A stretch of DNA of 64,000 nt from Artemia franciscana (Eukaryota > Arthropoda > Branchiopoda > Anostraca > Artemiidae), in assembly GCF_032884065.1 (NCBI RefSeq), contig NC_088866.1, forward strand, positions 26,578,335-26,642,334, given 5' to 3'. Below are positions 1-64,000 of the stretch, in pieces; position 1 is the first letter of the stretch, and each line of letters opens with the position of its first letter. The position numbers and the translations under genes are program-made. The notes below the pieces were generated by a model, which was given only the letters and a program-made list of their open reading frames with translations, searched no databases and was not told the DNA's origin.

Positions 1-578
1 TTATTTTTATATATATAGATAGTTTTTTTTTTTTTACTTATGTCCTGGTCGTCATTTATACTCCCTGTGTCCCGGTGCTTTGTTGATTGCTAATCGAACA
101 TTCCTTTTGTCCTGGTCGCTTTCTCTTTGAGTGTCGTCATTTATTAGTTTTTTCCTTTTTTTTTTTAGTTTTTTATTGGTTTTTACCTTTATTTTAGCTT
201 ATTTTTCAGTTTTTTCCTTTTTTTTAGTTTTTTTTTATTTTTTATTTTTTTTAGTTTTTTACCTTTTTTTAGTTTTTTTAGTTTTTTTAGTTTTTTAGCT
301 TTTTTACTTTTTTTATTAGTTTTTAGTTTTTTTTTGTAGTTTTTGCCTTTTTTTAGTTTTTTCAGTTTTTTTTTTAGTTTTTTATTGGTTTTTACCTTTA
401 TAGTTTTTTTAGTTTTTTAGCTTTTTTATTTTTTTTATTAGTTTTTAGTTTTTTTTGTAGTTTTTGCCTTTTTTTAGTTTTTTCAGTTTTGACGTCACCT
501 AATCCAGTTTTTTCAGGTGACGTCACCTGACACATCCATCCATCCATCCACAGACAGACAACTTATTTTTATATATAT

Positions 579-581
<3 letters not shown>
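1..581 (-). mobile_element. Helitron 5-prime segment (partial, minus strand)
   Basis: Read on the minus strand, the segment starts at about 581 with TCTATATATATAAAAATAAG, followed by GTTGTCTGTC and a TGACGTCA-containing palindromic stretch (about 490-530). The rest is a T-rich minisatellite (A-rich, Lys codons on the minus strand). The same arrangement recurs at 48.4-49.0 and 49.0-49.9 kb, and the 5-prime terminus is shared with the Helitron at 33.2 kb. The 3-prime half lies outside the window or is lost. Confidence 0.7.

Positions 582-632
<51 letters not shown>
581..632. repeat. (TA)n microsatellite
   Basis: Uninterrupted TA dinucleotides starting exactly at the Helitron 5-prime terminus, whose own first bases are TCTATATATA; probably an expansion of the element end. 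Confidence 0.95.
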
Positions 633-634
<2 letters not shown>

Positions 635-890
635 ACTTCGTAGCCAGTTGAATTTTATCTTCTTTAATTGTTGGAATTTTCCGCTAGCAGTGGGGTAATT
701 TTCCAGGGAGAACACGCCTAGAACCAACCTAGTAAGAAAAAACCACGGCCTATTGTAGCCAAAAATCAAACACGTATTTAAAAAAAAGCCATTTGTAGCT
801 GATTCAGGAATGGTAACAATTATTTTGATTAGTCTAAATAGTAAAAATGTATTTCAAAAACAAACTTATGGGAATTTCGAAAAATAGCCT
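633..890. other. Unassigned spacer
   Basis: AT-rich sequence with no credible ORF or recognised repeat. Confidence 0.5.
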
Positions 891-899
891 GAAACCCCT

Positions 900-1260
900 A
901 AAAATTGCCCTGGATTGAAACGAAAAGTACATAATTGAAATGGCCATCGCCAAAACAACATGTAGGAAACTTACAGTCCCTTGGCTTCAATTAAATAAAA
1001 AAAAAACAAGTTTTTTCAACTGGAAGTAAGGAGGGACATTAAAACTTAAAACGGACAGAAATTACTCTGTATATAGCCATCGCCAAAAGCAACGTGCAGG
1101 AAACTTACAGTCTCTTGGCTTCAATTAAATAAAAAAACAAGTTTTTTTAACTGGAAGTGAGAAGGGGCATTAAAACTTAAAACGAACAGAAATTACTCAG
1201 CATATGAAAGGGGCTTTTCCTCCTCAACGCCCCGCTCTTTACGCTAAAGTTTGACTCTTT
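900..1260. repeat. Two partial copies of the GTAAGGAGCGAC fold-back family
   Basis: Two direct, diverged copies (near 950-1075 and 1080-1255) of the outer end of the family complete at 43.0-46.7 kb: a TTAAATAAAAAAACAAGTTT-like start, then AACTGGAAGTAAGGAGGGAC, then a segment rich in ACTTAAAACGAACAGAAATT. The second runs on into CTCTTTACGCTAAAGTTTGA, the family's hairpin arm. Confidence 0.65.
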
Positions 1261-1404
1261 CAAGAGAAATTTGTGTTCATTTTCATACAAATGTAGTGAC
1301 TGCATTTATTCTGAGTGATTCAAAAAATTCAAAATTGTTCACGAAACTTCATAGGTGACCCATTTGATTTGAAAGTTCTAGTACTGTTTTTAGGAACCTT
1401 TGGT

Positions 1405-1500
1405 GATTTATTAATGTACTTGTCTGGCATGCCATACCAGCAGAGGATCTTCAATAAAGCTTTTCTGTCAGCTGAATCAAATGCCTTTTCAACAGGCCCG
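1405..1500 (-). mobile_element. LINE reverse transcriptase fragment
   Basis: The minus strand reads KAFDSADRKALLKIL followed by YGMPDKYI, the motif A region of a non-LTR retrotransposon reverse transcriptase. The same peptide region occurs in the longer LINE at 3.9-5.65 kb, so this is a short remnant of the same or a sister family. Confidence 0.65.
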
Positions 1501-2121
1501 AACAGTCCTGTTCATTTTTAAGATTTATTTATTCATCTATAATTACACCAGTTCCTTTTCATTATTCATTTGGAGTTGTTATATCTCAACGTATTCTTTA
1601 GCAATATTTTTTAATTGTTTGAACCATTTTATGCTTTTGATTTTAAATTATTTTACCTTCTTTTCAATTTGTCGACACGTCTTTTGTAGCTGGCTTTTTC
1701 TTTTTTCGTTTATTTTGGCTCTAGAAATTAACTTCGGCCATTCTGAACTTGTGATAGACAAATTACAAATCATAAATAACGACATTAACAAATTATTAAA
1801 AATACATTTTCTTTTTTAAATATTTTAGATAGTTTTGTAAATGGCTTTTGTGGTATTAACGTCAAACTATTTTACTTTCTTTTCAATTTGTTGGCACGTT
1901 TTTTGTTGTTGCTCGCTTTTTCTTTTTTCGTTTATTTTGGCTCCAGAAATTGACTTCGGCCCTTCTGACCTTGTGATAGACAAATTATAAATCACAAATA
2001 CCGAAACTAATGAATTATTAAATATACCATGAGAAAAGTGATGTTATTCTATAAGAAAATACATTGGTTAGGGATAAATGCCACCATCAAATCCAGGGAC
2101 CTTCATGAGCTCTGCATCATA

Positions 2122-2148
<27 letters not shown>
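2122..2148. repeat. Poly(T) tract
   Basis: Homopolymer inside the tandem array; a shorter tract sits at the equivalent place one unit on (near 2470). Confidence 0.95.
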
Positions 2149-2154
<6 letters not shown>

Positions 2155-2695
2155 CTCTATGTTTTCTTTTTTAAATATTTTAGGTAATTTTGTAAATGGC
2201 TTTTTTGGTTTTAATGTCAAACTATTTTACCTTCTTTTCAATTTGTTGACACGCTCTTTTTGTTGTTGGCTTTTTCTTTTTTCGTTTATTTTGGCTCCAG
2301 AAATTGACTTCGGCCCTACTGACATTACGATAGACAAATTAAAACTCACAAATAATAAACTTTTAAATATATCTTGAGAAAAGTGATATCTTCCTATTAG
2401 AAAATACATTGATTTTGGGATAAATGCCACCATCAAATCCAGGGACCTTCATGAGTTCTGCATCATATTTTTTTTTTTTATTCTTTTTTACTTTTCTTTA
2501 TATATTTTCTTTTTTCAAATATTTTAGATACTTTTGTAAATGGTTTATGAGGTTTTAATGTCAAATTATTTTACCTTCTTATCAATTCGTTGGCACGTTT
2601 TTTTTTGTTGTTGCTGCCATTGTCTTTTTTTTATTTTTCTTTATATGTTTACCTTTTTAAATATTTTAGATAGTTTTGTAAATGGCTATTGTGGT

Positions 2696-2701
2696 TTTAA
2701 T
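2696..2701 (-). promoter_or_regulatory. Possible SCO1 polyadenylation signal (ATTAAA)
   Basis: Minus-strand ATTAAA about 62 bp past the SCO1 stop. It is the commonest variant of AATAAA, and no AATAAA occurs closer. Assigned by position only. Confidence 0.3.
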
Positions 2702-2762
2702 GAAGACAGGGGACAAACTTTATAAAAATAAAACAATTGAAAACCTAAATATAAAACTTGCA

Positions 2763-2912
2763 TTAGAACCAGCCTTTCTTTTTCAGCTGTTCATATTTTA
2801 GTCTATTGACTTTGACACTGTTGACTATATCTTCTGCAGTTTTGTTCTGTCCATAGTAGTCAACAAATTCACCATCAGGATTGACTAAGTACATAATAAT
2901 GGTATGGTCAAC
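2763..2912 (-). CDS. SCO1: SCO1 copper chaperone, last coding exon
   Basis: Encodes the C-terminal 49 residues plus TAA. The acceptor TTTTAG lies before GTTGACCAT, so the exon opens with [16 protein letters not shown] in phase 0, exactly continuing the preceding exon's DEDDYI. The His in VDHT is the third copper ligand of SCO proteins, partnering the two cysteines of CPDIC. The segment [12 protein letters not shown] closes the thioredoxin-like fold, and the protein ends KKKGWF. Family alignment from memory (human [19 protein letters not shown]) is close to identical here. Length and ending are normal for SCO1. SCO2 cannot be excluded, because many invertebrates carry a single SCO gene. Confidence 0.95.
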
Positions 2913-3185
2913 CTAAAATTAAAAGAACAAATTAGTTGTTACCTGCTCATTGTCTGCTTTTTTACATGTGCGGTTTACATTCAATGCATAAGAAATGTGC
3001 GGTACGGAAGACACGGAAATAAAAACATGTTTTACCCCTTGGGCCCATCTTAGGTCCATTAATGACAAAAAAGTAGTTTTTATAATTTTTCTTTCAATGG
3101 TTTCAAAAGTAGCAAATTTCTAGGGCAGTGTCACTTTTCGTCCGTATTTTCACACTGAACCGTAAAAACAAGTAAGCAAAACTAG

Positions 3186-3480
3186 TTAGTTAGGTTTTTA
3201 ATGGATTTTTCAAACGTAAAAATTCAGACACTAACAATCTATTCATTCCCAAAGACAATCGTACTTTCAAAGAAAATCTATGCTATTTTAAGTATTTTGG
3301 TGTCAAAGACTTTTAGCTTAATTTTGCTAATTTCCCGTCCGCGTTTCTTTTCTCTTTTTTTTAATTTGGCTCCCACTAATACCAAAACTGCATAACTGCA
3401 TATGGAGGTCTTTTTCATTACGACCTGAATCCCCGATTTCCCCAATTCTTTATAATACATATATATGCTTGTGTAAGTTT
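3186..3480. repeat. Dispersed repeat, relative at 12190-12560
   Basis: Shares in order TTCCCAAAGACAA, an AAGTATTTTGGTG-like block, ACTGCATAACTGCA and a GTAAATTTCCACT-like end with 12.19-12.56 kb (diverged). Non-coding; family unknown. Confidence 0.5.
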
Positions 3481-3879
3481 CCACTACTTTAGCACCTAGA
3501 CTGTAAATTCTAGTAGTCTAACATCTCTTGGAGAAAGTTTCGTTAAGAGAAGGCACTTGTCTAATAAGCTTCAAGCGACTCTCAGCGATTTCAATATGGG
3601 TTAGGTGTCAAAGAGGCCACAAGCATGAGGGGAATAATACAAGATGATCAATAAACGATGTCTCCTATGTGAACTAAATGTCCTCCATGCTTTATCCTCC
3701 TCCCGTTAACTCGGCAGACTTCCTGCCTCACATCTCAGCCCAGAACCGCCATTCGATAACTTGTAGTTGTACTTCCGTATTATCGAAGGAGCAACAATAC
3801 TCCATGACTACTGAAACCCCCTCCCTCTCCTTCTACATCATATATACAGTTTCTTTATATATACTATTACTACTACAAC

Positions 3880-5650
3880 TAAATACTCACTGCAGCACGA
3901 AGCCGCCTGAGGCCAGCACAACTTGGCATGCTCTTCCTCCATCCCAATCTATTCAAAGCCTCCCTCTTTACACCCTCCCAAGAAGTTCCCATTTCCTTTA
4001 AATCTTTCTTTATGAAATCTTCCCACCCCAGACGAGGACGACCTGATTTCAGTTTAACTCTAGACGGTTGGCCGAAAAGGACAATCTTCGGCAATCTGTC
4101 ATTTTTCATCCGCAAAACGTACCCTAACCATCTCAAACTTTCTTTCATTACAGTCCTAGAACGCTTTCTAGGGCTGTAATGAAAGAAAGGTTGAGATTGA
4201 ACCACACTTTTTGTACAACCTACTGTTTGAAATACGTTCAGTCAGCCGGGTTGCCAGAACAATCTGTAGACAATTTCTCTGGAAAACATCGAGTAAATTT
4301 TAATCCACTTTTCAGAGCGCCCATGCTTCAGAGCCATATTTAACATCCCACATCACTGTACCTTCCAATATTCTACTCTTGGTTTGCAGACTTATCTTCC
4401 TACTCATCCAAACTTTTTTTAATTGTGAAAAAATACTCTGAGCCTTGGCTATTCTACTTTCAACATCTTCACTGCCTCCACCGTCTTTACAAATAATACT
4501 ACCAAGGTAAGTGAAGCTGTCCACCTGGTCAGTCTTTTAGTTAAAACGTCACCTTTTCATCTTAACTTATTCCTAGGCTTAGTGACTAAGTCTTCCTAAC
4601 ATTAGTTTTCAAACCTATTCTAGTACCCTGAACCCGCAAGGCATCTAAAAGTTCATTCATTTTGCTCACACTTTCATCAAGAATGCTTAAATCATCAGCC
4701 AAGTCTAAGTCAAGGAGAGTTCCCCCCCCCTCATTTGAATCCGTGTTCTCCCATTGCCTTCCCTGTGCTCCTACAGACAAAGTCCATCAAAATGATCCAA
4801 ATAAACGGGGATAGAACACAGAATCGCTTAACTCCTGACTTAATACAAAACCAGCTACTAACCTCATTTCCTACCTTAACCGCACCAGTATTATTCTCGT
4901 ATAGAGTACTAGTCACTTTAATGTATTTGTCTGGTATACCATATAAGGACAAGACCTTTGCTAAAGCTCATTTATCAATAGAATCGAACGCTTGCTCATA
5001 ATCTAAAAAACTGAGGACCAAAGGTTTTTGACAACTAAGGCACTTCTCAATTATTAATCTAAGAGTAAAAGTTCGGTCGACGCATCCTCTACCTTATCCA
5101 AAACCGCACTGTTCTTCTCTTGAAACTTTGTCTACAGCATCTCTCAGCCTAAAAAGTACCATATTACTAAGTAATTTGCTACCTACAGAAACCAGACTAA
5201 TGCCTCGATAGTTAAGACACTCACTCTTATCACCTTTCTTATACAGTGGTTTAATTAAGGTTTTCCTAAAATCGTTAGGTACTTCCTTTTTTTCAAAAAA
5301 TCATATTCATGATCTTCAGTAACTTATTTCTAGCCACCTTATTAGTATAGTAGCCACCATATTTAAGAAATTCATTTACCAAATTATCAGTACCCAGAGC
5401 CTTATTATTTTTTAGTCGCTTTAGTACTGTCACTAATGCTTCCTCACAAAACAAATCTTGTTTCACATCCAAGGTGTCACAAACTTTTTCATTTTCCTCT
5501 ATATCTTTACCTGCAACTGTATCTCGGTTTAGCAAACTCTCAAAATGTCCGCCCATCTCTCTTAAACTCTTTCCTTATCACTAATTGTAGCCCCGTCTCT
5601 ATCTTTATCTGGGGGAAGTCCAGATTGATTACTGCCTCTCAACTTGTTAA
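3880..5650 (-). mobile_element. Degenerate LINE (non-LTR retrotransposon), reverse transcriptase and 3-prime end
   Basis: Minus-strand frames give, in order: KNNKALGTDNLVNEFLKYGG (reverse transcriptase motif 1 region, near 5.4 kb), YGIPDKYI (near 4.93 kb), a damaged catalytic box reading DLADDLSIL (near 4.69 kb), FTYLGSIICKDGGGSEDV with RIAKA (near 4.45 kb), and a C-terminal WLGYVLRMKNDRLPK with GRPRLGW (near 4.05 kb). The pieces lie in at least four frames, so the copy is dead. The 3-prime end carries CCTCAGGCGGCTTCGTG and then a TAGTAGTAA-rich tail, as in LINE families ending in short tandem repeats rather than poly(A). Related 3-prime ends occur at 51.7 and 53.8 kb. Clade uncertain; the C-terminal WLG.VLRM and GRPR motifs are typical of invertebrate endonuclease-reverse transcriptases. 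Confidence 0.85.
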
Positions 5651-5670
5651 CATGCCAGTACAATATTTTG

Positions 5671-5671
<1 letters not shown>

Positions 5672-5737
<66 letters not shown>
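5672..5737. repeat. (TA)n microsatellite
   Basis: About 33 TA units just upstream (in element orientation) of the degenerate LINE. Confidence 0.95.
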
Positions 5738-5743
<6 letters not shown>

Positions 5744-6997
5744 GTTTTCTTTTTAAAATTGGAGCTACTTTTTGCAACAATAGAGGTATGAACACAACTT
5801 GGTCCTAAGAATACTTACAAAAGAATAATCGGGTATCAATTTAATTTTCTTGAATTGGAGCCTTAAAGATATTTAAAAAATACATCCTTACAAAAGCGGA
5901 AATAATTTCATAAAAAAGGATATAGCCTTCTTAGCCTCGTCTTATCTCTTGTTGAATACAACCCAATCCTATAGTTTTTACAAATGATCAAGCATTTACG
6001 AAAACACAAAAAGGAGTATCGGAAAAAAACATAACAAGAAGAGATTCTTATGATAAATTGACGAAGTACAGTACGTCTGTATTCAGTGATTTCCAAAGGA
6101 CGAAGGTCAGCATGGCCTAAGCCTCATACAATTATACAAATTTACAATCTGTATTATTGATTCATTGCCTAATTTTTATGAAACATGTTATTAAAAATAT
6201 ATTACAGAAAACTACAGCGGATCAAAAATGTCGACTGAATGTTCAAACTTACATTGGCTCAAAATTTACATTGCAAAAAAAAATATGGATTGACAGCTTA
6301 ATATACTGATATCTATTCTATAAAGTTTCAACAAATTTTGATTGACTAGACTTAAAAAGTGAAAACATCTAAAATGTATCTTGTTTTCAGGTGCAAATTA
6401 TGTTTTGGTCTCCAGAAGGCTCGGGGAGGGGGCGTCTGCCCTATTCATGTTAATTTCTGCTCGTTTTGAGTTTGACTATTTTTAAATATTGAGTTTGACT
6501 CATTTTGAGTTATCTTGTTTTAATTTCTACTTGTTTTGGGGTACTTTATTTTTTTATGGTGATTTGTGGTAGTTTTGTGCTTGGAAAATTATTTGACTTT
6601 GTTCCTGCTCTTTTTTGGTTTACTGTAGCTCTTTACTTTTCTCTGATAAACTTATTTTGTACAAAAAAAAAATTCAAATTAATTTTACTAATTAACATAT
6701 AATTTAACTATCTCAATAAAAAAAACAATAGATCTAAAGTTTTATCATTGTTATTTACATTAGTATTATACGTCACTTACTCGCACTATCCTGATCTGTC
6801 ATACTTGCTTTACTTTTTGCATTTCAAAGTTTTTAGGGAAATAGTAATATTTTGCGTCACCGACTTTACTTTAAATATTTTTCTAGTTCCAACCAACATT
6901 CCCCTAGCCTCCATTATTACTGCTTTGATAGTATTTGCCACCTTCCCCTGGAAAACTTTTTTAGGGCGACCAACCCATTTAACTTGTGGATACTTAC

Positions 6998-7206
6998 AAT
7001 ATAATCGTCTTCATCATCCCTCGGTCCTGCTGAATAGTAGACGCGATAGGCCCGACATGCCTCTTTAACCTTGTCAGTTGGACCAGTCAGTCCAATCAAC
7101 TTCGGGCTAAACTCTTTGACATATTTGGCTACAGCGTCAACACTGTCCCTGTCTGGATCGACAGTGATGAATAAAGGTTGTAATTTCTTTTCACCGGGAG
7201 TCTCGT
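6998..7206 (-). CDS. SCO1: SCO1 copper chaperone, internal exon (thioredoxin-fold middle)
   Basis: The exon is 209 bp, bounded by TTTTTCAG and GTAAGT on the minus strand, entering in phase 1 and leaving in phase 0. It encodes [20 protein letters not shown], then [30 protein letters not shown] and DEDDYI. The strings LFI(S/T)VDP(E/D)[11 protein letters not shown](V/I)GLTG and AYRVYYS.GP are SCO1 signatures in animals. The segment is the central beta-alpha unit of the thioredoxin fold, which acts in the intermembrane space in copper delivery to the CuA site of COX2. No disruption is visible. Confidence 0.95.
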
Positions 7207-8100
7207 CTGAAAAATTAGTTCCAAAAGTTCAGTTTTGTTAGTTTTTGAGGTTTTAGATCATAAGGCTTTGATTGAAACTTTGATTATGTTGAGTCTTGAA
7301 TAACCTTGTAAATTCACAAGGGTATTTATTAAAATAAGAAACGGGGCTGTCGCTCCTTGCGGCACCTTAAACCTCTGTTCGTTGGATTTTTAGAGATAGA
7401 TAACTTCATTTATTTTATTATTATTATTTCATATTGCTTGGCTCTATATTTATAATGAATTTTTCTTCTTTTTTATATGTGTAAAGACTGAATTTCTTAA
7501 ATTCGTTCTATTTAAATTTTTCAGTTGGCTGTAAAAGGGTATGTATTTTCAAGGTAGTTGTAGGGTAGTGTCACCTCTTTTTCTTTTATTTTTGAATTGC
7601 TCCAGGCCTCTGGAGTTCCATGGAGCCCCCGGGGGCCAGCAAAAGTGCCTGTTTACGCGTTTTTTCTTCTTATGTATACATTATTAATGTCCGACTTGAC
7701 ACAATGTACAGCCTCCTGGATATTAAAGCTCTCCGATAAAAAGGTCACCCATGTTATTCATAATTTTCTTTACTAGAATAACAGTTAAGGAGAATATCTA
7801 TTCCCAGTATTAAGTCCCTAATAAATTTTCCACCAAAATTAAAAAATTTAAGGTTTGGAAAATTAACAAGTGGAAAATTTTAATTTTTTGAATGAATGAA
7901 ATAAAACATCCAGTAATAAACATGGTTCACGATAAAAATTTGAAGGTTTATTACGTAAAGCTCCCATAGCAACTTACAATGCAAAAACATTATGGTGGAT
8001 CAGATAAAAAAAAAAAAAAGCATAGTGCCTCGCCCTTTCCTTAATACACGGTTTCAAGTGCACTTGCCCAATTACCTCCCCACCTCCCACTATCCTTTTT
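7207..8100. other. SCO1 intron sequence, unassigned
   Basis: AT-rich intronic sequence with an A-run near 8010. I see no gene or recognised repeat. Part of the 2.8-kb intron between the exons at 7206 and 10017. Confidence 0.5.
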
Positions 8101-8104
8101 GAGC

Positions 8105-8790
8105 AGTAGGCTGCCTCAAAGTTTTAAATCGATCACAATAATGCTATCCGAGTTTTTTGTGGTGTTGCGAACCAGGAGTCTTTGAGGTCTCTGTATAGAG
8201 ATTTACAAAAAATAATGCCTGCAGCTGGATTATGCGATTTTTATACGTTGATTTTTATATATAAGTATTACAGTGAGAGCCTTCCTGATTGTTTTACAAG
8301 AATATTTTGTGAGAGGTCTGATGTTCACCACCACATTACTCGGATACGAGGAAATACTGAGGTTCCTCGATTAGTTTCAAGTAGGTCTTCTTTTTCACTT
8401 ATTTACAGAGCTTCAAAACTTTGGAATAAACTGAGTATAGATATCAAGGAAATAGGTAGGTTTGGCCAGTTTAAGTCTGATTTACGTGTGGAGTTGCTCG
8501 GTAGGTATACTTTTGAAACAGGTTAGCTAAAATAAATTTTCTATAGGTTATTCATTTGTAATATTTATGTATTTTTTGTTTGTTATTTTTTGTTGTCTTG
8601 GATTCACGCAAGGTAATGTATTGTTTATGTTTTTTTATTGTTGTTGATTTCGGAATATGGTCTCATTCTCCATATCTTCTCATTTCCATATTCTCTCTTT
8701 ATTTTCCTTGAATTTAGCACAGCCTCGCAAGATTCGCTTATGTTGTGCTATTGATTAAGAAATGTTTATTTCTAATAAAATTGTTCTACA
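8105..8790 (+). mobile_element. LINE 3-prime fragment (RT C terminus and 3-prime UTR)
   Basis: A plus-strand ORF (8182-8526) reads YKYYSESLPDCFTRIF, SDVHHHITR, a VPRLVSSRSSFSLIYRASKL-like stretch, then WNKLSIDIKEI. This is the conserved C-terminal tail after the reverse transcriptase in many invertebrate non-LTR retrotransposons (Y.LP..F, S..H.H.TR, R...S..Y.A..LWN.L). The 3-prime UTR ends near AATAAAATTGTTCT at about 8790. It is 5-prime truncated and antisense to SCO1. Confidence 0.75.
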
Positions 8791-8799
8791 AGCCATTCC

Positions 8800-9260
8800 C
8801 AAGATATAGCAAACAATTTGACAGATCGGGTGGACATAGAGTAATTTGATTTACACATGTACGCGCGTCTTTTCCGGCACAAACCCTCGCGGAACTCTGA
8901 CAATCGTTACCTGGTGAACACTCCCTAAAAGCTTCTACCTGTTTGAAGAGCCAAGACAAAAGCCTTTCCTTCAACTCATCTATGAGCAAAGGATAGTCTA
9001 TATAAATTAGGACGATTGCCCCTGGAGCTGTGGGGATGAAGTCGACAATAGAGGCATACTTTTCAACCTTTTTGAGGATTCTGAACAAAACGGCTATTCT
9101 AAAATTTGGATTTGGTATCATTGCAGATTATGGGGAGCCCTAGTGGTAGAAAAGGGTGAACAGGGAAGTTAGTTGCCCTCCAATCACTACAGTCCCACAA
9201 AAGGGACACTGGACATTTCAACTATCCATCGAATGAGCCCCCTCCCGATTTTTTATGATA
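8800..9260. repeat. Diverged fragment of the 1.73-kb repeat family
   Basis: Shares ordered blocks with 43.0-46.7 kb: GAACAAAACGGCTATTCTAA, GTTGCCCTCCAATCACTA, AAAAGGGACACTGGACATTT and GAATGAGCCCCCTCC. It is diverged and partial, and carries no coding signal. Confidence 0.55.
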
Positions 9261-9639
9261 GCCCCATCAATACAAAGCAGTCGACAAAAAAAGCCTTTGG
9301 CCCTTTTCTGATCCTTTGATATGCGTCGTCTTTTTTGAACTTTGACTTCTGAACTGGGGTTCGTTTAGCCCGACTTTTGGTTCATTTTTTAAGGCGAGCG
9401 ATGCCAAATTTTTTTTTTGTAAATTAGGTTCCTCTTCCCCTAAAATAACGGTTGTGTGTTTCGAACTGAATAGAAGCAAGGAAGTTTTTTAGCCCTTTCC
9501 CAGGTTCCTTCGTCTCCTCCCTTTTCCACAACAAGATATGTGATCCTATTAACCCTGAGAACGATCCCTTAAACATTTGAGCGACTTAAGACCCAGAATG
9601 CTATTTATATAACCTATAAACCCTACCAGCAAACAATTG

Positions 9640-9900
9640 CATTTTGCATAATGCAAAGCCCGTGCTCCAGATGTTCCCCGGGAACACGTGGGGAACATCT
9701 CATCCCCGGAGTAATATTTATTGGAATTTTGACAATTTTAAACAGAACGGCTATCTCAGAATTTTGGTTCCATATTATACGACCACATGAGGATGGCTGG
9801 TTGCCCTCTATTCACCTTCGACTCTTACAAAGTGTACTAGAACATCGAATCAATGGCCTCCCTCCAAAGTTTCAACAACTACCTTTCGGGCCTTTAGTAT
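9640..9900. repeat. Second diverged fragment of the same family
   Basis: Contains AACAGAACGGCTATCTCAGA, GGTTGCCCTCTATTC and a GTACTAGAACATCGAATCAA block in the family's order. The 89-aa ORF here is a by-product of the repeat. Confidence 0.5.
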
Positions 9901-10016
9901 ATAAAAAAAAAATACACTAAAGCCATATGGTTAACTTAGGTACACTAAAGGCTTAACTTAGGTAGAGCATAGAGCAATCGTAAAATAAGAAATTGAATAC
10001 TGATGAAGACGCTTAC

Positions 10017-10214
10017 CCAAGATATCTGTGACTTTGATCATTTTCTCAATTTCATCTGGACATATATCAGGGCAGTGTGTAAATCCAAAATATATCATTA
10101 GCCACTGACCCAAAAAGTCAGAATTTGTGCGTGGCTTTCCTGTATGATCAATCAAGTCAAAGTCACCACCTATGGCTGCTTTTCCAAGTTGTCGTTTTCT
10201 TTCTCTTTGCAAAG
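10017..10214 (-). CDS. SCO1: SCO1 copper chaperone, exon with the CxxxC copper site
   Basis: The exon is 198 bp between TTTTTCCAG and GTAAGC (minus strand), in phase 1 and out phase 1. It encodes [58 protein letters not shown] and MIKVTDIL. The two cysteines of CPDIC are the copper-binding, redox-active CxxxC pair of SCO1/SCO2, and [10 protein letters not shown] is the family's most conserved stretch. [18 protein letters not shown] corresponds to human GKPLLGGPFSL.THTGE. An ORF that runs on past the donor reads intron and is not coding. Copper is received from COX17 and passed to COX2 in the known pathway; that role is inferred from homology. Confidence 0.96.
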
Positions 10215-10955
10215 CTGGAAAAATTGAAGAAAGTAACATATGAAATCGAGAATTTTGGAAATAGTGTAAATATATGGACGAATAAAAAAAAGAATATGAT
10301 GACAAAGCAACAATAACAAAAAAAACACAAGAGAAGCACCAATAACCAACAAAAAATTGCATTAAATGATTGCGAGGGGATATACACTCACAAGCCATAT
10401 CTGAGAGTTTCCTATGCCGTATCTCTTACTTTGAAGTTATATCGTAATGTCTTAATCACTAACAAGAAACATGGTATCTTTTCCAAGGTCGATGATGAAG
10501 GACCATTGTCATTGTGAAAAGAAGAATTTGAATGTAAGTTTTCTTTAGTTTTTCCTTTTGTTTTTGTATGTGTATTTCTTTTTTTCTTGCTTTGTTCCTA
10601 TTCTCGTCTGTTTTTCTTTTAAGCTAACTTCTTTCACCTTCTTTATTTTCCCAGTGATAAAGGCTTCCATATGTAAAGGTCAAATATTTGAATTTTCGTT
10701 AGTTCAAAAAAAGGTTTTCCTTTTTAGAGAAGTTTCACTCTCTAATTAGAAGTTACTCATTTCTAAACATATTCATTTTATTTTTAAGATGAACAAGAAA
10801 TTTATAAAATTTAAAATAATTTATTTGGATTCTTGTTAAATTACCATTCCTAAGAATATGAAAAAGAATGAAGAAGAAAGGCAAGAATGGTCATTGAAAG
10901 TAAAGTTAAGTTTAGCCTGAGCATGCCTATTATATTTTTTTTCGGTTGCGAAAAT
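10215..10955. other. SCO1 intron sequence, unassigned
   Basis: Start (5-prime side on plus) of the 4.5-kb intron between 10214 and 14675. It is T- and A-rich with short spurious ORFs and no recognised element. Confidence 0.5.
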
Positions 10956-10989
10956 ATTTGCATAAGCATATCTGGATATTTTCGCTAGT

Positions 10990-11285
10990 ATTGGCAACAG
11001 TACATAGACCCTAAAAGTAGCCTAACAGAGATCTCATAAATTCTCTTTTATCACTCAAGCAGCTTTAACAGCAAAGTTTACTAACAAATACGACCTTGTT
11101 GCCAAGACTCATGGAAGTGTTGAATGAACTGTGACCAGTGTGTCAAAGGTACATCGTTTGCAACTATTCCCCGCATTCATGGTTGCACAGCAGCACTTCT
11201 GCCATGGTGGGACTAGTTTCGAAGTCATGTTGGATTATATACCGCGTCCAAGATAATTTAATAAATAAATAAATGGATTTTATTC
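10990..11285 (+). mobile_element. Possible SINE-like insertion
   Basis: ATGGTGGGACTAGTTTCGAAGTC loosely resembles a tRNA B box (GTTCGAATC) and lies about 60 bp before a (TAAA)-type tail, AATAAATAAATAAATGG, at 11261-11277. There is no clear A box and no second copy was seen, so this is a weak suggestion. Confidence 0.2.
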
Positions 11286-11289
11286 ATCA

Positions 11290-12185
11290 TATCCTTCATG
11301 TCGGAAAAGATTTCGAATTTATCTTTTAACTATCTCGAGCTGTAGACCCCTGAACGAAGACTATGAAATCTACAGTCTTGCTGTGCAACACAAGGGTAGA
11401 CAGGAGAAATTATAGCCTTCCTGCCTCTCTTTTATAAAAGAGTTCAACGAAAATAAGACAGTTATCCAAAATTTTTAAATTTTAAAAAACTAAAATGTAA
11501 CATTTCGACATCAGGATTTTCTACATTATATCAAAAAATATAAAAGAGGAATAAGAACCTTTGGTTATGTTATTGAAAAGATTATATAAGTTTGAAAATG
11601 CATTGATTTTTTTCTGGTTTATTCCTAAGCCTGTGGCGCCAGGAGCACTTAAATACCATATTTGCCACTAGTCTTTTACATTATATCCCGTACAATCTCA
11701 CCTCATCTTTTGTTGGTGGTACTAACCTTTAAAAAAAACTACTAGCATAAAGTCTTAAGTTCCACAAGTGTGAAAGGTTCTGTGGCGAACCATCATCAAT
11801 TTAAGCTTCGATAGAGTACCACTCATTTGAAATATCCATGCATTAAAAGGAATATTTAATAATGAGTGATATAAAATAAAACACAGTAAATTTTGGTATC
11901 AGTTTCGAGCGAAACAACTACAAAATCTTACGACCATGCTTGGCTCTGGCTAATTTGTTTTTGGTAAAATGAATTAAGCAAAGTTACACTGAGAAACCCA
12001 TTGCTTGTAGTGCCGAGGCGATATTGGATTTAGGAATACACGGTATTAAATAACAAAAAAGAATAAGGATAAGGATTTTAATTTATACAGGCATCCAAAG
12101 ATATTCAATACATTCCTATTTAGTTAAAGGCGACATAGCCAGGAATATTTGAACAGACAAGGAATCACTATAAAAACATTTTTTG
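11290..12185. other. SCO1 intron sequence, unassigned
   Basis: No ORF or repeat that I can support. Confidence 0.5.
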
Positions 12186-12189
12186 TCCT

Positions 12190-12560
12190 CCTGGACCTGT
12201 CTGTAGTCTTTTAATATCCGACAACCACGATTTTCTGATATTTTTGTTTTGACCAATTTTTGTCAACGCTTATCGTTCCTAAAAACCCAAATATTAAGAG
12301 TTGTGTTGGTTCCCAAAGACAACTATACCTTAAAATTGAAGCTAAACCTTCTTAAGGTGTTTGGTGCAATATTTTTATCTTGTTTTATTTTCTTCTTCTT
12401 CTTCTGATTTTTCACCCACGCTCGTTTTGTTTCAAATTTGGCACCAGCTTTTAACAAAAACCGCATAACTGCAAATAGAGCTCTTCTTCATTGAAAATTG
12501 AATTGACGATTTTTCCTCATCTCTGAAGGTATGTATGATTGAGTAAATTTCCACTTAAGC
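12190..12560. repeat. Dispersed repeat, relative at 3186-3480
   Basis: Contains TTCCCAAAGACAACTATACC, a CTTAAGGTGTTTGGTGCAAT block, CGCATAACTGCAAATAGAG and GAGTAAATTTCCACTTAAG, in the same order as the 3.2-kb copy, with a TTCTTC run in the middle. Confidence 0.5.
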
Positions 12561-12564
12561 AATT

Positions 12565-13460
12565 AAAGCAATCACATTTCATTTTCACTCTTTGGTACTT
12601 TAAGCACAAAAATATATCTTATTTTAACCATCACTATCCTAGCGATAAAATCATAATCCCACGAAGCACTTGACGCAAGTAAGACTAGACTAGAAGCATC
12701 TATGAAAACTCAATATCATAGAAACCTTTTGAATGGGATATAGTAAAATTTGTTGGTAAATTCCTAGAATGTTTGGTTAATTAATCTGATGAACATAGAC
12801 TACCATTTGATTTGGCACGATGCAAAGTTTTCCAAAAATAGTAAACAGATCAATGGAATCAGAGTCCATTGACGTTTTAGACAGAAATAAATAATTTCCA
12901 AGACCATTCTATCTAAGCATGACGGATCAAAAAAAAAAAACACTAAGCAAAACGAGGTAAATCACAACCAGTTAAAAAAAAGAGGAAAATGCACATATTT
13001 CTATTACATATTTCTGACAATTTGACTGCAGAACGTGTTTTACATCTACTCATACCTGAAAACCGCGATTTTTTTACATATATATTTCGGTTGAGACCAC
13101 TGCTCTGCCACCCTCATCCAAAAAGAAGAATAGAAGTACAAATAAAAGTTCAAAGCACAATACAAAAGGACAAACCTCAAAAAGGTGCATCTTAGTTTTC
13201 TTTTTTATGTTTTGTCTTTTATATTATCCTACAGATTGTATCTACGTTGATATATTTATACGTATTTTATCCACATGATGCATTATTGAATCAAAACTCA
13301 TATTTTTATAATACTGTCACATTAACCAGAAGGAAAATACATGTCATGTAAATATACTGGCTTCAAAACGATAAGACAATCTGTAAAAATGGCAAAAAAG
13401 AACAAAAATTAAGTATTAACATGCAGGATCAATAATTATATTAGCAAAGTAATATATAGA
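12565..13460. other. SCO1 intron sequence, unassigned
   Basis: No supported feature; the 68-aa ORF near 13.0 kb has no recognisable motif. Confidence 0.5.
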
Positions 13461-13464
13461 AACG

Positions 13465-13674
13465 CAAGGTAGACTATTTGTCCCTGGAAAAACTCCATTG
13501 TCTGAATAAGAGAGAAAACTATTTATTTGTAATATTCTTTATTATAACATATTTTATTTCTCTTATAACACAAGGTAGACTATTTGACCCTGGAAAAACT
13601 CCATTGTCTGAATAATCGAGAAAACTATTCATTTATAATGTTCTTTATTATAACATATTATATTTCTCTTATAT
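13465..13674. repeat. Tandem duplication, 106-bp unit
   Basis: CAAGGTAGACTATTTG..CCCTGGAAAAACTCC begins at 13465 and again at 13571. Both copies continue through AACTCCATTGTCTGAATAA to a TTATAACATATT..ATTTCTCTTATA end. They are about 93 percent alike by eye, so the duplication looks recent. Confidence 0.9.
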
Positions 13675-13679
13675 TTTGA

Positions 13680-14674
13680 TTCTACCATAATAACTATAAT
13701 TAAATAATAAATATATATCGTATAAATTATATTGAAATACATAGAATTATACACTAAATCCTATCGTGATGCTTATTTATAATAATTACCTAAAAGCCAT
13801 ATAAAGTATATATCATTAAGCCACTAACTCTTAAGCCACAAAGCAATTAAATTTAATAGAAATGGAACCTTTAAAGCCAGTGAAAAGAACACAGTGAAAA
13901 AAAAACGAAAAAAAAATAGAAGTCACTAAAAATGAACTTACAGGAAACCCTCCCCCAAACACGTAAGGGTGACTACAACCACGCTAGGAGGCAGAGACAG
14001 TTTTTGGCAGTCAGCAGATTCATAAAAATAAAAAGGCACAAAATTAAACAGCACACAAATCAAGGGAGTACAAATGTCTCCCCTCCCACTGGAATCTCCC
14101 ACTGGTATCAAAACCCCAATGAGATAAAATTCCTCATATTAGATAGCAGAGCAGTCCAGATTCTGATGCAGGGATGATGAAGATTTAAGTTTCGTTATGA
14201 AAATCACATTCAAACTCCTTAACTTCATAAGTTAACAGAACTGAAGCTATGTTATTCAATAACAAGACAATCAATGTAGAAAGATATCATGAAGACGATT
14301 GAGGTTTAAAACAGAGCAAATGGTTAAATATACGCAAAAGAATTTGAAAGGAGAAACAAACCATTGGTTTCAACTGTAATTTTATAGGCCTTTATCATAA
14401 AGAAGAGTGACAGGCTTAACAAAACAAATTACTACCATACCAAAACAACAGAACTGAAATTAACATAATTCTTGAAATTAACATAATGCCAGATTTGCCT
14501 CTCACTCACTTGGACTATCTGTCTAGTTTTTTCCTACAATTAGCCATGGCTTGATGCCCACAACTACTTGATTTTAATTCAAAATCAATGGACAGACTTT
14601 CTATATGCTTCAAAACATCCAGAGTAAAAACAAAAAAAAAAGAAAACACATGACTTTTTTTAGTTTCTACTCAC
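13680..14674. other. SCO1 intron sequence, unassigned
   Basis: AT-rich, with no recognised gene or repeat; the 81-aa ORF near 14.0 kb has no family signature. Confidence 0.5.
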
Positions 14675-14866
14675 CCAATTCTTTTTCTCTTTTCACATAG
14701 AGCATAAAGCCAAGTAGACCACCTCCTATGGCAGCAGTGGCAGCCAGTGTTTTCCAAGTGACCGGACTCTTTTTCTCTGGCTTTCCTCCGCGACCCTTTG
14801 GTAAATCTAGTGTAGGTGGGATACTGTAATATCGTAATACTTCTATTGCTGAGCAGTATTTGATGA
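14675..14866 (-). CDS. SCO1: SCO1 copper chaperone, exon with the membrane anchor
   Basis: The exon is 192 bp, with acceptor TTTTTTCAG and donor GTGAGT on the minus strand, in phase 1 and out phase 1. It encodes [18 protein letters not shown], then [16 protein letters not shown], the hydrophobic [18 protein letters not shown] and KREKEL. This is the usual SCO1 layout: a basic, poorly conserved matrix-side region, one transmembrane helix in the mitochondrial inner membrane, then a charged linker into the soluble domain (next exon [12 protein letters not shown]). The acceptor upstream shows that at least one more 5-prime exon supplies the start codon and mitochondrial targeting peptide. Confidence 0.88.
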
Positions 14867-15480
14867 CTGAAAAAAGTAAAGAAATTTGAAGAATTCTTTG
14901 CAATGAAAAAAAAATGTCAAAACAGGATGGTTAATATTGACGGACTCATCAGAAACTTGAAACAACTTATTATAGATAAAACACAGTTTCCAAAAAATGT
15001 AGATATTTTTTAGATTCGACCATACCAATAATACATGGACAAAGGAATAGGGGAACTTAACCTACCTAAACCGGTCACCATTACACTTGAGCCTTTTTTG
15101 CAGCAAAGATTACTCTGTCTAGGATTATTTACTTTGGAAAAATCTTCTGAAACATCCTTACACACAAACCAGAAAGGTCAATCTAAAACCCCCTCCACCA
15201 TACTTAGAATAAATCAATAAGTTGTGACCTTAAATATTTGCCTTTTCATAGTCAGATGACTTTTAAGAAAAATTCTCTTATACCTCATTGGATTGGATTT
15301 ATACCCACCTATCCTTCCCCTTTAGGGGAAAACCTATATGCAAACGCAATAATGTTTTCCCCATATTCTATTATTGCTCCCAATAGAAATCAAAAGGAGC
15401 AATTTCTGACATCTATAAAAGATTTTTAAACTTGTAGGGGAGACAAGTACGAAATAGAGTCACAAAAAATATACATTTTT
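14867..15480. other. Unassigned sequence upstream of the SCO1 membrane-anchor exon
   Basis: Intronic if a further 5-prime SCO1 exon exists. Only short ORFs without motifs. Confidence 0.5.
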
Positions 15481-15489
15481 AGCCAGATT

Positions 15490-16990
15490 TTTCTAAATCA
15501 TTTCTGGATAGAGTCACCTCAACTTCTCCTTCCCTTTGTGCAGGTCAGCAATGTTCTTATCTTTACAAATTTTGATAAGACCAAAACAATCTGCACTTAA
15601 AGTTTCAACAAAGCAAATTTCGCAGGATGGGAAAGTCAGGGTAAAAAATGAAACACCCAAAATTATATTTTTTTTGCCTGAATTTTCAAAGTTATATCAG
15701 AGTAGAGGGCAACCCCAACTGTCCCTCCCTACGATCAGGTAAATAATTTTCTTATCTTCACAAATTTTGAGAGAACTGAAACAATTTGCACCTAAAGTTC
15801 CAACGAAGCAATTTTTGCAGGATGGGAAGTCAGGGTAAACAATTAGACACCCAAAACCATATATTATTTTGCCTTAATTTGAAATCATTTCTGAATAGAG
15901 GGAGACCTTAACTTCTCCCTCCCTACAATCAGATAAGTTATGTTCTTATCTTCACAAATTTTGATAAGACAAAAACAATTTGCACTTAAAGTTTCAAATA
16001 AGTAACTTTTTGCAGGATGGGAAAGCCAGGGTATAAGTTGAAACACCCAATTATATAATTTTTGCCTGAGTTTTCGAAATCATTTCTGAATAGAGGGCCA
16101 CCCCAACTTCCCCTTCCCTCTGTGCAGGTAAGAAATGTTCTTATTTTTACAAATAATGACAAGATCAAAAAAGAATTTGCACTTAAAGTTTCAACTATGT
16201 AATGACTTCAGAATGGGACACCAGAAATTATATATTTCTTTGCTGAATTTTCAAAATCATTGCTGAATAGAGGGCCGCCCAAACTTCTCCATCCCTACAA
16301 GCAGGTAAGTGATGTTCCTACCTTCACAAATTTTGATAAGACCAAAATAATTTGCACTTAAAGTTTCAACTAAGTAATTTTTGCAGAATGGGAAAGTCAG
16401 GGTGAAAAATTAAACAAACAAAAATATATATTTTTTGCCTGAATTTTCAAATGATTTCTGGCTAGATGGCCACCCCAACCTCTCCCTCCCTACGAGCAAG
16501 TACGTAATGTTCTTACCTTCAAAATTTTGATAAGACCAAAACAATTTGCACTTAAAGCTTTAACGAAGAAATTTTGGCAGAATAAGAAAGTCAGAGTAAA
16601 AACTGAAATATAAAAAATTATGTATTTTTGCCCAAATTTTTTAGATCATTCCTGAATAGAGGGCCATCTCGACTTTTTCATTTCTACAAGCGGGTAGGTG
16701 ATGTTCTTGCCTTCATAAATTTTGATAATACTGAAACAATTTGCACTTAAAGTTTCAACTAGGTAATTTTTGCCAAACAGGAAAGTCAGGATAAAAAACA
16801 AAACACCCAAAATTATAATTTTTTTTTACTGAAACTTTAGAAATCGTGTCTGAATAGAGGGCCACCCCAACCTCTCCCTCCCTATGAGAGGTAAGTGATG
16901 TTCTTGGCTTTACAAATGTTTGATGATACTTAAACAATTTGCATTTAAATTTTCAACTAGACAGCTTTTTTGGGGATGGGAAAGTCAGCA
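15490..16990. repeat. Tandem satellite, about 195-bp monomer, eight copies
   Basis: The core AAATTTTGATAAGACCAAAA recurs near 15571, 15766, 15960, 16155, 16332, 16526, 16721 and 16919, giving spacings of 195, 194, 195, 177, 194, 195 and 198 bp. Each monomer also carries a TTTGCACTTAAAGTTTCAAC block, a TTTTTGCAG-AATGGGAAAG block and CTCCCTCCCTACAAGCAGGT. Two monomers have a perfect GTAAGT after AG. Confidence 0.9.
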
Positions 16991-17640
16991 CTGATGAATT
17001 ATTAAGATTTTTGGCTGTTCAATTTGGTGCTCTCATAATAATATGCCAAACCATTTTATAAAGTAGATTATTTGTTCTACAATCAAAGTCTAAACCATTT
17101 TTCACACATGTTATTATCTTTGATACCATACACCCAATACAGCCTATTCTATTTTCTCTCTGACATCTAGGGGAAAGTTGTATATGCAGGGACAGATTTT
17201 GGAAAAATTCCAAAATGTATGGTTAACTTTAGAGTAGAAAAATGATTTGTGGTTCAAATGAAAGCCCTGGAACTGCTGCATATACTGTGATTTTTCTAGA
17301 ATTTTTTTGTACGGCTAGAAGAATAAAGGGGGTGTCCCTGCTTATACCATTTGCCTCACTAAGTACCATGGGTGATGTATCTTAGGACACAAGGTGGTAT
17401 ACTCTCTAACATAGTAAAAAGATTCATGTATTGGTAGAAAACTTTGACAATTCATTGTATAAAAATTACATTAAAAATTCGACTTCAAAAGTGAAAATAT
17501 CTTAGGTACAAGACTAGACTATGAGTCAGTAAACACAAAGTATGATGCTGCTCTGGAAGCTGTACTGGGTGCTAGGATAGAAGGCAACAACTTTTTCAAA
17601 ATGTCTTCCCTTGGATAAAACATTAATTCTTCTTGGTCTG
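16991..17640. other. Flank of the pogo-type transposon
   Basis: Includes GGGGGTGTCCCTGCTTATACC near 17330, which resembles the CATGTCCCACTACATACTAC stretch at about 19357 and may belong to the transposon's non-coding ends. No coding signal. Confidence 0.4.
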
Positions 17641-19260
17641 GGCACTTCTACTTTCTTAGACTGGTCATGCATATGACACTCACTCTGACACTGTTCTCGT
17701 TTTTTTCTTGGATAGACCCAGGAAAATACTCTCCTTTGTGAACAAATTTATCAAAATCTGCTGTAGAAACACTGTCTAAGATATCTTCCTCTCTCTCACT
17801 TTCATCTTCCAATTCACCTAGTTTCATCAAGTCATCACTGACGTAATTAAGAATGGCCAAACTTGTTCTGGCGTCAGAGCAACTGAAATTGATGTAGAAG
17901 ATTGTCCAGGCCCACTTGTACTAGGAGTTGCAGGCAGGTTGTATCCGGGTTCAACTGAATCCAAAGCATCAGATTTAGGTCAGTCAGTTACAGCAGAGGT
18001 AAGAAAGTACTTTTCTGTAAAGATGTCTGGCTAGTAAGGTCATATCTCTGTCTTTTTGAAGCCCCTCATTATGCTGTTTGGTGTAAAAAATACACAGAGA
18101 CTCTGGCTAACAAGACATGCAATTTTGGATATCATCATGGTCTTCCCTGGGTTTGACAGCATCCAGTTGTCAATAGCCTTTCTGTATTGACATTTGAAGG
18201 GAAAATACATGCAAATGTCCAATCGCTGCAACCTGTGGCTGCAGTGCGGTGGTATTGTTAGTAAAACAATATCATGCTCTTTTGCAAATGAACAACTGCA
18301 GAACAGATGGGGGCCTCATGGTTGTCCATTATCAAAAGCTTCAGGCTTTCAAGGGAAGAATGCAAGTAAGTCTTGAGATTTTTTAGATATTCCAGAAACA
18401 GTTCTTGATTTACCCATCTGGAAGGCGAGGCTACTCCAGCAGAGTTAGCAGGAGCACCAATCAGCATGTGAGATTACAATTTCTTGTGTGGGAATATCAG
18501 GTAGCGGGGAAGGTACTGCCTGCCAGCAGAGATGGTTCCAACCATAGTCACAAGCATGCCCTGCTCAGCTGAGGTTGCTATGCCCACTAGTTTTCTATGC
18601 TTCTTGGCAAAAACCTTTGGAGGAACATGAACAGTGGTGACTGAGGTTTCCTGACAGTTGAATATGTTGCTTGCTGTGAATGGAGTTTTCTTTGAAACTA
18701 ACTGCAATTTGGAGAAAAACTCCTGGACATTGTGCTTGTTAAAGCTTGTGACATGCCCCAAAATTGTTGCCTCTGGGTTGCTAAGCTAAAGCTCTTGGTT
18801 TTGAGCCCAAAATCTAGCTAACCAGCCTATGCTGGCTTCTATAGTCTGCCCACCAGTTTGTGAAAGTCTTGTTGTTTGAAATGGCATAGTTGTAAGCAAG
18901 GGTTCTAGTGTCTTAACTTGTCAAACCATAATACATTCTGCTAGCTTGTACCAGGTATTGAGAGGGTGATGCTTCTTGTTCAAGTGTAAAACTAGCAGAA
19001 TATCTGAATTTTTGGGCACCACTGTAATTTGCTTTATCTTCATCACTGAGTTTTAAATACTTTTGGTAGTATCTGTGAAGGGCTGAACACTCTGTGTTTG
19101 TCTGACACTGCCCTAATTGATAAGCCAGTCTCCAGGTTTACAAGAGCTGCTTTAGTCATAAAATGCTGGTCAACTTTCTTTTCAACAACTAATTTAGAAT
19201 ATTCCTCCCACTTAGTTCTTGGAAATTATAGCATTTTCTTCTATTCTGGTGTCAAATCCA
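17640..19260 (-). mobile_element. Inactive pogo/Tigger-jerky type DNA transposon
   Basis: Minus-strand pieces in order: a pipsqueak-type helix-turn-helix remnant (RYYQKYLKLSDEDK, near 19.06 kb); the DDE catalytic domain from about 18.76 kb (ASNIFNCQETSVTTVHVPPK, LVGIATSAEQGMLVTMVGT, RYLIFPHKKL); ANSAGVASPSRWVNQELFLE and LKLLIMDNHEAP; then SHRLQPLDICMYFPFK; and an acidic C-terminal tail near 17.75 kb. In the family the first acid is the D of N.DETG; here it reads NCQETS, so that catalytic residue is lost. The second (MDNHE) and third (PLDI) acids are present. Frame changes occur near 18.47 and 18.2 kb and stops interrupt the N-terminal part. No transposition activity is expected. Confidence 0.85.
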
Positions 19261-19264
19261 AAAA

Positions 19265-19765
19265 AAAAGATGTATAAGCTAATTTTATCATTAGGATACA
19301 AGTAAAAACAGATAAGAAAAGACAAAATGTATGGATTGAACTTTAAGAACTCATGTAGGACATGTCCCACTACATACTACTTGTCCCAGTATATACATAT
19401 GCAACCTCTGCTTGCAAATTGTGTCAAAATTTTTTTACTATTGTATATTTTTCCACAAGATGGCCACATGACATGGCCTGATGTTTTAGCTTTTGTTTGC
19501 TATCTTTCACACAATTTCTGTAAACCATAAGAAAATAAAGCACGAAAAACTATTGCCCAAATATTTTTTAGGAGTATAGCCTAGACTTTGAAGTCCAATT
19601 TTCTCAAAAATTAAAATAGCAACTAACCAAAATAATAGAACTGTCATGTCTGCCATTGAATGAACTATACTAGGTGGCTTTATTTGATCCTTTCAAGAAT
19701 AATAGATAGCAGATATGTACCATGTCCCATGTTATACCCTTTCCCTGCCTATACTACTTATCCCT
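19265..19765. other. Probable non-coding end of the pogo-type element
   Basis: CATGTCCCACTACATACTAC (near 19357) and ACCATGTCCCATGTTATACC (near 19719) are related to each other and to the stretch near 17.33 kb. Exact termini were not located. Confidence 0.4.
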
Positions 19766-19769
19766 ACTA

Positions 19770-20700
19770 TTAGAAATTGCTAAAGCAGCTGAAGGCAAAG
19801 GTGACAATTTCCAAGAGTCAGTACATGTCAGAGACTGTTTTTGGAAATATCCCTGTTAGGTCAGGCATTCATCAAGGTGGAGTTTTATCCCTATATTTAT
19901 TCAAAATATGCATTAATCATGAGTTAACTAATATTGAATCTTCCTGCTTTCTAGAGTGCACCAATATTTTATATATACCTAATGCAGACAATCTCTTGTT
20001 GATTGGCAGAACAAGATAAGATCTTATCTACTCAGTTGATCTTGTTTCTTGTCTGTTTTCTAATTTTGGACTAGCTCTGAATATTGATAAATATGACAAC
20101 CCAGCATTTAATGTAAAGTGACCATCTACTGTTTTTGCATTGCATCTTTTGACATCTCCAATTTAAAACACTAATGTTACTAAGTAACTTGGAATCCATA
20201 TTTGTAGTACACTGTCAGGGCTCTGTGTAAAAGCTCTTGTCAACAATAAACAAAGTCTTCAAATAACATACAGAAAAATTGTTGCTAATTGTGGTCATTA
20301 CTCATGTTAAGCACTTGCCTTTCTTTACAGTACCTTCTGTGATCACTCTATTTTATTCATGACTGATATGTATCTTGTGCTCCAGAAGAAGCAACACAAA
20401 TCAATTCAAGTGATGTACTTTTGTTACCTGAAATATCTACTTTATTTGCCTTGATTTTACTGTAATCAGGACATTTCTAGTAAATATGTTGCTGTGGATG
20501 TGTCAGTGTCATTTGAAAGATTAAATCCTGTTTTAGCTGATAACACTGTTTTTCTCTGGATTGTTTCCACCTGCTAATGCAATTGTCTTGTCATTAATGG
20601 TTGTGTATTATACTTGTGTATATTGATTTTTCTTTTTTTCTTCCTTGTACTCTGCTTGCATCTTGTAGCAGATTAAAAATCAATCATTATTATTATTGTT
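19770..20700 (+). mobile_element. Degenerate LINE fragment (reverse transcriptase to 3-prime end)
   Basis: The plus strand reads VRSGIHQGGVLSLYLFKICI (reverse transcriptase motif B, usually GV.QGGVLSP.LF), ILYIPNADNLLLIGRTR (damaged YADD box), FSNFGLALNIDKYDNPAFNV, and TKYLGIHICS. It is followed by a 3-prime UTR ending in an ATTATTATTATTG tail near 20700. Several stops interrupt it. It is 5-prime truncated, as is typical of LINE copies. Confidence 0.75.
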
Positions 20701-23530
20701 TACATAAACTGAAAACAACAACAGACCCAATATACAGCCAGTACTGCAGATTTGATGAAAGTCTGTGTGAGACCAATGTTTATTGAGATGCATTTTCCAT
20801 ATATTTTTTCTACATGTATACAATATTTGTTCAAGGTATGTTAAGGGTTCTGCAAGAGTCAATGCTATGGTTTTCACAATCTTTGATAACCCTAGAAGTA
20901 CCAAGTACAGTGACACTGAAAATGGAATGTTGGAATATTGGACAACCAAAATGGATTGTTGGTGCTGGAAAGTGATAATTTACATAACCATATATATTTT
21001 CAAATTAGGAAAAATTGCAGGCTCAATTTTTAATGTGAAACATCTTCATACACAGTTTTTGGTAGCAGCAGGCAAGAAATAAAGAAAAAAGAAAAGTGAA
21101 AGAAAAATTATCAAAAAGTAAGCAAAAGCTAAATAGCACCAAAGAGTAAAGTATCATCAAATTAAAATAATTAGTTTTTTTATTTATTTTTGTGTTACAA
21201 TATAGTAAAACTAACAAAAATGCAGTACTACTCTAAAAGCAAAATCTTAGAGAAGCCTAACAGTTCAAAAGGACAGTTTTCCATATGATTGTTTCAAATT
21301 TTATTGATGCCTGATGATTATGCCATTTTGATGTGTAGTCTGTGATGATTGTATTATCTATTTTAACTAGAGGGAGAGGGGCAGGTTGGCATGTGCCACC
21401 CTAGATTTTGATAAATATTTTCATTGAGAAAGTGAAAAAAATAGAAAATCCCCCCTAAATTTGAAAAATAAACTACACCACCTACCCCCCACCCACCCCC
21501 ATTTGAATTAAAATGGAATAATTGTGAGCATCAAGTCATGGCTAATTGTATAAAAACCCAAGACAGATAGTCCAATTGAGTGAGAAAAAAAGACCTGGCA
21601 TTAATTCCCCCCCCCCCACTTCATTGAAAATTTTCATGAATTGACATGACTGATACCTTTAGTCAAAAATAGAGTTATCTAAACTTTATCAATTCTGGTT
21701 GATTCTAGTTGTAGTGTAGGGAAGTTACATGAGCATTTCAAAATTAAGTTATAACTAAAATGTAGTTATTTAATGATTAGTATTGTACTATCTAATGCCT
21801 GGTTATCTTTTTATCTTCTGGATGTCTTACCAAGAAAGTGAATGCAATTTTTGATGGTACTTACATGTTATCCCATTCTGCACTCAAGAAGTTCAATCTG
21901 TTCAATACTGGTTTGTGTGTGCAATCTCAGACAATCAGCTCAGCCAGAGTGAGATAAACTACTATGCAGGTATAATTCAATATATAAATTTAGTTAGGTA
22001 TGGCAGCCTGGTTACTGTAAATCTCTGTTGTATTTTCTTTCCATCATATTTAGATAAATTTTATTATGATAAACCTAACTTTACTTCTGGAGTGTGGTTT
22101 TGTATAAAATGTACATACCCTTTCAATAATCAGCTCAAACATCAAATCCTGTGCATTTTTCAAGTTTCATTAAACTAACTCAACTAGCATATGCCTAGAT
22201 CATCTGATTTCTTAGGGGTTTATCAGGAGCCCAATTGTTTACTATGCTCTTCAAGCAGATTTGAAATGAAATAAGCTATGACAATTAGATTTTTAAGGCA
22301 AAACTGGAGAATAATGGTTCTCTAAAAAGACACACATTAAAACAAACAGAGGCTCTTTTAGATTATAAATTTTATGTTCTTTTTTAAGGTTAAACTTATA
22401 TTTGTGACAATTCATCCCTAGCCCTCTTGATGATCATATATAAAGCCTAGCCATAGAATAAATAGGCTAAGCAATCAAACTGAAAAAAAATATATAGATA
22501 AATATTATTTTATAATTACATTAAATCATATTTTCTTCTCTTGTTATTCACATTTAAACTCAATCAAAACAGTATTTTTTTTTTTTTGCCTAAAATCCAG
22601 CATAAATGCTTAGGCTGAACTGGATATCTTGAGTCTATACAGAATAACCAATGTACAACAGATCATTCAATAGAAATAGAAACAATGTATGCATGTCCAT
22701 CAGGGAAGTGGTGCATTGTGGGGAAAGCCTAACAACTAGGGCTATGCTATTCTGATGAATAAGAGTCTAATGGAAAAGAGTAGGCTATAGTATAAAGAGT
22801 CAAACACTATGATTTTAAATCTATTTTTGTATACAGCCGAAGATATATAGGTAGAGGGTGATGGTGATGAATTGTCAGAAATGCATCTTTAACCATAAAA
22901 AGATCACAAAATTATTATGTTAAAAATGTCTCTCTTTAGGTTCTAGCATATCTCCTTCTGGAGAGCCACTTTCTGAAAATTTATCAAGTTTAAAATTATT
23001 CAACTAACCTTTTTCAATATTCAAAACATGACTTTTTAGTAGAACATTTCTAAAATTTATTCCATACAAGAACCTCATTTTTACGGTTTTTAAATAACTG
23101 CCTTTTCCCGAAATACAGGGAGCCGTTTAAAAAAAGAAGGTAGCATGCAAAATTTTCTTTCGTCGGCAAACATACTTATTCTAAAACTTTGTCATGTGCA
23201 GACACATGTTGTGATACATGAGTAATTGTTCAAGCTCCTTGTAAGGTTTTGGTCTTAAAATAATAACACTCAACCATCTTGCCGGTCAATTATAGTTTCC
23301 TGCACTTTTTCAAGCCTGCCATGTGGATACGAATTGTTTTGTCTTGTTTGAATACTACAGGCTGCTGTCCCTTTGGGCGAAAGAATGGACTAGATTCATT
23401 AAGAGCATTAATTTGATTTTTGCTAATGATATCATGTAGTATAAATTACAATGCATGTAATGTCTGTAGGAAGGCCCAAAAAACAAAAATTTGCAATTAC
23501 AGTTATAAATGACAATTTTGACGAACAATA
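20701..23530. other. Unassigned sequence
   Basis: No supported gene. Notable only for C-runs near 21485 and 21608 and a T-run at 22573. ORFs of up to 99 aa overlap on both strands and show no family motif. Confidence 0.4.
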
Positions 23531-23531
23531 C

Positions 23532-23622
23532 CTAAACCATCAAAGGAGATAAGATATGAAAATTGACAACCTGAACCATCAGTTGCGACAAAACCAATAC
23601 GGGCAGCTGAAGCAAAGGCCAT
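23532..23622 (-). CDS. Candidate SCO1 first coding exon (tentative)
   Basis: The minus-strand ATG at 23622 has a good start context (GAAATGG) and opens MAFASAARIGFVATDGSG, then CQFSYLISFDGL. It is followed by a usable donor GTATTG that leaves phase 1, the phase required by the SCO1 exon at 14866. It is 91 bp long. The peptide is weakly mitochondrial in character (small and hydrophobic residues, no acids in the first 14, one Arg). Against it, a TTCAG lies just upstream, so it could be an internal exon of something else; no family sequence can be matched because SCO1 N termini are not conserved; and the intron would be 8.7 kb. Confidence 0.25.
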
Positions 23623-24686
23623 TTCTAAAGTGTCTGAAGTAATCAAAATCCAAAAAAATGTCAGAAATGAAAATGAACAGCAAAGACATGTGAGGTTAGG
23701 AAATAAAAGAAGACGACAATTAGAGCCTATCAAAAATTAAAATGAAGAGCAAAGAAAGACACAGTTATAAGATAAACGAAAACAAGAAATAGAGCATATC
23801 GAAAATAAAAATTAAGATCGAAGACACACGCAGTTAAAAGAACAGTGGCGTTGTAATTTTCGTTACCAATAACGTGTGGCACAAAACCAAGTAAATACAT
23901 AACAAAGATGCTTAAACTCAGTAAATGTTATACATATATCTTTGGGACCCTTCAACGCTGCTTGTATTTACTGTGGAGCCTCCATTTTCCGTAGAAAAAA
24001 TTAGCAAACAAAGAAAATTCATCTGGAGATAGCTGCTTGTGTGGTTGAATTGCAATGTCACCACCTCAATTTCCAATGAATTGGTTTGACATTTTTTTAG
24101 GACGTCACTTGCTCTCTGAAGAGTTTCAGAAACGTATTTAAAACTCGAACATGTGTTTTGCTCTATCTTCATTCAACGCGAGCGAGGATCGAACCATAAG
24201 TAGTCAGAATATATTTAGATTTAAATTTGCTGGACAAATTTATGACGAAATAAATTTAGCTGCACATCCGTCATAAACTACTGAAAGTGAAATTTAGCCA
24301 CCTTAAAATGGTCAAATGTACTTTCTAGACCCCAATGAAACTGCTGAGGCTTTTCAGACCCCAATGATTGCTTTAAATTATGAGATCTCTTGTAATCTAA
24401 TGAATCTCCTGGAAGAAATACTGAGAGACACAAATGACCACAAATGAACAGGATGCATTCTTTGGAGAAAAAGTAAAAATACTGTCATCATTCGTCGGAC
24501 CAACACGCTAACTTGCTGAACATTTTTAAGACGTCTTGGCTATTGTTTGTCGGCTTAGACCCCCTGATTTCTTTATTACTGTGACTTGCAATCCTGACTG
24601 GCCTGAATTTAAGGAAAAATTAGTATTTTCTCCAGGGTGGTTGTAACAAACCTGTTTTACCGTTCTTACACAAAGAAGGTGAGAAT

Positions 24687-24688
<2 letters not shown>
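23623..24688. other. Region between candidate divergent gene starts
   Basis: Contains an 84-codon minus-strand ORF (23918-24172, starting MKIEQNTCSSFKYVSETLQ) with no recognisable motif. If SCO1 begins near 23.6 kb, this is part of the 2.4-kb interval before PRXL2B. No TATA box or other promoter element could be assigned. Confidence 0.4.

Positions 24689-24771
<83 letters not shown>
24689..24771. repeat. (TA)n microsatellite
   Basis: About 41 uninterrupted TA units. Confidence 0.95.
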
Positions 24772-24773
<2 letters not shown>

Positions 24774-24774
24774 C

Positions 24775-25100
24775 GAACTTCCAATCGAATGAGCCGTTTT
24801 TGAAGTTTGTACATCAACACTTTCTATAAAAACTCCACATCCACTTTGGATATAACTTATAACCCTTGCCCTGAGAGCTTTGGGGGGAGGGGTGGTCAAC
24901 ATTCCTCAAAGACATCATTTTGGGATCTTTCAACTACGTTGAACAAAAGGGCTATCTTAATATTTTTACCAGAAGTGTTTTGGGAAATTAAGGCGATTGG
25001 GATGTGTATTCGCCCTCTGATCACTGTCGACTATTAAAAAAGGCACTACCTCTCTCAATTTCCAATCGAATGAGCCTTTTTGAAGTTTCTATGATAACTC
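24775..25100. repeat. Diverged fragment of the 1.73-kb repeat family
   Basis: Carries CAAAGACATCATTTTGGGAT, TTTCAACTACGTTGAACAAA, GGGCTATCTTAAT, AAAAAAGGCACTACCTCTCT and TCCAATCGAATGAGCC, the family's blocks in the same order as 43-44.7 kb. Confidence 0.6.
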
Positions 25101-26022
25101 ATTTTACACGATGTGACATGGTTTAAAACAGACCCACTAAAAGTAAAACAATGACACATTGTGCCACCAACATTGTACCAGGGCATTTTATACAAAATTT
25201 CCCGGTGTGAAGGAAACTAAAAAATTAAATAAATTGATAATACTGTTGCCAACATTTTTTTTAATTATGCAGAGATATTGCACTACGTATGATTACAAAA
25301 TTAAACATAGAATAAAAATTACAGTTGAATAGAATCTTCAACTGATGAGCTTGCAATAGTTATCATGATTGCATGTCAAATATTCAGTTTCATTTCATTT
25401 CCAAGACACAGGTAGCTTTCAGTGAAGTGTCAATGACCCAGTAGGCTTTAGATATTTACTGTTAGGGTAAGGGAATAATAGCCACATTTTTGTTTGAAGT
25501 GATTTTGTTCGTTCTTGACCGTCAGAATGTTTAAAAATTAATATCAGATCTGATGTCTTTCGAGGAAGGATGGCTAAAAATCGCCGTGGTAGGCAGGCTG
25601 CTTTCTCCATACTTTTTGACTCTTAAAAGGACACTAAAGTTTCGAATTCTGAATTGAATGATATCAGTTTAAAGCATTTACAACTACCTATTTTATTTGA
25701 GGTGGCACTGGGATAACGAAAAATAAAAATAATGATATTTTGAAGACCTTTGGTGTTATACTATAGATAACATCAGAAACCTGTTTTTGGTACACTATTT
25801 GTACATTACCGTGTAAAATAGTAGTTTCCTTGCTGTTTCAAAGCTGGATTTGCTTTCCTCTTTGTTGGTTTTTTTTTCCAATTTGCTTTCGATAAGCGAA
25901 ATGAAAACGCACGATAGGTCAGTGATGGATTAATTTCCAACATGCCGATAATGTTAGTGAAGAAGAAGAAAAATAAAACATAATTAGCCTTATCTAATCT
26001 ATTTATTAGGATTGGCTCAGGA
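25101..26022. other. Presumed 5-prime region of PRXL2B
   Basis: No ORF or repeat supported. A TTTATTAG at 26002-26009 just before the start codon could be a splice acceptor for an untranslated first exon. Confidence 0.4.
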
Positions 26023-26103
26023 ATGGCTAAATCAGCAGTTTCAGCCATGATCGACATTGGGAAAGTTGCGAAGAATCTAATAAAAAAACATCCCACTGGA
26101 GAG
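26023..26103 (+). CDS. PRXL2B: PRXL2B (FAM213B/SelU-type) peroxiredoxin-like protein, first coding exon
   Basis: Begins MAKSAVSAMIDIGKVAKNLI and ends KKHPTGE at a consensus GAG-GTAAGC donor in phase 0. It corresponds to the start of animal PRXL2B (human MSTVDLARVGACILKHAVTG), with IDIGKVAKNLI aligned to VDLARVGACIL and the TGE turn conserved. The next exon continues QVKLGSLW without loss of frame. The upstream ATG is chosen because it has a G at +4 and a purine at -3; the second Met (residue 9) would give a protein starting nearer the family consensus. PRXL2B proteins are thioredoxin-fold reductases of the AhpC/TSA group, described in mammals as prostamide/prostaglandin F synthase, acting in the cytosol. 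Confidence 0.85.
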
Positions 26104-26559
26104 GTAAGCATTCTGATAAATGTTATGGGCCTGGCTAGCTTATAGGCCTAGGCTACAAGATTCCTTAATTGACATAGTGACAAGGTGAACATACAAGGCT
26201 ACTGAATTCTTTTTGGTAGATATGAAACAATTTATGTTATTGACCTATAAATAAGGTTGAATGTACCTCTTGGTGCCTTTTTTTATCCTTTCTCTAGTAG
26301 CCTATAACAATTGCTTTAGGCTACTTGGAAATTCAATTCTAAGCCCTTTAAAGACCTTCTGAGATGGTACGTTTTAACCTAATTGCTATCTAAATAAAAG
26401 GGTTATAAATGACTATTGTTACTTTAATATAGGAGAGTAGTTTTAATTATAGCCTACTTTTCAACCTCAGCTCCACTATATAGATAACTTCAAAGACCAC
26501 AATGCCTGTCCATGACATAAGTATGTTAGTAGGTTTTCTGTTAATTTTAAAAGCCAGAC

Positions 26560-26712
26560 TATTTTTATTTTTTAAAAGAAGGCCAGCCAGAAACAAAAGT
26601 AAATTGTCTACTCATTGGGGCCCCTTTGTCCTTTATTAACAAAATTGTTTTGTAGAAAATATTAAAACAATAGGATTAGATTCATATTTTTTAAAACACA
26701 AATTTTGGGAAA
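26560..26712 (-). mobile_element. Inverted fragment of the Penelope-like element
   Basis: The reverse complement matches 26823-26975 closely (AATATGAATCTAAT, TTTTCTACAAAA, TAATAAAGGAC and the TTTCTGG block), giving an inverted repeat of about 150 bp around a 110-bp spacer. Either two copies inserted head to head or the end of one copy was inverted. Confidence 0.75.
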
Positions 26713-26822
26713 GATATATGGAAGTAGAGATATAAAAAAGTACATCCAGAAATGGAAGTTTCTTATTCTCTTTTAATTCTATTGTAAATTTTAAATCACC
26801 TCTTATCTTAAATCACCTATAT

Positions 26823-27230
26823 TTTTCTTAAAATTTGTGTTAAAAAAAAATATGAATCTAATGCTATTGTTTCAATATTTTCTACAAAATAATTTGCTAA
26901 TAAAGGACTTAAAGAGGCACCCATGGGTAAACCATTTACTTTCATTTCTGGATTTTCTTCTTTTAAAAAATGAAAATAGTGTAGATTTTAATATTTATAG
27001 AAAACCTACTAACAATAATAGGTTTTTGTTTTCCTTCTCCACTCATGCTCACCAAATAAAAATTAATTTAATCATATCCTTAACCAACTACATTTTTAGA
27101 ATTTGTTCTCCAAAGTTCATTGAGGAGGAATTATTGTTAAAAGAAATTTTAATAAGGAACCATTATCCAGGCTGGTTAATTGACCAGGCTTTTTCAAAAA
27201 GAAGGAAAAATTTCTTGAATTCTCAGTAAA
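26823..27230 (+). mobile_element. Penelope-like retroelement, reverse transcriptase C-terminal part
   Basis: An ORF of about 130 codons contains VDFNIYRKPTNNNRFLF, HQIKINLIISL, FRICSPKFIEEEL and NHYPGWLIDQAF. These match the block after the catalytic YADD of Penelope-like reverse transcriptases (D..IYRKPT.T.RYL, H....K...I..L..RA..IC, NGYP...I). The N-terminal half is absent. The continuation is found beyond the nested insertion at 29.3 kb. Confidence 0.8.
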
Positions 27231-29285
27231 ATTCTAGTTAATTGACTTCTTGATATCTTAGAAAGGGTTTAGGTTAGGAAAATGAAACTTTCAGGGATGG
27301 GTCTTCAGGCTAAAGTATGTCCTAAGAAGGTATTTTAAAGTACCTACCTCCACTCCTTGTCCCTCTAGAGGGCCCTGAAATTTGCCTACATGACAAGTCT
27401 ATATACCTATTGAAATTTTTACAAAACAATATTTTACCTGAATTTTCTGTTACTAGTTGCTGTTTCTCTGCATTTAGTTCTGAAAATGTAATTCCTGTTA
27501 TTTGAGTAGAGTTTTGAGCCATATCAATGGTTTTTTATTAAAAAAATTTAGGAAATGTATTTGCATATCTTTAAAACCCTTATAAAAAGGAATTTAGCAA
27601 AGTTATAATACCCTTAAATACCTTAAATTGCAGCTTGGAGCGATATAAGGATTATCCATCCTTGTGATGCTCCATGAGAAAAAAAAAATTCATTTGGTGT
27701 AGATTGTGGCTGTTAGATTAGACTCTTGTGGAGGATTCTGCAGCTTCCCAATTGTAAAGGAACTCCTGGCAGAGCCATTCCCTATCAAGGTGGGACTTGA
27801 ACATGTCAATTGAAGTAGCAGAAACTGTTTCTTCAGTGAGCTGGTTCCACATATTGATGATTCTTTGGCTGAAGAAGTAGCTTCTATGTCTACTCATGGA
27901 ACACTGCATAGAGAGCTTCAAAGAATGTCCTCTAGTACCAGAATGCAAGGGCTGTGCAAAGAGACCAGGAAGGGTATTTTTAGAGACCCTTTTTCCGTTG
28001 GTATGTCACTGTTGGCAGCTTTAAATGATGTAGTCTTTCTTTGTATGGAAATTTATTCATGTTGGTAACCATCTTAGTGGCATGATGCTGGACATCCTCA
28101 AGCAACTTCATATCTTTTTTGATAAAAGGAGCTGCCAATGACATTCCAACCTTCAGGCATGGATGTACAAGCGCCTTATATAACTTCATAAGAACTCTAG
28201 GGTGTTGGCTGGAGATGGTTCTTTTTATGATACAGAGGGTTTTATTTGCAGAAGATGAAACAGACTTAGCATGGCTGCTAAACTTTAATTGGTGATCTAC
28301 AATAACCCCAAGATCTCTTTCATCAGAAACAGCAGAAAGGAAGTTGTCTTGAAGGAAATACTTATGATGCTTGTTATTTTTGCCAAAATGAATTACATGG
28401 CATTTGTCAACATTGAAAGTCAGAAGCCACATGTTAGCCCATCTTTCTAGACTATCAAGATCTGTTTGAATTGATTGCTGGTCAGATGGAGTAGCCGTTT
28501 TTCCAACTAGTTTTGAGTCATCAGTGTAAAGGGTAATAAGATTTGAAAGAAGGGTGGGTAATTTGTTAATATAGAAGTTGAAAAGTGTTGGTCCAAGAAT
28601 AGTGCCCTGGGGCATGCCACTTAATACAGTTGTGGGAGAAGAGAAATGAGGAGTTCCTTGCAAATCAAAAACTCTGACACTCTGTGATCTTTCAGAAAGG
28701 AAGCCCATAATCCACTGTACAACACCTTCATTGACACCTGCAGCCCTCAATTTGATTATGAGGAATTCATGACAAACTTTGTCAAATGCTTTGGACAGAT
28801 CAAGAAGAATCATGTCAACAGGAAAACCCTCATCAAGCAGTGTAGTCACTAATTCATATGTTTGGATAAGGTTAGTGTCCACAGATCTACCAGATCTGAA
28901 ACCATGTTGTGATGTGGAAAGGATATTATTGACCTCAAGATGTTCAATTTGAGCTTTATTAACAAATATCTCAAGCACCTTAACAACTGCAGAGGTGATG
29001 CTTATGGGATGGTAATTCTCTGCTGAGTCTCTTCGTCCCTTAATAATGCTGAAAACAATTTTTTTGTACTTCAATTAAGCAGAAGATCTATTTTGCAAGG
29101 TTTTGCTTTTATAACACACATATTTTTAATGGTCAGGGCCCTCTAGAGGGAGAAGGAGTAGTTAGTTGCTTCAAAATACCTTTGCAGGACATACTTTAAT
29201 CTGTAGATTCATCCCTGAAAGTTTCATTTTCCTAACCTAAACCCTTTCTGAGATAGCAAGAAGTGAATTAACTAGAATTTTACCA
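27226..29285. mobile_element. Element with about 155-bp terminal inverted repeats, inserted in the Penelope-like element
   Basis: The left arm 27228-27385 and right arm 29128-29285 are inverted repeats: AAATTCTAGTTAATTGACTT, GGGTTTAGGTTAGGAAAATG, AAACTTTCAGGGATG, TAAAGTATGTCCT and CCCTCTAGAGGGCCCTG all recur in reverse. TA flanks both outer ends, consistent with a TA target duplication of mariner-like type. The interior is occupied mainly by a CR1-like LINE, so this is probably a non-autonomous TIR element that later received the LINE. No transposase was seen. Confidence 0.75.
27718..29074 (-). mobile_element. CR1/jockey-type LINE, reverse transcriptase ORF
   Basis: A 364-codon minus-strand ORF (27980-29074) contains RT motifs in order: NYHPISITSAVVKVLE, QHGFRSGRSVDTNL, ILLDLSKAFDKVCH (motif A), SGMPQGTILGPTLFNFYIN (motif B), LYTDDSKL (motif C, YTDD instead of YADD), LLTFNVDKCHVIHFG and ERDLGVIVD. 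The C-terminal tail (GTRGHSLKLSMQC, RSYFFSQRIINMWNQLTEE) follows in another frame to 27718, so one frame change near 27.98 kb breaks an otherwise nearly intact RT. The endonuclease half is missing, a 5-prime truncation. This is the best preserved LINE in the window, hence relatively young. It lies antisense within PRXL2B intron 1. Confidence 0.92.
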
Positions 29286-29960
29286 AATTTTCTAACAATA
29301 CTCTGGAAACAACAGAAAAGAAAGATGTTTTTGGTTCTTACCTTAGATTCCAGGGCTGAGTGAAAAACTTAAAAGAATTTTACAAAATAATGGTAACAAG
29401 GTAGCTTTAAGAAGTAGTAATACTTTGGCTAGTTTTTTAAATTCTTGAAAGGATTGAACTTCTGTAGAGCAACAAAGTAGGTTTTATAAAATCCCATGTA
29501 CTTCTGGAAGCTTTTGTGTGGGACATAATAACCAAAATTTAAAAATAAGGTTACTACAACATCATAATTCTATTTCATTGTCCTTAAAGCAAAAAAGCAC
29601 ATTGTCCCTTAAAGCAAAATTTCAAGCTTGAAGATTTCAAGTTAGCTCTGTCAGAACATTTCATCCAGATCATTTTATTTTGTATGGAAATGTTTCTTTG
29701 ATTTCTAAGGACCAAGGTTTAAAGCAAATTTTCAGGGAAACAATTCAAATTAAAAAAAAAATTATTCAAGAATAATTCCATAAACATAGATACAGGTGAA
29801 TTTGGATTGAATTCAATTTATGATAATTTAATGAGGTCAAATAAAGTAAATATCATCTTACCTAAGAGCTATCACCTCTGTCCACCTTATATGTCAGATA
29901 AATCTAATGAACCAGAACCAAAAAAGTCAAGGAGATTTGCTTCCACTCTTACATTGAAAA
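29286..29960 (+). mobile_element. Penelope-like element, C-terminal (linker and endonuclease-type) remnant
   Basis: The plus strand gives GLSEKLKRIL, VALRSSNTLASFLNS and FYKIPCTSGSFCVGH followed by LKIRLLQHHNSIS. These fit the Penelope-like region GLSEK..R....N, then V.Y.I.C..C...Y.GQT...L..R...H, the GIY-YIG endonuclease start. Damaged copy. It continues the RT fragment ending at 27230, from which it is separated by the TIR element. Confidence 0.7.
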
Positions 29961-30239
29961 AAATATGAGCGATAACCTATATGTAATTAGTTTATTGGGT
30001 ATAAATTTTGTTTGTTTTTATTGATGTCTTTTAGTGTTACTGCTGGTGATGAGCACTGTATATATGTTCAAAATATCCAATTAAAATTTTCATATCTGCT
30101 CATTGTCAATTGAAAGGTTTCATCCCTATTTTGAACTGTTATACTAACTCCACTATAATTTATTCCCCCCCCCCATGTAGAAATATATATAGCCTAAATT
30201 ATATACCTTAATTACCTTAAATCACATTGTCCAGCAAAA

Positions 30240-30510
30240 TAAGAAGGATTAAATCCTGTAGAATTGCTGGTTAGTGATGATGATGGTTGGATGTCTCAAT
30301 GGCATCCCACTCAGTTTACCACAGCTTTGATGACCATTCTCCATCAACAGCTCTTTTAAAGGCAGCTGTACTGGGGGTAGTAACTGCTTCTTCAGTGAGA
30401 GAATTCAACAAACTCACTATTCTGTAAGTGAAGAAGTTATTGTGTAGCCTGTATATATTCCCAAAATATTTTCTGGTTTTTGATTTGGTTTCAGTCAATT
30501 CAATTTAGGG
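30240..30510 (-). mobile_element. CR1/jockey-type LINE C-terminal fragment
   Basis: The minus strand reads RKYFGNIYRLHNNFFTYRIV, SLLNSLTEEAVTTPSTAAFK, then RAVDGEW. It is the same conserved tail as the CR1-like element at 27.7 kb (F..R..N.WN.L.EE.V.A.S...FK...D..W) but a different, more diverged copy. Confidence 0.7.
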
Positions 30511-31144
30511 GTAAATTCCTTTAAACAATTGTTGTGTTTACAGCAGTAGCCTATGAAGCTGAAGCAGTAGGCATCCTATCAAAATAAAAGAAAAGGGAAT
30601 CAACTGTGAGGGTCTGTTAAGGGCTTAAAATCAAATTTTTAAGTAAAGCAATTATTGTATTTGGAAAGAGTTTATAAAAGCATTGAGCAGTGTATTCACC
30701 TTATTCATAGGTCAATATGAATGGTAAAATTATGACAGTGTAAATAACTGACTTACCAATAAAGTGAACACAGGCTACCACTTGATGCCTTATTAATGTT
30801 TTTTACAAATATAATAATTGCTTCTGCTGCAGATTCAAATTTAAGCACCTTTTGATTTCCTAAAAGTGACAAATTTTCAATTAAACTATAAGTTATTGCT
30901 TGTTTTTGACAAGATAATACTATGTTTTCTCAGTAGATTAAGCTGAAACTGAAATGGTATAAAAATATTGTTAAAAAAATAGAATGTTACAAAACCACCC
31001 TGCCATACAAAAAAGAAGCTGTTTACCATCTATAAAAAAAAAAAATGATATTTAATATTTTCTGCATAGTTTTTTGCCTTGGCACTTCTGACCACTCTGT
31101 ATAACAAGAAAAACAGAACAAAGAGATAGAAATGCATAGAAGAC

Positions 31145-31147
<3 letters not shown>
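30511..31147. other. Unassigned intron sequence
   Basis: No ORF or repeat recognised. Confidence 0.4.
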
Positions 31148-31221
<74 letters not shown>

Positions 31222-31356
31222 TGTGTGTGCGTGTGTGTGCGTGTGTGTGCGTGTGTGTGCGTGTGTGTGCGTGTCTGTGCGTGTGTGTGCGTGTGTGTGC
31301 GTGTGTGCGTGTGTGCGTGTACGTGTGCGTGTGTGCGTGTACGTGTACGTGTGCGT

Positions 31357-31392
<36 letters not shown>
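31148..31392. repeat. Compound microsatellite (TA)n then (GTGTGTGC)n
   Basis: TA units to 31218, then GTGTGTGC octamers and GTGTAC variants to about 31367, ending in pure GT. The long ORFs on both strands are artefacts of the repeat. Confidence 0.95.
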
Positions 31393-31500
31393 TGAGTGAC
31401 GTCATGTTTGTGTGTCGACTGACGTCATGTTTGTTGATTGACGAAATTACACACTGGGACATTGGGACACAAATGACGACCGGGACATAGGGACATCCCC
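31393..31500 (+). mobile_element. Helitron 5-prime-type fragment with two CRE octamers
   Basis: GAGTGACGTCATGTTTGTG and CGACTGACGTCATGTTTG are the same context as the 5-prime region of the 33.2-kb Helitron, followed by GGGACACAAATGACGACCGG, a minisatellite unit also found inverted in the 47.8-kb Helitron. Confidence 0.6.
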
Positions 31501-32200
31501 CCAATAACCATTACTATATGTAAGCACTGGTCAAAGTTTGTAACTTGTTGCCCCTCCCACAGGGACTGTGGGGGAGTAAATCGTCCCCAAAGACATAGTT
31601 TTAAGGTTTTTCGACTACGTTGAATAAAATGGCTATCTCAGAATCTTGATCCGTTGACTTTGGTAAAATAATTAGCGTGGGAGGGGGCCTAGGTGCCTTC
31701 TAATTTTTTATGGTCACTTAAAAAGGGCACTAGAACTTTTCGTTTCCATTAGAATGAGCCCTCTTGCAACATTCTATGACAACTGGGTCGATACGATCAC
31801 CCCTGGGAAAAAAAAAACAAATAAACAAATAAACACGCATCCGTGATCTGCCTTCTGGCAAAAAATACAAAATTCCACATTTTTGTAGATAGGAGCTTGA
31901 AGTTTCTACAGTAGGGTTCTCTGATACGTTGAATCTGATGGTGTGATTTTCGTTAAGATTCTATGACTTCTAGGGGGGTTTTCCCCCTATTTTCTAAAAT
32001 AACGCAAATTTTCTCAGGCTCATAACTTTTGATGAGTAAGACTAAACTTGATGAAACTTATATATTTAAAATCAGCATTAAAATGCGATTCTTTTGATGT
32101 AGGTATTGGTATCAAAATTCAATTTTTTAGAGTTTTTGTTACTATTGAGCCGGGTCGCTCCTTACTACAGTTTGTTACCACGAACTGTTTGATACCAAGT
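31500..32200. repeat. Truncated copy of the 1.73-kb repeat family
   Basis: Runs from CCAATAACCATTACTATATG to the conserved terminus GAGCCGGGTCGCTCCTTACT and TTACCACGAACTGTTTGA (near 32192), in the orientation of 43018-44749 and close to it in sequence. The outer fold-back half is missing. Confidence 0.85.
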
Positions 32201-32539
32201 TTATCTAGTCTATTTACAAGAGGCGTTTTAAGTAGTTTCATAATGCCTAGAGGACAAATAAACAACCTATACCTAACAAGGGATTACAACGATTCAAAAA
32301 CCTAAAAAAGAAAAAAAGAAATCCTAGGCCTTAGATAGCTGCTTTTCAAAAGGATTTGAATGATTAAATAGGTTTGGAAAGTTGATATAAAGAAATGTTC
32401 AGTCAACAATAAAGAACAAGTAATACCATAGCTGACAGACAACATGTAAAAAGAGGCACACTTTCATCCTCCATTATTGAAGGTATTCAATAATTTGATT
32501 TTTCCGCAAAACTGTGTAAATGCATCAGATAAGAGAATT

Positions 32540-33000
32540 GTAGTGACAATTCTACTGTTTATTACAAGTCATTAGGACCATTCAATGTCCCACGTGCTCC
32601 TTTGGGAACCCTCTATTTCCCTGTGGAAAGAGTAGTAACATGCCAAGTGCTGGAGCCCAACTTCAAAATTGGCTCCTTAGGTTTTTTTCCTTAACTGGTA
32701 TATAGAAGTCTGTCATGTAGCCTTGCACAGGCTCAATCTCAAAACCAGCTACATAGTTTTTTTTTGTCCTCCTAAATCTGGAAAATTGTCATTTCTTAGC
32801 ACAAAAACGATCTAGATAGGTCACAACTTTAAGAAAATTCGTATTTTTCCAAGGGAGGCTGTATCAAACTTGTAGTGACGTTGTGACATCAAAAAAGGCT
32901 CATATTGTTTGCAGTTAGAAAACAAGCAACAATAAGAATCTATATGTAGAAGCCTGTTGCATGTCAAGTGCCAGGGCTCAGTGGTGAAGCTTCCATGCTC
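32540..33000. repeat. Diverged internal repeats
   Basis: AACATGCCAAGTGCTGGAGC (near 32637), GTCATGTAGCCTTGCACAGG (near 32712) and GCATGTCAAGTGCCAGGGCT (near 32959) are variants of one unit. Family unknown. Confidence 0.45.
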
Positions 33001-33029
33001 CTGGTACTATATATGTATATATATGTACA

Positions 33030-33208
33030 CACCAGTGCTGCAACAAGTACTCCAAATTTTTACTTAAGTATCAAGTATTAACTACTCATTGTTTTTTTAC
33101 TTAAATATCAAGTAATAAGTACCTTCCGAATTCTTACTTAAGTATCAAATATCAAGTACTTGCCAAAATTGTACTTAAGTAAAACTTCAAGTACTACTTC
33201 AAGTATTT

Positions 33209-33210
<2 letters not shown>
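33030..33210. mobile_element. hAT-like non-autonomous element end
   Basis: Starts ACCAGTGCTGCAACAAGTAC and then repeats ACTTAAGTATCAAGTA-type units, the subterminal pattern of hAT-type miniature elements. It is cut off at the Helitron. A related block occurs at 42025-42165. Confidence 0.5.

Positions 33211-33212
<2 letters not shown>

Positions 33213-33287
<75 letters not shown>
33213..33287. repeat. (TA)n microsatellite at Helitron 5-prime end
   Basis: Continuous TA units between the TC start and AAATAAGTTG. Confidence 0.95.
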
Positions 33288-33293
<6 letters not shown>

Positions 33294-33314
33294 GTTGTCT
33301 GTCTGTGGATCAGG

Positions 33315-33384
33315 TGACGTCATGTTTCTGTGTTGACTGACGTCATGAAATTAGTTGTCGTCATTTGCTTTGACGGTGACGTCA
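33315..33384 (+). promoter_or_regulatory. Three CRE octamers (TGACGTCA) in the Helitron leader
   Basis: Perfect palindromic TGACGTCA at 33315-33322, 33338-33345 and 33377-33384, ending 42 bp before the ORF start codon. TGACGTCA is the full cAMP-response element bound by CREB/ATF proteins. The octamers recur in the other Helitron 5-prime regions of this window (about 500, 31.4, 48.95, 49.8, 63.6 and 63.9 kb), so they belong to the family. Confidence 0.6.
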
Positions 33385-33425
33385 TTCAAGATATTTAAGA
33401 CATATGTTCACGTAGAAATCTATTA

Positions 33426-34199
33426 ATGTTTAAGTTTACAATGACTGATGAACTTACCATGGCAAAAGCCGATGAAGATGCTCAAAGAGTCTATGCCAAA
33501 AAACTTGCTGCTGATAGAGGAAGTCAGAAAAGAAAGCGTGCCGAGGAATTAAAAGAACAGCAAGGAAACAGGCTTGAGGCTGATAGAGAAAGAAAGAACA
33601 GAAAGCGTGCCGAGGAATCAAAAGAACAGCAAGGAAACAGGCTTGAGGCTGATAGAGAAAGAAAGAACAGAAAGCGTGCCGAGGAATCAAAAGAACAGCA
33701 AGGAAACAGGCTTGAGGCTGATAGAGAAAAAAAGAACAGAAAGCGTGCCGAGGAACTACCAGAGCAACGCGGAAGCAGACTTGCTGCTAAAAGAGAAAGT
33801 GAAAAAAGAAGGCGTGCCGAGGAATTACAAGAACAGCAAGAAATCAGGCTTGCTGCTGATAGAGAAAGTAAGAAAAGAAAGCGTGCCGAGGAATCACAAG
33901 AACAGCAAGAAATCAGGCTTGCTGCTGATAGAGAAAGTAAGAAAAGAAAGCGTGCCGAGGAATCAGAGCAACCTGAAAGTTATCGCCTGGCATTCAGGTA
34001 CAACCCAGTCGATGATTATAGCTTGAGTAGATGTGTTCAAATCGGGACAATGTCTAAAATTTGTCCCTATTGCAAGGCCTTGAAATTCAATGGTGAAACA
34101 ATGGGAATGTGTTGCGCCTCAGGAAAAGTTAAACTTCCTCTATTGGCTGCACCACCAGAGCCATTGAAGACGAATGAATGCTTGCCTGAAAAATTCTAA
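33426..34199 (+). CDS. Helitron N-terminal protein fragment with 23-residue charged repeats
   Basis: A 257-residue ORF. After MFKFTMTDELTMAKADEDAQ come six full copies and one partial copy of a 23-residue unit of the form RKRAEE-EQQ-RL-ADRE-K, which should form a long charged helix or coiled coil. Next is YNPVDDYSLSRCVQIGTM, and then the Helitron-specific CPYCKALKF, GMCCASGKVKLPLL (a C..C...CC..GKV.LP zinc-binding-like motif that precedes the replication-initiator domain in Helitron proteins). The ORF then runs directly into helicase C-terminal sequence and stops, the junction of the internal deletion. The start at 33426 or the second Met at 33441 are both possible. A 69-bp DNA repeat underlies the peptide repeat. 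Confidence 0.8.
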   Translation: MFKFTMTDELTMAKADEDAQRVYAKKLAADRGSQKRKRAEELKEQQGNRLEADRERKNRKRAEESKEQQGNRLEADRERKNRKRAEESKEQQGNRLEADREKKNRKRAEELPEQRGSRLAAKRESEKRRRAEELQEQQEIRLAADRESKKRKRAEESQEQQEIRLAADRESKKRKRAEESEQPESYRLAFRYNPVDDYSLSRCVQIGTMSKICPYCKALKFNGETMGMCCASGKVKLPLLAAPPEPLKTNECLPEKF

Positions 34200-35055
34200 T
34201 TTATGGGCACACGTAAAAATATTAAAATTAACTACAAATATGCGTGTCCGATTGCAAAACGATGACTCTGGTCAAACATTTTCAGATCAATTGCTGACAA
34301 TTGGAAACGGAAAGCTCCCAGTAGACTCAATTTCAGGACGTATACAACTACCTGCTGATTTCTGTAATTTAGTGACGTCCAAAAATGAATTGATTGAAAA
34401 AGTATTTCCGAATATTCTAAAAAATTATAAAAATAATAAATGGCTAAGTGAAAGAGCGATTCTCGCACCCAAAAATATAGACGTCCACGAAATCAACAAT
34501 ATTGTTTTGACCAAGATTCGAGACCAGGCAGTCCTTTACAAGTCAGTCGACACAGTTTTGGAACCAAATGAAGCAGTTAATTATCCATCTGAATTTTTAA
34601 ATTCGATAGATCTTTCAGGGTTTCCACCACACGTGCTACAACTAAAAATAGGCGTACCAATAATACTTTTAAGAAATATCAACCCACCAAAGCTTTGCAA
34701 TGGCACTCGACTTGCCATAAAAAAAACAATGGAAAACCTAATAGAGGCCACAATCTTGACAGGGCCTTTTGAGGGTGAGGCTGTTCTTATTCCTCGCATT
34801 CCCATGATTCCAACGGATCTGCCTTTTCAATTTAAAAGATTGCAATTCCCAATTCGATTAGCATTTGCAATCACCATTAACAAAGCTCAAGGTCAATCAT
34901 TAGAAACATGTGGTATAGATCTTAATACTGATTGTTTTTCCCGTGGACAATTGTACGTTGCATGTTCGAGGGTCGGTAAACCTGACAATCTATTTATATG
35001 TAGCGACAATTGGACAGCGAAGAATGTTGTATATTCGCAAGTTTTACGCAGTTAA
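34174..35055 (+). pseudogene. Helitron Pif1-like helicase, C-terminal part
   Basis: A 293-residue ORF. Recognisable blocks: LTTNMRVRLQN, LPVDSISGRIQLPADFC, WLSERAILAPKNIDVHEINN (the SERAILAP motif of Helitron Pif1 helicases), VGVPIILLRN-type GVPIILLRNINPPKLCNGTR, then FAITINKAQGQSLETCGIDL and RGQLYVACSRVGKPDNLFI (helicase motifs V and VI; the Arg of ACSR is the arginine finger). Motifs I to III (ATP-binding) are missing, so it cannot be an active helicase. It ends NVVYSQVLRS, the normal C terminus. Confidence 0.88.
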
Positions 35056-35238
35056 TTTGTATTGTATCTATCTATCTATCTATCTATCTATATAAAAACG
35101 AGTTGTGTTTATGCATGTTTGTTTGTTTGTAAAAAGAGCGTTTGCATATGATGTCATTATTAGTACATACGGCTTTGTATATGCAGAGAGAATGGGAAAG
35201 CCAAGAATGTTGTATATTCGCAATTTTTACGTAGTTTA
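35056..35238 (+). mobile_element. Helitron 5-prime-like spacer between tandem helicase copies
   Basis: (CTAT)n then ATATAAAAACGAGTTGTG, TGTTTGTTTGTAAAAAGAGC and TATGATGTCATTATTAG. The same module follows the second copy (36101-36272) and stands alone at 57.54 kb. Confidence 0.65.
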
Positions 35239-36100
35239 ACTCCTGCAGACGAAATGAATGCTTGCCTAAAAAATTCCAATTTATGGGCACACGTAAAAAT
35301 ATTAAAATTAACTACAAATATGCGTGTCCGATTGCAAAACGATGACTCTGGTCAAACAGTAGACTCAATTTCAGGACGTATACAACTACCTGCTGATTTC
35401 TGTAATTTAGTGACGTCCAAAAATGAATTGATTGAAAAAGTATTTCCGAATATTCTAAAAAATTATAAAAATAATAAATGGCTAAGTGAAAGAGCGATTC
35501 TCGCACCCAAAAATATAGACGTCCACGAAATCAACAATATTGTTTTGACCAAGATTCGAGACCAGGCAGTCCTTTACAAGTCAGTTGACACAGTTTTGGA
35601 ACCAAATGAAGCGGTTAATTATCCATCTGAATTTTTAAATTCCATAGATCCTTCAGGGTTTCCACCACACGTGCTACAACTAAAAATAGGCGTACCAATA
35701 ATACTTTTAAGAAATATCAACCCACCAAAGCTTTGCAATGGCACGCGACTTGCCGTAAAAAAAAACAATGGAAAACCTAATAGAGGCCACAATCTTGACA
35801 GGGCCTTATGAGGGTGAGGCTGTTCTTATTCCTCGCATTCCCATGATTCCAACGTTTCTGCTTTTTCAATTTAAAAGATTGCAATTTCCAATTCGATTAG
35901 TATTTGCAATCACCATTAACAAAGCTCAAGGTCAATCATTAGAAAAATGTGGTATAGATCTTAATACTGACTGTTTTTCCCATGGACAATTTTACGTTGC
36001 ATGTTCGAGGGTCGGTAAACCTGACAATGTATTTATATGCGGCGACAATTGGACAGCGAAGAATGTTGTATATTCGCAAGTTTTACGCAGTTAATTTGTA
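35239..36100 (+). pseudogene. Tandem second copy of the Helitron helicase C-terminal part
   Basis: Nearly identical to 34159-35065 but lacking about 42 bp of the first copy (the stretch encoding FSDQLLTIGNGKLP) and with one extra A near 35766 that shifts the frame, leaving two ORFs (35254-35811 and 35768-36094). Ends in the same NVVYSQVLRS. High identity suggests a recent duplication. Confidence 0.88.
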
Positions 36101-36394
36101 TTGTATCTATCTATCTATCTATATATATAAAAACGAGTTGTGTGGGTGCATGTTTGTTTGTTTGTAAAAAGAGCGTTTGCATATGACGTCATTATTAGTA
36201 CATACGGCTTTGTATATGCACAGACAATGGGAAAGCCAAGAATGTTGTTTATTCGCAATTTTTACGTAGTTTGAAACACATATATAAATCTATCTATATT
36301 CACAGGTGGGACACAGGGACACAACTACAATGGCGCGTAACGACTTACGCGCGCGGGGGGCTTGGGGGGGCGCGAAGCGCCCCACCAACTAGGT

Positions 36395-36429
36395 GTTGGG
36401 GTGGCGTGAAGCGCCACCCCAACAGCTAG
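36395..36429 (+). other. Helitron 3-prime terminal hairpin and CTAG
   Basis: Stem GTTGGGGTGGCG (36395-36406) pairs with CGCCACCCCAAC (36412-36423) around a 5-nt loop, followed by AG and CTAG at 36426-36429. A second GC-rich hairpin (GGGGCGC-GAA-GCGCCCC type) lies just upstream near 36366-36382. Such a 3-prime hairpin is the family's transposition terminator. Confidence 0.9.
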
Positions 36430-36555
<126 letters not shown>

Positions 36556-36715
36556 ATTTCTGATATAAAGCCCATGCTACCTTTTTTTAAAGCCATTCTG
36601 AAGGCTTCTTAGCCCCTTCCCTTGCCTATAAAATGTCCCCTGTCATTCGTCTCTTGGAAATCTTAATCAAGATCCAGAATTTCCGTTTTATCGTTTTTAA
36701 CCGTTTCCCTTGTTC

Positions 36716-37205
36716 GGCTAGGACACACCCAATGAAGTCCAAGAAAATAACCTTAATCAATTTTCAACACAACGGCTTGAAAGGAAAAGACTATCAAAAT
36801 ATTTAAGTGCAGTCAAAAAACTCTTGATTGGATCAGACATATCACATGACAAGATTAACACAGTGTACACAGAGTTGAACTTCTGGCGATTAGTGTTCAA
36901 TCAAATCTGGCACGTTTGAAAAAATACAGGGTTATTCTGAAACACGTGGGAATGATGGAAAGAATATTGAAAGTATTGTTTTCCATTGTTTGGCTGGTAC
37001 ACACCCAACGAAGTCCAAAAAATAATCTGAACCAATTTTCAACACAACTGCTTGAAAGAAAAAGACTATCAAAACAATTAAGTGCAGTCAAAAAACTTCT
37101 GATTGGATCAGATAGATCACATGACAGGATTAATACAGTGCACATAGAGTTGAACTCCTGGCGATTAGTGTTCAGTCAAATCTGGCACGGTTGAAAAAAT
37201 ACAGG
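36716..37205. repeat. Tandem duplication, unit about 290 bp
   Basis: ACACACCCAATGAAGTCCAA (near 36723) and ACACACCCAACGAAGTCCAA (near 36999) start two copies, each running through AAAAGACTATCAAAA, TGCAGTCAAAAAACT and TTGGATCAGA to AAAATACAGGGTTATTCTGA. A 92-codon ORF spans the junction but has no recognised domain. The repeat may derive from an old coding element. Confidence 0.8.
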
Positions 37206-37684
37206 GTTATTCTGAAACTTGTCGGAATGGTGGAAAAAATATTGAAAATAGAAAAACAAACTTTGGATTGGCTTTAAAACAGATAAAAGGTAATAAAGTA
37301 GTTCATTCTCTGATTCAATAAGTAAAAACCTTCGCAACAAAAAAACTCAAATTTAAAAGTAAGGAGCCAAGTGAGTCAGTTGCAGACTTTTTTAATAAGA
37401 GAAATTAAAGCTGAATAATCAAAAATAAAAAATCAATTGATGGCATGTCTCGCCCTCGGCACCTTTACAAGGAAACTGCCTCAAGTTTTCAAGTTAAATT
37501 TCAGACACGCTATGAAAATGTATGGCATCTATATCCTTTGGCTGGTTTTCACTCAAGCAAGCCGTATGGTGTGTAGTCAATTCAGATGGTCGGTAAAACT
37601 CCCTACAAACATATATTATAAAATCACGGGCCTGCAGCAAGCCCGCTGATTCACACGCATTCCATACGGCTGGTCAAACTGCAG

Positions 37685-38740
37685 AATGAATGAATGAATC
37701 GATAAATGAACTTTATTATCCGTAAAAGTTATAAAAAAAACACAGAGTACGGAGTATTATAAATAAACAAAAACAAAAACGATAAACAAAAAAAAATTCA
37801 AACTAACAAAAGACAACATGGACTAACCAGTATCAATATGGGAAAAAGGCTGCAGAGGGTCGTAAAAGTGAATAAAGTAGATAGTCTTTTTACATAAATC
37901 ATCAATGGAAGACCGAATCCAAGAAGACATATCTATTAAATCAAATCGAGCAATTATTTTTCTGTTTTGGTGCCATCTAGGAAGCTGGATTAGGATTTTG
38001 CAATATCTGAAATAAGCCGCACGCAGAATATTGGGATTTTTCTTACGAAAAAGATGAGCCATGCCTGATAAAAACAAAACTACAGGGGCGCAATGAGCGT
38101 TATAAATCATGCACAAACCTTTGCCTTTGTAACGGCTTTTGTTTGGGGATATTTTTCCGTAAGTGACGAGTAGGTTTTTCACGGCTTGATTCACTGGGGA
38201 TGAAAAGGGAGTGGAAAGTGTTGGACCGAAACACAGACAAAGCCAACTAACTAAAGAAGAACATGTCAGAATTGCAGTCCCAGCAACGAATGGAGCGACA
38301 GCATAAGGGCTGTTGAAACAAATAAACTCGAATTTAGACGCATTAACTGACAGTCCAATTAGATAGCTCATTGATTAATATAGTAAAATTGGAAAGCAAT
38401 CCACGGCGAGTCCGGGCAACAATAAGAAGGTCGTCTGCATATGCAACAGAAGACAAACCAATATTACCGTAAGAAAAAGAACTCTTAAGGGGACGCAGGC
38501 ACGATGCAAGCACACATTTAAATATACTAGAAGACAATACGGCAGAAGTTGCAACGTATCTATTTCTAGCAGTAGTTTTCACACCATGAAGTTTCAAAAA
38601 CCATGAGACTAAGTTGAAAATCTTCTGTGAAAGAAGGAATAGAACAAGAGCTAAGAGCTCATATGGCACTTGTGACGAGGTCGTAAGAGCCAAGAGCTCA
38701 TATGACATGAGCTCTAGCAAAATTGTAAGAATCAATACAT
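37685..38740 (-). mobile_element. Degenerate LINE (reverse transcriptase to 3-prime end)
   Basis: Minus-strand frames contain SSVAYADDLLIVARTRRG (motif C, YADD intact), then FTILINELSNWTVSVNASKF across a frame change near 38.35 kb, FICFNSPY, CMIYNAHCAPVVLF and ILIQLPRWHQNRKI. The 3-prime end is marked by TTCATTCATTCATTC at about 37690, a short tandem-repeat tail. 5-prime truncated. A separate family from those at 3.9 and 27.7 kb. Confidence 0.8.
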
Positions 38741-38789
38741 TAATTTAAAAGAAAAATCAGAGGCTTATTGTTGGTCGGTATTTAAAATA

Positions 38790-39990
38790 AGAGCACTGAG
38801 ACTCAAAGTCATTTTAAATATCAAAATTCATTAAGATCCGATCATCCACTCACAAGTTAAAAATACCTCATTTTTCTAATTTTTTTCTCTCCCTTCAGCC
38901 CCCCAGATGGTTGAATCGGGGAAATATACTTTATCAAGTCAATTTGTGCAAGTCCCTGACACGCCTACCAATTTTCATTGTCCTAGCACGTCCAGAAGTA
39001 CCGACCTCCCCAAAGCAGTGGACCCCCCTAACTACCCCAAAGAGAGTGGATCCAGTCCGGTTTCGTCAATCACGTATCTACAATATTTGTTTATTCTACC
39101 CACCGAGTTTCATCCCAATCTCTCCACTCTAAACGTTTTCTATGATTTCCGGTTTCCCCCTCCAACTCTCACCCAATGTCACCAGAACTGGTCGGGGTTA
39201 AAAACAAGAGATCTGAGACATGAGTTCCTTCTTAATATCAAATTCAAAATACCTCACGAACGGTCATCCACTCTTAAGTTATAAACACCTAAATTTTTGT
39301 GTTTTTTCCGAATTAACACCCCCTCCAACTCCCCCAAAGAGAGCGAATTCATTTCGGTTATGTTAATCAAAATATCTAGGACTTCTGCTTATTCTTCCCA
39401 CCAAGTTTCATCCTGATCACTCCACTCTAAGCGTTTTACAAGATTTCCAGTTCCCCCTCCAAATCCCCCCAATGACACTGGATCCGGTCGGGATTTAAAC
39501 ATGAGATCTGAGTTACGAGGCCCATCTAATATGAAATTTCATCCGATGAAATTCAAGATCCGATCATTCCCTCGTAAGTTAAAAATACCTCATTTTTTCT
39601 AATTTTTTAGAATTTACCCTCCCCCCAACTCCCCAAAAGGGAGTAAATTCGTTCTGTTTATGTCAATTACGTATTCAGGACTTGTGCTTATTTTTCCCAC
39701 TAAGTTTCATCCCGATCCCTCCACTCTAAGCATTTTCCTCTAAGATTTTAGGTTTCCCCATCCAATGTCAACTGATCCGGTCGGAATTTAAAGTAAGAGC
39801 TCTGAGACATGATATCATCCTAAATATCAAATTTAATCAAGATTCGATCTAATTTTTCCAAATTAACCTTCCTCCCACTCCCCCCCCCCAGATGGTCGAA
39901 TCGGGGAAACAACTATTTCAAATTTAATCTGGTCTGGTCCCTGATACGCCTGCCAAATTTCATCGTCCGAGCTTATCTGGAAGCGCCTAA
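38790..39990. repeat. Tandem array, unit about 300 bp
   Basis: CCACTCTAAGCGTTTT-type blocks at about 39125, 39420 and 39719 (spacing 295 and 299 bp); ACTCGTAAGTTAAAAATACC-type blocks at about 38851, 39263 and 39571. First and last units also carry AGATGGTTGAATCGGGGAAA and CCCTGACACGCCTACCAA. No coding potential. It ends at a GACAGACCGACAGACC run. Confidence 0.8.
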
Positions 39991-40179
39991 ACTAGCAAGA
40001 CTGGGACTGACAGACCGACAGACCTGCAGAATTTGCGATTACTGTATGTCACTTGGTAAATACCAAGTGCCATACAAAGTAATTTTTCTCTTGGAATGGA
40101 ATATTTGGTTGAAGGTTGGCTTCAGTCTGACTTATTTTGGAAAAGGGTATTTCCAGGCTTTGGGCAAGCCATGGGTGGA

Positions 40180-41430
40180 AGTAGTTATAGGCCCTACTAA
40201 ACTGAAGGAAAACTCGACTTTCTTAAAACTTGAAACCCTCCCCCTCGCCCTATTTTAGATAGGGCTTGTGATATCAGAGTTTCCCGATCCGAGCCCTGAT
40301 CCTATATGATTTCTATATAGGATTATTATTATATTTCTTGTCGATCCGATATGAGCCCTGATCCTAGTCATCTTTGGTTTAGCTTTCATTTGGAAATGTT
40401 GCTCCATTCGCAAGTTATACTAAATTAAACCAAAAGCTTCACTGACATCCATCAATCTCTCGCAAGCTACACTGAATTAAATGAAAAACTCAACTTTTGA
40501 TTAAGCTTTGGTCTCCATCCCAGAACTCAATGCATTAGGCATCTTTATTCATTTTTCATCGAAATTCATCTCCATATGCAAGTCATAGTGAAATAAATAA
40601 AAAACTTGAATTTTTTTTAACACTTAAAGCCCCATCACCCTAATTAAGCTCAATTTTAAATCCAAATAGTTCAATTTCAATAGAAATCTGACGGGCGGTT
40701 CTCCCACTATACTCGGTTGCACAGACGGGCAGACAGACAGACAGATCTCCAAAACCTATCTTGATGGATATTTTCCACTATCCAAATAGGTGATGATACC
40801 TGGATGATGATTTGCCATTGTTTTCCTTTTTTTGGATCCTATTAGCCAACATGGCTACCTAAGACGTTGCAAAATCCATCCGTCCGTCTGTCTGTCTGTC
40901 CTTCCGTCTATGTAATCACGTATAGGGGGAGAAACGCTGGTTGGATTTGGATGACAATTTTGATGGCCAGATTTGGTGCCAAGGATCATGAGATACATCA
41001 AGTTGAAAGATGAAGACCCTAGCTCAAATAAAACAGGGGGGAGAGGGCTTTACCTGCTAAAAACAGTTTTTCGTTTAATTCAGAGTAACTTGCGACTGGA
41101 GTGATGGATCTGAATGAAAATTGAACCAAAAAGGTCTAAGACCATGACACATATCAAGTTTGAGATAAAGACCCTAGTTCAAATTTAACAAAGGGGACTG
41201 GGTTTTAATTCCTGAAAAATTTAAGTTTTCAGTTTAATTTGGTATAACTTGCAAATGGAGTAACGGATCCGAATGAAAACTAGACCAAAGATGCCTAAGA
41301 TATGGGCTCATATCAAGTTCTGGTATCACAAACCCTATCTCAAATAGGGCGAGGGGGAGAAGGTTTCAAGTCTAAAGAAAGTTGAGTTTTCCTTTAATTT
41401 AGTAGGGCCTATAACTTACGAATGGAGTGA
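40180..41430. repeat. Large fold-back (inverted repeat) with 150-160-bp subrepeats
   Basis: The left arm (40180-40760) and right arm (40880-41430) are inverted: AGTTATAGGCCCTACTAAA and CCCTCGCCCTATTT on the left recur as reverse complements at about 41415 and 41346. The left arm ends in CAGACAGACAGACAG (near 40728) and the right begins with CTGTCTGTCTGTC (near 40890), facing each other. Within the right arm, units starting near CTTGCGACTGGAGTGATGGA and CTTGCAAATGGAGTAACGGA repeat. Confidence 0.8.
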
Positions 41431-41869
41431 CAAATCTGAAGTCAGATTCGTCTGAATACCTGAATTTGCTGGAACGAATTTGACAAAATATCATTGTATT
41501 GGATCCAGCTAGAATTGCCTGGACTTGTTTATTGCAAACAACATTTAGATGGGCAAAGATTCATAGCTTCAGTAGTTTTACCAATAATATGGTCCTGAAG
41601 ATGATGAAATGGTAGAAATCTGGTTCAGTTGACGAGATGACTAAACTTAAACACTAATGTCAGAAATATAAGCCCAAATGGACTACAGTATGCAACATTT
41701 AGCACAAAACAAGGGATTTTTGCTCACTGTTGACCAGTGAACTGTGAATCAATTTCAATTTTCTTTGTTATATAACTTTTAAACAAAAATTAGACCAAGT
41801 GTTAATCATACTATAATTTTTTTCGTCAAAAACAAATACCTTATTTCATTTCCAAAAATAGGGCATGGA

Positions 41870-42000
41870 GCTATATCTGAGTTTACTCTAAATCTAAAGG
41901 ATGATGTTTCTTGTACATTGCCAAAGCACGGACACAAAAAAGCTGTATCTGAGTTTGCTCTAAATCTAAAGGTGATGTTTTCTTGTACATTGCCAAAAAC
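41870..42000. repeat. Tandem duplication, unit about 72 bp
   Basis: GCTATATCTGAGTTTACTCT (41870) and GCTGTATCTGAGTTTGCTCT (41942) each lead into AAATCTAAAGG..GATGTTT and TCTTGTACATTGCCAAA. Confidence 0.85.
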
Positions 42001-42024
42001 ACACACACAAAATTTTCGTGTCAA

Positions 42025-42170
42025 AGGTAAAGTATTTGAAAAACCAAGTACATTAAAAGTATCTTAAGTAATAAGTATTTCGTAATCTTACTTAAGTATC
42101 AAGTAATAAGTACACCCTAGAGTTTTTACTTAAGTACAAGTACATATATGCTGGTAACTGGTACATTACC
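42025..42170. mobile_element. hAT-like non-autonomous element end
   Basis: ACTTAAGTATCAAGTAATAA and TTTTTACTTAAGTACAAGTA are repeats of the same type as at 33.03 kb, which suggests the other end or another copy of that family. Confidence 0.45.
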
Positions 42171-42289
42171 TTAAATTTATTCCACTTGTTGTCTTAACTG
42201 GTATGAAAGCATTGGCAAGAGAATAAGGACCTGGACATCTTCAGGTTAAAAATTGTATTTATAGTTTTAATTTGCTCAATTTTTTTCAG

Positions 42290-42497
42290 CAAGTCAAACT
42301 TGGATCATTATGGGAAGAAAAGACTACAGTGGTCATTTTTTTGAGGAGATTTGGATGACCTTTCTGCCGGTTGGCGGCGCGAGAGATTTCCTCAGTTGCG
42401 CCCCAACTGCAGGCAGCAAATGTACGGCTTGCAGCTGTTGGTCTTGAAGATCTTGGTATTGAAGAATTTGCCAATGGGAAATTTTTCAGTGGTGATG
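42290..42497 (+). CDS. PRXL2B: PRXL2B peroxiredoxin-like protein, exon with UGA (probable selenocysteine) in the active site
   Basis: The exon is 208 bp, with acceptor TTTTTTTCAG and donor GTATGT, in phase 0 and out phase 1. It encodes QVKLGSLWEEKTTVVIFLRR, then FG-U-PFCRLAAREISSVAPQ, LQAANVRLAAVGLEDLG, IEEFANGKFFSGD. The family has LRRFGC..CR.....S; here the first Cys codon is TGA at 42356-42358, giving UxxC. All flanking residues (RRFG, CR, LAAVG.EDLG, EF, FF.G) are conserved, the frame stays open on both sides, and both splice sites are good. Known biology: fish and other animals encode SelU-group proteins (PRXL2A, B, C) with Sec at exactly this place, while mammals use Cys. A SECIS element must then exist in the 3-prime UTR, which lies outside the window. 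A stop mutation in a decaying copy is the alternative. Confidence 0.9.
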
Positions 42498-43017
42498 GTA
42501 TGTTCACAATTTCTTAGACCACACTGACTTTCCGCTTACAAATAAATTGAAATGAAAATATAGAAAAACAGATATTATATTCAATTAAGACAGTAAAAAA
42601 AAATCCTTTTAATACTAATAATAGTAGAAGTCTGAATATTTTGACTTCATGTCCAGAAGCCTTTACTAAACTTAAAAAAAAATATGAAGAAAAAGTAAAA
42701 AGATAGCACAAACAATGAAAAACTACAGATTAATAATGATTAATATGTTAAATCACTTTTTTCCCTTTTCTTTATGTTTTGTTCAATTTAGTTAGTTTTT
42801 TTTGTTGATAAAGACTTCCAGGTGTTTGTTTTTTATTATTGAAAAAAAAAGGTTTGTTTTTGCTATTTTTCACAGTCTTATTGGAAATGCTAAACTCATT
42901 TTTCTAATTTTTTTTCGTTTTGTTTTATCTGCTTGTGGTATGTCATATTAGTCATTTAAGCCCTTCTGTTTTTTTGTTAATTGTTACTGTTTAATAAAAT
43001 ATTCAGTCTTACACGCA

Positions 43018-44749
43018 TTAAATAAAAAAAAAAACAACTAGTTTTTCTAACTGAAAGTAAGGAGCGACATTAAAACTTAAAACGAACAGAAATTACTCCG
43101 TATATGAAATGGGTTATCCCCTTCGCAATCCCTCGCACTTTGCGATACAGTTTTTAATTGTTTTAAAAAGTAGAACTGTGGCAAAGAGTCAAACTTTAGC
43201 GTAAAGAGCGAGGGATTGCGGAGGGGACAACCCATTTCATATACGGAGTAATCTCTGTTCGTTTTAAGTTTTAATGTCGTTCCTTACTTTCAGTTAAAAA
43301 AACTAGTTTTTTTTATTTAATTTCTGAACGTTCTTGAATTAATGCATGTTTGATTTTGGTTCTCCGCACATAAATTATTAAAATGAAATTGCATATTAAT
43401 TCTTTTTTTGGCTAAATGGCTTTCTCTTAGTTTTGATCAGACGATTTTGGGAAAATAAGGGGTGGTGAAGGAGGCCTAGTTGCCCTCCAATTTTTCGGTT
43501 ACTTAAAAAGGCAACTAGAGCTTTTAATTTTTAACGGACGTTTTTATTAGTAAAAAATATATGTAACTTAAGAATTAACTTACGTAACAAATTTCATATT
43601 TTTATATTTTATTATGTATATGAGGGGGTTTGTCCCCTCGTTAATACCTCGCTCTTTACACTAAATCTTAAGTTTTGTCCCAATTCTTTAAGAATGACCC
43701 CTGATTCAGAAACGCCGTAGAATAAATAGTTGAAATTACTAAAAATACTTTGGCATAAAGAGCGAAGTATTTATCTCCTCCTATATACCTCGCTCTTTAT
43801 GCTAAAGTATTTTTAGAACCCTTCATATACGTAATAATCTCTGTTCGTTTTAAGTTTTAATGCTACTCCTTACTTTCAATTGAAAAAACTTATTCATGAT
43901 TATTTTTTCATTGTTTTTTTATAGTAATGTTAGAAAATCCTGCGCCCTTTTCATTGAATTTCTCTTCCCCCCATGACATTCCTCCAACGAAAGATCCTCC
44001 CACATAGCCCCCTCCCCTCGACCCCACCCCCAAACCAAAAACCGAACAACCTGTACACTTCCCAATAACCATTACTGTATGTAAACATTTGTCAAAGTTT
44101 GTAACTTGCAGCCCCTCCCCCAGGGACTGTAGGGAATTAGGTTATCTCCAAAGACATAGTTATTAATGTTTTCGACTATGCAGAACAAAACGGCTATCTC
44201 AAAATTTTGATCCGTTGACTTTGGGAAAAAATGAGCATGGGAGGGGGCCTAGGTGCCTTCCAATTTTTTTGGTCACTTAAAAAGGGGACTAGAACTTTTC
44301 ATTTCCGTTAGAATGAGCCCTCTTGTGATATTCTAGGACCACTTGGTCAACACGATGACCCCTGGAGAAAAAAGCAAAATAAAAAAACAAACACTCACCC
44401 GTGATCTGTCTTCTCGCAAAAAATACGAAATTCCACATTTTTGTAGATTGGAGCTTGAAGTTTTTTCTACAGGGTTCTTTGATACGCTGAATGCAATGGT
44501 GTGATTTTCGTTAAGATTCTATGACTTTTATGGGGGTTTCCCCCTATTTTCCAAAGTAAGGCGAATTGTCTCAGGCTCGTAACTTTTGATGACAAAGACT
44601 AAATTTGATGAAACTTATATATTTAAAATCAGCATGAAAATTCGATTCTTTTGATGTATCTTTTAGCATCAAAATTCCGTTTTTTAGAGTTTCGTTTACT
44701 ATTGAGCCGGGTCGCTCCTTACTATAGTTCGTTACCACGAACTGTTTGA
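43018..44749 (+). mobile_element. 1.73-kb non-autonomous element, copy A
   Basis: The outer end is TTAAATAAA, then AACTGAAAGTAAGGAGCGAC; the inner end is GAGCCGGGTCGCTCCTTACT, then AGTTCGTTACCACGAACT. GTAAGGAGCGAC (43057-43068) and its reverse complement (44711-44722) form subterminal inverted repeats. The first 300 bp is itself a fold-back. No protein is encoded. Copy A matches copy B (44945-46676) in reverse and copy C (59122-60869) in reverse, all nearly full length. Class unknown; the inverted ends suggest a DNA transposon-derived element. Confidence 0.8.
43740..43818. repeat. Internal fold-back of the element
   Basis: AAATACTTTGGCATAAAGAG..GAAGTATTT pairs with ATACCTCGCTCTTTATGCTA..AAGTATTTTTA. 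The same hairpin lies in copy B near 45.90 kb and copy C near 60.07 kb. Confidence 0.75.
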
Positions 44750-44944
44750 AAAATTAAGAACGAAATAAAATATTGGAAAATATCAAACTAAATGAGTATA
44801 ATTTTCAGCCAGTGAATAAAAGTAGAAAGTGAAGCAGATGTTTTGCCATAAACCTCTATTAAGCCGCCTCTAGTGCTCAAAAGAAGAATTTATACATGTT
44901 ATGAAAGATAAAACTAACTTCTGGAAGTAGCTTATCAGTCCAAA

Positions 44945-46676
44945 TCAAACAGTTCGTGGTAACGAACTGTAGTAAGGAGCGACCCGGCTCAATAGTAACC
45001 AAAACTCTTAAAAATTGAATTTTGATATCAATAGCCACATCAAAAGAATCGCATTTTAATGCTGATTTTAAATATATAAGTTTGATCAAGTTTAGTCTTA
45101 CCCATCAAAAGTTACGAGCCTGAGAAAATTTGCCTTATTTAGGAAAATAGGGGAAAACACCCCCTAAAAGTCATAGGATCTTAACGAAAATGACAACATC
45201 AGATTCAGCGTATCAGAGAACCCTACTGTAGAAGTTTCAAGCTCCTATCTACAAAAATGTGGAATTTTGTCAGAAGACAAATCACGGGTGCGTGTTTATT
45301 TGTTTTTTTTTTTTTTTGTTTTTTTCTTGTCCCCAGGGGTCATCGTATCGACCAAGTGGTCCTAGAATGTCGCAAGAGGGCTCATTCTAACGGAAATGAA
45401 AAGTTCTAGTGCCCTTTTTAAGTGACCAAAAAAATTGGAGGGCATCTAGGCCCCCTCCCACGCTCATTTTTTTCCCAAAGTCAACGGATCAAAATTTTGA
45501 GATAGCCATTTTGTTCAGCATAGTCGAAAACCACAATAACTATGTCTTTAAGGATGACTTACTCCCCCACAATCCCTGGGGGATGGGGCTGCAAGTTAAA
45601 AACTTTGACCAGTGTTTACATATAGTAATGGTTATTGGGAAGTGTACAGACGTTTTCAGGGGGAATTTATTTTGTTTGGGGGTGGGGCTGAGGAGAGGGG
45701 GCTATGTTGGAGGATCTTTCCTTGGTGGAATCTGTCATGGGGGAAGAAAAATTCAATGACAAGGGCGCAGGATTCTCTAGCATTACTATAAGAAAACAAT
45801 GAAAAATAAACATGAAAACGTTTTTTCAAATGAAAGGAAGAAGTAGCATTGAAACTTAAAACGAACACAGATTATTACGCATATGAGGGGTTCTAAAAAT
45901 ACTTTAGCATAAAGAGCGAGGTATTTAGGAGGAGATAAATACCTTGCTCTTTATGCTAAAGTATTTTTAGTAATTTCAACTATTTATTCTACGGCCTTTC
46001 TGATTCAGGGGTCATTCTTAAAGAATTGGGACAAAACTTACGATTTAGTGTAAAGAGCGAGGTATTAACGAGGGTACAAACCCCCTCGTATACATAATAA
46101 AAATATAAGGTTTTGAAAGTTTGTTACGTAAGTTAATTCTTAAGTTACGTATATTTTTTATTAATAAAAACGTTCGTTAAAAATTAAAAGTCCTAGTTGC
46201 CTTTTTAAGTAACCGAAAAATTCAAGGGCAACTAGGCTTCCTTCTCCACCCCCTATTTCTCAAAATGGTCTGATCAAAACTATGAGAAAGCCATTTAGCC
46301 AAAAAAAGAATTAATATACAAATTTCATTTTAATAATTTATGTGCGGAGAGCCAAAACCAAACATGCATTCATTCAAATTCAGAAATTAAATAAAAAAAA
46401 CTAATTTTTTTAGCTGAAAGTAAGGAGCGACATTAAAACGAACAGATATTACTCCGTATATGAAATGAGTTGTCCCCTCCGCAATCCCTCGCTCTTTACT
46501 CTGAAGTTTGACTCTTTGCCACTATTCTACTTTTTAAAAAAATTAAAAGTTTTAGCGTAAAGAGCGAGGGATTGCGGAGGAGACAACTCATTTCATATAT
46601 GGAGTAATTTCTGTTCGTTTTAAGTTTTAATGTCGCTCCTTACTTTCAGCTAAAAAAATTAGTTTTTTTTTTATTT
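44945..46676 (-). mobile_element. 1.73-kb non-autonomous element, copy B (inverted relative to A)
   Basis: Starts ATCAAACAGTTCGTGGTAAC, with hairpin CAGTTCGT-GGTA-ACGAACTG at 44950-44969, and ends at the TTTATTT following CTCCTTACTTTCAGCTAAAA. Same length as copy A to within a few bases. Together they make a palindrome of about 3.66 kb with a 195-bp centre (44750-44944). ORFs within it are non-coding repeats. Confidence 0.8.
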
Positions 46677-47386
46677 CATCTACTTACCAAATAGTGGTCT
46701 TTGGCCCATGGTGGAAACCCAAGTAAATAATTGATATACGTAAAATAAATTTTATGCCGCATTTTATTCTTTGTATGTGTAAAACAATCTAAAAACGGAG
46801 AAACGTAGAGAAAATTCGGTGAAACAAACGCATTGTACCACCAGGCTAGAAAATCGGGACTAAATCACGCCTTGCTCGGGAAAGCTTTCCTTAAGCAGAA
46901 CTAACTTTTCTAAGTTAGTTCAAAATTAGATCAAGCATAATAAGCTAGTTCAAGCAAGACTTGTGCGTTGGACTTAGGACCTATGAGGACTGTCAAATTC
47001 AGTGCTGTATTTTTTTTTCTTTCTTTTTTATGGAAGCAAAGAAGTTATTCATAATTATAAATTTTAATTTTTTTTGTACGTCTTGTACAACCCCTGTAGT
47101 TTCTTAACGTATTCATGAGATAAGTAAGATTAATTTAGGGTAAAATTGGGAAAGTTTACCCACCTGACTTGTCTCATATTGATGTCTTTCATTTTGGTCA
47201 GTTAATAACTTTGGCCTTTAAGACTACAGGTTAAACTGAGGGATCATCTATTTAGGAATATCTTCAATTTTATCGACTATTGGGGTTCTAAATTAAGGCT
47301 GTAGCAGTGGATCCTAATGAACTGAGTCAATGAGTGAAAAAAATTATATTGTTTTATATTACATTTTATTTTGTATTTATATTATA
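46677..47386. other. Unassigned intron sequence
   Basis: Nothing recognised between the inverted elements and the Helitron terminus. Confidence 0.45.
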
Positions 47387-47540
47387 CTAGCTGTTGGGGT
47401 GGCGCTTCGCGCCACCCCAACACCTAGTTGGTGGGGGCGCTTTGCGCCCCCCCCCAAGCCCCCCCGCGCGCGTAAGTCGTTACGCGCCATAATAGTTACG
47501 CGCCATTGTAGTTGTGTCCCTATGTCCCACCTGTGAATAT

Positions 47541-47624
<84 letters not shown>
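47541..47624. repeat. (TA)n microsatellite inside the Helitron
   Basis: TA units between the GTCCCACCTGTGAATATAG segment and the helicase remnant; the plus-strand Helitron has a short TATATAAATCTATCTATATT at the same place (near 36280). Confidence 0.95.
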
Positions 47625-47626
<2 letters not shown>

Positions 47627-47840
47627 TTTTAACTACGTAAAACTTGCGAATATACAACATTCTTTGCTGTCCCATTGTCTTTGCATATAAATAGATTGTC
47701 AGGTTTACCGACTCTTGAACATGCAACATATAATGGTCCATGGGAAAATAATCTGTATTCAGATCTATACCTCATGATTCTAATGATTGCCCTTGAGCTT
47801 TGTTGATGGTGATTGCTAATCGACCATTCCCTGTCCCGGT

Positions 47841-48360
47841 GTCCCGGTCGTCATTTACATCCCCCTGTTTCCCCCGGTGTCCCCGTTGTAGTTGTGTCCC
47901 TGTGTCCCGGTCGTCATTTATATTCCCTGTGTCCCGGTCGTCATTTGTATCCCGGTGTCCCGGTCTGTATATACATTCGTTTTTTAGTTTTGTTTTTCTC
48001 CTTTATTTTTTTCCTTTTTTTTCTTTTTTAGCTTATTTAGATTTTTAGATTTTTTAGTTTTTTTATTAGTTTTTAGTTTTTTTTTCTTTTTAGTTTTTTT
48101 GTCCCGGTCGTCATTTATATCCCCCTGTTTCCCCCGGTGTCCCCGTTGTAGTTGTGTCCCTGTGTCCCGGTCGTCATTTATATTCCCTGTGTCCCGGTCG
48201 TCATTTGTATCCCGGTGTACCGGTCTGTATATACATTCGTTTTTTAGTTTTGTTTTTCTCCTTTATTTTTTTCCTTTTTTTTTCTTTTTTAGTTTATTTA
48301 GATTTTTAGATTTTTTAGTTTTTTTATTAGTTTTTAGTTTTTTTTTCTTTTTAGTTTTTT
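47841..48360. repeat. Tandem duplication, 260-bp unit, with GTCCCGGTCGTCATTT minisatellite
   Basis: GTCCCGGTCGTCATTTA starts units at 47841 and 48101. Each holds several shorter variants of TGTGTCCCGGTCGTCATTTA and ends in a TTTTTAG-rich run. The two units are nearly identical, so the duplication is recent. Confidence 0.9.
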
Positions 48361-49025
48361 TGTAGTTTTTACCTTCTTTTTAGTTTTGTTAATTTTTTTT
48401 TTTACTTATGTCCTGGTCGTCATTTATACTCCCTGTGTCCCGGTGCTTTGTTGATTGCTAATCGAACATTCCTTTTGTCCTGGTCGCTTTCTCTTTGAGT
48501 GTCGTCATTTAGTTTTTTAGCTTTTTTACTTTTTTTATTAGTTTTTAGTTTTTTTGTAGTTTTTGCCTTTTTTTAGTTTTTTCAGTTTTTTTTTTAGTTT
48601 TTTATTGGTTTTTACCTTTATTTTAGCTTATTTTTCAGTTTTTTCCTTTTTTTTAGTTTTTTTTAGTTTTTAGTTTTTTTAGTTTTTTACCTTTTTTTAG
48701 TTTTTTTAGTTTTTTTAGTTTTTTAGCTTTTTTATTTTTTTTTATTAGTTTTCAGTTTTTTTTTGTAGTTTTTGCCTTTTTTTTAGTTTTTTTAGTTTTT
48801 TAGCTTTTTTATTAGTTTTTAGTTTTTTTTGTAGTTTTTGCCTTTTTTTAGTTTTTTTAGTTTTTTAGCTTTTTTATTTTTTTTATTAGTTTTTAGTTTT
48901 TTTTGTAGTTTTTGCCTTTTTTTAGTTTTTTCAGTTTTGACGTCACCTGATCCAGTTTTTTCAGGTGACGTCACCTGATCCACGATCCACAGATCCACAG
49001 ACAACTTATTTTTATATATATAGAT

Positions 49026-49880
49026 AGTTTTTTTTTTTTACTTATGTCCTGGTCGTCATTTATACTCCCTGTGTCCCGGTGCTTTGTTGATTGCTAATCG
49101 AACATTCCTTTTGTCCTGGTCCCTTTCTCTTTGAGTTTCGTCATTTATTTTTTTCTTTTTTAGTTCTTTTAGTTTTTACCTTTTTTAGTTTTTTTTAGTT
49201 TTTTAGATGAAAATTTTTTTTAGTTTTTTCCTTTTTTTCTTTTTAGTTTTTTATTGGTTTTTACCTTTATTTTAGCTTATTTTTCAGTTTTTTCCTTTTT
49301 TTTAGTTTTTTTTTATTTTTTATTTTTTTTAGTTTTTTACCTTTTTTTAGTTTTTTTAGTTTTTTTAGTTTTTTAGCTTTTTTACTTTTTTTATTAGTTT
49401 TTAGTTTTTTTTTGTAGTTTTTGCCTTTTTTTAGTTTTTTCAGTTTTTTTTTTAGTTTTTTATTGGTTTTTACCTTTATTTTAGCTTATTTTTCAGTTTT
49501 TTCCTTTTTTTTTAGTTTTTTTTTAGTTTTTAGTTTTTTTAGTTTTTTACCTTTTTTTAGTTTTTTTAGTTTTTTTAGTTTTTTAGCTTTTTTATTTTTT
49601 TTATTAGTTTTTAGTTTTTTTTGTAGTTTTTGCCTTTTTTTAGTTTTTTTAGTTTTTTAGCTTTTTTATTAGTTTTTAGTTTTTTTTGTAGTTTTTGCCT
49701 TTTTTTAGTTTTTTTAGTTTTTTAGCTTTTTTATTTTTTTTATTAGTTTTTAGTTTTTTTTTGTAGTTTTTGCCTTTTTTAGTTTTTTCAGTTTTGACGT
49801 CACCTGATCCAGTTTTTTCAGGTGACGTCACCTGATCCATCCACAGACAGACAGACAACTTATTTTTATATATATAGATT
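49026..49880 (-). mobile_element. Second Helitron 5-prime segment in tandem
   Basis: Repeats the arrangement of 48.37-49.02 kb: ACTTATGTCCTGGTCGTCAT, CTTTGTTGATTGCTAATCGA, a long TTTTTAGTTTTT minisatellite, TGACGTCACCTGATCC, CAGACAACTTATTTTTATAT. It ends at the 5-prime TC near 49879. The first 581 bp of the window is a third example. Confidence 0.8.
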
Positions 49881-49911
49881 ATGTCTTTATATAACATAAT
49901 GTATATTACAA

Positions 49912-49914
<3 letters not shown>

Positions 49915-49980
<66 letters not shown>
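49915..49980. repeat. (TA)n microsatellite
   Basis: TA units about 35 bp beyond the Helitron 5-prime end. Confidence 0.95.
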
Positions 49981-49984
<4 letters not shown>

Positions 49985-49985
<1 letters not shown>

Positions 49986-51476
49986 TTTTATATTTAATTT
50001 TTTGTCGTCAGTGCAAGTAATTGTAATTTGGAAAAGAGTGTTTGGAAACTTTATAAAAATCAGTCACCAACACAGGGGGTGGGAGGGAACGGGCTCGACC
50101 TTTTGATTATTCTGAATAATATGGCTGCTTTAAATTTTAGTCTGATACCAAGGGGGGCCGGTTACAGATAGAGCTTCAAACTGGAGGTAGGTTGTCCTCT
50201 ACTCTGTAGACGAATCATGTGTCGTTCTGTTACAGGTCAACACTACTGCGATTTCTGATTGTTATCAGCTCGGTATAGGTAAGAAACAGGTATGCCGATA
50301 ATAATAAGGTAAATGGTAGATAGCTGCAAGTAATGGTAACTATAAGAAAAAAAATCGAACACAACTCTTGTATTGAGGTCATTAAAGGTAAATGAAATGC
50401 TCTTCTGAAATTTTGAATTCTTCCCCCCTCCAAAAAAAGAGTAAAAATTGTTCTTATTTAGCATACTAAAGCAAGAAGCAAAATGGAGCTGTCCTAACTT
50501 TGAAAGCAAACTTGGTTGTGTCCATTTAGCCTCAGACTTATCTTGAATAAAAAAAATATTCCTTTGATCCCTCAGATGGCTAAATTTATAGCTCGTTCGG
50601 AAAAGTCATTCTGGAAATCCTGAAAACCAATTGATTATTTCATGTAAATGATTCATTTTTCTCAAGTTCCATTTTCGGATAAGGCTTGGGCCCAGTAGTA
50701 GAATGAAGCCAGACTATCTATGATAGTGACTCATACGAATAGAGGTAGGTCCTCCGAAACCTTGTCGTTTGTACACCAACAACAAGAGATTGTCATACCT
50801 CAATCAGACTTGATAGGAAGAAAAAGAAAACAGTGTCATAGTTTTGTATTTAGGCTGTTTAGACAAAATATGACCTCTTTTGGGTACTCGGAATGAGGAG
50901 TTCTTTTGGTTTTTTACCTAAAAGCGCTTGTCACCAGAATACATAGTCTAAGGGGCTATTGGATAACTTAAATTTGGTCAGAAGTAAGAGTAAGTGTCCT
51001 ATTATTGCCTTGTGGGCGTTTGTATTCATTCTGACCTCTTTGAGGAAGTGGGCTTCAACCCCTTCCCCGTCCATGAAAAGATCCTTTCACCCCCCCCCCC
51101 TGGTACTTGATCTGCAATTATGCTGCACTATTTACCCATTATTATTGCTGTATAATTGGTCGGTAGTATCGGTTTGTTTCATAGGAACTGTAGGTGTGTT
51201 TAAGCGAAGAGGCAGGGCTAAACTAAACTAGAAGAGGCAGTAATACGAGGCGCAATTACCTTAAGTTGCATGATTTTGCTCTTTCTTTTTGGACCTTTTT
51301 GGTCACAATTATAATTCTTTATATGGGCAGACTAAGATAAAACCTTTGATAGTAAGCATAGCTGAGCAAACATTACTGATAAGAATTATCGTAATAAAAG
51401 GCTCCTACAGAACTTCACGTATAAAAGAAACTTAAAGCTAATCTTATCAAACGTTGAACTTTGTGCTAAAAAATGC

Positions 51477-51480
<4 letters not shown>
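49985..51480. other. Intron sequence, one repeat remnant
   Basis: Near 50105-50205, TTCTGAATAATATGGCTGCTT and AGGTTGTCCTCTA resemble the 1.73-kb family at low identity. Otherwise no feature; ORFs of up to 90 aa lack motifs. Confidence 0.4.

Positions 51481-51548
<68 letters not shown>
51481..51548. repeat. Poly(T) tract of 68 bp
   Basis: Uninterrupted T homopolymer; may be the inverted poly(A) of an inserted retroelement, though no element body was recognised. Confidence 0.95.
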
Positions 51549-51552
<4 letters not shown>

Positions 51553-51659
51553 ATCTTTTGTCTATTAGTGTATTTGTCCAACGATATTTTCCAAGATATA
51601 CTAAGAAAGTATAAATTGCGTTCACAAATTCTTATTGTAGATGTAAAACTTATTCTCAA

Positions 51660-52000
51660 CAGCTACTGCTACTACTTCTAACAACACGGCGTAGCACCAA
51701 ATCGCCTGAGGCTAATACAGCTCTATACGCTCCTTCTCCACGTCTATTTATTTATAACTTCAGTGTTTGCCTCCTCTCGTGAAGTTCTATTTTCCTTAAA
51801 TTCTTCCTTATGATCTCTTCCTGCCCCATACGGGGACCACCCGCTTTTCTTTTGGCCCAGATGGATGGCCATAAAGCACAACATTCATAATCTGTCGTTG
51901 TTGGTCCGTAAACTCACTTACATACCCAGATTAAGGTTTAAGTTTTCTTTGCCGAAAAAGATGTAAGACTCCAGTGATACCAACTGCAAGGTTCTTATGA
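51660..52000 (-). mobile_element. LINE 3-prime end, same family as 3.9-5.65 kb
   Basis: AAATCGCCTGAGGCTAATAC, CGTGAAGTTCTATTTTCCTT and ATACGGGGACCACCCGCTTT align with the 3.9-4.1-kb element end (GAAGCCGCCTGAGGCCAGCA and onward). The tail reads GTAGTAGCAGTAG on the minus strand. Confidence 0.75.
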
Positions 52001-52554
52001 AACCCCTAATTGCATCTACCACAACGATTGTAAGATTTAAAGTCGAACTGACATACTGCTGCAAAATTCAAAGGAGTAAACCTCCAAAACAACGGGTGTA
52101 CGGCCAGTAGGAAGAACAAGAAGAGGAAGCACAACCAAACGAATATCTTGGCCGTATACAACAAGGCGTCCTCACCGTTGAAAATGAAATGAGTCATACC
52201 ATAGTTATTTCAGGTGTTTCTTTGTTGCTGAGAGGAGCTTTTTGTTGCACGCAGTCGCTATTCTGTATATTGGTTAATTCTTTCCTTTTTTTAAACTGTT
52301 ATGGTATACAGGCGAACTGAGGTATGCGTATATCGTAGCTGTAATAGTTATCGTAGCACTAAGAAATGCACGTTAAATCATGCTGCTTTTACAATCACCC
52401 AAGAAATAGAAAAAAAGAAAATAAGGTCAGTTGTTAAATGCGCTTATAAAATATGACATGAAGGAGTTTAGAACTTTGTTCGCACGGCACTTAACAGGTC
52501 GTAGTTCATTGTGATGCCTAGTGATTCTGCTGACCTGTGTCGATGGTGAAAAAA
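52001..52554. other. Unassigned intron sequence
   Basis: No supported feature. Confidence 0.45.
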
Positions 52555-52760
52555 AAATTGTGAAAAAAATAGATTTTGGACATTCTTATTGTAAAAAAAA
52601 TGAATTTAAAAAAATAAAAATAAATTCATCATTATTTGGGAGTAAAACCATATTAGTATTTGTTTCTATATTTACCTAAAAAATGTTACCCTAGCAGCGA
52701 TATATATTAAAATAGCCGTATTCAGCCACATTCTTCATATCATATACGTGTTATTTTTCA
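52555..52760. repeat. Dispersed repeat, direct copy at 56675-56865
   Basis: TTGGACATTCTTATTGTA, CATTATTTGG-AGTAAAA, CATATTAGTATTT, GAAATGTTACCC-type and TTCAGCCACATTC are shared in order with 56.68 kb. Confidence 0.75.
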
Positions 52761-52869
52761 TTTACGTGTAAAGTACCAAATAAATGAAAAAAAGAGGTTT
52801 GTAATCTATTTTTGGTGAAAAAATGTTTCTCGTTTGCTAGTAGCGTTTTCCTAAATTTATCTTTCAGTC

Positions 52870-53385
52870 ATGCTTCGAGCGAATAATGTGGGCAAGTTCA
52901 AGAGTCCTTTCGTAGTTGCTGAAGCGGGATCCAAGTATTATTTAATAGCATGTTTTTGGACATCTTCTAGTTCTGCTGACTATTTCTTTAACCTTTTCTG
53001 CATATAAGCAGTGTTTTGAGTTTTTGGACCCCAAAAGGGCAGCAACATTCGAGGATAGGCCTGATGTAGGGCGTATATGCCGGTAGGATTTGGTGATCAG
53101 CGAATCCCAACCTGTGCATACTTGTTAAACTCGTGATGGATTAGTTACATTTGCCTGTAGTATTGTCAACATGCAGCTTAAACGAGCAATTACCTGTAAA
53201 TGTTACACCTAGGATTGTTGCAGAGGAAGCACTTGGAAGCGGTACATCTAGGATTGTATTGTTCCGCTTGAATGGGTTGAATTGTAGAACTTTCGATTTT
53301 TGTTCATGCACTTGTAGGCCATCTGATTGACACTGGGTGACAAAGTCCTTATAGAGAACTAAAACAAGTTAAAACAACTAGGGTA
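52870..53385 (-). mobile_element. LINE fragment (reverse transcriptase C-terminal part)
   Basis: The minus strand reads DGLQVHEQKSKVLQFNPFKR, SSATILGVTFTGNCSFKLHV, then SLTSMHRLGFADHQILPAYT and PYIRPILECCCPFGVQ. This is the typical post-catalytic region of jockey/CR1-like LINEs (N..KS.V..F, LG..F...C.F..HV, Y...IRPILEY..P.W). Interrupted by stops. Lies antisense just upstream of PRXL2B exon 3. Confidence 0.8.
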
Positions 53386-53497
53386 TGGTAAGGCTCCAAA
53401 AACTAAAAAAAAAATCTTTTGCTGTGTACCCCTTTACAGAGAAAGTCTCCCCGCGTATAGCTATGTAGTCTAATATATATAACAAAATATTTTTCAG

Positions 53498-53613
53498 AGC
53501 TATATGTTGTTAGCGACAAGAAAACTTATGCTGATCTTGGATTTCAAAAATTTGGTTATTTGAGCATGATTACAGCATTGTTTGCGAAAGTTGCTCGTGA
53601 TGCTATGTCTAAG
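53498..53613 (+). CDS. PRXL2B: PRXL2B peroxiredoxin-like protein, third exon
   Basis: The exon is 116 bp, with acceptor TTTTTCAG and donor AAG-GTAAGT, in phase 1 and out phase 0. It encodes ELYVVSDKKTYADLGFQKFG, then YLSMITALFAKVARDAMSK. It matches the family block ELY.DE.K..YK.LGFKR...LS..PA.LGK..R. that follows the active-site segment (human [20 protein letters not shown]). The G completing the first codon comes from the exon ending at 42497. About 60 further residues (GNL.GD..Q.GG...V..GG) are expected; no matching exon was found between 53.6 and 64 kb, so the gene probably runs past the window. Confidence 0.88.
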
Positions 53614-53809
53614 GTAAGTTGTTATTTCTGGACCTGGCTAATTTGGTGAATTTGTAAAAATAGGTTTGGAAAGGTCAAACCCTTAGAAGCGGAGGTTTGA
53701 TTTTCTTTTCAGGGAATTGAAAAACCTAGAATTTTGGATAACAGTTTTTAATTTCTTTGGAAAGTGGAAAGTCCTTTAGTCAATCTAGGCCGGAATTCCT
53801 CTGTCCCTC

Positions 53810-53960
53810 GCCTTCTGTTTACTATTGCCGCTTCTACTATCAACTCATTGCATTACCAAGTCGCCTGAGGTCAACAGCTTCGCAAGTTCCTCCTTCATCG
53901 CAATATCCCCCCAACACCCTGTCTGCAGTCCTTTCCTTACCATTAATAATTAGAGATGAC
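53810..53960 (-). mobile_element. LINE 3-prime end, same family as 3.9 and 51.7 kb
   Basis: CCAAGTCGCCTGAGGTCAAC and AGTTCCTCCTTCATC followed by CAACACCCTGTCTGCAG-like sequence match the family's 3-prime terminus; only about 150 bp is recognisable. Confidence 0.6.
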
Positions 53961-54574
53961 AATCATTATAGAACTGGACAGAAATTTTGGGCTGTAGTTT
54001 TAGAAGCAAAGCTGATTGGTGAGATAGGATTATCTTCAAGATCCAAAAAGATTTAATTACAAGAATGGTTTTGCTGTTTAACCCAATAAGAGAAAAGCGA
54101 AAAATAAGATGCCCAGATTAGCCTGAAATTAATAAAGGGGGTGGGAAAATGATATACTGAGGTATTTTGTAAGGAAAGATAAAATGATAAGCCTTTAAAA
54201 TGCTTAGATAACAGGAAGAGTGCTTGCCAGTGTATTGTTCTTGATTATCTTAAACAATGGGATGTATTTGTAGTTTCGCTCTTATGATTTTTACAGCTGA
54301 ATACAGTGGGATTGGTTCCCCTTTAAAAACAGTTCAAAGGATCCAATCCTGAAATAATGAAAGCATTTTGGTACCCTCCCCATGAAAAACCGTTGGATAT
54401 ATCCCTCACTGAAGGTTTGCCCTTATCGACCCTTAAAAGCTCCTTTGATTTACCAAGGATTGTTCATAGGGAAATCTGAGAGATTTCGAAGCAGAACCTT
54501 TAAATATGGAATAGTAAAGGAGTGCTTGCCAGTGTGTTGGTCCTGGTGACGCTGTAATAGTGGTTGTTATTATT
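53961..54574 (+). other. PRXL2B downstream intron, unassigned
   Basis: CAGTGTATTGTTCTTGATTA (near 54229) and CAGTGTGTTGGTCCTGGTGA (near 54531) are similar and suggest a diverged duplication about 300 bp apart. No exon with the expected PRXL2B sequence. Confidence 0.4.
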
Positions 54575-55690
54575 ATTAAATTAAAAAAAAACTAGTATTA
54601 TAACTGAAAGAAAAGAGTAGCATTGAAACTTAAAACAAACAGAAATTATTCTAAGCAGCAGGGGGGTGCCCCTTCCTCAACCATCGCTCTTTACGCTAAA
54701 GTCTTAAAGTTGCTTAAAGATATTTCTTATTCAAATTCAACGACCTTTGACTTTGAGCAGTATATCTTAAAGGATTGTTACAAAAATTAAAATTTAGCGT
54801 AAAGAGCAAGGGTTGAGGAAGGGATAGCCACTCTTTTATATGGAATAGTGTCTGTTTGTGTTAAATGGTACTCCTTACTATAAGTTGAAAAAAAAAACTA
54901 TTTTTACTTAATTTCTGACCGTTTTTCACTTCATGCCAGGAATCCCCCCCCCCCAACAGTGTCTCCCCGTGGGCCCCTTCCCCCACAGGAAGTCTCCTCC
55001 ACCCCCCGAAAATTACGCTTATTTCCCAGTAACAAATTCTATATGGGAACAATGGGCGAATTGCGTAACTTACGGCCCTTTCCTCAGGAACAGTTGGAGG
55101 TTATATTACCTTCAAAGAGATAGATACTTATTGAACTTCTGAACTATGCTGAATTAGATGGTTATCCCAAAATTTTGACCAGATGTCTGGGGGGAGGGAA
55201 GGAGCGTTGGAGGGGACCTAGTTGCTCTCCAATTTTTTTTGTCCCTTAAAAACGGCACTAGAACTTCTGATATCCATTTGAATGAGTCCTCTCTCGATAG
55301 GACCATTGGTTTGGTATGATCACCTCTGAAAAAAAACTTGCATCAGTGATATTTCTTCTGGAAAAAAATTCACATTTTAGTAGATAGGAGCTTCAAACGT
55401 TAACAGGAGGGTCTCTGATAGGCTGACTCTGGTGGTGTGATTTTCATTAAGGTCTCTGGACTTTTTGGAGGCGTTTCCGCCATTTTTTAAAGATCAGGAA
55501 GTTTTCTTGGGCCCGTAGCTTTTGATGGGTAACATTAAACTTAATAACTTTTCTATATCCGGAATCAGCATAAAAATCTAATTCTTTTGATTCTTTTTTC
55601 TCATTATTTTGGTTTTAGGTGAATCACTATTTTGGTTCGAGCTGAACACAGCTCTATAGCGACTATTTTAGGGGATGAGTGTTAATTATT
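54575..55690 (+). repeat. Diverged copy of the 1.73-kb repeat family
   Basis: Starts with a fold-back (AACTGAAAGAAAAGAGTAGC and, inverted, TGGTACTCCTTACTATAAGT near 54870). It then has AAAATTTTGACCAGATGTCT, AGTTGCTCTCCAATTTTTTT, AAAACGGCACTAGAACTTCT and GAATGAGTCCTCTC, in copy A orientation. Older than copies A to C and lacking the second internal hairpin. Confidence 0.75.
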
Positions 55691-56674
55691 TTAAAAAATG
55701 ACTTATATTTTCAAATGTCTAAATTTTTGTCTTTCTGACTTCAATATAATTTTTGTCATTTTTATAACTTCATACTATGCAGAATATAATTATCTATTAT
55801 TTTTTTTCTTATTTTGTTATAGAAAAAAAATGCACTTCAGGCTATTATCTTCACCTCAAAAATATTACAGAGAAAAGATGATGCTTTAGATGATATCAGG
55901 CGGGGTCAAATGATTGGCCGAAGTACATTTTTTAGAATTCTATTACCAAATGTATTTAAAATAAAAAAAATTACATTTTAGTTAAACTTGTAGCTCCATT
56001 TTACATATTATGCGAAGAACACCTTATATGAATGACGAAAATAACATAGAGGCAAAAAAGGAGAAAAATTGGAAAATTCGGCTAGATGAACTTTTAAAGT
56101 AATGAACACACATTTTATATTGGCTGTGTTCACCAAAACCACAATAATGATTTGTTGTTTGTTCGTATTTGCTACCTTAAAAAAAGTAATTTATTCAAAA
56201 TTACCAAGTGAGAAATAAATTTACTCCGGCCCTCCTACGGATAATTTGGCTAAAAATTGAGTTGTATTTAATAAAGTGCTCTCATTTTATGACTGCAACT
56301 TGGAGTAGTTTTGAGGGGCAGACAGGCTTTGGAATAACTTCCTCTACTTTATCTATGTTTTATTAGTGTTGCAAAATTACCATAATATAAAAATTCGGTA
56401 AGTAAAATTGGTAAAATAAGGTACTCCCTAGGAAATATTTATAGGGTAAAATTGGTGTTTTAGAGTTGCCTTGTAGCTACAAGACCAGTTGAGCATTTTT
56501 TTTTTAAGTATCACTTTGAGCTTTTAATGAAATATGTTAATGATTCTGATTTTCCTGGGCTTAAAAAAGGTAATGCCCCTTCATCTAGAGTTTCATGAAT
56601 TTAATTAAGTGTCTAGTGTATTCCTTTGGTAATCTTGTGCCCGTGGTAATACATCAGCAATTGGACAGTGCCTG
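55691..56674. other. Unassigned sequence
   Basis: No supported feature. A TTTTGTTATAG before an open stretch near 55820 was inspected as an exon and does not match PRXL2B. Confidence 0.45.
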
Positions 56675-56865
56675 ATTTCGGACATTCTTATTGTACAAAA
56701 AAATAATGAATAAAAAAATAAAAATAAGTACCATTATTTGGCAGTAAAATCATATTAGTATTTTTTTTTCTATATTTATCCCTAAGAAATGTTACCCCAA
56801 CAGCGTTATATATTTTAATAGCATTATTCAGCCACATTCCTTGTGACGGAAAATTTGGAATGACA
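56675..56865. repeat. Dispersed repeat, direct copy of 52555-52760
   Basis: Same ordered blocks as the 52.6-kb copy, by eye about 80 percent alike. Confidence 0.75.
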
Positions 56866-57534
56866 TTTCTAAAGTGACGGTAAATTCAGTTACTTTCAAA
56901 GTCATTAAGATTGTCTTCAATAGATTTACTTGCAAATCTAGCTTATCTTCTTCAGGCTTAGATTCTGATTAAGTGAGCGTGCCTGTTCCAAAGCCCCCCC
57001 CCCCTTCCCGACAAAAGTCCCGGATACGGACTTGAGGATTATATCCATTTCTACCTCCACCCTCCCATCGTCTCTCCCTTAGAGCTAATTCTGTATTTAT
57101 CTGGAGATTCTTTGCCGAAACACATGGCCCGTTAAACTAGAATAGAAATTTTGTTTTGACACTAAATAGTCAGTAACAATTCATTCAGTATCAATTCGTT
57201 AAAAAGCAGTCTGATTCTTAGAAAAGGGCACTGGAACTTGTGATTTCCAATTGACTGAGCCCTCCTCCAAAGCTTATTCGACCACCCCCTCCACCTGAGG
57301 TGCCTCTGAGAAAAAAATTTAATAAATATTAATACATTGAACTCTTATTGGTATTTACTATAGGTAATCCAATACATTTGCCCCTGGCTTAAACAGAAGA
57401 GTAGAAATTTTAATTTCCCTTCTAATAAAATCTGGAATTATCCAATGAAAAAATAGAGGGAATTTTCCATGGGGGTAAACGCCAGCTCCCAAGGAAAAAG
57501 ATGGCATGAATACAAGATTTCTTTAGTATGTGAA
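56866..57534. other. Mostly unassigned sequence with a repeat remnant
   Basis: Near 57225-57285, AAAAGGGCACTGGAACTTGT, TTTCCAATTGACTGAGCCCT is a remnant of the 1.73-kb family. Nothing else recognised. Confidence 0.4.
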
Positions 57535-57680
57535 ATCTATATATATAAAAATAAGTTGTATTTATGTTTGTTTTTTTGTATGTTTGTTTGTTTGTAAAAA
57601 GAGGGTTTGCCTATGACATCATTATAAGTATACAAGGCTTTGTATATGACGTCATTATAAGATGATTTTTAATTGCTGAA
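57535..57680 (+). mobile_element. Solo Helitron 5-prime fragment
   Basis: TCTATATATATAAAAATAAG at 57537 is followed by TGTTTGTTTGTAAAAAGAGG and TATATGACGTCATTATAAG, the module also present at 35.07 and 36.1 kb, but with no Helitron coding sequence or 3-prime end after it. Confidence 0.7.
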
Positions 57681-57769
57681 TAGTGTCTCATTTATTCTGG
57701 CTTGTTTTTTTAGTTTGTTTGATTACGTCTTTCTCAATCCCCTCGAAATCAAAAGACCTTAATCCTCTC

Positions 57770-58350
57770 GAATGTGGCATTGGATCAAAATAAAAAGTAC
57801 ACCATTGGAATTGTCATTTTCAAAAACCCTTTACAGGAAACTTAAAGCTCCCCATCCTGAACAACAAGGAAAATCTCTTTTTTGCACGGGTAGCGCTGTG
57901 TGTCTTCTTTTTTTTTCTCGTCGTTATCGGGCGCTGGATCATCAAAGAGAGTTGTTCAACAGCTCATTTAAAAGAGAATTTTTGTATCTAGTCGCTTTTT
58001 ATAAATTCAACTTGACAACGCCGTTTTGAAGTGCCCTGCGGCATCAAAAATGCGTAGGCTGGGAAGAATGAAAAGGGTACCGTGCTATCGCATTCTCCAT
58101 GGTTGAAAACTTTAATCTCGAGGTTTACAATTCCTCCTCTTCTATATCTCACCCTGCCAGCCCCTTAATGTCATTCATATAAATCGTCTACTGACTAACA
58201 GAACTCGAATGCTATTGCAACAGACAGAGAGCTGTTTATTGGACATTTAATAGCTAATTTTTGTATCTAATAACTTTTAAAGTCGGCTTGTTAATGCCAT
58301 CATAAAGTGTCATATGGCCCTCAAAAGCTGCAATTTGGGATGTCTCCTTT
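57770..58350. repeat. Diverged tandem duplication
   Basis: GAGAGTTGTTCAACAGCTCA..TTTTTGTATCTAGTCGCTTTT (57.95 kb) is echoed by GAGAGCTGTTTATTGGACAT..TTTTTGTATCTAATAACTTTT (58.23 kb), each leading to a GGCATCAAAA or GGCCCTCAAAA block. The 85-codon ORF at 57772 is probably repeat-derived. Confidence 0.55.
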
Positions 58351-59121
58351 TTTTCAATGAAAAGGCCAAAAAGGCCTTTTCCAATGGAAAGACTCTGGAA
58401 AAGGAATTTTTTAGAGTTTAGGCAGGGACAAAAATTAGGGGCCACGGACGCCACCACCGCCCTCAATTGCCGGCAATAGAATTGCACGCAAGCAACATTG
58501 TAGACAAATACTTAAAGGCTCAATTCAAATCTATTAATCATTTCAGCGTGCTTTTTGTAGGTTTATCGTTGAAAACAGCACTGAAAAGCTGCATCGAGGG
58601 GTGATAAGACTTTGAGATCTAGGTTTAAGAAAAACATTCAAAATTCATGAACAATTATGCTAACAGAAGTCCGAATCTTGAATAGGAAAATTTTTCAGAA
58701 ATATGTATTATCTTTCTAGCGCCTACAATGATTAGTTTTTTTTTAAGTGTTGAAGTAAAAAAAAAAAACAAAAAAAAACATAATGAAAACGCAAGCTTTT
58801 GTAGATTATATTAACTATGCGTCATAAAAGCTTTTAATAATTTATAGATAATTGATTTTTTTTTTTAATTGTAGCTTCTCAAGGATGCCAACGATAAATA
58901 CGCCGTGGACGCTTTTTTGTGACAAGTCTCAGATTTTTAAGTCAAAGTTTGTGAGAGTTGCTAAGTTAAACCCAAATTTAATCCCCTCTTTTCCCAAAAA
59001 CTCGTGTCAACTTCATTTGACTCTTTGTCTAAGTTGTAAAAAAAAAACTTTAAGAAGGTTTACGTCAATATTTAAGAACCTACAAAACATACAAAAATTA
59101 ATTTAGAGGTACAGTTTTTTT
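58351..59121. other. Unassigned sequence
   Basis: No supported gene; an 84-codon plus-strand ORF (58852) follows a TTGTAG but has no PRXL2B similarity. Confidence 0.45.
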
Positions 59122-60869
59122 AATCAAACAGCTCGTGGTAACGAACTGTAATAAGGAGCGACCCGGCTCAATAGTAACCAAAACTCTAAAAAATTGAATT
59201 TTGATATCAATAGCTACATCAAACGAATCGCATTTTGATTATGATTTTAAATATATAAGTTTCATCAAGTTTAGTCTTACCCATCAAAAGTTACGAGCCT
59301 GAGAAAATTTGCCTTATTTAAGAAAATAGGGGGAAACATCCCCTAAAAGTCGTAGAATCTTAACAAAAATCACACCATTGCATTCAGCGTATCAGAGAAC
59401 CCTACTGTAGAAGTTTCAAGCTCCAATCTACAAAAATGTGGAATTTTGTATTTTTTGCCAGAAGACAAATCACGGGTGCATGTTTATTTGTTTTTTTGTT
59501 TTTTTCCCCAGGGGTCATCGTATCGACCAAGTGGTCCTAGAATGTCGCAAGAGGGCTCATTCTAACGGAAATGAAAAGTTCTAGTGCCCTTTTTAAGTGA
59601 CCAAAAAAATTGGAGGGCATCTTGGCCCCCTCCCACGCTCATTTTTTCCCAAAGTCAACGGATCAAAATTTTGAGATAGCCATTTTGTTCAGCATAGTCG
59701 AAAACCATAATAACTATGTCTTTGGGGATGACTTACTCCCCCACAATCCCTGAGGGAGGGGCTGCAAGTTACAAACTTTGACCAGTGTTTACATATAGTA
59801 ATGGTTATTGGGAAGTGTACAGACGTTTTCAGGGGGATTTTATTTTCTTTGGGGGTGGGGCTGAGGGGAGGGTGCTATTTTGGAGGATCTTTCCTTGGAG
59901 GAATCTGTCATGGGGGAAGAAAAATTCAATGAAAAGGGCGCAGGATTTTCTAGCATTACTATAAGAAAACAATGAAAAATAAACATGAAAACGTTTTTTC
60001 AAATGAAAGGAAGGAGTAGCATTGAAACTTAAAACGAACAGAGATTATTACGCATATGAGGGGCCCTAAAAATACTTTAGCATAAAGAGCGAGGTATTTA
60101 GGAGGAGATATATACCTCGCTCTTTATGCTAAAGTATTTTTAGTAATTTCAACTATTTATTCTACGGCCTTTCTGATTCAGGGGTCATTCTTAAAGAATT
60201 GGGACAAAACTTACGATTTAGTGTAAAGAGCGAGGTATTAACGAGGGTACAAACCCCCTCGTATACATAATAAAAATATAAGATTATTAAAGTTTGTTAC
60301 GTAAGTTAATTCTTAAGTTACGTATATAAGTTACGTTATATTTTAATTCTTAAGTTAAAAATTAAAAGTTCTAGTTGCCTTTTTAAGTAACCGAAAAATT
60401 GGAGGGCAACTAGGCCTCCTTCTCCACCCCTTATTTCTCAAAATCGTCTGATCAAAACTAAGAGAAAGGCATTTAGCCAAAAAAAGGATTAATATACAAG
60501 TTTCATTTTAATAATTTATGTGCAGAGAGTCAAAACCAAACATGCATTAATTCAAAAACGTTCAGAAATTAAATTAAAAAAAACTAATTTTTTTTAGCTG
60601 AAAGTAAGGAGCGACATTAAAACTTAAAACGAACAGAAATTACTCCGTATATGAAATGGGTTGTCCCCTCCGCAATCCCTCGCTCTTTACGCTAAAGTTT
60701 GACTCTTTGCCACAATTCTACTTTTTAAAACAATTAAAAGCTTTAGCGTAAAGAGCGAGGGATTGCGGAGGGGACAACCCATTTCATATACGGAGTAATT
60801 TCTGTTCGTTTTAAGTTTTAATGTCGCTCCTTACTTTCAGCTAAAAAAATTAGTATTTTTTTATTTAAT
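59122..60869 (-). mobile_element. 1.73-kb non-autonomous element, copy C
   Basis: Same orientation as copy B, from ATCAAACAGCTCGTGGTAAC to the TTTATTTAA after the terminal fold-back (60590-60860). Both internal hairpins are present. Very similar to A and B, differing by small indels, so all three copies are young. Confidence 0.82.
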
Positions 60870-62700
60870 GAATGTAAAAGACGATGTTGAAACGTAAAGT
60901 TAACAAAAGCAGTTGCTTCAAACGGACTGGCTCGGGATGTTTCCCTATATTCGTAGAGTTCTGAAACCTAATGCTCTACTGAAAACTAAGCTTTCTTGAG
61001 GTTTTTAGCGAGTTAAAATCGTGCAGTAGAAGTTATTGGTTTCATGGGTGGTATAAAAAGATTGTGAGCCTAATGGATTATTCTTTTAATTTCTGCAATC
61101 CACTAAAAAATTTTCCTGTTTCTATTCATTTTTGTTGCGTCAGTTTTGTGTTTTAGGTAGCGCTAGTTTTTCAGAATTCTACACATGTAGGGAAATATCT
61201 CGAGCCAGTTTCTATCAAACAGTTTTTGAAAAATATGTTGAATAAACCGCGAAGCACGTTTCAGTATTGCTCTTTACTTTAAGCAGAAAAACAAAGTTCT
61301 TTTTTTTTAATAAACTTTATTAGAAACGTAGATTTTGCCAGTTGTTAGTTCGTCAAAATGAGATTGGCAACCTGTTCCTGCACTATTTAAGTTATTTGCC
61401 ACCCAATAGTATAGTTTACCATTGCACCAAATTGTGTTCTTTTTCATATGAGAGTTGTGTTTAATAAAAAAATAGTTTAATAAAAGCTACACACGGAAGG
61501 AAATACAGGGACTTTGTCTCCCATTAGATTGAATCTAAGGACCGCCCTCCCCAGGTAGAAGCTGTTATTCACTCTAATTATTGGCTACGTTAGCCATGAA
61601 CCAAAATAACGGATTTCTATTTTCCACACTCATGTGCTATATACTTCTGTTGATAAGCAAACGTAATAGATTAGATTTCTCTTTTTTTTTTCTTGTGTTT
61701 ACTTAAACGATTAAGACAAGTTTATCATTTAAGTAAGTGCCAAAACTTGAATTCAATTAAATTTGGAATAAAGCTGAAACAACAAGTATGAATGAACATC
61801 TCTAAAAATACGATATCAAAAGGTTTTAAGCGGAGCACGTGTCTTTTAAATTGTGCCAATAAACAACAAAGAGAGATAAAACTCCACAAAAAAAACCCTC
61901 AAACGAGACTGTGCGGCCAATAGAGAGGAAAAACTAAAATAATGCGGATATTTTGCCTTTATCCAAATTAGGCGTCCTCAGCACAAGATAAAAAGAAAAA
62001 ACACTAAACTAAAAACGAATAAAACCACCACCAATAATAATAAATACAATTGTCGCTACTGATCCACGTAGGGAAAAGAAGCTATTAGAGTTACTTCAAT
62101 GAGAACATCAAAGCAACATTTAAATTGTGCATATTAATGCTCAAAGTCAAACAATCTAATGGTACTTTCAGAATACAGTGTAAAATCTTTCACACTTGCG
62201 GAACTTAGGACTTTACGTTTCGTTATGTAACAGTTGCGTAACGTTGTTTTTACAGAGTGATTTTAGTCCTTAACGTAGAAGTGCTAAGTAGATTCGAGCT
62301 CTACTTAGAATTTTATGTTATGTAAGCTTATGTTGCGTAACTCAATGTAGCAGCAAACAGAAATGAATTTCTGGGTGATCATTTAATAAATTTACAAGAT
62401 AAATTCATAAGCATTTCCTAGACAGTCATTCAGGCTTGACCACAATATAAATCCCCATCTTTATTTCACTTTTTATTTTTGAATAGTTCGCTTATGATGG
62501 TTGAGATGATTTTAGGCTATGTTGTAATGGTTTTATGAATTTTTAGTTGTCTTTGTAGGAAAGTACTTGTTTAAACGTGAACTATTTTGCTTAAAGTGAG
62601 GTAACTGGCCTTGAAAATTGTCTAGACTGTGTGAAAGCCACTTTTTAAGCCACTTAAATTTTCAATTTAAAAGGCATTGGTGGAGACTGAATTGGTAGCC
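60870..62700. other. Unassigned sequence
   Basis: AT-rich, with no ORF above background and no recognised repeat. TTTGTCAGAATTCTACACATG-like sequence near 61170 is not repeated elsewhere. Confidence 0.45.
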
Positions 62701-62708
62701 CAGTTGTT

Positions 62709-62755
62709 ACAGCTTCAAAAGTAGCTCGCAAGCCTGTTCGGCTACTTTTGAAGCT
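62709..62755. repeat. Perfect 16-bp inverted repeat (hairpin)
   Basis: CAGCTTCAAAAGTAGC and its exact reverse complement GCTACTTTTGAAGCTG flank a 15-nt loop. Followed at 62800-62850 by CGATACTGATATAATCGATA and CCGATACGATACCGAC, a pattern seen near the ends of some hAT-type elements. Confidence 0.85.
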
Positions 62756-62849
62756 GCTTTTTTCCAAACTGTCAATAATAGGACCCCAATACATTTTTGG
62801 AGTCGATACTGATATAATCGATATCGTACCGATACGATACCGACACAAT

Positions 62850-63460
62850 TTGCCTATAAGTTCCCCTCCGGAAAAAAAAACTTACCTAAAGTTTAAACCC
62901 CCCATTCTCTTTCCATATTTATGCTCACATGTCTGTCTCTGGTCTATTATACACGAAAGAAAAGCATCAATAATTCACTGGGATCCTAAAAATTAGCCAT
63001 TTACAAGATTTCTGAGCACAAACAAAATGGTGGATATTTGCGGAAGTGACAAATAAGAAAAAAAATTAATCAAAGAAGCCGGTGTAGTTACATAAACACA
63101 AATACGTAAAAATCTGATTGAAAGAAGCATAAGAAAATTTATTGAAATTTACTCTTCAAAACCTAAGTTTCAATAGCGGAACTTTGAATTTTAATTATTC
63201 ACATATCAATGTGAAAACTTTACATTCATATAATATGGTTTCTCACTAATGAATCCATGCTAGGCACACTGGATATAGGGACGCAGCTAGAGTTTTAAGT
63301 TTGGAGGAGGGATTTAAAGAATGTGTCGACAAAACCGTTGTCAATTGACCCACCTCTGCTGCTCTCTCCACCACGATTAGACTTAGCTGGCGGCTCTGTC
63401 CCAAAGAACTGGACAAACAAAGTTATATGACGAAATCTGGTGCCATTTTCTGGACAAGTT
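62850..63460. other. Unassigned sequence
   Basis: No supported feature. Confidence 0.45.

Positions 63461-63530
<70 letters not shown>
63461..63530. repeat. (TA)n microsatellite at a Helitron 5-prime end
   Basis: TA units leading into TCTATCTATATAAAAATAAG. Confidence 0.95.
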
Positions 63531-63531
<1 letters not shown>

Positions 63532-63759
63532 ATCTATATAAAAATAAGTTGTCTGTGTGTGGATCTGTGGATCTGTGGATCAGGTGACGTCATGTTTCGG
63601 CTGACGTCATGAAATTAGTTGCCATCATTTTTGCTTTGAAGGTGACGTCATTCAAGTTATATAAGACATATGTTCGCGTAGAATTCTATTAATGTTTAAG
63701 TTTACAATGACTGATGAAGATGCTCAAAGAGTCTATGCCAAAAAACTTGCTGCTGATAG
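63530..63759 (+). mobile_element. Helitron 5-prime end, plus strand (left half of a head-to-head pair)
   Basis: AAAATAAGTTGTCTGTGTGT, CAGGTGACGTCATGTTTCGG, CTGACGTCATGAAATTAGTT and GGTGACGTCATTCAAG precede the ORF start MFKFTMTDEDAQRVYAKKLA, as in the 33.2-kb element. It breaks off within the ORF at 63759. Confidence 0.88.
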
Positions 63760-63790
63760 TTCCTCGGCACGCTTTCTTTTCTGACTTTCT

Positions 63791-64000
63791 CTATCAGCAG
63801 CAAGTTTTTTGGCATAGACTCTTTGAGCATCTTCATCAGTCATTGTAAACTTAAACATTAATAGATTTCTACGTGAACATATGTCTTATATAACTTGAAT
63901 GACGTCACCGTCAAAGCAAAAATGACGGCAACTAATTTCATGACTTAATTTCAGAACTTAATTTCTGTGTTGACTGACGTCATGAAATTAGTTGTCGTCA
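63791..64000 (-). mobile_element. Helitron 5-prime end, minus strand (right half of a head-to-head pair)
   Basis: The reverse complement of the left half, running out of the window. It starts 33 bp further into the ORF than the left half, and 31 bp (63760-63790) separate the arms. CRE octamers are again present (near 63900 and 63975). Confidence 0.88.

Follow-up and report, generated by a model that had tools for sequence, protein, structure and literature searches.

The brine shrimp Artemia franciscana very probably carries a working selenoprotein gene of the SelU3/PRXL2B kind, in which UGA codon 50 is decoded as selenocysteine (Sec) by way of a putative SECIS element. The DNA that was analysed, called the window here, is a stretch of 64,000 nucleotides (C4:26578335-26642334 of the assembly), and the in-frame TGA lies on its forward strand at 42356..42358, inside the motif RRFG-TGA-PFCR. 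An earlier interpretation made without database searches, referred to below as the sequence-only reading, had taken this codon as the mark of a UxxC selenoenzyme rather than of a broken gene. That reading is now supported by a SECIS candidate, by the presence of tRNA-Sec and eEFSec in the genome, and by an intact frame across five exons.

Structure and family of the gene

The PRXL2B gene is complete, with five exons that encode 217 residues and end in TAA; exons 4 and 5 lie just beyond the window. Exon 1 (26023..26103, forward strand) begins with the ATG start, encodes MAKSAVSAMIDIGKVAKNLIKKHPTGE, and ends in a phase 0 donor. Exon 2 (42290..42497, forward strand) encodes the active-site motif RRFG-U-PFC and ends in a phase 1 donor; both of its splice sites, the acceptor tttttttcag and the donor gtatgt, are good, and the TGA is the single stop in its frame. 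Exon 3 (53498..53613, forward strand) encodes (E)LYVVSDKKTYADLGFQKFGYLSMITALFAKVARDAMSK and has a phase 0 donor. The last two exons were sought in the 80 kb downstream of the window, within a genome of 1,270,528,402 bases in 6468 contigs. In continued window numbering, exon 4 is located at 71016-71162 (L001:7016-7162) and exon 5, with the TAA, at 74292-74393 (L002:292-393). Joined together, the exons give 654 nt of coding sequence, which holds no stop apart from the TGA at codon 50 and the terminal TAA. The exon open on either side of one TGA, the joining in phase of the exons at 26023 and 53498, and a last exon past 64 kb, all proposed or anticipated from the letters of the window, were recovered in the complete gene.

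For the comparisons with protein families, the TGA was translated as Cys. The top match in the PDB is prostamide/PGF synthase (9us9, E=1.7e-45, residues 9-189), a value that excludes chance homology. In this alignment RRFG-U-PFC stands against RRFGCVVC, so that the TGA falls on the first Cys of CxxC, as the sequence-only reading had placed it, and the second Cys is kept. The two motifs differ in their middle residues (CVVC in 9us9 and U-P-F-C in the brine shrimp), the brine shrimp protein has a longer C-terminal tail than the solved structure, and the next PDB match, 9usa, has Ser at both motif positions. The Pfam family PF13911 (AhpC-TSA_2) is matched over residues 60-170 with 78.6 bits, where the cut-off is 27. 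The single NCBIfam match, to a SelL-related redox protein, reaches 75.5 bits and stays under the cut-off of 120.

Within the family, BLAST against the human proteins gave 158 bits for PRXL2B, 58 for PRXL2A and 46 for PRXL2C, with unverified sequences for the latter two. Identity to human PRXL2B is 45.6% over 180 residues. On the basis of the PDB top match and these BLAST scores, and by scores rather than by a tree, the brine shrimp protein is assigned to the PRXL2B/SelU3 branch.

Several other features were observed in the window and elsewhere. A frame on the reverse strand at 9958-10398 has a SCO1/SenC domain (PF02630, 70.9 bits) and is probably a SCO1 exon on the other strand. A Pif1-type helicase frame (PF21530, PF05970) lies at 33426-35811 on the forward strand with a partly repeated copy behind it, and a coding tandem repeat array with a 69-bp unit precedes these frames; together, the helicase frames and the repeat array in intron 1 look like the remnant of a Helitron. 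Two reverse transcriptase frames lie on the reverse strand, one at 27980-29074 above the Pfam cut-off and one at 38343-38735 just below it. Long T-rich arrays of TTTTTTAG-like units occupy 140-490 and 48508-49795, and AT skew is strong from 48 to 52 kb. Rfam gave no match over the whole 64-kb window. In another part of the assembly, C83:234678-235193, there are four adjacent matches to LEA_5 (group 1 LEA). The control for this family also matches Bacillus subtilis, and bacterial contamination of the contig is a possible source; animal group 1 LEA proteins are known from Artemia, and the matches served as one hint at this genus.

SECIS candidate and Sec machinery

A SECIS-like hairpin, obtained from our own scan and folding, is located past the window, 707 nt downstream of the stop codon; its core is at 75100 in continued numbering (L002:1100). 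The 5' arm reads ATGA-TACTGAAGCGAT-AA, and after the AA there is a small ATTC-GAAA-GAAT stem. A small stem in this place is a feature of form-2 SECIS elements, and the candidate is presumably of that form. An AATAAA signal follows at 75228, but earlier AATAAA signals also occur at 74490 and 74514.

The candidate was spotted by eye before the scan, and the scan was run without a positive control. Its pattern, from the SECIS consensus, consisted of NTGA, 8-14 nt, AA or CC, a 3' GA, and a helix II with 7 or more pairs. When the ATGA/AA form was scanned in 25 loci of 10 kb on both strands (500 kb of strand, with the 64-kb window itself outside the set), the candidate ranked first of 44 matches. 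It scored -10.0 kcal/mol and was the sole match at -10, ahead of three at -9.9, -9.4 and -9.0, and 4 of the 44 reached -8. The lead over the runner-up at -9.9, which lies in an unrelated place, is narrow.

Unconstrained folding of 107 nt, with bounds picked after the 121-nt fold had been seen, produced a single extended hairpin (-28.7 kcal/mol, z -2.40), and 3 of 200 shuffles were as stable or more so. Across the four stretches that were folded, a SECIS-like helix II appeared in those of 121 and 53 nt and was incomplete in those of 68 and 85 nt. The SECIS search that the sequence-only reading had called for therefore has a divided outcome: our scan and folds give a candidate, but Rfam returned no SECIS match up to E=10.

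Part of the Sec machinery was found in the genome, in agreement with what a selenoprotein gene would require. The search with RF01852 gave 8 matches, 5 of them above the cut-off. Since the same model matched in all 14 control genomes (above the cut-off in 5), the weight rests on high score and anticodon. Two genes stand out in this respect, at L009:1500-1586 and L010:1500-1586, with 83.3 and 80.6 bits, and ARAGORN identifies both as tRNA-Sec, anticodon tca. The other six matches range from 42.9 to 47.3 bits, and the two of these that were run in ARAGORN are tRNA-Ser. The flanks of the two tRNA-Sec copies are unlike; within the gene, their alignment appears to show two differences, a compensatory pair of the variable arm and one more base. 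Additionally, eEFSec (PF21131) is present with 112.9 bits and was matched in none of the 14 control genomes, and SepSecS (PF05889) is present with 412.8 bits and was matched in 3 of the 14. Among 24 matches to GPx, 3 hold one TGA each, possibly at the Sec position.

In the mechanism proposed, the ribosome would read UGA at residue 50 as Sec, directed by the hairpin in the putative 3' UTR together with tRNA-Sec and eEFSec. The product would have a peroxiredoxin-like thioredoxin fold with the catalytic motif U-P-F-C. Its Sec would attack a peroxide or endoperoxide, and the selenenyl intermediate would then be resolved by the conserved second Cys. Sec insertion, catalysis and substrate, including the reduction of prostamide H2 / PGH2 that is characteristic of the branch, are thus all predicted features of the brine shrimp protein.

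Further copies and competing explanations

When the whole genome was searched with the protein, 8 matches were obtained. Five are the exons of the window gene on C4, one is a copy of exon 2 on contig C19, and two are exons on C16. Three of these matches, one on each contig, cover the motif, and the TGA is found in all three. A further Pfam match at C7:28457812 has 25 bits and is under the cut-off.

The copy of exon 2 at C19:23493259-23493489 is identical to the window over 208 nt, including the TGA. Its flanks are 86% identical to those in the window over 125 nt upstream and 92% over 118 nt downstream. None of the other four exons (1, 3, 4 and 5) turned up in 80 kb of surrounding sequence. The copy was read at first as a partial segmental duplication. 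However, it sits on a roughly 17-kb segment flanked by assembly gaps, and one of these gaps is exactly where its resemblance to the window ends. This makes the first reading less likely and suggests an alternative haplotype that was misplaced, or a duplicate contig. At the divergence of the flanks, 50 synonymous sites would all stay unchanged with a probability of about 0.001-0.02, so that selection at the protein level is by itself no full explanation for the identical exon. Polishing may have copied one sequence onto the other, or gene conversion may have done so.

A second gene of the PRXL2B branch is found on C16, with three exons in intact frames (C16:7885722-7885926, 7898648-7898763 and 7908314-7908463), and across these exons its intron phases are those of the window gene. 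The encoded protein is 32.7% identical to the window protein and 35.8% to human PRXL2B. In its motif, RRLG-TGA-SFNR, the TGA occupies the catalytic position, and Asn replaces the expected resolving Cys (UxxN). Neither a terminal exon nor an ATGA-core SECIS match was found in the 31.5 kb downstream. The best candidate there has a TTGA core and scores -11.9 kcal/mol; about 0.6 such matches are expected by chance, and it is therefore not counted as evidence. We tentatively suggest that C16:7885722-7908463 might be an old second selenoprotein of the PRXL2B branch, with the motif U-S-F-N, acting as a one-selenol enzyme that is resolved by another thiol, such as glutathione. This putative UxxN selenoprotein is a more unusual lead than the window gene.

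Three other accounts of the TGA in the window gene have to be weighed against Sec. Stop-codon readthrough has been described in insects, and UGA could in principle be read as some other amino acid with no selenium involved. Ordinary readthrough would give no account of a UGA placed exactly at the catalytic Cys, in a family known to use Sec there (PMC3473315, accessible part), nor of a SECIS-like hairpin belonging to the gene, and it is considered extremely unlikely. The TGA is also one base away from TGT and TGC, as would be expected if a former Cys gene had suffered a nonsense mutation and had become a pseudogene or the source of a truncated protein. Yet all five exons, their splice sites and the frame are intact and show no further defect. 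Exon 2 is identical in two assembly copies despite their differing flanks, the three protein matches that cover the motif all have the TGA, and both the hairpin and the Sec machinery are present, all of which leaves a nonsense mutation very unlikely.

The same single base could have arisen as an assembly or sequencing error for TGT or TGC. Short reads and Pilon were used to polish the draft assembly (PMC11492255, accessible part), a procedure able to copy one sequence onto another, and the agreement between the copies could in part reflect this. The C19 stretch with the same TGA, however, lies between assembly gaps and has flanks that differ by 8-14%, and an error would make a coincidence of the SECIS candidate and the Sec machinery; the probability of such an error is judged to be negligible. 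Decoding of the UGA as Sec remains the preferred explanation.

Place among known SelU proteins

Sec-containing SelU proteins have been described in two branches of the PRXL2 family. Sec forms of SelU1/PRXL2A occur in fish and birds (PMC3316567 and PMC3473315, as far as accessible), and in the accessible part of Mariotti et al. 2012 (PMC3316567) all vertebrate Sec-SelU proteins are SelU1; an early change from Sec to Cys in SelU2 and SelU3 stands there without evidence. SelU1 is a different paralogue from the brine shrimp protein, which has 28% identity to human PRXL2A against 46% to PRXL2B. The branch to which the brine shrimp gene belongs is covered by Jiang et al. 2012 (PMC3473315), the accessible part of which lists 8 SelU3 proteins in 7 species. 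Three of them, from sea urchin, amphioxus and sea squirt, are Cys forms and the rest are Sec forms. Sponge copies are named, SelU3 is equated with prostamide/PGF synthase, and Sec-SelU3 is found in invertebrates outside deuterostomes; none of the six species studied there is an arthropod. As reported in the same part of that paper, genes with an in-frame TGA tend to be mispredicted by ordinary annotation programs.

Large selenoproteomes have likewise been reported from arthropods other than insects. In the accessible parts of these sources, 20 selenoproteins are predicted for Strigamia (PMC4244043), and the counts are 16 for Daphnia pulex and 17 for Lepeophtheirus salmonis, both of which also have two tRNA-Sec candidates (PMC5330540). 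The accessible part of PMC2500217 finds no selenoprotein loss outside Endopterygota and does not mention SelU. No report of an arthropod Sec-PRXL2B was found in the part of the literature that was searched, and such a case may well already be in print.

The sequence-only reading had supposed the host to be probably an arthropod, and this was correct: it is Artemia franciscana, whose genome holds 97 matches to Chitin_bind_4 and which is used in aquaculture and toxicity tests (PMC11492255, accessible part). The same reading had presented a Sec form of PRXL2B in an invertebrate as bearing on how often Sec was kept or replaced. A crustacean Sec-PRXL2B does add a data point to that question; the novelty of the finding is reduced by the publication of invertebrate Sec-SelU3 in 2012 and of the non-insect arthropod selenoproteomes cited above. 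The brine shrimp gene thus adds a good case to a kind of invertebrate selenoprotein that was known before. As a data point from the ecdysozoans, a Sec-PRXL2B in a crustacean would fit the existence of a Sec form in the bilaterian ancestor.
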